39,486 bases of DNA from an uncultured Porphyromonadaceae bacterium (GTDB lineage Bacteria; Bacteroidota; Bacteroidia; Bacteroidales; Muribaculaceae), in the NCBI GenBank assembly GCA_947175605.1, contig CAMWNH010000012.1, positions 1 through 39,486 on the forward strand, given 5' to 3'. Below the pieces are notes generated by a model, which was not told the DNA's origin, did not search any database, and saw nothing but the letters and a program-made list of their open reading frames with translations. The translations under genes and the position numbers were made by a program. Shown here piece by piece: positions 1 to 39,486 of this stretch; the stretch's first letter is position 1; every line of letters begins with the position of its first letter.

Positions 1-1
1 C

Positions 2-73
2 ATAAAGAACTTCAAGAAGTACGAAAACAACGCAGCAGGCAAGGCTCTCGTAGCAGCAGGTCCTCAGCTTTGA
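2..73 (+). CDS. pckA: Phosphoenolpyruvate carboxykinase (ATP), C-terminal end only
   Basis: Only the last 23 codons are in the window; the gene enters from the left edge. The tail reads IKNFKKYENNAAGKALV and then AAGPQL before TGA. The ending AAGKALVAAGPxL matches the conserved C-terminus of ATP-dependent PEP carboxykinases, whose E. coli member ends AGAALVAAGPKL. The enzyme interconverts oxaloacetate plus ATP with PEP, CO2 and ADP. In fermenting Bacteroidales it normally runs towards oxaloacetate, feeding the succinate pathway. A clear terminator follows, so the gene is the end of its transcript. The identification rests on a short stretch and is likely but not certain. Confidence 0.72.
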   Translation: MKNFKKYENNAAGKALVAAGPQL

Positions 74-93
74 TTCGTAAGCGATCTTCAATA

Positions 94-131
94 AAAAATA
101 CGTCGGTGCACCATGCATCGGCGTATTTTTT
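94..131 (+). terminator. Rho-independent terminator after pckA
   Basis: Inverted repeat with arms AAAAATACGTCGGTGCA and TGCATCGGCGTATTTTT, allowing two G-U pairs, around a 3-4 base loop. It is followed by a run of T (to 132) and sits 20 bases after the pckA stop. Confidence 0.85.
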
Positions 132-206
132 TGTTTCAGCAAGTCATGAACTTTTCTCACAGCCATAACGTTCATAGCTAAAAGATTAATAATATATACA
201 CACTCA

Positions 207-692
207 ATGAACATGAAAAAAACTTTACTCGCGGGTCTCGCATCACTTGCCCTGATTCTTGGCTTCAGTTCCTGCAACGACGATAATGACCTGCCCGACG
301 TTTCGCTCCAGGTAGAATTCAACGACGCCACGATCGTGGACGGAACAGTGTACGTAGTGCAGGGCGAGACATTTGAAGTCGAGTCCGTTACGCCTGTCAA
401 CAACGAGAGCAACAAGGCTGTTGAACTTGGCGGGGTGACATATTACTGGGATTATCAGCTGTTAGGCGCAAGCAACATCAAACCTTTCGCACTTGAAATC
501 ACCGTAACTCCTGAAACCAAGGTCGGCCGTCACGTGCTTGAACTTTACTGCCCGGTATACGCTGTGGATAAGGCTCCGGCCAATGCCATGATAAGCTATC
601 CGGTGGAAGTGGTTGCGAGCGCGGATGACCTTCCTACCAACGGCAACACTTCCGTGTCGACAACTCCACAAGTGTCGAAAACCGACAAATAA
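207..692 (+). CDS. Small secreted lipoprotein of unknown function
   Basis: I do not recognise the family. The 161-residue product starts with a classic lipoprotein signal: a lysine-containing N-terminus, a hydrophobic stretch (residues 7-19) and a lipobox FSSC with the lipidated Cys at 23. The next residues, NDDND, are acidic. In Bacteroidota an acidic stretch after the Cys often marks export to the cell surface (inference). The mature part is beta-rich in character, with alternating hydrophobic residues (VSLQVEFND, KPFALEITVTPET) suggesting one immunoglobulin-like or similar beta-sandwich fold, and it ends in a Ser/Thr-rich tail. ATG codons at 207 and 213 are both possible starts. The gene stands alone between two terminators, and I see no TAnnTTTG element in front of it. 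Confidence 0.75.
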   Translation: MNMKKTLLAGLASLALILGFSSCNDDNDLPDVSLQVEFNDATIVDGTVYVVQGETFEVESVTPVNNESNKAVELGGVTYYWDYQLLGASNIKPFALEITVTPETKVGRHVLELYCPVYAVDKAPANAMISYPVEVVASADDLPTNGNTSVSTTPQVSKTDK

Positions 693-725
693 TCCTGCAC
701 AAGCGGGACACTTTTCTAACAATAA

Positions 726-756
726 GGGCGTGTCACAAAGTCAGTGGCACGCCTTT
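726..756 (+). terminator. Rho-independent terminator after the small lipoprotein gene
   Basis: Stem GGCGTGTCAC / GTGGCACGCC (one G-U pair) with a 7-base loop, followed by TTT, about 35 bases after the stop codon at 692. The T-run is short, but the stem is GC-rich. Confidence 0.7.
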
Positions 757-792
757 AATCATGCAAGTGGCGGGATATTCATAAATTTTGCG

Positions 793-800
793 TATTTTTG
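793..800 (+). promoter_or_regulatory. Bacteroidota -7 element (TATTTTTG) for the nfnA operon
   Basis: TATTTTTG matches the TAnnTTTG consensus recognised by the primary sigma factor of Bacteroidota. It would place the transcript start near 805 and leave about 20 bases of leader before the ATG at 825. No convincing TTG/TTTG -33 box is seen 19-21 bases upstream. Confidence 0.55.
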
Positions 801-824
801 CAGAAAATATACGCTGGATATATC

Positions 825-1613
825 ATGTATAAGATAACTGATAAACGCTACTTTTCGCCCAAGGTCGTGCGCCTGGAAGTCGAGGCACCTGACATTGCCC
901 GGGCCCGAAAAGCCGGACACTTCGTGATAGTGATCTGCGATGAGAAGGGTGAACGCATCCCTCTGACCATAGCGGATGCGGACGTAAAGCTCGGCACTAT
1001 AAGCCTGGTGGTGCAGGCAGTGGGCGCGAGTACGGAAAAGATCTGCGCCATGGAACCCGGCGACAGCTTTGCCTCGCTTGTCGGACCCTTGGGCAAGGCC
1101 ACGAGAATTGCCAGACACGAGGACGGCGCGGTGGTATGCTGCGGCGGCGGTGTAGGAGTGGCGCCGCTCCTTCCTATAATCAAGGCAATGAAAGCGGCCG
1201 GAAATAGGGTAATATCCATACTCGCAGCCCGCAACAAGGATCTGATCATCCTTGAAGACGAGGTGCGGGCCCATAGCGATGAAACAATAATCATGACCGA
1301 TGACGGTTCGGCCGGCCGCAAGGGACTTGTCACGGAAGGTTTGGAAACGGTGCTTCTGAACGAACAGGTGTCGGAGGTCGTGACTATAGGTCCGGCGATA
1401 ATGATGAAGTTCGTGGCTCTGCTCACCAAAAAATATGATGTGCCGACAGTTGCATCGCTGAATACCATCATGGTCGATGGCACGGGAATGTGCGGCGCCT
1501 GCCGGGTGAGCGTTGGAGGTAAGATGCGTTTCGTGTGTGTCGATGGTCCGGAATTCGATGCACATCAGGTAGATTTTGATGAAATGATAAAGAGAATGCG
1601 TGCGTATGACTGA
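825..1613 (+). CDS. nfnA: NfnA-like FAD/NAD-binding ferredoxin reductase subunit (SudB family)
   Basis: 262 residues, of the dihydroorotate dehydrogenase electron-transfer/ferredoxin-NADP reductase fold. Residues 1-95 form the FAD-binding barrel (RIPLTIAD at 44-51). Residues 100-200 are the NAD-binding domain with the CCGGGVGVAPLLP loop at 105-117. The C-terminal iron-sulfur segment carries C223, C226 and C238 with D218 just before them, as in NfnA, where one Asp joins three Cys around a [2Fe-2S] cluster. With the next gene it should form a cytoplasmic NfnAB complex that links NADH, NADPH and reduced ferredoxin by electron bifurcation. An upstream TTG at 798 overlaps the promoter element, so the ATG at 825 is the better start. 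The last 8 bases overlap the next gene. The fold is sure; bifurcation is inferred from the pairing. Confidence 0.85.
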   Translation: MYKITDKRYFSPKVVRLEVEAPDIARARKAGHFVIVICDEKGERIPLTIADADVKLGTISLVVQAVGASTEKICAMEPGDSFASLVGPLGKATRIARHEDGAVVCCGGGVGVAPLLPIIKAMKAAGNRVISILAARNKDLIILEDEVRAHSDETIIMTDDGSAGRKGLVTEGLETVLLNEQVSEVVTIGPAIMMKFVALLTKKYDVPTVASLNTIMVDGTGMCGACRVSVGGKMRFVCVDGPEFDAHQVDFDEMIKRMRAYD

Positions 1614-3081
1614 CAATAAGAATCTTACGGACCGCAATGCGCCGTGGCGCGCGGAACTGCGCAATAAGATAACGGCAAAAGAACGTGCGGTCATACCGCG
1701 TGCGAAGATGTCGCAACTGGATCCGGCGTACAGAGTAAAGACTCTAAACGAGGAGGTGAACTGCGGATTATCGACAGATCAGGCCGTGCTGGAGGCAACT
1801 CGATGTCTCGATTGCCCTACCCCGACCTGTATGGAAGGATGTCCCGTGAGCATCGAGATTCCGTCATTTATAAAAAACATACAGCGCGGTCGCGCTGATC
1901 TGGCAGCTGAAGTTCTGCGTCGGACAAGCGCTCTGCCTGCCGTGTGTGGACGTGTGTGTCCGCAGGAACGCCAATGCGAAAGCCGGTGTATCTACCACAA
2001 GATGAAAAAAGAACCAGTGGCTATCGGCTACCTCGAGCGCTATGCCGCAGATACGGAACGTAGCCTCCGGAAAATGGGTCTGAGTGCGGAGCCGCAACCC
2101 GCAGTGAGCAATGATATCCGCGTGGCCGTAGCAGGGAGCGGACCGGCGGGACTGTCCTTTGCCGGAGAGATGGCTCGCAGAGGCTTTAAAGTAGATGTCT
2201 ACGAAGCCTTGCATGAGATTGGCGGTGTGCTGAAGTACGGTATTCCCGAATTCCGCCTGCCTAACGAGGTCGTGGATGCCGAACTGGATTCTCTACGAAA
2301 AGCAGGTGTCGTATTTCACGCGAATACCGTCATAGGCAAGACGCTTAGCTACGATGATCTGCTCAACGAAGGTTTCCGAGGAATATTCGTGGCATCCGGA
2401 GCCGGACTTCCCCGCTTCATGGGTATTCCCGGGGAGAATCTGGGAGGCGTCATGTCGAGTAATGAATACCTGACCCGCATCAATCTCATGGGCGCAGGGC
2501 GCCCGGGATATGCCACTCCGGTGGCACACGGCAAGCGTGTGGCCGTTGTCGGGGGCGGCAATACGGCAATGGACTCCGTGCGCACGGCACTGCGGATGGG
2601 TGCGGAGAAGGCCATGATCGTGTATAGGCGCAGCGAGGCGGAAATGCCTGCACGCGTGGAAGAAGTGGAGCATGCAAAGGAAGAAGGGGTTGAATTCCTT
2701 ACACTTTGCAATCCCGTGGAATATCTGGGCGACGAGAAGGGGCGCGTGCGTGCAATGCGTGTGCAGAGGATGACCCTGGGAGAACCCGATGCATCGGGAC
2801 GTCGCAAGCCCGTGGCAATTCCCGGCGCCATAGACGAAATAGAAATCGATGAAGTGATCGTGAGCGTGGGGGTCTCACCCAATCCACTGATTCCCGATAA
2901 TATAGATGGTCTTGACGTGACCGAACGCGGCACGATTTCCGTCAACGAAAATCTACGCTCGTCGCTTGCCACGGTCTTTGCCGGCGGAGATATAGTGCGC
3001 GGAGGCGCAACGGTGATTCTCGCCATGGGAGACGGCCGCAAGGCTGCCGCAAGCATGGCGGCACAATTGCTTGAAGAATGA
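1606..3081 (+). CDS. nfnB: NfnB-like NADPH-dependent oxidoreductase (GltD family)
   Basis: 491 residues from the ATG at 1606; a GTG two codons earlier is also open. Residues 60-130 form the ferredoxin-like domain for two [4Fe-4S] clusters, with Cys at 67, 70, 75, 79 and at 114, 118, 124, 128. An FAD Rossmann motif follows (VAGSGPAGLSFAGEMA, about 175-190), then an NADPH Rossmann motif (VVGGGNTAMDSVRTAL) with the YRRSEAEMP stretch, and finally an FAD-closing GGDIVRGGATV segment. Such proteins are often labelled glutamate synthase small subunit, but there is no large GltB subunit here. The direct, overlapping partnership with an NfnA-type gene points to the NfnAB transhydrogenase, which supplies NADPH from NADH and ferredoxin in anaerobes. 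The stop overlaps the next start as ATGA. Confidence 0.85.
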   Translation: MTDNKNLTDRNAPWRAELRNKITAKERAVIPRAKMSQLDPAYRVKTLNEEVNCGLSTDQAVLEATRCLDCPTPTCMEGCPVSIEIPSFIKNIQRGRADLAAEVLRRTSALPAVCGRVCPQERQCESRCIYHKMKKEPVAIGYLERYAADTERSLRKMGLSAEPQPAVSNDIRVAVAGSGPAGLSFAGEMARRGFKVDVYEALHEIGGVLKYGIPEFRLPNEVVDAELDSLRKAGVVFHANTVIGKTLSYDDLLNEGFRGIFVASGAGLPRFMGIPGENLGGVMSSNEYLTRINLMGAGRPGYATPVAHGKRVAVVGGGNTAMDSVRTALRMGAEKAMIVYRRSEAEMPARVEEVEHAKEEGVEFLTLCNPVEYLGDEKGRVRAMRVQRMTLGEPDASGRRKPVAIPGAIDEIEIDEVIVSVGVSPNPLIPDNIDGLDVTERGTISVNENLRSSLATVFAGGDIVRGGATVILAMGDGRKAAASMAAQLLEE

Positions 3082-3962
3082 CAGGAATCGGGAAATTCGG
3101 TATATGGACAGTACTCGCGGGCCTGCTTGTTGCAGGCGGCTCGTGTGCAGGCGGTCCGAAGCACAACGAAAAGCCATGTATAGCTGTGAGCGTTGCGCCT
3201 CAGGCTGCATTAGTCAAGGCTATAGCCGGCGATGAGTACGAAATCCTTACCGTGCTTGAAAAAGGCTCGGACCCGGAGACGTTCGAACCAGGAATGCAGA
3301 CACGCCTTGCGGCTGATAAATCGCTGGCCTACCTGAATTTTGGCGGTCTGCTATCTTTCGAAAATCAGCTTACACAATCGCTCAAAGGCGATGTCCGGGT
3401 GTACAACACGGCCCGGGGTATAGAATTGGAGTATGGCACGCATGGCGAGGCGCATAACCATCATGATACTCCTGACGGCCATGACGGCGCAGATCCGCAC
3501 GTATGGACATCGACCGTGAACCTCTCGCTTATGGCTGAAAATATCCGCGCGGCTCTCGCGGAACTGAATCCGACGAATGCAGCCGAATATGCCGCCCGCG
3601 CCATGCAGTTGCAGGCCCGACTCGACAGTATGGACCAGGCTTTCCGTACGCGGCTGGAGAATGCACCGTCAAGGAGTTTCGCCGTGTGGCATCCTTCGCT
3701 CTCGTATTTCGCGCGCGATTACGGACTGAAACAGATAGCCCTCGGGCAGGAACATAAGGAGCTTTCTGCCAAACGGATGAAGGAGCTAAGCGATTCCGCT
3801 GCGGCGGAAGGGACCCGTGTCTTCTTCCTTCAGAGGGAGTATGACCCCCGCCAAGCGGAGACTGCGAATGAAAGGATAGGCTCGCGCCTGGTGATAATAA
3901 CCCCGCTGTCGGAAGACTGGAAGGGCCAGATGGAACTTATTGTCGATGAACTCACACGATAA
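3078..3962 (+). CDS. znuA: Metal (zinc-type) ABC transporter substrate-binding lipoprotein
   Basis: 294 residues, cluster A-I (ZnuA/TroA) solute-binding protein. The N-terminus is a lipoprotein signal with lipobox AGGSC (Cys 23). A His/Asp-rich loop (HGEAHNHHDTPDGHDGADPH) of the kind that collects zinc in ZnuA lies between the two lobes, followed by the conserved DPHVWTS, which holds one metal His. A second is in AVWHPSLSYFARDYG. The usual first ligand motif (PHxYEP) reads PETFEP here (66-71), with Glu in place of His. The start overlaps the nfnB stop, and the end overlaps the ATPase gene. Zinc is the likely substrate because of the His loop; manganese cannot be excluded. Confidence 0.87.
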   Translation: MTGIGKFGIWTVLAGLLVAGGSCAGGPKHNEKPCIAVSVAPQAALVKAIAGDEYEILTVLEKGSDPETFEPGMQTRLAADKSLAYLNFGGLLSFENQLTQSLKGDVRVYNTARGIELEYGTHGEAHNHHDTPDGHDGADPHVWTSTVNLSLMAENIRAALAELNPTNAAEYAARAMQLQARLDSMDQAFRTRLENAPSRSFAVWHPSLSYFARDYGLKQIALGQEHKELSAKRMKELSDSAAAEGTRVFFLQREYDPRQAETANERIGSRLVIITPLSEDWKGQMELIVDELTR

Positions 3963-4578
3963 CATCATTCTGGAACTTAGGGACGTAGGACTGCGTCGTG
4001 ACGGCCGTGAAATCCTGCGTGCGGTGAATCTGCGTGTGCAAAAAGGTGAGTTCCTTGTCATTACCGGACCGAACGGAGGTGGAAAAACCACGCTTTTGCG
4101 TTTGATTTTAGGGCTCCTTAAGCCAAGTTGCGGAATGATCGAACGAGGCAACATCCGCATGGGTTACCTGCCGCAGAAAACAAGTGTCGATTCGCACTTT
4201 CCCATCAGTGTTGAAGAGGTGGTGATGTCGGCGCTTCTGGCCGGAGATCTAAGCATTCATGAGAAGAAAGCAGCCGCGGATGAAGCTCTGAAACGCACGG
4301 AAATGAATGTATTGCGCGACCGCCCGATCGGACGTCTGTCCGGCGGACAATTACAGCGGGCACTTATAGCGCGGGCACTTACCGGATCGCCTGACGTGCT
4401 TATTCTTGACGAACCCATGAGCTATCTCGACCGGCGTTCAGAAGCCATGATGACGGAAATACTGAAGGTCGAGAAAGCACGGGGGACAACAATCCTGATG
4501 GTGACGCATCAGGATTCGGGCATAAAAGCGCTCGCCAACCGGAGCGTATACGTGTCCACCACGCTTGAAGAGCAATAG
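3946..4578 (+). CDS. znuC: Metal ABC transporter ATP-binding protein
   Basis: 210 residues from the ATG at 3946, overlapping znuA by 17 bases; a TTG at 3940 is less likely. All ATPase motifs are present: Walker A GPNGGGKTT (41-49), Q-loop LPQKTS, signature LSGGQLQRALIARAL, Walker B DVLILDEP, D-loop SYLD and switch His in VTHQ. The sequence resembles ZnuC/MntB-type ATPases, slightly shorter than the 220-250 usual in the family. It would energise import of the metal captured by the preceding lipoprotein. Oddly, no permease gene (ZnuB type, 8-9 membrane segments) follows; the next gene has its own promoter and is unrelated. Confidence 0.87.
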   Translation: MNSHDNIILELRDVGLRRDGREILRAVNLRVQKGEFLVITGPNGGGKTTLLRLILGLLKPSCGMIERGNIRMGYLPQKTSVDSHFPISVEEVVMSALLAGDLSIHEKKAAADEALKRTEMNVLRDRPIGRLSGGQLQRALIARALTGSPDVLILDEPMSYLDRRSEAMMTEILKVEKARGTTILMVTHQDSGIKALANRSVYVSTTLEEQ

Positions 4579-4650
4579 CCGAGGCAGCCCCGCGATGCGT
4601 TTTTTATGCAAATCGCCTGCGGCAAAGCTACGTTTTTCGGGATTATTTCG

Positions 4651-4658
4651 TATCTTTG
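4651..4658 (+). promoter_or_regulatory. Bacteroidota -7 element (TATCTTTG)
   Basis: TATCTTTG is an exact TAnnTTTG match, 29 bases before the ATG at 4688, giving a short leader of about 25 bases. A T-run (4633-4637) lies upstream but closer than the usual -33 spacing. Confidence 0.7.
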
Positions 4659-4687
4659 TATTTTAAAACCGAACATAGTTAGAGACA

Positions 4688-5683
4688 ATGAGCGATACAC
4701 CCGAAATGAACAAGCCCGAGATGCCTCAGGCAGCTCGCGAAGAAGTGCGCCGCACGGAGGCTGCACCCGCGTCGACCCGTCGGATGATGATGATTATTAT
4801 TGCCGTATGCGCCGTGCTTGCACTCGTGGCCGGCTTTTTCGTATTCTCATCCATCCGCGCTTCCAAGGCTCTTGAGGAGGCTCAGGCGGAAAAGGAACAG
4901 ATACTTCTTGATGCCGCTACCCGCGATCTGGAACGAGAAAGCGCGGAACTGGATGCCGAGTTCGCGCAATTCGAGAATTCGCGGCAATACATTCAGAACG
5001 ATTCCATCAAGCGCGAGCTTTCGGAGAAATATGAAGCCGCGCGCCTGCAGGTTGAGAAACTGCAGCAGGAGCTCAAGAATCAGAAACAAAAGAGCGCAGC
5101 CGAAATCGCCAAGTTACGCAATGAAATCGACACTCTGCGTGCGCTGCTGCGCCATTATGTCGAGGAAATCGACCGCTTGAATAAGGAGAACGCGGCTCTA
5201 CGTTCGGAAAACGAAGAGATCAAGGAACAGAACCAGAAGCTGAACTCGCAGGTGGTTGAGACTTCGAGACGCAATGAAGTTCTCTCGGAGCGTATGACAC
5301 TGGCCGAAAAGCTGAATGTGACAGGTGTATCGCTGACAGCTCTGAACAAGAAAGGCAAGGCTGAAAAGAAGGTCCAGAAGGCTACGCAGCTGATGATCCG
5401 CTTTACGATTCCTCAGAACAACTCGACCCCCGTGGGCGAGAAGACTATCTATGCTCGCATCGTGTCGCCATCGGGGCAGCTTCTTGGCAACGGCGGCAGC
5501 TTCTCTTTCGAAGGCGCAAGTGTGCCCTGCACGGCGAGGAAAACGATAGAATATGCCGGTGAGGAAATCGGCGGCGTAACAATCTACTGGGACGTAGACA
5601 CGCCCCTGATGGCCGGAGAATACACGGTAGAACTTTTTGCAGACAACTACCGCCTGGTGTCGCGGAGCTTCACTCTGAACTGA
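4688..5683 (+). CDS. Inner-membrane anchored coiled-coil protein, unknown function
   Basis: 331 residues. Residues 1-32 are polar (cytoplasmic), 33-54 form one membrane helix (MMMIIIAVCAVLALVAGFF), and roughly 57-210 are a long charged coiled coil rich in Glu, Lys, Gln and Leu heptads. From about 230 there is a compact C-terminal domain with beta character (IRFTIPQNNST, TIYARIVSPSG, VTIYWDVDTP, EYTVELFADN) that looks like an Ig-like sandwich. The topology places the coiled coil and the beta domain in the periplasm. I do not recognise a named family; such proteins are common in Bacteroidales as hypothetical membrane proteins. It has its own promoter and lies 19 bases ahead of the MgtC-like gene, so the two probably share a transcript. 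Confidence 0.8.
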   Translation: MSDTPEMNKPEMPQAAREEVRRTEAAPASTRRMMMIIIAVCAVLALVAGFFVFSSIRASKALEEAQAEKEQILLDAATRDLERESAELDAEFAQFENSRQYIQNDSIKRELSEKYEAARLQVEKLQQELKNQKQKSAAEIAKLRNEIDTLRALLRHYVEEIDRLNKENAALRSENEEIKEQNQKLNSQVVETSRRNEVLSERMTLAEKLNVTGVSLTALNKKGKAEKKVQKATQLMIRFTIPQNNSTPVGEKTIYARIVSPSGQLLGNGGSFSFEGASVPCTARKTIEYAGEEIGGVTIYWDVDTPLMAGEYTVELFADNYRLVSRSFTLN

Positions 5684-5702
5684 TAATCCACAGAATCTGC
5701 GG

Positions 5703-6428
5703 ATGATGAATATATTCGAAATCATATACGGACAAATAACAGCCATCGAGGTGAATACGCTCAACTCGGTGTTCAAGCTTTGTCTCAGCATGCTCCTCGG
5801 GGCTCTGGTAGGCTACGAGAGAAAGCGTAAGGGGCAGGCGGCGGGCGTGCGCACATTCTCGCTCATCGCCATGGGAGCCACGCTGGCCATGATTCTGAGC
5901 ATATACGTGCCGCAGGAATACATGGGGCTCAAGAACGGCGACCCGGGACGAATTGCGGCTCAGGTAATCACGGGAATAGGCTTTCTGGGCGCAGGCGCCA
6001 TCATACAGATGAAGGGCTCTATCCGCGGACTGACGACTGCTGCCGGAATATGGATGATAGCTGCGATCGGACTCACGGTGGGCGTGGGTATGTACTTGAT
6101 TTCCATAATCGCAACAGCTCTGATCCTGTTTATTCTGGTGGAGCTGGAACGCATGGAGCAGCACGTGAGCAAGGGTTCGGAAAGCCGCATCATCCGCCTT
6201 CGCCTCGAAGGAATCGTGCAGGATATCGCGGATTACCGCGATCTGCTGAAACGCAACAGGGTGACGCTTCAAAACTTCTATGTGGACTATGATTTCGACG
6301 CACAGGAGACGAGGCTGAATCTCGTGGTGCTCGTGCGTGAGACCACTGACTACATAGCGCTCTTCACCCAGCTGGAAAAACTGCATCCAACCAAGGCAAT
6401 ATCTCTTGCAAACCAATTAAGCATCTGA
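5703..6428 (+). CDS. MgtC/SapB family membrane protein
   Basis: 241 residues. The N-terminal MgtC domain (about 20-145) has four to five membrane helices with the family hallmarks GALVGYERKRKGQAAGVRT, the conserved Arg after the first helices, GIGFLGAGAII and the GLTTAAGIW segment. The C-terminal soluble part (about 160-241) resembles the ACT-like domain of longer MgtC proteins. MgtC proteins act in the inner membrane in magnesium stress and in control of ATP synthase or membrane potential; the exact role in Bacteroidota is not established. ATG at 5703 or 5706 can serve as start. It is likely co-transcribed with the coiled-coil gene and followed by the antiporter, forming an ion-homeostasis neighbourhood. 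Confidence 0.9.
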   Translation: MMNIFEIIYGQITAIEVNTLNSVFKLCLSMLLGALVGYERKRKGQAAGVRTFSLIAMGATLAMILSIYVPQEYMGLKNGDPGRIAAQVITGIGFLGAGAIIQMKGSIRGLTTAAGIWMIAAIGLTVGVGMYLISIIATALILFILVELERMEQHVSKGSESRIIRLRLEGIVQDIADYRDLLKRNRVTLQNFYVDYDFDAQETRLNLVVLVRETTDYIALFTQLEKLHPTKAISLANQLSI

Positions 6429-6470
6429 TTTCAAAACCGACCAGAGCAATACCCAAGAACAAGACAAGAA

Positions 6471-8687
6471 ATGAATACTGAAAGTCTGATTACCGACCTT
6501 GCCTTTATCCTGCTGTTAGGAGCTGTGGTGACGGTGCTGTTCAAATGGATTAAGCAGCCTGTTGTGCTGGGCTACATTGTGGCCGGCTTCCTCGCGAGTC
6601 CGCACTTCGAATATCTTCCGTCGGTGACCACGGAAGAAAACATTGACTTCTGGGCAGAAATAGGTATTGTTGTCCTGCTGTTCGCTCTTGGACTTGAATT
6701 CAGTTTCAAGAAGCTTCTGAACTCAGGCGGTTCGGCCGTCGTTACGGCATTGATCGTTGTCACAGGCATGATGGGTGCGGGCTTTTCGATAGGTCACGTC
6801 CTGCATTTCAATACTATCAACAGCCTGTTCTTAGGAGGTATGCTGTCGATGAGCTCTACGACCATTATCATCAAAGCCTTTACGGATCTCGGACTGCGAC
6901 AAAAGAAATTCGCGTCGCTCGTTCTTGCGGTGCTTATCGTGGAGGATCTTTTTGCCGTGGTGATGATGGTGCTCCTGTCTTCGATAGCCATCAATAACAG
7001 CGTTGAAGGCTCGGAACTGCTGCTGAGCATAGGCAAACTCGTATTCTTCCTTCTGATATGGTTCGCTGTCGGTGTTTATCTCCTTCCCTCGATGCTGAAC
7101 CGTATCCGCCGCTTCCTCAATTCCGAGACCCTGCTTGTAGTGTCGATGGGTCTGTGTCTCGGCATGGCCGTATTCTCGGTTTACTGCGGCTTCTCTATGG
7201 CTCTTGGCGCATTCGTCATGGGTTCGATTCTTGCCGGCACAAGCTATGCTGAACGCATCGAACACGTGGTGACCCCGATCAAAGACCTTTTCGGTTCGGT
7301 ATTTTTTATTTCCGTTGGCATGATGGTACGGCCGGACATTCTCGCGGGTTACTGGTTGCCGATACTCATTCTCTCGCTGGTTGTAATCGTTGGTATGATA
7401 ATTTTCGGCACAGCCGGCATGCTTGTTACGGGCCAGACGCTGAAGGTGGCAATCGAAAGCGGCTTCTCGCTTACACAGATAGGCGAATTTGCCTTCATCA
7501 TCGCATCCTTGGGCATGAGTCTCGGTGTGCTCGAGCCCACTCTCTATCCGATAGTCGTAGCCGTATCCGTAATAACCACATTCACCACACCATTCTTCAT
7601 CAAGGCATCCGTGCCTTTCTACAACTTTGTGGAAAGACACCTTCCACAGCGTCTGCACTTCCTGATCGAGCGCTACCACAAGGATGTGGAGAAGAATGAG
7701 GCGGCAGGTGCATCATGGAAACCGGTTCTGAAACGCTATCTATGGCGTACGGCACTGTATTCCGTGGTGCTCACCGGCATCATACTCCTAAGCAACCAAT
7801 ATCTGCTGCCGTATATGCGGGGACTCGTGGGCGAATATGGCAATCTTGCCTGCGCCATCATCACACTGGCGGCCATGTCGCCCTTTATCATGGCTCTGAT
7901 GCAGCCTCTGAGTGCATCCTCCGAAGAAAACGGAGTGGCGGAGGCTCGCGCGTCCATCAATGCGCTTCCGCGTACGGTGATGAATATCTTCCGGTTTCTG
8001 ATCGCGCTATTCTTCGTGATAAGCGTCGTTTCGGAGGTGTATTCCAAGCGTGTGGGAGTGCTTGTTGCCGCTGTTGTAGTGATTCTTGTCGCCTTCTTCT
8101 TCTCGCGACGGCTGCGCAAGAGTATGGCTCGTATCGAGACGCGCTTCATAGACAACCTCAACGAGCGCGAACTTAGGCGCTCGGGCAAGAACAACTCCGT
8201 GGTCGGCGACCTGCATCTGGCCTACATTACCGTAGGCACCGGTTGTGACTTTGCCGGAGAGCGTCTTGCGAATTCCAATCTCCGCCATCGCTACGGGGTG
8301 AATATCGTGAGCATTCAACGCGGATCATGCACTATCCCCATCCCGGGAGGTCAGGAACGACTGTTCCCTGGCGATACAGTCGGTGTAATCGGAACGGAAG
8401 AACAGATTGCAAAAATCCTTCCCGACCTCGAAAAGGAGCTTAGCGGCAATGCAGTTAGCAGTGGCTCGCAAAACAATGCCCAGCTTACAAGCATACTGCT
8501 GACCGAGCACTCACCTCTGGCCGGAAAGACTCCCAGGAACTCCAATCTGCGCGACAGCTACGACGCGCTTGTCGTGGCTGTGGACCGCGGGGAAGAACAC
8601 ATCGACTCGCGGCCCGATCTCGTGTTCGAGCCCGGGGATCTGGTGTGGCTTGTGGGCGATCCCAAGAAATTGACTAATCTGAAATAA
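6471..8687 (+). CDS. CPA2-type cation:proton antiporter with two TrkA-C domains
   Basis: 738 residues. Residues 1-390 form a Kef/CPA2 exchanger domain of 10-12 helices, including GYIVAGFLASP, the ALGLEFSFKKL segment and SMSSTTIIIKAFTDLG. Four further helices lie at about 425-545 (not part of the basic exchanger). Two TrkA-C/RCK-C regulatory domains close the protein (about 583-650 and 671-738), each with the pattern of a small-residue strand and then PxPGxxxLxxGDxVxVIG-like loops. The protein should exchange K+ or Na+ for protons across the inner membrane, gated by a ligand on the cytoplasmic RCK-C domains. No RCK-N nucleotide-binding domain is seen. It stands 42 bases after the MgtC-like gene with no promoter motif between, so read-through is possible. 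Confidence 0.88.
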   Translation: MNTESLITDLAFILLLGAVVTVLFKWIKQPVVLGYIVAGFLASPHFEYLPSVTTEENIDFWAEIGIVVLLFALGLEFSFKKLLNSGGSAVVTALIVVTGMMGAGFSIGHVLHFNTINSLFLGGMLSMSSTTIIIKAFTDLGLRQKKFASLVLAVLIVEDLFAVVMMVLLSSIAINNSVEGSELLLSIGKLVFFLLIWFAVGVYLLPSMLNRIRRFLNSETLLVVSMGLCLGMAVFSVYCGFSMALGAFVMGSILAGTSYAERIEHVVTPIKDLFGSVFFISVGMMVRPDILAGYWLPILILSLVVIVGMIIFGTAGMLVTGQTLKVAIESGFSLTQIGEFAFIIASLGMSLGVLEPTLYPIVVAVSVITTFTTPFFIKASVPFYNFVERHLPQRLHFLIERYHKDVEKNEAAGASWKPVLKRYLWRTALYSVVLTGIILLSNQYLLPYMRGLVGEYGNLACAIITLAAMSPFIMALMQPLSASSEENGVAEARASINALPRTVMNIFRFLIALFFVISVVSEVYSKRVGVLVAAVVVILVAFFFSRRLRKSMARIETRFIDNLNERELRRSGKNNSVVGDLHLAYITVGTGCDFAGERLANSNLRHRYGVNIVSIQRGSCTIPIPGGQERLFPGDTVGVIGTEEQIAKILPDLEKELSGNAVSSGSQNNAQLTSILLTEHSPLAGKTPRNSNLRDSYDALVVAVDRGEEHIDSRPDLVFEPGDLVWLVGDPKKLTNLK

Positions 8688-8711
8688 GAAACACAATTAT
8701 ACATACATATC

Positions 8712-9878
8712 ATGGACGATCAGCGCTATAACCTCCGAGGCGTTTCGGCATCAAAGGAAGATGTGCACAACGCTATAAAGAACATCGACAAGGGTCTCTA
8801 TCCCGGGGCATTCTGCAAAATAGTGGCGGACTATCTTGGCGGGGATTCCGAGTGGTGCAACATAATGCACGCCGACGGAGCGGGCACCAAGAGTTCTCTT
8901 GCCTACATCTACTGGCGCGAGACCGGAGATCTAAGTGTATGGAAGGGCATCGCCCAGGATGCACTGATAATGAATATCGACGATCTGCTGTGCGTGGGTG
9001 CGACGGACAATATACTTCTTTCATCGACTATAGGACGCAACAAGCGCCTCGTGCCCGGCGAAGTAATCGCCGCAATCATCAACGGCACGGAGGAACTTCT
9101 CGAAGAGTTGCGTGCACAAGGTGTCGGGATTTACTCGACAGGCGGCGAAACCGCAGATGTCGGTGACTTGGTGCGTACGATAATCGTAGATTCGACCGTA
9201 GCCTGCCGCATGCGTCGCAAGGATGTTGTTGATAACGCCCGCATACATGCAGGCGACGTAATCATAGGTCTCGCAAGCTACGGCCAGGCAAGCTATGAGC
9301 ACGAATACAACGGCGGTATGGGCTCCAATGGTCTGACGTCCGCACGACACGATGTGTTCGAACACTCTCTTGCCGAAAAATATCCGGAAAGCTATGACAA
9401 CGGCCTGCCCGTGGAGCTCGTATACAGCGGACATTGCGGCCTGACGGACAAAGTGGAAGGGGCGCCCGTATGTGCCGGAAAACTCGTGCTGTCCCCAACC
9501 CGCACCTATGCTCCTGTCATCAAGGCTATTCTCAGCGACATGCGAGGCGCTATCGACGGCATGGTGCACTGCTCGGGCGGCGCGCAGACCAAGATAATGA
9601 ACTTTGTACATGGAGCACACGTTATAAAGGATAATCTCTTTGCAGTGCCGCCGCTGTTCAAACTCATTCAAGAGCAGAGCGGAACGGACTGGAAGGAGAT
9701 GTACAAGGTGTTCAACATGGGCCACCGCATGGAAATCTACGTTGAACCCCGCTACGCCGACCGCATAATAGAAATTGCGGAATGCTACGGCATCCCGGCG
9801 CAGGTAGTGGGTCGCGTTGAGGCAGCCGAAATCAACCGGCTGACCATTACCGGCGCTCACGGCACCTTTGAATATTGA
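8712..9878 (+). CDS. purM: Phosphoribosylformylglycinamidine cyclo-ligase (AIR synthase)
   Basis: 388 residues, the longer PurM form seen in Bacteroidota (classic bacterial PurM is about 345). It converts FGAM and ATP to AIR, step five of purine synthesis. Conserved PurM segments are visible: HADGAGTKSSLAY (near residue 55), the metal/ATP segment IAQDALIMNIDDLLCVGA, STGGETADVGDLVRT, GLASYGQASYEHEYNGGMGS, and the late MGHRMEIYVEP. Starts at the ATG at 8712 after an A/T-rich leader. guaB, also purine metabolism, lies 2.1 kb downstream on the other strand. The next gene starts 15 bases after the stop. Confidence 0.93.
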   Translation: MDDQRYNLRGVSASKEDVHNAIKNIDKGLYPGAFCKIVADYLGGDSEWCNIMHADGAGTKSSLAYIYWRETGDLSVWKGIAQDALIMNIDDLLCVGATDNILLSSTIGRNKRLVPGEVIAAIINGTEELLEELRAQGVGIYSTGGETADVGDLVRTIIVDSTVACRMRRKDVVDNARIHAGDVIIGLASYGQASYEHEYNGGMGSNGLTSARHDVFEHSLAEKYPESYDNGLPVELVYSGHCGLTDKVEGAPVCAGKLVLSPTRTYAPVIKAILSDMRGAIDGMVHCSGGAQTKIMNFVHGAHVIKDNLFAVPPLFKLIQEQSGTDWKEMYKVFNMGHRMEIYVEPRYADRIIEIAECYGIPAQVVGRVEAAEINRLTITGAHGTFEY

Positions 9879-9893
9879 CCTAACGCGACAGAC

Positions 9894-11291
9894 ATGAAAT
9901 CCAAGCCCTCGATCTTCTCCAAAGCGTTTCTCGCGGCAATGGCTGCGGGTGCAATGCTTCTTTCCACACAGTGCACGGGAAACACCCAATCCGCAGGAGG
10001 AGGCACGGAGGGCACACTGCCCGATACATTGCGCGTTGCCACGCTTTATGGCCCGACAAGCTACTTTATATACCGCGACGAGCCTATGGGCTACGATTAC
10101 ACGCTGGTGGATTCGCTGGCCCGACAGAAAGGTATGGTGCTTGACCTGAAAGTTGTTCCAAGCCTTACCCGGGCCGTGGAAATGCTTGATTCGGGCAAAA
10201 TCGACCTGATAGCATATGAGGTGCCTGTGACGGCCCATTATCAGAACTACGCTATTCCATGTGGTCCAGAGACGACGACAGAGCAAGTGCTTGTGCAGCC
10301 TAAAATCCGCGGCGAGGCTCCGATCACGGACGTGACTCAACTTGTCGGGAAGGACGTGTATGTGGAAAGCGATTCCCGATTCCTCCGCCGTATGCAGAAT
10401 CTCGACACGGAACTTGGTGGAGGCATACGCATCCATGAGGTGAACGCCGACTCGATAATCACCGAGGACCTCATAGGCATGGTGAGCAACGGGGAGCTTC
10501 CGCTCACGATAGTAGACAGCGACATCGCACGACTGAACGCCACTTTCTATCCTGATCTGGATGTGAGTGTACCCGTAAGCTTCCCGCAGCGTTCGGCGTG
10601 GGCTGTTTCGCCCAAGAACCAATGGCTTGCAGACAGCATAGATGCATGGTTTGCACAGGCCGGTCCACAGGAAATCAACGACGAGTTGCTGAAGCGCTAC
10701 TACGAGCAGACAAAGTTTGTTCCCAGCGTGCGTTTTGACTTTTCGAAAGGCTACATATCCAAGTACGACAACCTTTTCAAGCAATACGCTCCTACCGTGG
10801 GCTGGGACTGGCGACTTATGGCAGCGCAGGCATATGTGGAGAGTAAGTTCAATGCAAATGCGCGGTCGTGGGTCGGTGCTCGCGGACTGATGCAGGTCAT
10901 GCCTTCGACAGCCAGGGGTTATCGCACGAATCCCAAGAGCCTGAACAATCCTGAAACGAGCGTGAAAGTAGCTTCGGCGCTGATAAACGACCTTGACAGC
11001 TATCTGAAGCCATACGTCCCATCGGATGGCGAAAGGCTCAAGTTTGTAATTGCGGCATACAACGTAGGCATAGCCCACATTTATGATGCCATATCCCTGG
11101 CCAAGAAAAACGGTCTCGATCCCGAGAAATGGGACGGCAATGTGGAGAAGGCGCTAATGATGAAAATGAATCCCAAGGTCTACCGATCGGATGATGTTCG
11201 CTACGGGTATTGCCGGGCGACTGAGACCGTGGCCTACGTGAAACAGATCACGAACTTCTATGATCAGGCCCGACGTGAAATCCCCGCCTGA
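9894..11291 (+). CDS. mltF: MltF-like membrane-bound lytic transglycosylase (lipoprotein)
   Basis: 465 residues. The signal peptide ends in a lipobox (LLSTQC, Cys 27). Residues about 45-265 form a periplasmic binding-protein-3 type domain, as in MltF, where it regulates activity. Residues about 290-450 are the SLT goose-lysozyme-like domain with DWRLMAAQAYVESKFN; the catalytic Glu is E316, and ARGLMQVMPSTARGY follows. It cleaves the MurNAc-GlcNAc bond to give 1,6-anhydro ends, probably from the outer membrane. It follows purM by 15 bases and precedes the DUF3332 lipoprotein by 57. The catalytic residues look intact. Confidence 0.9.
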   Translation: MKSKPSIFSKAFLAAMAAGAMLLSTQCTGNTQSAGGGTEGTLPDTLRVATLYGPTSYFIYRDEPMGYDYTLVDSLARQKGMVLDLKVVPSLTRAVEMLDSGKIDLIAYEVPVTAHYQNYAIPCGPETTTEQVLVQPKIRGEAPITDVTQLVGKDVYVESDSRFLRRMQNLDTELGGGIRIHEVNADSIITEDLIGMVSNGELPLTIVDSDIARLNATFYPDLDVSVPVSFPQRSAWAVSPKNQWLADSIDAWFAQAGPQEINDELLKRYYEQTKFVPSVRFDFSKGYISKYDNLFKQYAPTVGWDWRLMAAQAYVESKFNANARSWVGARGLMQVMPSTARGYRTNPKSLNNPETSVKVASALINDLDSYLKPYVPSDGERLKFVIAAYNVGIAHIYDAISLAKKNGLDPEKWDGNVEKALMMKMNPKVYRSDDVRYGYCRATETVAYVKQITNFYDQARREIPA

Positions 11292-11348
11292 TAGAAAAAG
11301 CTAATCCATACTGTAACAATACATTATTCACTAATCAATCCAACACCA

Positions 11349-11903
11349 ATGAGAAAAACCAAGCTCACCGTAGGACTTGTGTGCCTGCTCTGCGGCGCGA
11401 TGCTTTCCAGCTCGTGCATTGGTTCATTTGCCCTTTCGAACCGTCTGCTGACATGGAACCAGAACATCAGCAATAAATTTCTGAACGAACTCGTGTTCTT
11501 CGCGTTCTGGGTTCTTCCCGTTTATGAAGTGTGCGGTCTGGCAGATGTGCTGGTTCTGAACAGTATCGAATTCTGGAGCGGCTCCAACCCCATTGCTTCC
11601 GGTCAGAAGGTGCTTGAAGGCTCCAATGGCGAGCGCTATCTCGTGAAGTGGGACGGCGAAGGCTATACCATCAAGGGCGAGACAGACGGCTCCATCGTGC
11701 GCCTTGACTTCAACGAAGAAGAACAGAGCTGGAACTACGACATCAACAACGGCGCAGCCCGCGGTGTGCTCTTCACATTTGTAGACGACACGCACGTGAG
11801 CCTTCCCGTGGATGGCGGTCGCGAATGGCGCACTGTAGAAGTTTCGCAGGCCGGCCTTATGGCATATCAGCAGCTCGCCGGCGCAACCTTCGCCGCCCGC
11901 TGA
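11349..11903 (+). CDS. DUF3332 family lipoprotein
   Basis: 184 residues. The lipoprotein signal has lipobox LSSSC (Cys 23). The following GSFALSNRLLTWNQNISNKF, then a hydrophobic stretch (NELVFFAFWVLPVYEVCGLADVLVLNSIEFW), are the signature of DUF3332 proteins, which have no known function and may insert one or two helices in a membrane after the lipid anchor. The C-terminal half is a beta-rich soluble region with GSNGERYLVKWDGEGY and many Asp/Glu. It is convergent with guaB and shares its terminator. Function unknown. Confidence 0.85.
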   Translation: MRKTKLTVGLVCLLCGAMLSSSCIGSFALSNRLLTWNQNISNKFLNELVFFAFWVLPVYEVCGLADVLVLNSIEFWSGSNPIASGQKVLEGSNGERYLVKWDGEGYTIKGETDGSIVRLDFNEEEQSWNYDINNGAARGVLFTFVDDTHVSLPVDGGREWRTVEVSQAGLMAYQQLAGATFAAR

Positions 11904-11925
11904 TTCCGGACATCTACAAGAATGA

Positions 11926-11966
11926 AAAATAAAATCGGTCGGAAAATTTCCGACCGATTTTATTTT
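11926..11966. terminator. Bidirectional terminator shared by the DUF3332 gene and guaB
   Basis: Perfect 20-base inverted repeat around one central base, with GC-rich core CGGTCGGAAA/TTTCCGACCG flanked by an A-run on the left and a T-run on the right. It works symmetrically for the plus-strand gene ending at 11903 and the minus-strand guaB ending at 11984. Confidence 0.95.
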
Positions 11967-11983
11967 GTATGTTATATTGACTA

Positions 11984-13477
<1,494 letters not shown>

Positions 13478-13487
13478 TTATTGCGTA

Positions 13488-13518
13488 CAAAATTACTCAT
13501 TTTCCCGGAAAGACACAA
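13488..13518 (-). promoter_or_regulatory. guaB promoter (TTG-N20-TAATTTTG)
   Basis: Read on the minus strand, TTG (13516-13518) is followed after 20 bases by TAATTTTG (13488-13495), a full match to the Bacteroidota -33/-7 arrangement, 28 bases before the guaB start. It abuts the promoter of the divergent methyltransferase gene. Confidence 0.8.
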
Positions 13519-13527
13519 TTTTTTTTG

Positions 13528-13535
13528 TATTTTTG
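13528..13535 (+). promoter_or_regulatory. -7 element (TATTTTTG) of the R-M operon
   Basis: TATTTTTG lies 33 bases before the methyltransferase ATG at 13568. Its expected -33 box falls near 13500-13508, between the guaB -7 and -33 elements, and only a weak T-run (13500-13503) is seen there. Confidence 0.6.
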
Positions 13536-13567
13536 TGGATGAAAATCAAAGCACGGACCACAGAAAA

Positions 13568-14395
13568 ATGAAACGGCGCAATATCGACTATTTTACCAAC
13601 CGGGTTTTTGAGGATGATTGTCTGAATCTTATGCCACAGATTCCGAGCAAATCCGTCGATATGATTCTGTGTGATCTTCCGTATGGCACGACGCAGAACA
13701 AATGGGACTCCGTGATTGACCTGGACGCACTATGGGCGGAATACAAGCGTATCATCAAGGACAACGGTGTGATTGTGCTCACATCGCAGGGAATCTTTAC
13801 GGCCAAGCTGATTCTGAGCAACGAGAAGTGGTTCAAATACAAATTCGTGTGGATCAAATCCAAGTCTACAAATTTCCTGAACGCCAAAAAGCAACCTCTG
13901 CGAAAACACGAGGACGTATGCGTGTTCTACAAGAAGCAGCCGGTGTATAATCCTCAGATGATACAGGGCGAGAGCTACGACAAGGGCGTACGGAAAAATC
14001 AGCTTACGGGAAGCTACGGCGATTTCCAGGCTATCCGCGTCAAGAGCGACGGCCTGAGATACCCTAACGATGTCGTATTCTTGGAGGAACAGCCCTTGGA
14101 AGACTTTCTATATATAAAGACTGCCGAGTCAGAGGGCCCCGTATATCATCCTACACAGAAGCCCGTGGAGCTTGGCCGCTACTTGATCCGCACTTACACC
14201 AACCCGGGCGATATCGTGATGGACAACGCATGCGGAAGCGGCAGCTTTCTGGTTGCCGCTGCGCTTGAAGGACGCCGTTATATAGGCATAGAAAAAAATA
14301 AGGACGCTTTACTGCATAAAGTTGAAGAGACAGACTACATAAAGGTTTGCCGCGAGCGTCTTGCAAAATGCAGGGAAGAGGAGAATCATGGCTGA
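13568..14395 (+). CDS. Site-specific DNA methyltransferase (N6-adenine, beta class)
   Basis: 275 residues. Catalytic motif IV is DLPYGTTQNKWD (DLPY at 36-39), a known variant of DPPY. The S-adenosylmethionine motif I, DNACGSGSFL, comes later (219-228) just after HPTQKP (194-199), so the order IV-then-I marks a beta-class amino-methyltransferase. The DLPYG form suggests N6-adenine rather than N4-cytosine, though this cannot be settled here. A GTG at 13472 in the same frame would start inside the guaB promoter region, so I prefer ATG 13568, which follows a -7 element. It overlaps the next gene by 8 bases. It should protect host DNA at the site cut by the downstream enzyme. The recognition sequence is not readable. 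Confidence 0.9.
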   Translation: MKRRNIDYFTNRVFEDDCLNLMPQIPSKSVDMILCDLPYGTTQNKWDSVIDLDALWAEYKRIIKDNGVIVLTSQGIFTAKLILSNEKWFKYKFVWIKSKSTNFLNAKKQPLRKHEDVCVFYKKQPVYNPQMIQGESYDKGVRKNQLTGSYGDFQAIRVKSDGLRYPNDVVFLEEQPLEDFLYIKTAESEGPVYHPTQKPVELGRYLIRTYTNPGDIVMDNACGSGSFLVAAALEGRRYIGIEKNKDALLHKVEETDYIKVCRERLAKCREEENHG

Positions 14396-17306
14396 AATCA
14401 AATGGAACGAGAGAGCATGGGCGGGCCAAATCATCGGTTGGATAAAATCAGCTATTGAAAACCGTACCACCGTCTTTCAGGACGCCACCAACGACAGCAG
14501 CCTGAAGGCGGAGACGGGACGCACGAAGTTTCCGGACATCCTGCTGTTCACGGACAAGATATCCGGTATCGTCTTCAACGGCTGGGAACTGAAATTTCCG
14601 GATACGCCGGTGGACGATCGCGAGATGCTGGAAAACGCACTCGAAAAAGCCCGCAGGCTTCAATCCGATTCGTTTGTGACATGGAACGGCATGGAAGCCG
14701 TAATATGGGGTGTGGATAAGGACCATTACAGCATCGACACGCTGACGTGCATCAAGCAGTATTCTAAAATCGAGGGCATCAACTGCCGAGAGGATATGGC
14801 TGATCGCGTATGCTACCTGAAACATGAAGCACGACTCAAGTTACAGCTTAAGGAAATACTGCATGACCTCGAACAGCTCATGCACGACGGACACCTGCGG
14901 CCGGCATTGAATATTTCGGGGAATGTTATAGACTGCGTGCGGAAAGTTGCTCAAATCATCATCCCCCAGTTTAGAGAGGCTATCATCGATGCCAAATCCG
15001 ATAATGCGGATTTCAAGGAGGCATACAACGAGTGGCGCACATATGAGAGCGCAACTCTGAAGATTCTTGAGAAATCATCACGCAAAGCGGAAAAAGTGGA
15101 TGCGGATGAGGTACTGGCCAAGTTTGCCTTCTATAACCTCACCGGCAAAATACTCTTCTATCTCACCCTTTGCGAAAATTACAGCGGGGAATTGGAGAAA
15201 CCTGTATGCACAGGCCCTGACGTGAAGGCATGCCTGAACGCATATTTCGACAGGGCTAAAGCCATAGACTTTCAGGCGATATTCAAGCCCTACTTCACGG
15301 ACGAACTGGAATACTCGACAACCGTGAACGAAACGCTTGCGGAATTGCTTGCGCGTCTCATGGAATTTGACTTCCACATACTTCCTCCCCAAGTTACCGG
15401 CAATATCCTCGAGAACCTCGTTCCCAAAGACGAAAAGCAGAAGTTCGGGCAATACTTCACTCCTGAAATCCTCGCGGATCTCGTTGCCTACCCGGCCGTG
15501 CGGACACGTAGATCCATGTTAATGGATCCTACATCCGGCACGGGGACATTTCTCAATTCGTTCTATCGCATTCTCAAGTACGATAAACATCAGACAAGCC
15601 ACAGTGCAATTCTCGAGCAGATATGGGGCAACGACATCTCGCATTTCCCGGCTATTCTTTCCGTTATTAGCCTGTACAGGCAGGACGTGACGCAGACCGA
15701 TAATTTTCCGCGAGTGCTCCGCGACAACTTCTTCAATCTTTCGCCCGGCGATAAAGTCGCACTCCCCGACTCCCGTAACCATTCCGTAAAACGTGAGGTG
15801 GAGATTCCGATGTTCGACGGCATAGCCAGCAACTTTCCTTTCATCCAGCAGGAGGATATTCCCAACAACAAGCTCACGGATTTCTTTCGCGACAAGTTCC
15901 AGTGCGAGCAGAGGAGCTTCCTGCAGAACGACAAATTCTACATCAACGAGCGCTCGGATTACTTCACATATTGCATCTACCATTCCTTCCGCTTCCTGAA
16001 GGAAGGAGGGATATTGTCGTGCATAACTTCGAATGCATGGCTTGGGAAAGCGTATGGGCAGCAATTCAAGACATTCCTTCTCGATAACTTCCACATCAAA
16101 TACATCGTGCGCAGCAATGCGGAGCATTGGTTCAGCGATTCGGCAGTATCAACCGTATTCTTCGTATTGGAAAAGAAGTCAAGCGCGGAGGGAGGAGACC
16201 GGAGAACACGCTTCGTCACGCTGAACGGGAAGCTAAGCGACCTGTTCGGGCAATCGGACCCAACAGAGCACTTCAGTGAGATAGATGATTTCTACCGACA
16301 GATCGACCAATGCGACAATCCAAATAATGTAGACTGGCACAGGGACGCAACTTTCCCGGATCTTTACAAATCCAACGACGGGAACTACAATGTGTGTATA
16401 ATTCCGGAACAGCGCTTACGGGAAGCGATCGCGGCCAAGGAAAGCTGGATGTCCTTCTTCCTTTCGTCCCATATATTTGAGGATTTCGACAGGTCCATGA
16501 CCGTGTATCATCCGCACATCGCGTGTGTGATCAGAGGCGAGAAAACAAGTTGGAACCCAATGTTCATCATTCCTCGGAATGATATTGCAGTAAGCGGTAT
16601 CGACGAAAAATATCTGCGCCCATACCTGAAAAACATGCGTAAGATAGACCGAATTGCCTTTGACGGGACCATGAACCATCGGGTTTTGATCTGCGACAAA
16701 GACATCGAAGAGCTTGATGAAGGCACTGCGGCATGGATCAGGAAGTTCGAAAACGTTTGGAACAAGAATAAAACATTCACCATTCCACAGGCATGTGGGT
16801 ATCACCGTCCTTTCTGGTACTCCATCAATCCGAAAAAAGTAGACATTATCACGGCAGTCAATCCATACAAACGATTCTTTTTCTCATATTCGGATGAATC
16901 CTTCGCTATCGATCAGCGACTCATCGGATTGCAGGTTCAAGAAAGTTATGACAAAGAACTGATAGCGGCACTGCTGAATTCCGCCATCACATTCCTTTCG
17001 CTGGAACTTCGCGGCACTCCGAGAAACCTTGGCGTGCTGGATCTTAACGCTGACTATCTGAAACGTCTGCGTATCCTCAATCCCGATATTCTTAGCGAAA
17101 AGGGCAAACAAAACATTATCGCGGCATTCCGCGCCTTGAAGTATCGTGATGTGATGGAAATTCAGGATGAAGTGAGGCAGCCTGACCGACGTCTGTTCGA
17201 TACGGCCGTATTCCGAGCCTACGGATTCGACACGGGCATGCTTCCGATGATATACGATCTACTGACAAGCGCGGTGGATGATCGGGTGTCGATGTGCGAA
17301 AAATAA
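14388..17306 (+). CDS. Fused restriction endonuclease/N6-methylase (type IIG-like, Eco57I layout)
   Basis: 972 residues. The N-terminus carries a PD-(D/E)xK nuclease core: TKFPDILLF (D50) and WELKF (E67, K69). A helical linker follows (about 110-340), then an N6-methylase domain with KFGQYFTPEILADLV (motif X), motif I DPTSGTGTF (D380) and motif IV ASNFPF (N482), where the usual NPPF/NPPY has Phe in place of the first Pro. The C-terminal 400 residues should be the target recognition domain, with TSNAWLGKAYG, LNSAITFLSLELRGTPRNLGVLDL and similar stretches typical of methylase/specificity fusions. Start chosen at 14388 because AGAGGAG stands four bases before it. It overlaps the methyltransferase gene. 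It likely cuts unmodified foreign DNA near the recognition site. Confidence 0.88.
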   Translation: MAEIKWNERAWAGQIIGWIKSAIENRTTVFQDATNDSSLKAETGRTKFPDILLFTDKISGIVFNGWELKFPDTPVDDREMLENALEKARRLQSDSFVTWNGMEAVIWGVDKDHYSIDTLTCIKQYSKIEGINCREDMADRVCYLKHEARLKLQLKEILHDLEQLMHDGHLRPALNISGNVIDCVRKVAQIIIPQFREAIIDAKSDNADFKEAYNEWRTYESATLKILEKSSRKAEKVDADEVLAKFAFYNLTGKILFYLTLCENYSGELEKPVCTGPDVKACLNAYFDRAKAIDFQAIFKPYFTDELEYSTTVNETLAELLARLMEFDFHILPPQVTGNILENLVPKDEKQKFGQYFTPEILADLVAYPAVRTRRSMLMDPTSGTGTFLNSFYRILKYDKHQTSHSAILEQIWGNDISHFPAILSVISLYRQDVTQTDNFPRVLRDNFFNLSPGDKVALPDSRNHSVKREVEIPMFDGIASNFPFIQQEDIPNNKLTDFFRDKFQCEQRSFLQNDKFYINERSDYFTYCIYHSFRFLKEGGILSCITSNAWLGKAYGQQFKTFLLDNFHIKYIVRSNAEHWFSDSAVSTVFFVLEKKSSAEGGDRRTRFVTLNGKLSDLFGQSDPTEHFSEIDDFYRQIDQCDNPNNVDWHRDATFPDLYKSNDGNYNVCIIPEQRLREAIAAKESWMSFFLSSHIFEDFDRSMTVYHPHIACVIRGEKTSWNPMFIIPRNDIAVSGIDEKYLRPYLKNMRKIDRIAFDGTMNHRVLICDKDIEELDEGTAAWIRKFENVWNKNKTFTIPQACGYHRPFWYSINPKKVDIITAVNPYKRFFFSYSDESFAIDQRLIGLQVQESYDKELIAALLNSAITFLSLELRGTPRNLGVLDLNADYLKRLRILNPDILSEKGKQNIIAAFRALKYRDVMEIQDEVRQPDRRLFDTAVFRAYGFDTGMLPMIYDLLTSAVDDRVSMCEK

Positions 17307-17319
17307 CAATGAATCAAAT

Positions 17320-18135
17320 ATGAAGACAGAAATAAAAGGAACCGAACTGCGCGAGCTACTGGACCGTTATGCCTCCGAGTATAATGTCGAAGGGTTCGCC
17401 GCATCCGATCCGGTTCAGTTTGCAAGACGCTTTCCGGACCTTGCCGACAGAGAAATTGCCTCGCTGCTTGTGTCGACCATCTCCTGGGGGCGTCGTCCGA
17501 TGATTCTGCGTAATGCCGAACGTCTTCTGGGGCTTCTTGGCAGCGAACCTCTGCATTTCGTGCTTAAAGGCGACATCGACTCCATCCCCGAGGACAACAT
17601 TCACCGCACCTTTTTCGGACGCCACTTGCGCTACTACCTTCGAGGACTGCGCGAACTCTACAAACGCTATGGCACACTCGAAAATTTTGCCCGTCATATC
17701 GGTGCCGACGCGCCGGGCGAGGCTCCGGCATGGAAGATAGCCGAGGAGCTGCGGAAGGTTCTGGCCGATGCAAACTCCTGCTGCGGAGAGAGCTTATGCG
17801 GCCCCGACCGCTGCCTGCCTTCCAAGCCTTCCACATCAGCGCTCAAGCGTCTCAACATGGCACTACGCTGGCTCGTGCGCCGCGACGGCATAGTGGACCC
17901 GGGAGGCTGGGAGCTGATTGGTCCCGAGAAGCTCTACATCCCCATGGATGTGCACGTATGCAACACGTCGGCCGCATTAGGACTTCTGGAGAAGGCACCC
18001 AAAACACCTGACAGGAAAACGACGGAAGCACTGACGGCTTCGCTGCGGGAATTCCGACCGGATGATCCGACCATCTACGACTTCGCTTTATTCGGACTGG
18101 GCGTGAACGGCGCCGTTCCCGAAATCATTACATAA
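17320..18135 (+). CDS. TIGR02757 (DUF2400) family protein, HhH-GPD-like end
   Basis: 271 residues from ATG 17320, 13 bases after the R-M enzyme. I recognise the conserved family from LLVSTISWGRRPMI near the start and from RLNMALRWLVRRDGIVDPGGW and IPMDVHVCNTSAALGL near the end. The family has no assigned function. The segment PMDVHVCNTSAALGLL resembles the P(V/L)DTHVxRVxxRLGL stretch of helix-hairpin-helix (endonuclease III type) DNA glycosylases, so a role in DNA repair is possible (inference). A cluster of Cys (SCCGESLCGPDRCLP) in the middle is unusual. It is probably a housekeeping neighbour transcribed with the R-M genes rather than part of that system. Confidence 0.85.
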   Translation: MKTEIKGTELRELLDRYASEYNVEGFAASDPVQFARRFPDLADREIASLLVSTISWGRRPMILRNAERLLGLLGSEPLHFVLKGDIDSIPEDNIHRTFFGRHLRYYLRGLRELYKRYGTLENFARHIGADAPGEAPAWKIAEELRKVLADANSCCGESLCGPDRCLPSKPSTSALKRLNMALRWLVRRDGIVDPGGWELIGPEKLYIPMDVHVCNTSAALGLLEKAPKTPDRKTTEALTASLREFRPDDPTIYDFALFGLGVNGAVPEIIT

Positions 18136-18172
18136 CATAAACCCGTACTATCCTTAAACATAAAGTGACCGC

Positions 18173-19729
18173 ATGAAAAACATTATACGCGCGCTTGCAT
18201 TCAGCGCACTGGCCGGAGGATTGCTTTGGCCATCGGATGCCGATGCTGAGAAATTAGTGATCCTTCACACCAACGATACACATTCCCAAATTGACCCTAT
18301 CGAGTCTTCCGGTCTCGGAGGTATTCTTCGGCGCAAGGCAGCCATCGACAGCGTGCGTGCCGCCGAGAAAAACGTGATTCTTGTCGATGCCGGCGATGCC
18401 GTGCAAGGCTCGTTGTTCTTCTACCTCTACAAGGGCGAAGTGGAATCGCAGTTAATGAATGCCATGGGAGTGGATATGGGCATCCTGGGAAATCATGAGT
18501 TCGACAACGGCATGGACGCACTGGAACGCATGCTGCGCGAGCGCAAGGACGAACTTCTGGCCACAAACTACTTTCTTGAGGATTCGAAGCTCAAGGGGCT
18601 TTTCAAGCCATATACGTTGCGTACCATAGGCGACAAGCGGATCGGATTTATCGGAGTGAATCTGAATCCCACGGGTATGATAGCAGAGGGAAATGCCGAC
18701 GGAGTTGTATACTCCGATGCCTTGAAGACCGCCGACCTCACTGCGGAGTATCTGAAGAAAGTATTGAAGGCGGATTATGTTGTGGCTCTGACTCACATAG
18801 GCTATGCGCCCGAAACGCCTCCGGGCGATGACGTGCTGGCCGATCAGTCGGAGTACATAGACGTGATCATAGGCGGCCACTCGCACACGGTGATCGATCC
18901 TTCAACAGCCACAGGCCTGCAGCGCTCGCAGGCCGTGAACGACGAAGACATGCCCGTGCTTATAGCACAGACGGGCAAGAGTGGCGCGTATCTCGGAAAG
19001 ATAAGTATTGACCTTGACTCGATAGGCAAGGGCTCAAAAAGCTATCGTCCGACCTCGGAACTGATATTGATTGACAGCCGATTCGACAAGAACTCGGACC
19101 CGGAAATGTCGGCTATCATCGACCGGTATCGTCCGGGAGTAGATTCGCTGCTCAGAATTCCCGTGGGGCATGCAAGACACGATATAGAGCGTGCCGGCAC
19201 ACGCGAGATAAACTTCATGGCCGACTTCATCTATACCCGCGGGACGGAAATGCTGGGCGCGAAGCCTGATTTCGCCATCATCAATAAAGGAGGTCTACGC
19301 ACGGACATTCCCAAGGGTGTAATCTCCAAGGGTCAGGTAATAAACATGTTGCCCTTCTACAATAAGATCCTTGTTCTGGACGTGAAGGGAAGCGATCTGC
19401 GTCAAGTTTTCGACGCCATGGCTCGCACAGACGGCAACGGTGTGAGTTCGCAGGTATATGTTGAGTATGATCCGGAAAACGATATTGCCACGAAAGTGAT
19501 GATAAACGGCAAGCAGCTCGACGACAACAAAGTCTATCGCGTGGCAACGATTGACTATCTTGCCAATGGAGGCGACTATATGTCGGGCCTTCGTGAAGGG
19601 GAAATCGTAATAGAGGGCAACAAATGGCTTTATGATGAGATGATAGACTGGTTGACAACCGGTTCGGGCCGTGGCAAGAGCTTTGGCTACGGCTCGCCTA
19701 AGCCCCGAATGATTCCGGTAAACAAATAA
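18173..19729 (+). CDS. Secreted 5'-nucleotidase / UshA-like metallophosphatase
   Basis: 518 residues. A signal peptide (1-25, with ADAEK at the likely cleavage site) sends it to the periplasm. The N-terminal metallophosphatase domain has the two-metal motifs LHTNDTHSQ (D35, H37), DAGDAVQG (D72, D75), GNHEFD (N107, H108) and GGHSHT. The C-terminal 5'-nucleotidase domain (about 320-500) binds the nucleotide, with INKGGLRTDIPKG and ATIDYLANGGDY visible. It removes phosphate from extracellular nucleotides or UDP-sugars, freeing nucleosides and phosphate. In many Bacteroidales the two domains are separate genes; here they are one. The GH3 gene begins 16 bases later, so they share a transcript. Confidence 0.92.
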   Translation: MKNIIRALAFSALAGGLLWPSDADAEKLVILHTNDTHSQIDPIESSGLGGILRRKAAIDSVRAAEKNVILVDAGDAVQGSLFFYLYKGEVESQLMNAMGVDMGILGNHEFDNGMDALERMLRERKDELLATNYFLEDSKLKGLFKPYTLRTIGDKRIGFIGVNLNPTGMIAEGNADGVVYSDALKTADLTAEYLKKVLKADYVVALTHIGYAPETPPGDDVLADQSEYIDVIIGGHSHTVIDPSTATGLQRSQAVNDEDMPVLIAQTGKSGAYLGKISIDLDSIGKGSKSYRPTSELILIDSRFDKNSDPEMSAIIDRYRPGVDSLLRIPVGHARHDIERAGTREINFMADFIYTRGTEMLGAKPDFAIINKGGLRTDIPKGVISKGQVINMLPFYNKILVLDVKGSDLRQVFDAMARTDGNGVSSQVYVEYDPENDIATKVMINGKQLDDNKVYRVATIDYLANGGDYMSGLREGEIVIEGNKWLYDEMIDWLTTGSGRGKSFGYGSPKPRMIPVNK

Positions 19730-19745
19730 GAACAAGCGAAACGAA

Positions 19746-22730
19746 ATGAAACGCATTACTATAATAGCAGCTCTAATGGCTATATGCCCCGCGACGTTAG
19801 CTGCCGGTGTGCTGCCTAATCTCTACGACGGCAAAGCCACAGCTGCAAGACACTATGCCGATTCCGTCTACAATACGCTGGATGAAAACAGACGTATCGC
19901 TCAGCTGCTTTTCCCTAAGGCAATTCCCAATCGCGGGGGCATGTGGACAGCAACGCTCAAGGATTGGACGGAAAACGTGGGCGTCGGAGGCCTCCTGTTT
20001 ACGGAAGGTACGCTGGAAGAATATGCCGAGGTGACAAACTACGTGCAGAACCACACACGCGTGCCGCTTCTGATGACCTTCGACGGCGAATGGGGCCTTT
20101 CCATGCGTATCGGTGGCACTCCGCGCTTCCCTCTGAACATGACCTTAGGAGCCATTCGCAATCCCGGACTTCTCTATCGCTACGGACAGGAGATGGCACG
20201 TGAATGCCGTCTGGTGGGCGTACAGGTGAATTTCGCACCCGATCTGGATGTGAATTCCAATCCGTCCAATCCCGTGATAGGTCAGCGTTCGTTCGGAGAA
20301 GACCCGCTATGGGTTGGAAAGCTTGGTGTGGCCTACTCCCTCGGGCTTGAGGATGGCGGCGTTCAGGCCGTGGCCAAGCATTTTCCGGGACACGGCGACA
20401 CGGATGTTGACTCGCACAAGGCGCTTCCGACAGTGGACCATTCGCGCGCACGTCTGGACAGCGTGGATCTCGAGCCGTTCCGCCAATATATCGAGGCCCG
20501 ATGCTCGGGCATGATGATAGGACACATCGCTGTTCCGGCTCTTGATCCGACGGGCACTCCGGCTTCGCTGTCCAAGGCTATAAGCACCGACCTCCTGCGC
20601 AAGCAGATGGGCTTCAAAGGGCTGCTTTACACGGACGCACTTGAGATGGGTGGCGCTGATATCGGCCAGAGCGTGAACCGCGCGCTGACAGCACTGAAGG
20701 CCGGTGCGGATGTGCTTCTTTGCTCGCGGGATCCGAAACGCGACATACGCGCAATTTCCGGAGCACTTGCCGACGGGACTGTCAGCCAATCCATGCTTGC
20801 CGATCGCGTGAAGCGTATTCTTGAATATAAGTATCTTCTTGGGCTGTCGCATTGGCATCCCGTATGCACAGACACCGACTCGCTGATGCGGGAAATAGAC
20901 ACTCCGGAGTGCCGCGCTCTGATCGACGAGCTGGCAAATGCGGCCGTGACCGTGCTTTGGAACCGCGACAACATTCTGCCCCTTGGCCATCTGGACAAGA
21001 ACAGTATAGCCATCGTGAATATCGGCGAGCCAGCGTCGAACGAGTTCGCACGCTATTGCAAAAAATATGCGCCCGTGGATGTGTATGGTCTAAGCCATGC
21101 GGGAGCACTCACGGCGGACCTGAAACGGCGGATTGAGGCTCACTCAACTGTTGTCATAGCCGTGTACAAGAACGCCTCATGGGCCCATGAGGCATACGCC
21201 CAGCTAAGCGAGGGCGCGAAGAAGTCCGTTGGTGTTTTCTTCACAAGTCCTTACAAGATAGCCTCACAGGCTTCTGCTGTAAAGAAAAATGATGCAGTGA
21301 TGCTGGCTTATGAGGAGCGCGGATTCATGCAGCGTGCAGCAGCTCAGGCTCTGTTCGGAGGTATTGCGGTCGAGGGCCGTCTGCCTGTAAACATCAAGGG
21401 GGTTGCAAAAGCAGGCACCGGCGTCTCGATAGCTAAGACCCGTCTTGGCTATGGCTCACCTTTGAGTGTGGGCATGCAGGCATCGCTCACCGATAGCCTC
21501 GATGCAGTAATTAAAAAAGCCCTCGCAGCGAAAGCAATTCCGGGAGCGCAGCTTCTGGTGGCACGCAAGGGTGTTGTGGTGCACGACAAGAATTATGGGC
21601 ACACAACAGCCGGAGGGCCGGTAGTTACGGATGCCACGGTCTACGATCTGGCCTCCGTGTCCAAGGCACTGGGTACACTGCCCGGTATAATGAAAGCTTA
21701 TGACCTCGGGCTGCTGGCTCTCGAAGACACCCTCGGAGCACTACTGCCCGGCATACGCGACACGGCTAAAACCGGCATAAACGTGCGCCAACTTCTATAT
21801 CATGAGACAGGGATGCCCGCTTCGCTGAATGTATTCGCAGCCATGTTCGATCCGGAATCTTACAGCGGAACACTGACATCCTCGCGGCGCGATGCAGCCC
21901 ATCCCATAAAGGTTCAGAACCGCGTGTGGGGCAACCGCACGGCGCGCCTGCGTCATGACTTGTCGCGTCACCGTCCCTCCCCGTCGTTCGATGTCGAAGC
22001 TGCGAAGGAAATATATGTAGGTCAGGTAACAATAGATACTCTTATGCAGCGGATATATGACATTCCGCTGCGTAAAAACCGCGACTACAACTACTCCTGT
22101 CTTAATTTCTGCATGCTCATGAAGGCCGAGGAAGGTCGGACGGGCGTGCGGCACGACCGATGGGTCACCGATTCGATATACGCTCCCTTAGGTGCATCGC
22201 GCATAGTCTATCGTCCGCTTGAATCGGGGATTGCCCTCGCCGAAATCGCACCGACTGAACATGATACTTTTTTGCGCAAACAGACCGTTCACGGCTATGT
22301 GCATGACGAACTGGCAGCTTTCTCGGGTGGCATACAGGGTAATGCCGGCCTGTTCGGGAATGTGACGGACCTTGCAAAGGTGTGCCAGATGTGGCTTGAC
22401 GGCGGCAAGTACGGCGACGCCCGCGTGCTCGGCAAGGAAACGGTGGAACTTTTCACCACGGATAAGAGTCCGACATGCCGCCGCGGTCTTGGCTTCGACA
22501 AACCGGACACTGAAAATCCCGACAACTCCCCGACATGCGAGGAAGCCGGTGCGGAGGTCTTCGGGCATCTCGGCTTTACGGGCACAGTTTTCTGGGTAGA
22601 CCCCAAGGAGGAACTGATATTCATCTTCCTGACCAACCGCGTGAACCCGACACGCGACAACGCTGAATTTTCCAAACTCAATATCCGCCCCGAGCTTTTC
22701 CGTCAGACTCTAAAATCCATAACAAAGTAA
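19746..22730 (+). CDS. GH3 beta-N-acetylglucosaminidase fused to a class-C beta-lactamase-like serine hydrolase
   Basis: 994 residues with a signal peptide (1-20). Residues about 40-370 form a NagZ-type GH3 domain: KHFPGHGDTDVDSH (from 211) is the family signature carrying the catalytic His, and YTDALEMGG holds the Asp nucleophile D297. Residues about 370-580 form the second GH3 alpha/beta domain. From about 590 a serine-hydrolase domain follows, with SVSK (S637, K640) as SxxK, YNYSCLNF as the Tyr motif and GHLGFTGT as the third element. The pairing suggests cleavage of GlcNAc-MurNAc fragments plus removal of an ester or peptide group during peptidoglycan turnover. The substrate is inference. 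Fused GH3/serine-hydrolase enzymes occur in other Bacteroidota. It precedes the Fic gene by five bases. Confidence 0.9.
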   Translation: MKRITIIAALMAICPATLAAGVLPNLYDGKATAARHYADSVYNTLDENRRIAQLLFPKAIPNRGGMWTATLKDWTENVGVGGLLFTEGTLEEYAEVTNYVQNHTRVPLLMTFDGEWGLSMRIGGTPRFPLNMTLGAIRNPGLLYRYGQEMARECRLVGVQVNFAPDLDVNSNPSNPVIGQRSFGEDPLWVGKLGVAYSLGLEDGGVQAVAKHFPGHGDTDVDSHKALPTVDHSRARLDSVDLEPFRQYIEARCSGMMIGHIAVPALDPTGTPASLSKAISTDLLRKQMGFKGLLYTDALEMGGADIGQSVNRALTALKAGADVLLCSRDPKRDIRAISGALADGTVSQSMLADRVKRILEYKYLLGLSHWHPVCTDTDSLMREIDTPECRALIDELANAAVTVLWNRDNILPLGHLDKNSIAIVNIGEPASNEFARYCKKYAPVDVYGLSHAGALTADLKRRIEAHSTVVIAVYKNASWAHEAYAQLSEGAKKSVGVFFTSPYKIASQASAVKKNDAVMLAYEERGFMQRAAAQALFGGIAVEGRLPVNIKGVAKAGTGVSIAKTRLGYGSPLSVGMQASLTDSLDAVIKKALAAKAIPGAQLLVARKGVVVHDKNYGHTTAGGPVVTDATVYDLASVSKALGTLPGIMKAYDLGLLALEDTLGALLPGIRDTAKTGINVRQLLYHETGMPASLNVFAAMFDPESYSGTLTSSRRDAAHPIKVQNRVWGNRTARLRHDLSRHRPSPSFDVEAAKEIYVGQVTIDTLMQRIYDIPLRKNRDYNYSCLNFCMLMKAEEGRTGVRHDRWVTDSIYAPLGASRIVYRPLESGIALAEIAPTEHDTFLRKQTVHGYVHDELAAFSGGIQGNAGLFGNVTDLAKVCQMWLDGGKYGDARVLGKETVELFTTDKSPTCRRGLGFDKPDTENPDNSPTCEEAGAEVFGHLGFTGTVFWVDPKEELIFIFLTNRVNPTRDNAEFSKLNIRPELFRQTLKSITK

Positions 22731-22735
22731 TCCCC

Positions 22736-23608
22736 ATGAGTAAGAAGTCTATACGATTTTTTAATGATCGTGAGGTGAGGGCGGTATGGGATGACGAGAA
22801 CAACTGCTGGTGGTTTTCGGCAACGGATATTGTGCGCGCTATCAATGATGAGCCCGACTATACAAAGGCCGGCAACTATTGGCGCTGGCTGAAAAGGAAA
22901 CTTAAACAGGATGGAGTTCAGTTCGTGAGTGGCACTCACAAACTGAAAATTGTTGCAGCCGATGGTAAGAGGTATAACAGCGATGCACTTTCTGCAAATG
23001 ATATAATCATTCTCGCCAATCACTATCCAAACAATCGTGCAGCCCAGTTCCTTAATTGGTTCACATACAGCGATAACACTATTGATGGACAAAGTCGTAA
23101 AAAAGCGTACACGCTGTTTGAAAGCGGACTGCTCAACTCGCTTGAGCCCGGAAGTATGAAATGCCTGCAGCAGATACATGCCTATCTGTTTGGCGGCTTA
23201 TATGATTTTGCCGGACAAATCAGGAACAAGAATATTTCGAAAGGCGGCTTCACCTTTGCCAACTGTCTTCATTTTCCCACAGTCATTCCCACGATTGAAA
23301 GGATGCCGGAAACCACACTCGATGAGATTGCAGACAAATACGTGGAGATGAATGTCGTACATCCATTCATGGAAGGAAACGGACGCAGCACTCGCATATG
23401 GCTTGACCTGATGTTGAGACGTTCGTTGAAACGATGTGTGGACTGGAGCCGAATCGATAAGAATGAATATCTGAATGCCATGCGGGAAAGCGTGGTTGAT
23501 TCAACCCACATAAAAGCCCTGCTGAAAGGTGCGCTGACCGACAAGATCAACGATCGCGAAATGTTCATGAAAGGAATCGACTACTCATACTACTACGAGG
23601 AAGAGTAG
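22736..23608 (+). CDS. Fic family adenylyltransferase with BRO-like N-terminal domain
   Basis: 290 residues. Residues 1-100 resemble the BRO-N/antirepressor fold found in phage and mobile-element proteins (RFFNDREVRAVWD, WWFSATDIVRAINDEPDYTK, YWRWLKRKLKQDG). Residues about 120-290 are a Fic domain close to the class-I toxin type: YDFAGQIRNKNISKGGFTFAN (flap) and the complete HPFMEGNGRSTR motif from H209. The tail GIDYSYYYEEE is also typical. Fic enzymes move AMP from ATP onto Tyr, Thr or Ser of target proteins. The usual inhibitory motif (S/T)xxxE(G/N) is not found in the protein, and no small antitoxin gene is adjacent. It lies five bases after the GH3 gene. Three hand-counted lines suggest 40-45% GC here against about 58% just upstream, a sign of transfer. 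Confidence 0.9.
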   Translation: MSKKSIRFFNDREVRAVWDDENNCWWFSATDIVRAINDEPDYTKAGNYWRWLKRKLKQDGVQFVSGTHKLKIVAADGKRYNSDALSANDIIILANHYPNNRAAQFLNWFTYSDNTIDGQSRKKAYTLFESGLLNSLEPGSMKCLQQIHAYLFGGLYDFAGQIRNKNISKGGFTFANCLHFPTVIPTIERMPETTLDEIADKYVEMNVVHPFMEGNGRSTRIWLDLMLRRSLKRCVDWSRIDKNEYLNAMRESVVDSTHIKALLKGALTDKINDREMFMKGIDYSYYYEEE

Positions 23609-23668
23609 CGCAGCGACCTCATGCATTTTTGCATCATTTGAAATATCCAAGTTGTGAGATTTTTTCGC

Positions 23669-23676
23669 TAACTTTG
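23669..23676 (+). promoter_or_regulatory. -7 element (TAACTTTG) of the tricorn-like protease gene
   Basis: Exact TAnnTTTG match 16 bases before the ATG at 23692. The TTG at 23652 is too close for a standard -33 box, and the TTTG at 23637 is too far. Confidence 0.65.
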
Positions 23677-23691
23677 TGAACTAAACTATTC

Positions 23692-26600
23692 ATGATTATG
23701 AAAAAACCAATCATACTCCTCATGGCCGTCGGGGCTTCGCTGCTGACGGCAAGTGCAGCCGGAAAAAGCGATGGATCGCCGATGTGGCTGCGCGACGCAA
23801 AGATTTCGCCTGACGGCAAAAACATCGTATTCACCTATAAAGGTGATATTTACCGTGTTCCTGCGGCAGGAGGCGAGGCCGTGCGCCTGACCACACGCGA
23901 CAGCTACGAGCAGATGCCCGTATGGAGCCCCGACGGCCGCAAGATTGCGTTCGCATCGGACCGCAACGGCAATTTCGATATTTTCGTAATTTCCTCGGAA
24001 AATCCGGGTGCGTGGCAACGTCTGACCTACAATTCGGCTAACGAACTACCCGAGAGCTTCACTCCCGACGGCAAGGCCGTGCTATTCTCGGCATCCATCC
24101 AGGACCCCGCATCGAGCGCCCTCTACCCCTCGGGACGCATGACGGAGCTTTATCGCGTAGAACTCTCCGGGGGTGCACCGAAACAGATGCTCCCTACCCC
24201 GGTGAAGGCCGTGAGCTTTATGCCTGACGGAAAAAGTTTCCTATATCAGGACGTAAAGAGCTTCGAGGACGAATTCCGCAAGCATCATACGTCGTCAGCA
24301 ACAAGAGATATCTGGCTCTACGACCGCACGACCGGCAAGCATCGTCAGCTCATGGACCGCCCCGGTGAGGACCTGAATCCGGCAGCTGCGGAAAACGGCG
24401 ACTTCTACTTCCTGAGTGAGCGCGAAGGCGACAAGAGCATAAACGTATGGCGCAGCAATACGACGGACGCATCGAAAGCCGAACGCGTGACCAACTTCAA
24501 GACGCATCCCGTGCGCTTCCTTTCGCGTGCCAATAACGGCCGCCTGGCCTTTACATGGGACGGTGAGCTCTACACGCTTGAACCCGGGGCCAAGAAGCCC
24601 GCGAAGGTTGCCGTGAGCATTGATGCCGACCAGAACGAGGAACTGCGCAAGCTTAGCTCCGGCTCCGGAGCACGGCAGCCCGCTGCCTCTCCCGACGGCA
24701 AAAACGTGGCTTTCATCTACCGTGGTGATGTGTACGTGACCTCCACGGACTACAAGACCACCAAGCAGATAAGCAATACAGCAGAAGCGGAAGGCGATGT
24801 TGCATGGGGCGACGATACGACCCTCTACTATACGAGCGAACGCGACGGGAAATTCAATATCTACAAGGCTACCATTGCCCGCAGCGATGACGAGCCTTCC
24901 TTCCCTTATGCGACTACAATCGTTGAAGAAGCGATGTTCAAGCCCGACGGGCACGAGCGCATGATGCCCCAGATCTCTCCCGACGGGAAGAGCATGGCAT
25001 TTATCATGGACCGTACGAAGCTGGCTGTAATGGACCTCAAGAGTAAGAAGGTGCGCATGCTTACGGACGGTTCCACGGACCGCGGCCGTTCGGGAGGATT
25101 CAACTTCCGCTGGAGTCCGGACTCGAAATGGATTGCCATGGAGGTTATACCTCGCAAGCACGATCCGTATGCCGACATCGCCATCATGAATGTGGAGAGC
25201 GGCGAGATTACGAATCTCACGAACAGCGGCTACTTCGATCTGGATCCGCGCTGGGTGCTGGACGGCAACGCCATCATTTTCGAAAGCGAGCGCTATGGCA
25301 TGCGCAATCATGCATCGTGGGGCTCGGAATCGGACGTGATGATCGTGTTCATGAACCAGAAGGCTTACGACGATTTCAAGCGCGACAAGCAGGAGGCCGA
25401 GCTCGACGAGGCCATCGAGAAGCTCCACAAGAAAAAGGAGAAGGAAAAGGATGATGCCGAAAAGAAAGACGACAAGAAAAAGGACGACAAAAAGAATGAC
25501 GAAAAGTCGACGTCCAAGGATATCAATGTCGAGCTTGCGGGCATCACTGACCGCATTGAGCGTCTGACGCCTATCTCCACGCGACTCAACGACAAGGTGT
25601 TCAGCGCCGACGGCAAGACGCTTTGGTTTATTTGCCGTACGCCTGAGGGCGCGGCACTCTGGAGCGTAGATCTTCTGGACGGGGATGTGGCGCGCAAGTC
25701 GAAACTGCCGAGCGGCTCGACTTTCTTCACTTCGCCCGACGGCAAACATCTGTTTGTAAACGGCCGAGGCCTGAACAAGCTCAAGGACGGCAAGACTACA
25801 GCGATTAGTTTTGAGGCCGAGAAACTGCTTGACCCTGCAGCCGAGCGGGAATTCATGTTCGACAATGTCGTGCGCGAAGAGGCCGAACGATTCTATGTGG
25901 CCGATATGCACGGCGTGGACTGGCCTGCAATGACAGCCGCGTATCGCAAATTCCTGCCCCACATCAACAACAATTACGACTTTGCCGAACTGATGAGCGA
26001 AATGCTGGGCGAACTGAACGTGAGCCATACCGGCGGCAGATACAGCGGCGGTGGTCGTTCATACAATCCGTCGCGTACGGCATCGCTGGGTGCGCTCTAC
26101 GACCTTAACTATACGGGCAAGGGCGTGAAAATCGAGGAGATTCTGGAACAGGGCCCGCTCTTCGGCAAGGGAATCGAGGCCGGAACTATCATCGAGAAGG
26201 TGAACGGCGAAGAAATCCTGCCGGAAAATGACCTGACACTTCTTCTTGACGGAGCCGCAGGCAAACGTACGCTTCTGACCCTCCGCGCACCCGGAGCCAA
26301 GGAAACGACGGAGCTCGTGGTGAAACCCATCTCGGCTGGAGAACAGAGCGAACTTCTCTACAAGCGCTGGGTTGACGCCCGCGCCGCTGACGTTGACCGT
26401 TGGAGCAACGGACGTCTTGGATACGTGCACATCAGCTCGATGAACGACGACAGTTTCCGTAAGGTTTATTCCGACCTATTGGGCAAATATAACGACCGTG
26501 AGGGCGTAGTGATAGACATACGCTGGAACGGTGGCGGCCGCTTGCACGAGGACATAGAGGTGCTCTTCTCCGGCGAGAAGTATTTCACGCAGGAAATCCG

Positions 26601-26976
26601 AGGCGACGAGACATGCGACATGCCCTCGCGCCGCTGGAACAAGCCTTCAATAATGGTTATGAGCGAGGCCTGCTACTCCAATGCCCACGGAACGCCATGG
26701 GTGTATAAGCATAAAAACATCGGCAAGCTCGTGGGTATGCCGGTGGCCGGCACCATGACGAGTGTGAACTGGGTGACGATGCAGGATCCGACACTCGTTT
26801 ACGGTATCCCCGTGATCGGCTACCGTCTCCCCGACGGCTCCTTCCTCGAGAATCAGCAGCTCGAGCCCGACATCAAAGTTGCAAATGCACCCGAGAGCGT
26901 CGCAGCCGGCGAGGACACTCAGCTGCGGACGGCTGTCGAGGAACTACTGCGTGAACTTCCGGCCAAGAAAAAGTGA
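23692..26976 (+). CDS. Secreted tricorn-like S41 family protease
   Basis: 1094 residues with a signal peptide (MKKPIILLMAVGASLLTASAAG; ATG at 23692 or 23698). Two WD40/TolB-like beta-propellers fill about 25-660, visible as repeated (S)PDGKxIxF and SPDGRKIAFASDRNGNFDIF units. A very charged Lys/Glu/Asp linker (about 579-612) interrupts the second. A PDZ domain (about 800-880) precedes the S41 catalytic core, with RWNGGGRLHEDI and the nucleophile in ACYSNAHG (S996). Tricorn in archaea is a cytosolic peptidase that finishes proteasome products; here the signal peptide puts it in the periplasm, where it would degrade peptides. Its stop overlaps the aroE start. Confidence 0.92.
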   Translation: MIMKKPIILLMAVGASLLTASAAGKSDGSPMWLRDAKISPDGKNIVFTYKGDIYRVPAAGGEAVRLTTRDSYEQMPVWSPDGRKIAFASDRNGNFDIFVISSENPGAWQRLTYNSANELPESFTPDGKAVLFSASIQDPASSALYPSGRMTELYRVELSGGAPKQMLPTPVKAVSFMPDGKSFLYQDVKSFEDEFRKHHTSSATRDIWLYDRTTGKHRQLMDRPGEDLNPAAAENGDFYFLSEREGDKSINVWRSNTTDASKAERVTNFKTHPVRFLSRANNGRLAFTWDGELYTLEPGAKKPAKVAVSIDADQNEELRKLSSGSGARQPAASPDGKNVAFIYRGDVYVTSTDYKTTKQISNTAEAEGDVAWGDDTTLYYTSERDGKFNIYKATIARSDDEPSFPYATTIVEEAMFKPDGHERMMPQISPDGKSMAFIMDRTKLAVMDLKSKKVRMLTDGSTDRGRSGGFNFRWSPDSKWIAMEVIPRKHDPYADIAIMNVESGEITNLTNSGYFDLDPRWVLDGNAIIFESERYGMRNHASWGSESDVMIVFMNQKAYDDFKRDKQEAELDEAIEKLHKKKEKEKDDAEKKDDKKKDDKKNDEKSTSKDINVELAGITDRIERLTPISTRLNDKVFSADGKTLWFICRTPEGAALWSVDLLDGDVARKSKLPSGSTFFTSPDGKHLFVNGRGLNKLKDGKTTAISFEAEKLLDPAAEREFMFDNVVREEAERFYVADMHGVDWPAMTAAYRKFLPHINNNYDFAELMSEMLGELNVSHTGGRYSGGGRSYNPSRTASLGALYDLNYTGKGVKIEEILEQGPLFGKGIEAGTIIEKVNGEEILPENDLTLLLDGAAGKRTLLTLRAPGAKETTELVVKPISAGEQSELLYKRWVDARAADVDRWSNGRLGYVHISSMNDDSFRKVYSDLLGKYNDREGVVIDIRWNGGGRLHEDIEVLFSGEKYFTQEIRGDETCDMPSRRWNKPSIMVMSEACYSNAHGTPWVYKHKNIGKLVGMPVAGTMTSVNWVTMQDPTLVYGIPVIGYRLPDGSFLENQQLEPDIKVANAPESVAAGEDTQLRTAVEELLRELPAKKK

Positions 26977-27755
26977 ACGACGCGGAGGAATCGGTTCTCT
27001 ACGGCCTGACGGGCTATCCGCTCGGCCACTCATTTTCCAAGACCTTCTTCACGGATAAATTCCGTGCAGAGGGTCTTGGGGCAGAGTACCGCAACTTCCC
27101 GCTGCAGGAACTAAACCGCGAAAGCATAGTACGGCTTGCTACGGAACATCCTGAATTACGCGGATTGAACGTGACCGCACCGCACAAGCGCGCGGCATAC
27201 GCGCTGGCCGACTACAGGACTGCTGAAGCCGAAGCTGCGCAGGCGGCCAATACGTTGCTGATTAGACGTTCGGCAGCCGGAGACGGATTGCTGATTGAAG
27301 CTCACAACACTGATATCGAAGGCTTCCGAGAGGCTCTGCGGCCGTATTTAGACAAATCAGAGGGTGAGCGCAGAGCCTTCGTATGCGGCAGCGGAGGTGC
27401 CGGAGAGGCTGTGAGGATAGCCCTTCGGCAGCTTGGGATAGAGAGCCGAACAGTGTCCCGCAATCCTGACAAAACGGAGCGGGCGATAAGCTATGCCGAT
27501 CTATGCAGCTTGCTCGGGCCTCGGGACATTATCGTAAATGCCACACCGATAGGGACGTGGCCGGCGACGGAAGGCTATCTTCCCTTGCCCTACGAACAGT
27601 TAGGGCCGGACAATATTTTTGCCGATCTGGTATACAACCCGGCCGAAACCACCATGATGCGCATGGCCTCGGAGGCCGGGGCCACTGCCTTCAACGGCCG
27701 GCGAATGCTGGAACTTCAGGCTCTGGCTTCATATAAATTCTGGAATCAACTATAA
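26973..27755 (+). CDS. aroE: Shikimate dehydrogenase
   Basis: 260 residues. It reduces 3-dehydroshikimate to shikimate with NADPH in chorismate synthesis. YPLGHSFSKTFF (shikimate site, Ser 20 and 22), NVTAPHKRAA (catalytic Lys), HNTDIEGF (catalytic Asp) and the Rossmann loop GSGGAGEA are present. The start is GTG at 26973, overlapping the protease stop as GTGA; no ATG is available before the YPLGHS motif, so the GTG is needed. The late NATPIGTWP and FNGRRMLELQA segments are also typical. Confidence 0.93.
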   Translation: MNDAEESVLYGLTGYPLGHSFSKTFFTDKFRAEGLGAEYRNFPLQELNRESIVRLATEHPELRGLNVTAPHKRAAYALADYRTAEAEAAQAANTLLIRRSAAGDGLLIEAHNTDIEGFREALRPYLDKSEGERRAFVCGSGGAGEAVRIALRQLGIESRTVSRNPDKTERAISYADLCSLLGPRDIIVNATPIGTWPATEGYLPLPYEQLGPDNIFADLVYNPAETTMMRMASEAGATAFNGRRMLELQALASYKFWNQL

Positions 27756-27765
27756 ACCAATAAAA

Positions 27766-28722
27766 ATGGACTCAAACAAATCTCTGGCGAAAGGCATTTA
27801 CATCGCTATCATCGCATTGATTCTTTTTCCATGGAATCAATTCGGATTGCCCGTGATCACGGCTCCGATAGCGTTGCTGTGTGGCTTGATCTTCGCTTTT
27901 ATCTTCAAGAATCCCTGCCCGAAATTCAACAAGAAGACATCGAAATATCTTCTGCAGGTTGCCGTGGTGTGTCTTGGATTCAACATGAATCTTCAGGAAT
28001 CGCTGAAAAGCGGCTCGGAAGGCATGCTTTTCACCATCGTATCTGTTGTGGGCGTGATGGCACTTGGCGTGCTGATCGGCTACTACATGCACATCAACCG
28101 CAAAACGGCTTACCTCATATCCTCCGGCACGGCTATCTGCGGCGGTAGCGCCATAGCTGCCGTGGGTCCTGTGGTCAAGGCGGATGAAAACGAAATGGCC
28201 GTGTCATTAGGCGTTATTTTCATCCTCAACTCCATCGCCCTGTTTATTTTTCCGCCTTTAGGCCATCTGCTGGACATGAGCCAGACACAGTTCGGCACAT
28301 GGGCTGCGATTGCAATTCACGATACATCGTCCGTGGTGGGTGCGGGCGAGGTCTATGGTGAAGAGGCGCTCCAGGTGGCCACGCTTATCAAGCTCACCCG
28401 TGCGCTGTGGATCATCCCGCTGGCAATCGTCACAATGTTTATTTTCAGAGACAAGAGCAGCAAGATTTCCATTCCCTGGTTTATATTCATCTTCGTTCTG
28501 GCAATGGTCGTGAACACTTATGTACCTCTTCCCGAATGGTTTGTAAGCGCGATGGTTTGGATTGCACGCCGCGGTATGGTTGTTACGCTGTTCCTTATCG
28601 GGGCCTCGCTGTCTATCCAGAGCATCAAGAATGTTGGTATCAAGCCTCTGGTTCAGGCTGTGTTGCTTTGGATCGTCATCGGGGTATCAAGCCTGTTTGT
28701 GGTGCTGAGCACCATATCCTGA
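27766..28722 (+). CDS. YeiH family membrane protein (putative sulfate exporter)
   Basis: 318 residues with about ten membrane helices. The family features are PWNQFGLPVITAPIALLCGL near the start, the repeat GTAICGGSAIAAVGPVVKA, the conserved IHDTSSVVGAGEVYG segment and the late FLIGASLSIQSIKNVG. YeiH/UPF0324 proteins are called putative sulfate exporters on indirect grounds; the substrate is not established. It begins 10 bases after aroE and ends 13 bases before comEC, so the whole run from the protease to comEC is probably one operon. Confidence 0.9.
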   Translation: MDSNKSLAKGIYIAIIALILFPWNQFGLPVITAPIALLCGLIFAFIFKNPCPKFNKKTSKYLLQVAVVCLGFNMNLQESLKSGSEGMLFTIVSVVGVMALGVLIGYYMHINRKTAYLISSGTAICGGSAIAAVGPVVKADENEMAVSLGVIFILNSIALFIFPPLGHLLDMSQTQFGTWAAIAIHDTSSVVGAGEVYGEEALQVATLIKLTRALWIIPLAIVTMFIFRDKSSKISIPWFIFIFVLAMVVNTYVPLPEWFVSAMVWIARRGMVVTLFLIGASLSIQSIKNVGIKPLVQAVLLWIVIGVSSLFVVLSTIS

Positions 28723-28735
28723 CCAAATCCCGCTT

Positions 28736-30589
28736 ATGAAGGCGCCTCTGTCGAAGGCTCCCTGCTCGGTGCTTCTCGCCGGCATGCTATGCGGCATCAT
28801 CTGCTGCGTGGCTGTGAGAGCATCACTCGCGGGAGTATGGCTTGCGACAGGGGCGGCTATATTTTTGACGGCAGTTTTGGCATGGCGCGGGCAATGGCTT
28901 ATGGCCATGGGGGCATGCTTCGCGGCCGTGGGCGTGCTTGCGACGGCAGCGCATGTGCCGACGAGTCCGCCCTCCGTGCTGACAGACGGCAGGATGCACA
29001 CACTGACCGGAGCGGTCGAACGAATAGAAACGAGAGCAAACAGCCGCCTTGCAGAGATAATGGTTGACTCCGCAGACGGGAGGGCAGTGCACGGCTTCAA
29101 ACTTCTTCTGACTGTAGGAGATCTCACTCCCGGTATAGAGGATGGGGATAGGGTGAGATTCCGATGCAGCATCGAAGCGGTGACGTTCGGCGATGCGGCG
29201 GACGGGGAATGGGCGCTGATACCATACAGCTACTTCTACTCCCGCGGCGCCGGAGCACAGGCGTTCTGCCCGGGGAAGGATATACTCGTGACTGCACAAG
29301 GAGGCAACTCCTTGCGTTATCTGCCGCAGCGAATAGCCCGCGACCGAGCCGAGCTGATTGCCCGAAGCTCGCTGAATCCGGCAGCACAGTCATTTTTGCT
29401 CGGGACTTTGCTGGGACGGCGGGATGCCGTGGGAAGCGAGGTGCGAGAAAACTTCAACGCCCTCGGCGTGGCGCATCTGCTGTGCGTGAGCGGGTATCAC
29501 GTGGGACTCGTGGCATGGCTTGTCATTCTGGCACTTACGCCGCTTAAGGGCCTGCGCGGCGCGGGCCGATGGCGTAATCTTGTGGCCGCTGCGCTCGTGT
29601 GGGTATATGTGCTCGTGTGCGGGGCTCAAGCTGCCGCCGTGCGCGCCGGCATCATGCTTAGCGTGTATCTGCTGGCGGCGTGTATCGAAGAGGACGCGCA
29701 GCCGTTCAACAGCCTATGTGTGGCGTCGCTGATTATACTGTGGTTCAATCCCTTCCAGCTTTTCAACGCCGGTTTTCAGCTATCGGTGTGTGCCGTGGCA
29801 GGCATACTGATGTTTGCCGAGAAACTCAATCCGTTTTCGAGACGCCGACGTGTCCCCCACTCTATTGCCGCCATGATCATCCTGCCTGTGAGCGCAGTAG
29901 CAGGAACACTTCCGGCCCAGTTGGCGACCTTCCACAGCTTTCCCCTCTACTTCCTGCCGGCAAATATGCTGATAGCCATCGGTTTTCCTCTTTTTCTAAT
30001 CTTGTCGACCGGTGCCGTTACTCTTGGCAATATCGGTGCTGGGGCTTGGGTGGCAGCCCCGGCAAATTGGCTTGCCAACGGGGCGCAAAAGCTATGTGAG
30101 GCCGTGGCCGGTCAGCAACTGAGGATTGAGAATATATATATTTCAGATTTAGGTATATATCTGGTGGCCTTTGCATTGGTGGCACTTGCCGCCGCGCTGC
30201 GTGTGCCGTACCGCCGGGAGCGCACGGGACTCATTGTGATGGCCGTGCTATGCTCGGCTGTCGGGTTGGGCTTTACACCACAGCCACCGGGAGGAGCCCG
30301 GCTCTATGCATGGGAAGAGCGGGGGCGGGCATTCGTTGCGCTGCAAACAGGTGCAAAGGTCAGGGTTTTCAGTGAGAATGGCAGAAACCCGGGGATGACG
30401 GCAGAAAAATTTTTCTACAGCCGCGGTGTCCGCCAAATCGTACTGCCTGAGGGCCACAAGGGACTACCGCCCTATCTGGAACTGCACAAAGGGAAAAATA
30501 ATACGCCCGACACGCTCTGCGGGCAGAATATCCCGAATAAAATACTCCGCGCCAACACGATGTACAGCCTTAATGAGGGGCAGGAGTAA
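28736..30589 (+). CDS. comEC: ComEC/Rec2 family DNA-uptake channel protein
   Basis: 617 residues. Two or three N-terminal helices (about 8-60) lead to an OB-like DUF4131 region (about 75-180). The Competence domain (about 200-470) has multiple helices with GTLLGRRDAV, the hallmark HLLCVSGYHVGLV and the AAAVRAGIMLSVY segment. No metallo-beta-lactamase domain follows; the tail (about 500-617) is soluble and short, as in other Bacteroidota ComEC proteins. It would carry single-stranded DNA across the inner membrane in transformation, or serve a related role. No other com genes are in the window. Confidence 0.88.
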   Translation: MKAPLSKAPCSVLLAGMLCGIICCVAVRASLAGVWLATGAAIFLTAVLAWRGQWLMAMGACFAAVGVLATAAHVPTSPPSVLTDGRMHTLTGAVERIETRANSRLAEIMVDSADGRAVHGFKLLLTVGDLTPGIEDGDRVRFRCSIEAVTFGDAADGEWALIPYSYFYSRGAGAQAFCPGKDILVTAQGGNSLRYLPQRIARDRAELIARSSLNPAAQSFLLGTLLGRRDAVGSEVRENFNALGVAHLLCVSGYHVGLVAWLVILALTPLKGLRGAGRWRNLVAAALVWVYVLVCGAQAAAVRAGIMLSVYLLAACIEEDAQPFNSLCVASLIILWFNPFQLFNAGFQLSVCAVAGILMFAEKLNPFSRRRRVPHSIAAMIILPVSAVAGTLPAQLATFHSFPLYFLPANMLIAIGFPLFLILSTGAVTLGNIGAGAWVAAPANWLANGAQKLCEAVAGQQLRIENIYISDLGIYLVAFALVALAAALRVPYRRERTGLIVMAVLCSAVGLGFTPQPPGGARLYAWEERGRAFVALQTGAKVRVFSENGRNPGMTAEKFFYSRGVRQIVLPEGHKGLPPYLELHKGKNNTPDTLCGQNIPNKILRANTMYSLNEGQE

Positions 30590-30659
30590 GAGAAATGCAG
30601 GTCGGAAGGCACGCAAACCAAATGAAGGCAAATTGTTAATTGTATATTTACGGACATCT

Positions 30660-30693
30660 TTTTTCCATATTTCGCCAAAATTTAGTAACTTTG
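30660..30693 (+). promoter_or_regulatory. ppdK promoter
   Basis: TAACTTTG (30686-30693) is an exact -7 match. A T-run (30659-30664) about 21 bases upstream takes the place of the -33 TTTG. The leader to the ATG at 30770 is about 70 bases. Confidence 0.7.
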
Positions 30694-30769
30694 CATTCGC
30701 GGTGCCCCGCACTGCGGACGAAGGCAGAAAATTTATACCTAACTACAAATAACCCACTATTTTAAACTT

Positions 30770-33484
<2,715 letters not shown>

Positions 33485-33510
33485 GGCAATAGCCTAACTA
33501 TTAGATAATT

Positions 33511-33546
33511 AAGCGGTAGGCTCTTGACTATCAGGGCCTACCGCTT
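33511..33546 (+). terminator. Hairpin after ppdK, probable terminator
   Basis: Perfect 11-base stem AAGCGGTAGGC / GCCTACCGCTT with a 14-base loop, 27 bases after the ppdK stop. There is no proper T-run after it, so it may end transcription weakly or protect the 3' end. Confidence 0.55.
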
Positions 33547-33595
33547 ACTGTTTCGAGCATGGAAATACACGTTTTGCGCGCCATTTGTACGAAAA

Positions 33596-33658
33596 TGTTT
33601 CCCAAATGTTTCCCGGATTTTGGGGTGTGTTTCCCAGCTGTTTCCCAAGCTGTTTCCC
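33596..33658. repeat. Five TGTTTCCC direct repeats with about 11-base phasing
   Basis: Copies begin at 33596, 33607, 33628, 33639 and 33651, so the steps are 11, 21, 11 and 12 bases, close to whole turns of the helix. The last two copies share a longer unit (AGCTGTTTCCCAA). Function unknown. Confidence 0.8.
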
Positions 33659-33696
33659 AAAAATTATGAGCGCGGAAATGTGATGGTGGCGTTGGT

Positions 33697-33715
33697 GACG
33701 GGCCGAAGGCTCGTC
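33697..33715. repeat. Short REP-like hairpin
   Basis: GACGGGCC GAA GGCTCGTC forms an 8-base stem with one G-U pair and a 3-base loop, followed by CCTACG. No second copy is seen in the window, so the REP label is by appearance only. Confidence 0.4.
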
Positions 33716-33820
33716 CCTACGTTCGGGAGCCGGAGATGCTTTCAGCGGTTTTAATGGATGTTGGTGGGGAAGCCCTTCGCTTAAGCTTGAGCCTTGAACA
33801 AAATTTTTGAATCTAAGCAG

Positions 33821-33840
33821 GGGATTAATCGGGATTAATC
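33821..33840. repeat. Two tandem copies of GGGATTAATC
   Basis: Exact 10-base repeat in tandem; each copy contains the palindrome GATTAATC. It lies 93 bases beyond the stop of the nitroreductase gene. Confidence 0.75.
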
Positions 33841-33932
33841 CTGATATAGCATGATTAAACGGGAGATATTGCGGCCGAGGGCTGCAAGGCGTGGTGACCG
33901 GGGTGGCCGACCGTTCATGGGCGGGGGAATGA

Positions 33933-34556
33933 TTACCAGCGGTTGTAATGGATGTTGGCGGGGTTCCATTTGTCTTTGGGCGCGGGGGTGGCGGAGGGAT
34001 AGCCGACGCAGATGCAGGCCATGGGGATGACGCTCTGCGGGAGGCGAAGCATTTCGGAGAATTCCGTTACACGCTCCTGAAGGGGATAGATGCCACACCA
34101 CACCGCTCCCAGCCCCATGGCATGCGCGGCAAGAAGCAGATTCTCGGAGGCTGCGGAGACGTCCTGAACCCAAAATTCACGAGCTTCGTCGGGAAGGGCG
34201 GCTTCCATGTCGCCACACATCACCACGGCCAGGGATGCGCTCTCGGCCATTTTCATTGAGCTGAATTCCTCGCTTATTTCTTTCAGCAAGGATCTGTCGG
34301 TGATGACTACGAAGCGCCACGGCTGCTTATTGACGGCTGTGGGCGCTGCCATGGCGGCGCGAAGCAGGGTGTCGATTTGCGCGCTATCGACGGGGACGCC
34401 GGTGTAGCTGCGGACGCTCGTACGTGTGAGTATATCGTCGATGGTAGAACGCGAGGCGACTTCAACTTGAGCCGTGGCTTCGGAATATATCCATTTATAT
34501 GACACGAGGGCCAGACCGATGGCCAGAAGAAAGATAAGATATGTGGAATTTTTCAT
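33933..34556 (-). CDS. Membrane-anchored nitroreductase family protein
   Basis: 207 residues. An N-terminal hydrophobic segment (residues 5-22) acts as signal or membrane anchor, so the domain faces the periplasm, which is unusual because most nitroreductases are cytosolic. The FMN-binding fold is shown by TRTSVRSYTG (about 45-54), AAPTAVNKQPWRFVVI and the late GLGAVWCGIYP and CVGYPS segments. Such enzymes use FMN to reduce nitro compounds, quinones or other acceptors. The start codon follows the stop of the FMN/Fe-S protein by 10 bases, so the two are one operon, and electrons may pass from that protein to this one (inference). The natural substrate is not readable. Confidence 0.9.
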   Translation of the reverse strand: MKNSTYLIFLLAIGLALVSYKWIYSEATAQVEVASRSTIDDILTRTSVRSYTGVPVDSAQIDTLLRAAMAAPTAVNKQPWRFVVITDRSLLKEISEEFSSMKMAESASLAVVMCGDMEAALPDEAREFWVQDVSAASENLLLAAHAMGLGAVWCGIYPLQERVTEFSEMLRLPQSVIPMACICVGYPSATPAPKDKWNPANIHYNRW

Positions 34557-34566
34557 CGTAGAGTCT

Positions 34567-35634
34567 TTAGCCTATGTTTTCCGAACGTTTGAAAAGAGAA
34601 CCTGTGGGACAGACGAAGCGACAATAGGGGCGCGAAACGATAGCTGACAGGGCTATAAACAGAGCCGCAGCGCCTATTATCCACCAGGATGCCGATCGAA
34701 ACTGGAAGGCCTGGAACAATTCGAGATCCATCCATTCGGCAAAGGTGTCCGTCCACAAAAAGAGCATAAGTACAGCCCAGAGTATTTTCCTGAACCAGTC
34801 GAGAGCTTTGAGCACCTTTACGGACAAGTGTATCTTATACCCGCACAGCTCGCCTACAAGCTGCTGGGCTGCGCCCAATGGGCATATATGCGTGCAATAG
34901 TGCTGCGGGCGCCCAAAGAGCGGATATATAAAGGCAGCGATAAGCATCACTATAGCCACCAAGGCTCCGGGAAGGGAGAATCCGGACGAGATAAATTTCA
35001 GGATAAGGGCATAGTCGAGGAACTGCCCGCACCAGAAGCCAAGGACAACGACGTTGGCTACGAGCTGAACATTATGGTAGATCTTATTCTTTACAAACAA
35101 AGGGATGATACACGCCACCAAAGTGACTGCGAGAGCAACCCACATCTTCCAAGGAATGTTTCCGGCCGGCCCGGCTTTTGCGCCGACATAGCAGGCAAGT
35201 CCGGCATTCATGTTGCTGACAATGGCGGCGGAGGTATAGGTTGCACCGCTGACTCCATCGATCTTCATATCCATGGCTTGCTCCGGAGTCTTGCCGATCC
35301 ATTCATCGAACAGCACGGACGCACGTTTGAAAAATGAAGGGGTTTCCACATTAGGAAGAGGCTCGATATGACTGATCGTACCTTCTTTGAGATAAATTTC
35401 GAGAGGGACAGGACCTGCATAGCCATCGACTGTTTCAGGAAGCGCAGCAGTGTGAATTATGACAATACCTTCAGGTTTGATGGTAAAACGATCCGAGAGC
35501 GCAATCTGCGTTGATTCGGAAGCACGCGAAACCGAGGTCTTATACCCGAAGATATCTTTATGGACAGCAATAGCGGCAGCCGTTAGCATCAGGGCCACTA
35601 CGAAGAAACTAAAAAGTCTGTTTATCTTTTTCAT
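34567..35634 (-). CDS. Membrane FMN-binding and 4Fe-4S (NosR/NapH-like) electron-transfer protein
   Basis: 355 residues. After an N-terminal helix (7-23), a periplasmic FMN-binding domain (about 50-150) carries DGVSGATYTS (126-135), the site where ApbE-type transferases attach FMN to Thr (T134 expected). Five or so membrane helices follow (about 163-340). Two CxxxCP motifs, CTHICP and CRFVCP, sit on loops between them as in NosR/NapH and RnfG-related proteins, and would hold iron-sulfur centres. The protein should move electrons across the inner membrane to periplasmic acceptors. Its gene leads the nitroreductase gene. A -7 element lies directly at the start codon. Confidence 0.9.
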   Translation of the reverse strand: MKKINRLFSFFVVALMLTAAAIAVHKDIFGYKTSVSRASESTQIALSDRFTIKPEGIVIIHTAALPETVDGYAGPVPLEIYLKEGTISHIEPLPNVETPSFFKRASVLFDEWIGKTPEQAMDMKIDGVSGATYTSAAIVSNMNAGLACYVGAKAGPAGNIPWKMWVALAVTLVACIIPLFVKNKIYHNVQLVANVVVLGFWCGQFLDYALILKFISSGFSLPGALVAIVMLIAAFIYPLFGRPQHYCTHICPLGAAQQLVGELCGYKIHLSVKVLKALDWFRKILWAVLMLFLWTDTFAEWMDLELFQAFQFRSASWWIIGAAALFIALSAIVSRPYCRFVCPTGSLFKRSENIG

Positions 35635-35638
35635 CCTG

Positions 35639-35646
35639 CAAAATTA
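35639..35646 (-). promoter_or_regulatory. -7 element (TAATTTTG) of the FMN/Fe-S operon
   Basis: On the minus strand TAATTTTG ends four bases before the ATG at 35634. The transcript would start at or very near the start codon. No clear -33 box is seen. Confidence 0.5.
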
Positions 35647-35689
35647 CTAAAATCTAAAGGAATATCACCACGTTGCAAAAGGCTTTTGA

Positions 35690-35731
35690 CAAAACACGGC
35701 CCCTTCTTTAGAAAGTCAGGGCCGTGTTTTG
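35690..35731 (-). terminator. Strong hairpin with T-run, second of two
   Basis: CAAAACACGGCCC (35690-35702) pairs perfectly with GGGCCGTGTTTTG (35719-35731) around a 16-base loop. It is flanked by T-rich sequence in both directions, and lies between the fimbrillin stop and the FMN/Fe-S gene. Confidence 0.75.
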
Positions 35732-35753
35732 TGTTTTAAGCATGTTACGAAAA

Positions 35754-35781
35754 GAGGCTGCGCCTATTTAGACGCAGCCTC
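35754..35781 (-). terminator. Terminator of the fimbrillin operon
   Basis: Read on the minus strand, GAGGCTGCG (35773-35781) pairs with CGCAGCCTC (35754-35762) around a 10-base loop and is followed by TTTT. It begins 23 bases after the fimbrillin stop at 35804. Confidence 0.88.
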
Positions 35782-35803
35782 AGATTCTGTTCGATTCAGG
35801 ATT

Positions 35804-36946
35804 TTAGTTTTTGTCTACTTCAACAAGGATGACAGGTTCTTCACCCCAGTTGCTGATTACGTTACCTTCGGCATCGGTAGCGGTGGTGAAGGCGATTGCC
35901 TGCATGTTGGTTGTGGAACCGCTAAGCTCGATGTTGTAAAGGTATTTGTAACCTTCCTTCCAGTCGGGAGTAAACGTACCGGAAAGCTTTTTGGTCATTA
36001 CAAAGTCAGAACCGACGTAGAGTTCGATTTCGAAGTTGATAGAAACGGTCTTGTTCTCCAGAGTAGACGTTTCGTTATCCTTCGCAGTAGGAATCACGTA
36101 AGCACCGTCTGTATCGACATAGAGCTGGTTGCCTTTGGCGTCAAGGCCGTTTGTGACGGAGATGATCTGAGGATTGGTAGTATTGTTGTCCAACAGATTT
36201 ACAAAGGGAATGCCCTGCGGACGGATAACGTTCGTCCATCCGTCAACGGGGCTGTAATCGCCCTGGTTACGGATATTGTCGACAGTCACATTCTTGATGC
36301 GCACTTCATACTCAGCGGGGAAGCGGCTGGTGAATCTTGCACCGATCTTGGTAAGGATGTGCTTGAACTGGAAAGCGACGGGCATATTGCCGGCTTCGAG
36401 GCCGGTGATGCCAGCATACTGGTCGCCATCCACAGCGCCTGTATTGGAAGCGAAGACGAGATCATGCTGGTGCGACCAGTCGCACAGATAACCCTTGATC
36501 TTCAGAACGCGCTCGGAAGCGGGCATACCAATTACACCGTCTTCGCCCTCTTCATTGGTCATGTCGAGGTCGAAATCGCCGAATTTCTCGGTGTCGAGAG
36601 AGAGAGCTCCGCAGCTGTAGGCGTAGAAGTAGTACTTTGCGTCTTTGATCCAGTAGCGTTCGTCTTCGGTCTTAACGCTCCAGCCGGTCTGCGTTTTGGA
36701 AACGACAACATCGTCGAATACTTCATTTGCGACTGTTGCATGGCCGGGCATGGTGTAGAAACCGAATACGTTGAACTGGGTCAGCGTGCTGGCGTTAAGG
36801 TCTTCTACTGCACGCGAGTTCTTGCTCACCGCGTTCTCGAAGGTGATGAGATTGCGGGTTTTTGCTACGTCTTCCAACACATCTTCAGATGTGCATGCAG
36901 TGAGTGCGAGTGCACCGACTGCGAGAATGGTCAAGTATTTTCCCAT
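35804..36946 (-). CDS. Fimbrillin family lipoprotein (type V pilus subunit)
   Basis: 380 residues with a lipoprotein signal and lipobox LTAC (Cys 18) followed by TSEDV. The mature protein has the fimbrillin/Mfa-like layout: an N-terminal part with LITFENAV and STLTQFNVFGFYTMPG, and a longer beta-sandwich C-terminal part with AFQFKHILTKIGARF, TVDNIRNQGDYSP and NIELSGSTTNMQAI. Type V pilins are exported as lipoproteins, cut by an Arg-specific protease, and joined by strand donation. The gene follows the DUF5119 gene by 132 AT-rich bases in which I see no TAnnTTTG element, so it may be in the same transcript. Whether it is the main shaft or a tip subunit cannot be decided. Confidence 0.85.
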   Translation of the reverse strand: MGKYLTILAVGALALTACTSEDVLEDVAKTRNLITFENAVSKNSRAVEDLNASTLTQFNVFGFYTMPGHATVANEVFDDVVVSKTQTGWSVKTEDERYWIKDAKYYFYAYSCGALSLDTEKFGDFDLDMTNEEGEDGVIGMPASERVLKIKGYLCDWSHQHDLVFASNTGAVDGDQYAGITGLEAGNMPVAFQFKHILTKIGARFTSRFPAEYEVRIKNVTVDNIRNQGDYSPVDGWTNVIRPQGIPFVNLLDNNTTNPQIISVTNGLDAKGNQLYVDTDGAYVIPTAKDNETSTLENKTVSINFEIELYVGSDFVMTKKLSGTFTPDWKEGYKYLYNIELSGSTTNMQAIAFTTATDAEGNVISNWGEEPVILVEVDKN

Positions 36947-37078
36947 GTTAACTAAAATTGATTGATTATTAATTTGATTTGGTTATTTGAATTGTCTTTA
37001 GATCTTGTTGTTTGGTGTTTTGGTGTGCTGTTGATTCAGTTAATTAGTTTACTCGTATTATTGTGATTTATATATCGT

Positions 37079-38134
37079 TTATTTATTATCGGTTGAAGGT
37101 CCCAAAGGCAGATTTACTTCAATGACGTCATCGCCCCAATCGTCGACTCCGACCACGAAGCCTGCCTCGGAAGGAGGAGGATTGACTTCACCCTCTATCT
37201 TAATACCGTCGACCCTGATAACACCGCCGCGAGGCTGGTTCTTGATCTGATCGGTGACATCGAAATTGAACTCCTTGGTCTTTCCGTTCTTGAGTCTTAC
37301 TTCAAGGTTGAGGGTGAAGCGGTTATCGGAGTCGTGTTGGGTTCGGCCGAAATATGAGTCGGGGAAAGCCGGGATGCCGAACGAGCGAACCTGACTCACA
37401 CAGGCATCGGGATGGATTTCGCAATCGAAAAGAATGATAGATGGCTGATCCGTAGTGACGCCGGTGCGGAGGTAAACCCCTTCGGCCATGCCTCCGAGAG
37501 CACCTCGGGCATCGTAGACATATTCGATGCCACACTCAAATTCGAAGCTTATGAGATATGTGAAGACGAGAGGCTGCATCTTCATGGCCAAAGACCGGAC
37601 CTCGTGGTTCTTCACCCCCTCGACTTCCTCCGCGTAGGCAGAAAAAATAACGTCGGGCGAGTTAGTTGTACGAGAGGAATTATACATCTCGCGCATCTCC
37701 TGTAGCGCCGAGCCGCCACGGCTTCGGGTTGTTGCCGTGGCGCGAGCATCGTTCAAGGATGCAACATCTTCCAGAATGATATACTCCGTATCGCCGTTGT
37801 AGAATAAGATTGAACATTTCTCGTCAGCGCTAACCTCAAATTTCTTACCCTCGGGCGAGGCGAAACCCTCGGTGATGCGGCCGTCCTCGAAATACATCAC
37901 AATCTTCACCCAATCCGGGACAGGGGGGCGCAGTTCGTCGTACTCGTAGCGATAAAGCACAGGATCCCATCCGGCGGTATGGTGCATGCCATAGTCTCGC
38001 TCCCATTCCTGTTCCCATGTGAAACCAAGGTCCACGGCCGGGAAATGGTCGTAGCAGAGCTCCTTGCGACACGAGGTGCAAGTGACCAACATGACAAGCG
38101 CCGTCAATAATATGTGCTTGAGGCTACTTCTCAT
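37079..38134 (-). CDS. DUF5119 family lipoprotein of the pilus locus
   Basis: 351 residues. The lipobox (CTSC, Cys 22) is followed by RKELCYDHFP, a signature of DUF5119/FimB-like pilus accessory proteins. Beta-rich domains follow, with VKIVMYFEDGR, KCSILFYNGDTEY, LVFTYLISFEFECGIEYVYDARG and RFTLNLEVRLKNGKT. The family is encoded with fimbrillins and is thought to act as anchor or assembly component at the outer membrane; direct evidence is limited. The start overlaps the stop of the DUF3575 gene (ATGA at 38131-38134), so the two are translationally coupled. Confidence 0.83.
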   Translation of the reverse strand: MRSSLKHILLTALVMLVTCTSCRKELCYDHFPAVDLGFTWEQEWERDYGMHHTAGWDPVLYRYEYDELRPPVPDWVKIVMYFEDGRITEGFASPEGKKFEVSADEKCSILFYNGDTEYIILEDVASLNDARATATTRSRGGSALQEMREMYNSSRTTNSPDVIFSAYAEEVEGVKNHEVRSLAMKMQPLVFTYLISFEFECGIEYVYDARGALGGMAEGVYLRTGVTTDQPSIILFDCEIHPDACVSQVRSFGIPAFPDSYFGRTQHDSDNRFTLNLEVRLKNGKTKEFNFDVTDQIKNQPRGGVIRVDGIKIEGEVNPPPSEAGFVVGVDDWGDDVIEVNLPLGPSTDNK

Positions 38135-39486
38135 ATTGAACCATTATTTTCAAGGGCACGCCGGCCCGATTTATTTAAATCATTGAAACGCCACACGAGG
38201 GCTAACTTCACTTTCAGCGGACCGATGTAATTGAGGTTCTTTGTGCGCTGATATACGTGGTGGCCATCCACAGGCTTGTATTCCTTATATCGCGTATAAA
38301 GATATCCTGCGCCGACGGCAGCTTCCATGGAAAGACAGCGCGACAAAGGCCACATGAAGCCTACGGAAAGTCCGCCCATAACGCCTTCGCCGCGATAGCC
38401 CTTGGTGGGGCGCTCGAAGTCGTAGAGTCCACCTCCGGCAAACGCACCGATATAGAATCCATGCCATGGCGCACGAGGACGGATCCAGCGGCGAACTTCG
38501 GGTTGTAGCATATACAGGCGATATGCCTTGCCATGGCCATACTTGCCAATGTAAGCTACTCCACCCTCGAGTGCAAGGGACCAATTACGCTTGATGCGCC
38601 ATTCAAGTTCAAGGTTCAAGAACAGAATGGCATCATAAAGAAGATTGGTCTTCAGCGCAAATTGATGTAACGGATTGCTATTTAGCGAATTAAGAAGCTC
38701 ATAGGGGGGGATAAGCTTCGCGCTGCCCTGCATTGAATCTTCGGAGGACCGTCCTTCAGCCGCGCCTGCCATGTCGTGGGAAATAACTCCGGCACTTCCG
38801 ATGGATTCGCAGTGAGACGCACTTTCTGCATCTTCATATGTCTCGGATATGCTTCCGAATGCAAGCTGTGTATTGTGATTCCCCTGCTTAATCTCCGGCT
38901 GAAACTCAATAGCCTCAAATCGGGGATCATCCTCCATGCGGGAGCGTGCATTATCCGTATAAACAGCCACGGAAAATCTGAGCTTGGGGAAAAGATTAGT
39001 AACCAACCAATGATAGGTGCGACCTCCGTCGATGGCTTTCAGATTCTTAACACACGCATCGGACAAGGACTTGTTGGTGGCGGCATCGGGCAGGAATCTA
39101 TCAAGAATACGCAGGACTGCCGCCCGAGACATCACATCTTCATCCTCAAGCACAAGCGCACGCAAACCGGCCCACGCAATACCGCTCGGGCATGTTTCAA
39201 TAGATGTCATGGGGATAGCGGCCTCGCGGCAGATGTATTCGGCAATAGCCTGACAGCGCTCTTCGGCGAGCTTGTCGTTGGTCATGAACGGTCCGTCGGG
39301 AGAGGCATAACCATAGACCACAATGCGTTCGAGACGTCCTGATTTAGCGGCAATAGCGATGCTGTCGATGAATTTATCCATCGACGCAGCGTTATTGTTA
39401 AGTGCAGGATTAAAAATAGCTTTGTTCAAGGCAAAATATACCTTTACCGAATCACCCTGAGCAGCCCCATACCCGACAAAAACGCT
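38131..39486 (-). CDS. DUF3575 outer-membrane protein with N-terminal OmpA-like domain (5' end outside window)
   Basis: 451 codons are visible and the frame stays open to the right edge, so the start and signal peptide lie outside; the TTG at 39429 that begins a long frame is not the true start. The visible N-terminal part (GDSVKVYFALNKAIFNPALN, then VVYGYASPDGP, then NDKLAEERCQAIAEYI) fits an OmpA-like peptidoglycan-binding domain. The C-terminal 180 residues are a DUF3575 beta-barrel, with FALKTNLLYDAILFLNLELE, GGVAYIGKYG, GFYIGAFAGGGLYDF and ending VKLALVWRF before a polar tail. It should bridge peptidoglycan and the outer membrane. It heads the pilus operon, coupled to the DUF5119 gene. 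Confidence 0.85.
   Translation of the reverse strand, partial: SVFVGYGAAQGDSVKVYFALNKAIFNPALNNNAASMDKFIDSIAIAAKSGRLERIVVYGYASPDGPFMTNDKLAEERCQAIAEYICREAAIPMTSIETCPSGIAWAGLRALVLEDEDVMSRAAVLRILDRFLPDAATNKSLSDACVKNLKAIDGGRTYHWLVTNLFPKLRFSVAVYTDNARSRMEDDPRFEAIEFQPEIKQGNHNTQLAFGSISETYEDAESASHCESIGSAGVISHDMAGAAEGRSSEDSMQGSAKLIPPYELLNSLNSNPLHQFALKTNLLYDAILFLNLELEWRIKRNWSLALEGGVAYIGKYGHGKAYRLYMLQPEVRRWIRPRAPWHGFYIGAFAGGGLYDFERPTKGYRGEGVMGGLSVGFMWPLSRCLSMEAAVGAGYLYTRYKEYKPVDGHHVYQRTKNLNYIGPLKVKLALVWRFNDLNKSGRRALENNGSI

What the first reader, a model, noticed from the sequence alone, without database searches (positions are those of the whole stretch)
22736..23608. BRO-like domain fused to a Fic adenylyltransferase
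The first 100 residues look like the BRO-N/phage antirepressor domain, while the rest is a complete Fic domain with HPFMEGNGRSTR. BRO-N usually occurs in phage and virus DNA-binding proteins. A fusion to an AMP-transferring toxin domain would couple DNA binding, or sensing of an invading element, to protein AMPylation. The family assignment of the N-terminal part is by eye.
Basis: partly seen in the sequence, partly recalled or inferred. Interest (0 to 1): 0.72.

Follow-up and report, generated by a model that had tools for sequence, protein, structure and literature searches.

The report
BRO-N domain fused to AMP-transferring toxin
A gut bacterium carries one acquired gene whose front half looks like a viral-type DNA-binding domain and whose back half looks like a self-restrained enzyme that stops cells by attaching AMP to proteins; the same fusion is found in many related bacteria and is already listed as an unproven phage-defence candidate.

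Summary
Window 22736-23608 (+) encodes 290 aa: residues 1-112 are a BRO-N-like domain, 115-289 an NmFic-type (class III) Fic domain with HPFMEGNGR and a C-terminal inhibitory S-YYY-E. BRO-N is just under Pfam's cut-off for this protein (24.7 of 25.6 bits for the N-terminus alone), but 41 of 52 family members match it and the predicted fold retrieves viral BRO/antirepressor proteins. The fusion is not new: a PADLOC model (PDC-S04, PDLC04841) spans the whole protein, and 67 of 393 genomes of the order carry it. One branch separates fused from solo Fic domains. Relatives lie near restriction-modification genes more often than control stretches (7 of 60 against 0 of 60; 26 of 80 in the closest set), yet most have none nearby. 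Here it is a low-GC insertion absent from the syntenic sister site, 5.4 kb from a second insertion, a type IIG restriction enzyme. Seen here: the BRO-N domain holds a co-varying helix-strand patch with two main states, apparently switched repeatedly on a conserved effector. Best reading: a single-gene, self-inhibited AMPylating stasis/defence protein triggered through its BRO-N sensor. Ligand and target are untested; one published PDC-S04 deletion showed no defence effect.

The parts
22736..23608 (+). Bro-N/Fic fusion gene, 290 aa, intact, GC 0.457 against 0.559 and 0.563 in the two neighbours
22736..23071 (+). residues 1-112, BRO-N-like domain (predicted sensor), pI 9.3
   Evidence: Pfam Bro-N 13-110 just below cut-off; 41 of 52 family members match Bro-N; viral BRO/antirepressor models by fold; pI
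22868..22897 (+). residues 45-54 on the basic helix 42-58: helix half of the co-varying patch (45, 46, 50, 51, 54)
   Evidence: mutual information; states; helix
22937..22951 (+). residues 68-72 on strand 65-73: strand half of the co-varying patch
23078..23602 (+). residues 115-289, NmFic-type class III Fic domain
   Evidence: NF046029 over cut-off; fold match to 5cmt
23360..23395 (+). catalytic FIC motif HPFMEGNGRSTR, residues 209-220
   Evidence: sequence; H209, E213, G214-R217 and R220 invariant in 52 sequences
23585..23599 (+). C-terminal inhibitory motif S284-YYY-E288, matching NmFic S182/E186
   Evidence: S284, Y285, Y286, E288 invariant in 52 sequences; aligned with NmFic
19746..22730 (+). 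upstream neighbour, glycoside hydrolase family 3 plus beta-lactamase-type domain; the fusion gene starts 5 bp after its stop codon
23692..26976 (+). downstream neighbour, tricorn-like S41 protease; directly follows the upstream neighbour in sister genome G424
14361..17306 (+). type IIG restriction enzyme-methyltransferase, a second accessory insertion 5.4 kb upstream of the fusion gene
   Evidence: PADLOC PDLC03606 E 7.9e-126; in 1 of 49 genomes of the genus at E <= 1e-50; its flanking genes adjoin in G424

Best explanation
It is a horizontally spread single-gene toxin-sensor. The BRO-N domain binds a cue, most likely DNA or a DNA-bound partner that appears on invasion or DNA damage (inferred). 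The C-terminal domain is an NmFic-type adenylyltransferase held off by its own C-terminal helix, so no separate antitoxin gene is needed (features shown, behaviour inferred from NmFic/EfFic). Ligand binding to BRO-N changes the oligomeric or inhibited state of the Fic domain, which then AMPylates a cell target, most plausibly GyrB or ParE, and halts replication in the affected cell (inferred from characterised Fic proteins). Variation in one helix-strand patch of BRO-N changes what is recognised while the effector stays constant (variation shown, meaning inferred).
For: Fic motif and inhibitory helix invariant in 52 family members; NmFic equivalog and fold. BRO-N by profile and fold; the best fold-level neighbours in the PDB include DNA-binding domains (Mbp1, PCG2-DNA, Dachshund) and the DNA-damage protein DdrC, besides a granulovirus Orf22 domain, Ski and Bqt4. 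Helix 42-58 has 6 basic and 0 acidic residues. Fused Fic domains form one side of a branch (SH-aLRT 98). Neighbouring restriction-modification genes: 7 of 60 sample loci, 26 of 80 closest loci, 0 of 60 control stretches; overlapping the HsdS gene by one base in Treponema plasmid pTS1. In the window the gene has low GC and is missing from the syntenic sister site. PADLOC PDC-S04 full-length match. Co-varying patch: 21 of the top 25 of 12,403 column pairs lie inside the N-domain. Characterised Fic proteins hit GyrB/ParE (PMC12894286, PMC7479194, passages seen).
Confidence: 0.45

Rival explanations
1. Self-regulating, selfish toxin-antitoxin-like unit: BRO-N binds the gene's own promoter or an antirepressor-like partner and merely controls expression or activity; defence is at most a by-product.
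For: BRO-N antirepressors pair with Xre repressors in phage gene pairs resembling toxin-antitoxin systems (PMC2701414, passages seen); 50 of 60 sample copies have none of the tested defence families nearby; the gene sits in unrelated neighbourhoods.
Against: Neighbourhood excess of restriction-modification genes over control. In the rows printed, DNA similarity of the window to relatives begins no more than 16 bp before the start codon, so no shared operator travels with the window gene; some other pairs of relatives do share longer flanks (for example L003/L007/L015, L008/L011).
Confidence: 0.2
2. Targeting module: BRO-N brings the Fic domain to DNA so that a DNA-bound enzyme (gyrase, topoisomerase IV, replisome or phage proteins) is modified in place; it is not a trigger.
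For: Known Fic targets GyrB and ParE act on DNA; basic N-domain (pI 9.3) next to an acidic Fic domain (pI 6.1).
Against: Solo NmFic modifies gyrase without such a domain (passage); a pure tether does not predict a sharply two-state co-varying patch.
Confidence: 0.2
3. The co-varying patch is only a packing solution of the fold (a helix and a strand that must match), with no link to ligand choice, and the protein is an ordinary stress-response Fic enzyme.
For: Positions 51, 70 and 72 include aromatic and hydrophobic swaps (W/Y, F/L) that could be core packing. No coordinates were available to separate core from surface.
Against: The set also includes 46, 50 and 54, one helix face with charge changes (mostly G, R, K/R against R, K, A/N/T/G), and 69 (mostly D/E/G against Q), which look exposed; related N-domains of PDC-S13 proteins couple 51 and 68 with other residue sets.
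Confidence: 0.15

Closest known systems
NmFic / HpFic / EfFic (class III Fic proteins; NCBIfam NF046029)
   Same: Fic domain over the equivalog cut-off, 55% identity and 1.3 A to NmFic, same catalytic motif and S-xxx-E inhibitory helix
   Different: those are single-domain (passage); here a 112-residue BRO-N-like domain precedes it, and fused Fic domains lie on one side of a branch
PADLOC PDC-S04 (model PDLC04841)
   Same: model matches residues 2-290 of 290, E 1.5e-164: the same whole architecture is already catalogued as a phage-defence candidate
   Different: other PDC-S04 models match only the Fic part, so the label mixes solo and fused Fic proteins; I saw no activity reported for the fused form
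PDC-S13 proteins (PDLC04920; perhaps DinD-like)
   Same: same N-terminal domain: 36% identity over 107 residues (E 2.2e-23 in a four-protein set); the PDC-S13 model hits residues 1-109 at E 1.2e-22 and the PDC-S04 model hits residues 1-112 of a PDC-S13 protein at E 3.8e-34
   Different: their C-terminal half is not Fic; a faint C-terminal resemblance to E. coli DinD (blastp E 0.006 in a four-protein set)
Viral BRO and phage antirepressor proteins (Bro-N, PF02498)
   Same: fold of the N-domain; near-cut-off profile score; 2 of 6 matching phage records match the N-domain only, at 31-37% identity
   Different: pattern-led scans of viral contigs found no relative of the fusion or of its N-domain, though one viral contig holds a PDC-S13 protein; none of the 6 phage records covers 80% of the fusion
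SoFic (class II Fic single-protein defence)
   Same: single-protein Fic reported to act by abortive infection through AMPylation (PMC12249575, passages seen)
   Different: inhibitory helix N-terminal and a different C-terminal domain; PADLOC SoFic model matches only residues 200-229 weakly

Membership tests
Class III Fic (NmFic type) | FIC motif HPFx(D/E)GNGRxxR | tested here: met
   HPFMEGNGRSTR 209-220, key residues invariant in 52
Class III Fic (NmFic type) | C-terminal inhibitory helix with S/T-xxx-E-G/N (last position recalled) | tested here: met
   S284-YYY-E288 invariant, aligned to NmFic; the residue after it is E in the window, so met except for that last position
Class III Fic (NmFic type) | NF046029 over curated cut-off | tested here: met
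   264.1 bits, cut-off 230
Class III Fic (NmFic type) | single FIC domain without other domains | tested here: not met
   112-residue N-terminal domain present; so a two-domain relative rather than a plain class III protein
Class III Fic (NmFic type) | AMPylation of GyrB and self-AMPylation | not testable with these tools
   biochemistry needed
Bro-N (PF02498) | score over Pfam gathering cut-off | tested here: not met
   21.9 bits whole, 24.7 bits N-terminus alone, cut-off 25.6; 24.1 bits in the genome search. So it is called BRO-N-like here
Bro-N (PF02498) | BRO-N-type fold | tested here: met
Bro-N (PF02498) | nucleic-acid binding | not testable with these tools
   only indirect: basic helix
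PADLOC PDC-S04 | full-length match to a PDC-S04 model | tested here: met
   PDLC04841 2-290
PADLOC PDC-S04 | embedded in or beside a known defence system | tested here: inconclusive
   relatives 26 of 80 and 7 of 60 with restriction-modification genes; window copy 5.4 kb from a type IIG enzyme, not embedded
PADLOC PDC-S04 | anti-phage activity | not testable with these tools
   one PDC-S04 deletion elsewhere without effect (PMC12409345, passages)
Class I FicT-FicA toxin-antitoxin | adjacent small antitoxin gene with the inhibitory helix | tested here: not met
   5 bp to a 994-aa gene upstream and an 83-bp gap downstream, too short for a 60-aa gene; shorter ORFs and the opposite strand were not examined for antitoxins

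The most novel reading that the evidence does not exclude
The BRO-N domain is a switchable recognition module on a fixed AMPylating effector: coupled residue sets (G46-R50-W51-H68 and R46-K50-Y51-N/T68, with a rarer S50-V51-S68) define recognition classes that were swapped repeatedly, and the same positions are coupled, with further residue sets, in PDC-S13 proteins. BRO-N would then be a general invader- or lesion-sensing domain of bacterial defence, with Fic as one of several outputs.
Probability: 0.3. Interest if true: 0.75.

Novelty: new member of a known kind. Interest (0 to 1): 0.48.

Why it matters
BRO-N is known mainly from viruses and phage antirepressors, with little mechanism (recalled). 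A widespread bacterial fusion to an AMPylating toxin domain gives a readable output for whatever BRO-N detects, and the natural states of its patch offer matched proteins with which to find the ligand. If it senses invader DNA it would explain how a self-inhibited class III Fic protein is switched on.

Tried and rejected
Rejected: a phage-borne gene (pattern-led scans of viral contigs found no relative of the fusion or its N-domain; 6 phage records match, none covering 80%). Against this stand an N-domain relative (PDC-S13 type) on one viral contig and two phage records matching the N-domain only. Rejected: chance open frame (52 of 52 members carry Fic; alignable end to end). Rejected: class I FicTA pair (no room for an antitoxin gene of 60 aa). 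Rejected: obligate part of a type I restriction operon (own genome has no HsdS; 54 of 60 sample loci lack type I genes). Dead ends: PDB sequence searches of the N-domain gave only chance-level hits such as SH2 domains; E. coli DinD as N-domain relative (profile E 0.036 in a four-protein set); association of patch state with type I genes (72 of the 80 closest loci, Fisher p 0.37); a 2015 survey of AMPylating enzymes has no BRO domain in its passages; two DdrC papers and the guilt-by-embedding preprint were not held and the DdrC search was seen as a listing only.

Caveats: the seven neighbour-gene profiles were built from clusters found in these same loci, so control stretches are judged by slightly foreign profiles; the cluster representatives were checked against Pfam. 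The 60-locus sample is 60 of the 68 full-length matches other than the window's own, the best-scoring ones; contig ends cut some. It shares 3 genes with the 80-locus set. Control stretches come from 27 of the same 60 genomes and were placed by me at round coordinates. One search's 19 switches are on a poorly resolved quick tree; on starred branches there are 4 independent pairs, of which 3 or 4 agree depending on the pairing (median p 0.125, not significant). The 60-locus patch count is only partly independent: 29 loci overlap the 105 proteins; of the 31 new ones 30 are state R-K-Y-N/T, none the other state, one a third state. Among the 39 PDC-S13 rows some genes occur twice. distances have dS above 1, so ratios are rough, and the 57-100 border was chosen after looking at the alignment.

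Full report
Observation. Window 22736-23608 (+) is an intact 290-codon gene. Residues 115-289 are an NmFic-type Fic domain: NF046029 264.1 bits, cut-off 230; NmFic chains in the PDB at E 2.3e-62; the predicted structure (mean pLDDT 79.9) overlays NmFic 5cmt at 1.3 A over 170 alignment columns with 55% identity. Catalytic H209, E213, G214-R217 and R220 and the C-terminal S284, Y285, Y286, E288 are invariant among 52 family members, the 51 others being 66-94% identical to the window protein. By the gap-free alignment the last four correspond to NmFic S182-E186 (numbering inferred from the S182A/E186A and E186G entry titles and the text). Papers seen in passages describe class III proteins as single-domain and self-inhibited by this glutamate, and NmFic as modifying gyrase and itself (PMC6408439; PMC12894286).

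Spread and origin. Of 393 genomes of the window's order (its own included), 163 match at E <= 1e-10 and 67 hold an end-to-end match, 69 matches in all (my count from the table: rows starting at residue 3 or less and ending at 288 or more). In the genus sample 4 of 41 genomes (own included) hold an end-to-end match and one more is cut by a contig end. In the phylum sample 23 of 395 genomes carry the NmFic family over its cut-off, 24 places in all: 13 places are fused and 11 show no N-domain, one of these 11 lying at a contig start and so undecided. One of 1329 plasmid records covers 80% or more, Treponema pTS1. A tree of 63 Fic domains puts the 45 fused rows on one side of a branch and the 18 solo rows on the other (SH-aLRT 98, quick method), consistent with one fusion followed by transfer.

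Window site. The gene starts 5 bp after the stop of a glycoside hydrolase 3/beta-lactamase gene and lies 83 bp before a tricorn-like protease gene. In sister genome G424 these two genes (products 79% and 86% identical) adjoin with about 175 bp between them and no fusion gene; elsewhere G424 holds only a fragment matching residues 147-242 with a stop inside. GC is 0.457 against 0.559 and 0.563. In the rows printed, DNA similarity of the window to relatives (84% for the closest) starts at most 16 bp before the gene and ends within a few bases of its stop. A type IIG restriction enzyme gene (14361-17306, GC 0.49) sits 5.4 kb upstream; it occurs in 1 of 49 genomes of the genus, and its flanking IMP dehydrogenase and DUF2400 genes adjoin in G424. 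So two separate accessory insertions lie close together, one a restriction enzyme. Gain here is more likely than loss in G424 because of the GC contrast, but direction was not tested further. The genome has no HsdS.

Neighbourhood. Restriction-modification genes (HsdR, HsdM, HsdS or an N6_N4-type methylase) lie in 26 of the 80 closest loci (flanks up to 6 kb), 7 of 60 loci from the order sample (up to 8 kb) and 0 of 60 control stretches of 16.9 kb from 27 of the same 60 genomes; Fisher one-sided p 6e-8 and 0.006. For type I genes alone: 19 of 80, 6 of 60, 0 of 60. Adding RhuM, DUF1016/YhcG nuclease and an Abi_C protein gives 31 of 80, 10 of 60 and 1 of 60. Cluster representatives were confirmed by Pfam. 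The sample loci are shorter on average than the controls, which works against the excess. In pTS1 the gene overlaps the HsdS stop by one base in a run HsdR, ATPase, HsdM, HTH, ORF6N, HsdS, Fic. Most copies have none of these genes nearby.

Recognition patch. In 105 distinct full-length proteins positions 50, 51 and 68 read R-W-H in 62, K-Y-N in 23, K-Y-T in 19 and K-Y-H in 1. In the 60-locus sample 58 fit one of these two states, one is K-Y-H and one (L251) is S-V-S; of the 31 loci not in the first set 30 are K-Y-N/T and one S-V-S, so this sample hardly tests the coupling. Among 12,403 column pairs in 45 representatives under 85% identity, 50-51 ranks first (z 8.6), and 21 of the top 25 pairs lie within the N-domain, 19 of them among positions 45, 46, 50, 51, 54, 68, 69 and 72. 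In 39 PDC-S13-type rows residues 51 and 68 pair as K-H in 14, V-N in 12, V-S in 4, A-G in 4, D-G in 3, V-K in 1 and K-T in 1 (my count); V-S is the pairing also seen in L251. On a Fic-domain tree the state changes 19 times on the best tree, with 4 independent pairs on starred branches, 3 or 4 of them agreeing. Separately, in 19 close relatives residues 57-100 exist in two forms, with mean dN 0.197 against 0.020 for residues 1-56 and 0.039 for the Fic domain. The effector is constant and the putative sensor varies, as expected for a recognition domain; packing constraint alone remains possible.

Mechanism. Shown: architecture, self-inhibition features, presence/absence at an otherwise core site, neighbourhood excess, sensor-side variation. 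Inferred: ligand (DNA or DNA-bound partner), release of inhibition, target (GyrB/ParE by analogy; in PMC7479194 passages, Fic proteins tested from S. pneumoniae, including a class III one, did not detectably modify ParE) and benefit (abortive infection or stasis). Against defence: a native-host deletion of a PDC-S04 gene had no measurable effect (PMC12409345).

Literature. Searches that showed no paper describing the fusion: 'Fic domain' with 'Bro-N' (0 papers); Bro-N/Fic/domain architecture (50 papers, 20 listed and 30 unseen; the three listed that hold both Bro-N and Fic, seen in passages, do not describe it there); 'Fic domain' with antirepressor (2 papers, listing only); PDC-S04/PDC-S13 (5 papers, passages read in 3). 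The preprint that introduced the candidates (10.1101/2024.01.29.577857, cited) could not be read, so prior description there cannot be excluded.

Noticed in passing
window 14361-17306: Type IIG restriction enzyme-methyltransferase found only in this genome among 49 of the genus, inserted between IMP dehydrogenase and DUF2400 genes that adjoin in sister genome G424.
   Followed up: partly
L003 2881-2983 and 4828-4948; L007 240-399, 949-1051, 2943-3042; L009 3376-3520: Partial copies of the first 100-160 bp of the fusion gene lie before RhuM and another gene in these loci, with recurring breakpoints near codons 34 and 48, as if cargo genes were inserted together with a new full copy of the fusion gene.
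   Followed up: partly
L183-L190 and L302-L331: PDC-S13 proteins with the same N-domain and a non-Fic C-terminus are frequent: 75 of 295 genomes of the order at E <= 1e-60, up to 7 matches in one genome.
   Followed up: partly
L251 8001-8852: A fused protein whose patch reads S-V-S with a 3-residue gap at 46-48, the pairing otherwise seen in PDC-S13 proteins.
   Followed up: no
L022 4875-5966, L077 9734-10900: A different Fic protein (PDC-S72) sits in the same restriction loci as the fusion gene.
   Followed up: no
L026, L044, L048, L051: In several Prevotella-type genomes the fusion gene follows a relaxase, an unnamed 220-aa gene, a primase-like and a VapE-like gene, suggesting carriage on mobilisable islands.
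   Followed up: no
window 22917-22947 and L011 6182-6212: A 31-bp stretch of the gene (bases 182-212) matches the reverse complement of the same place in relatives L011 and L005 at 94-97%.
   Followed up: no
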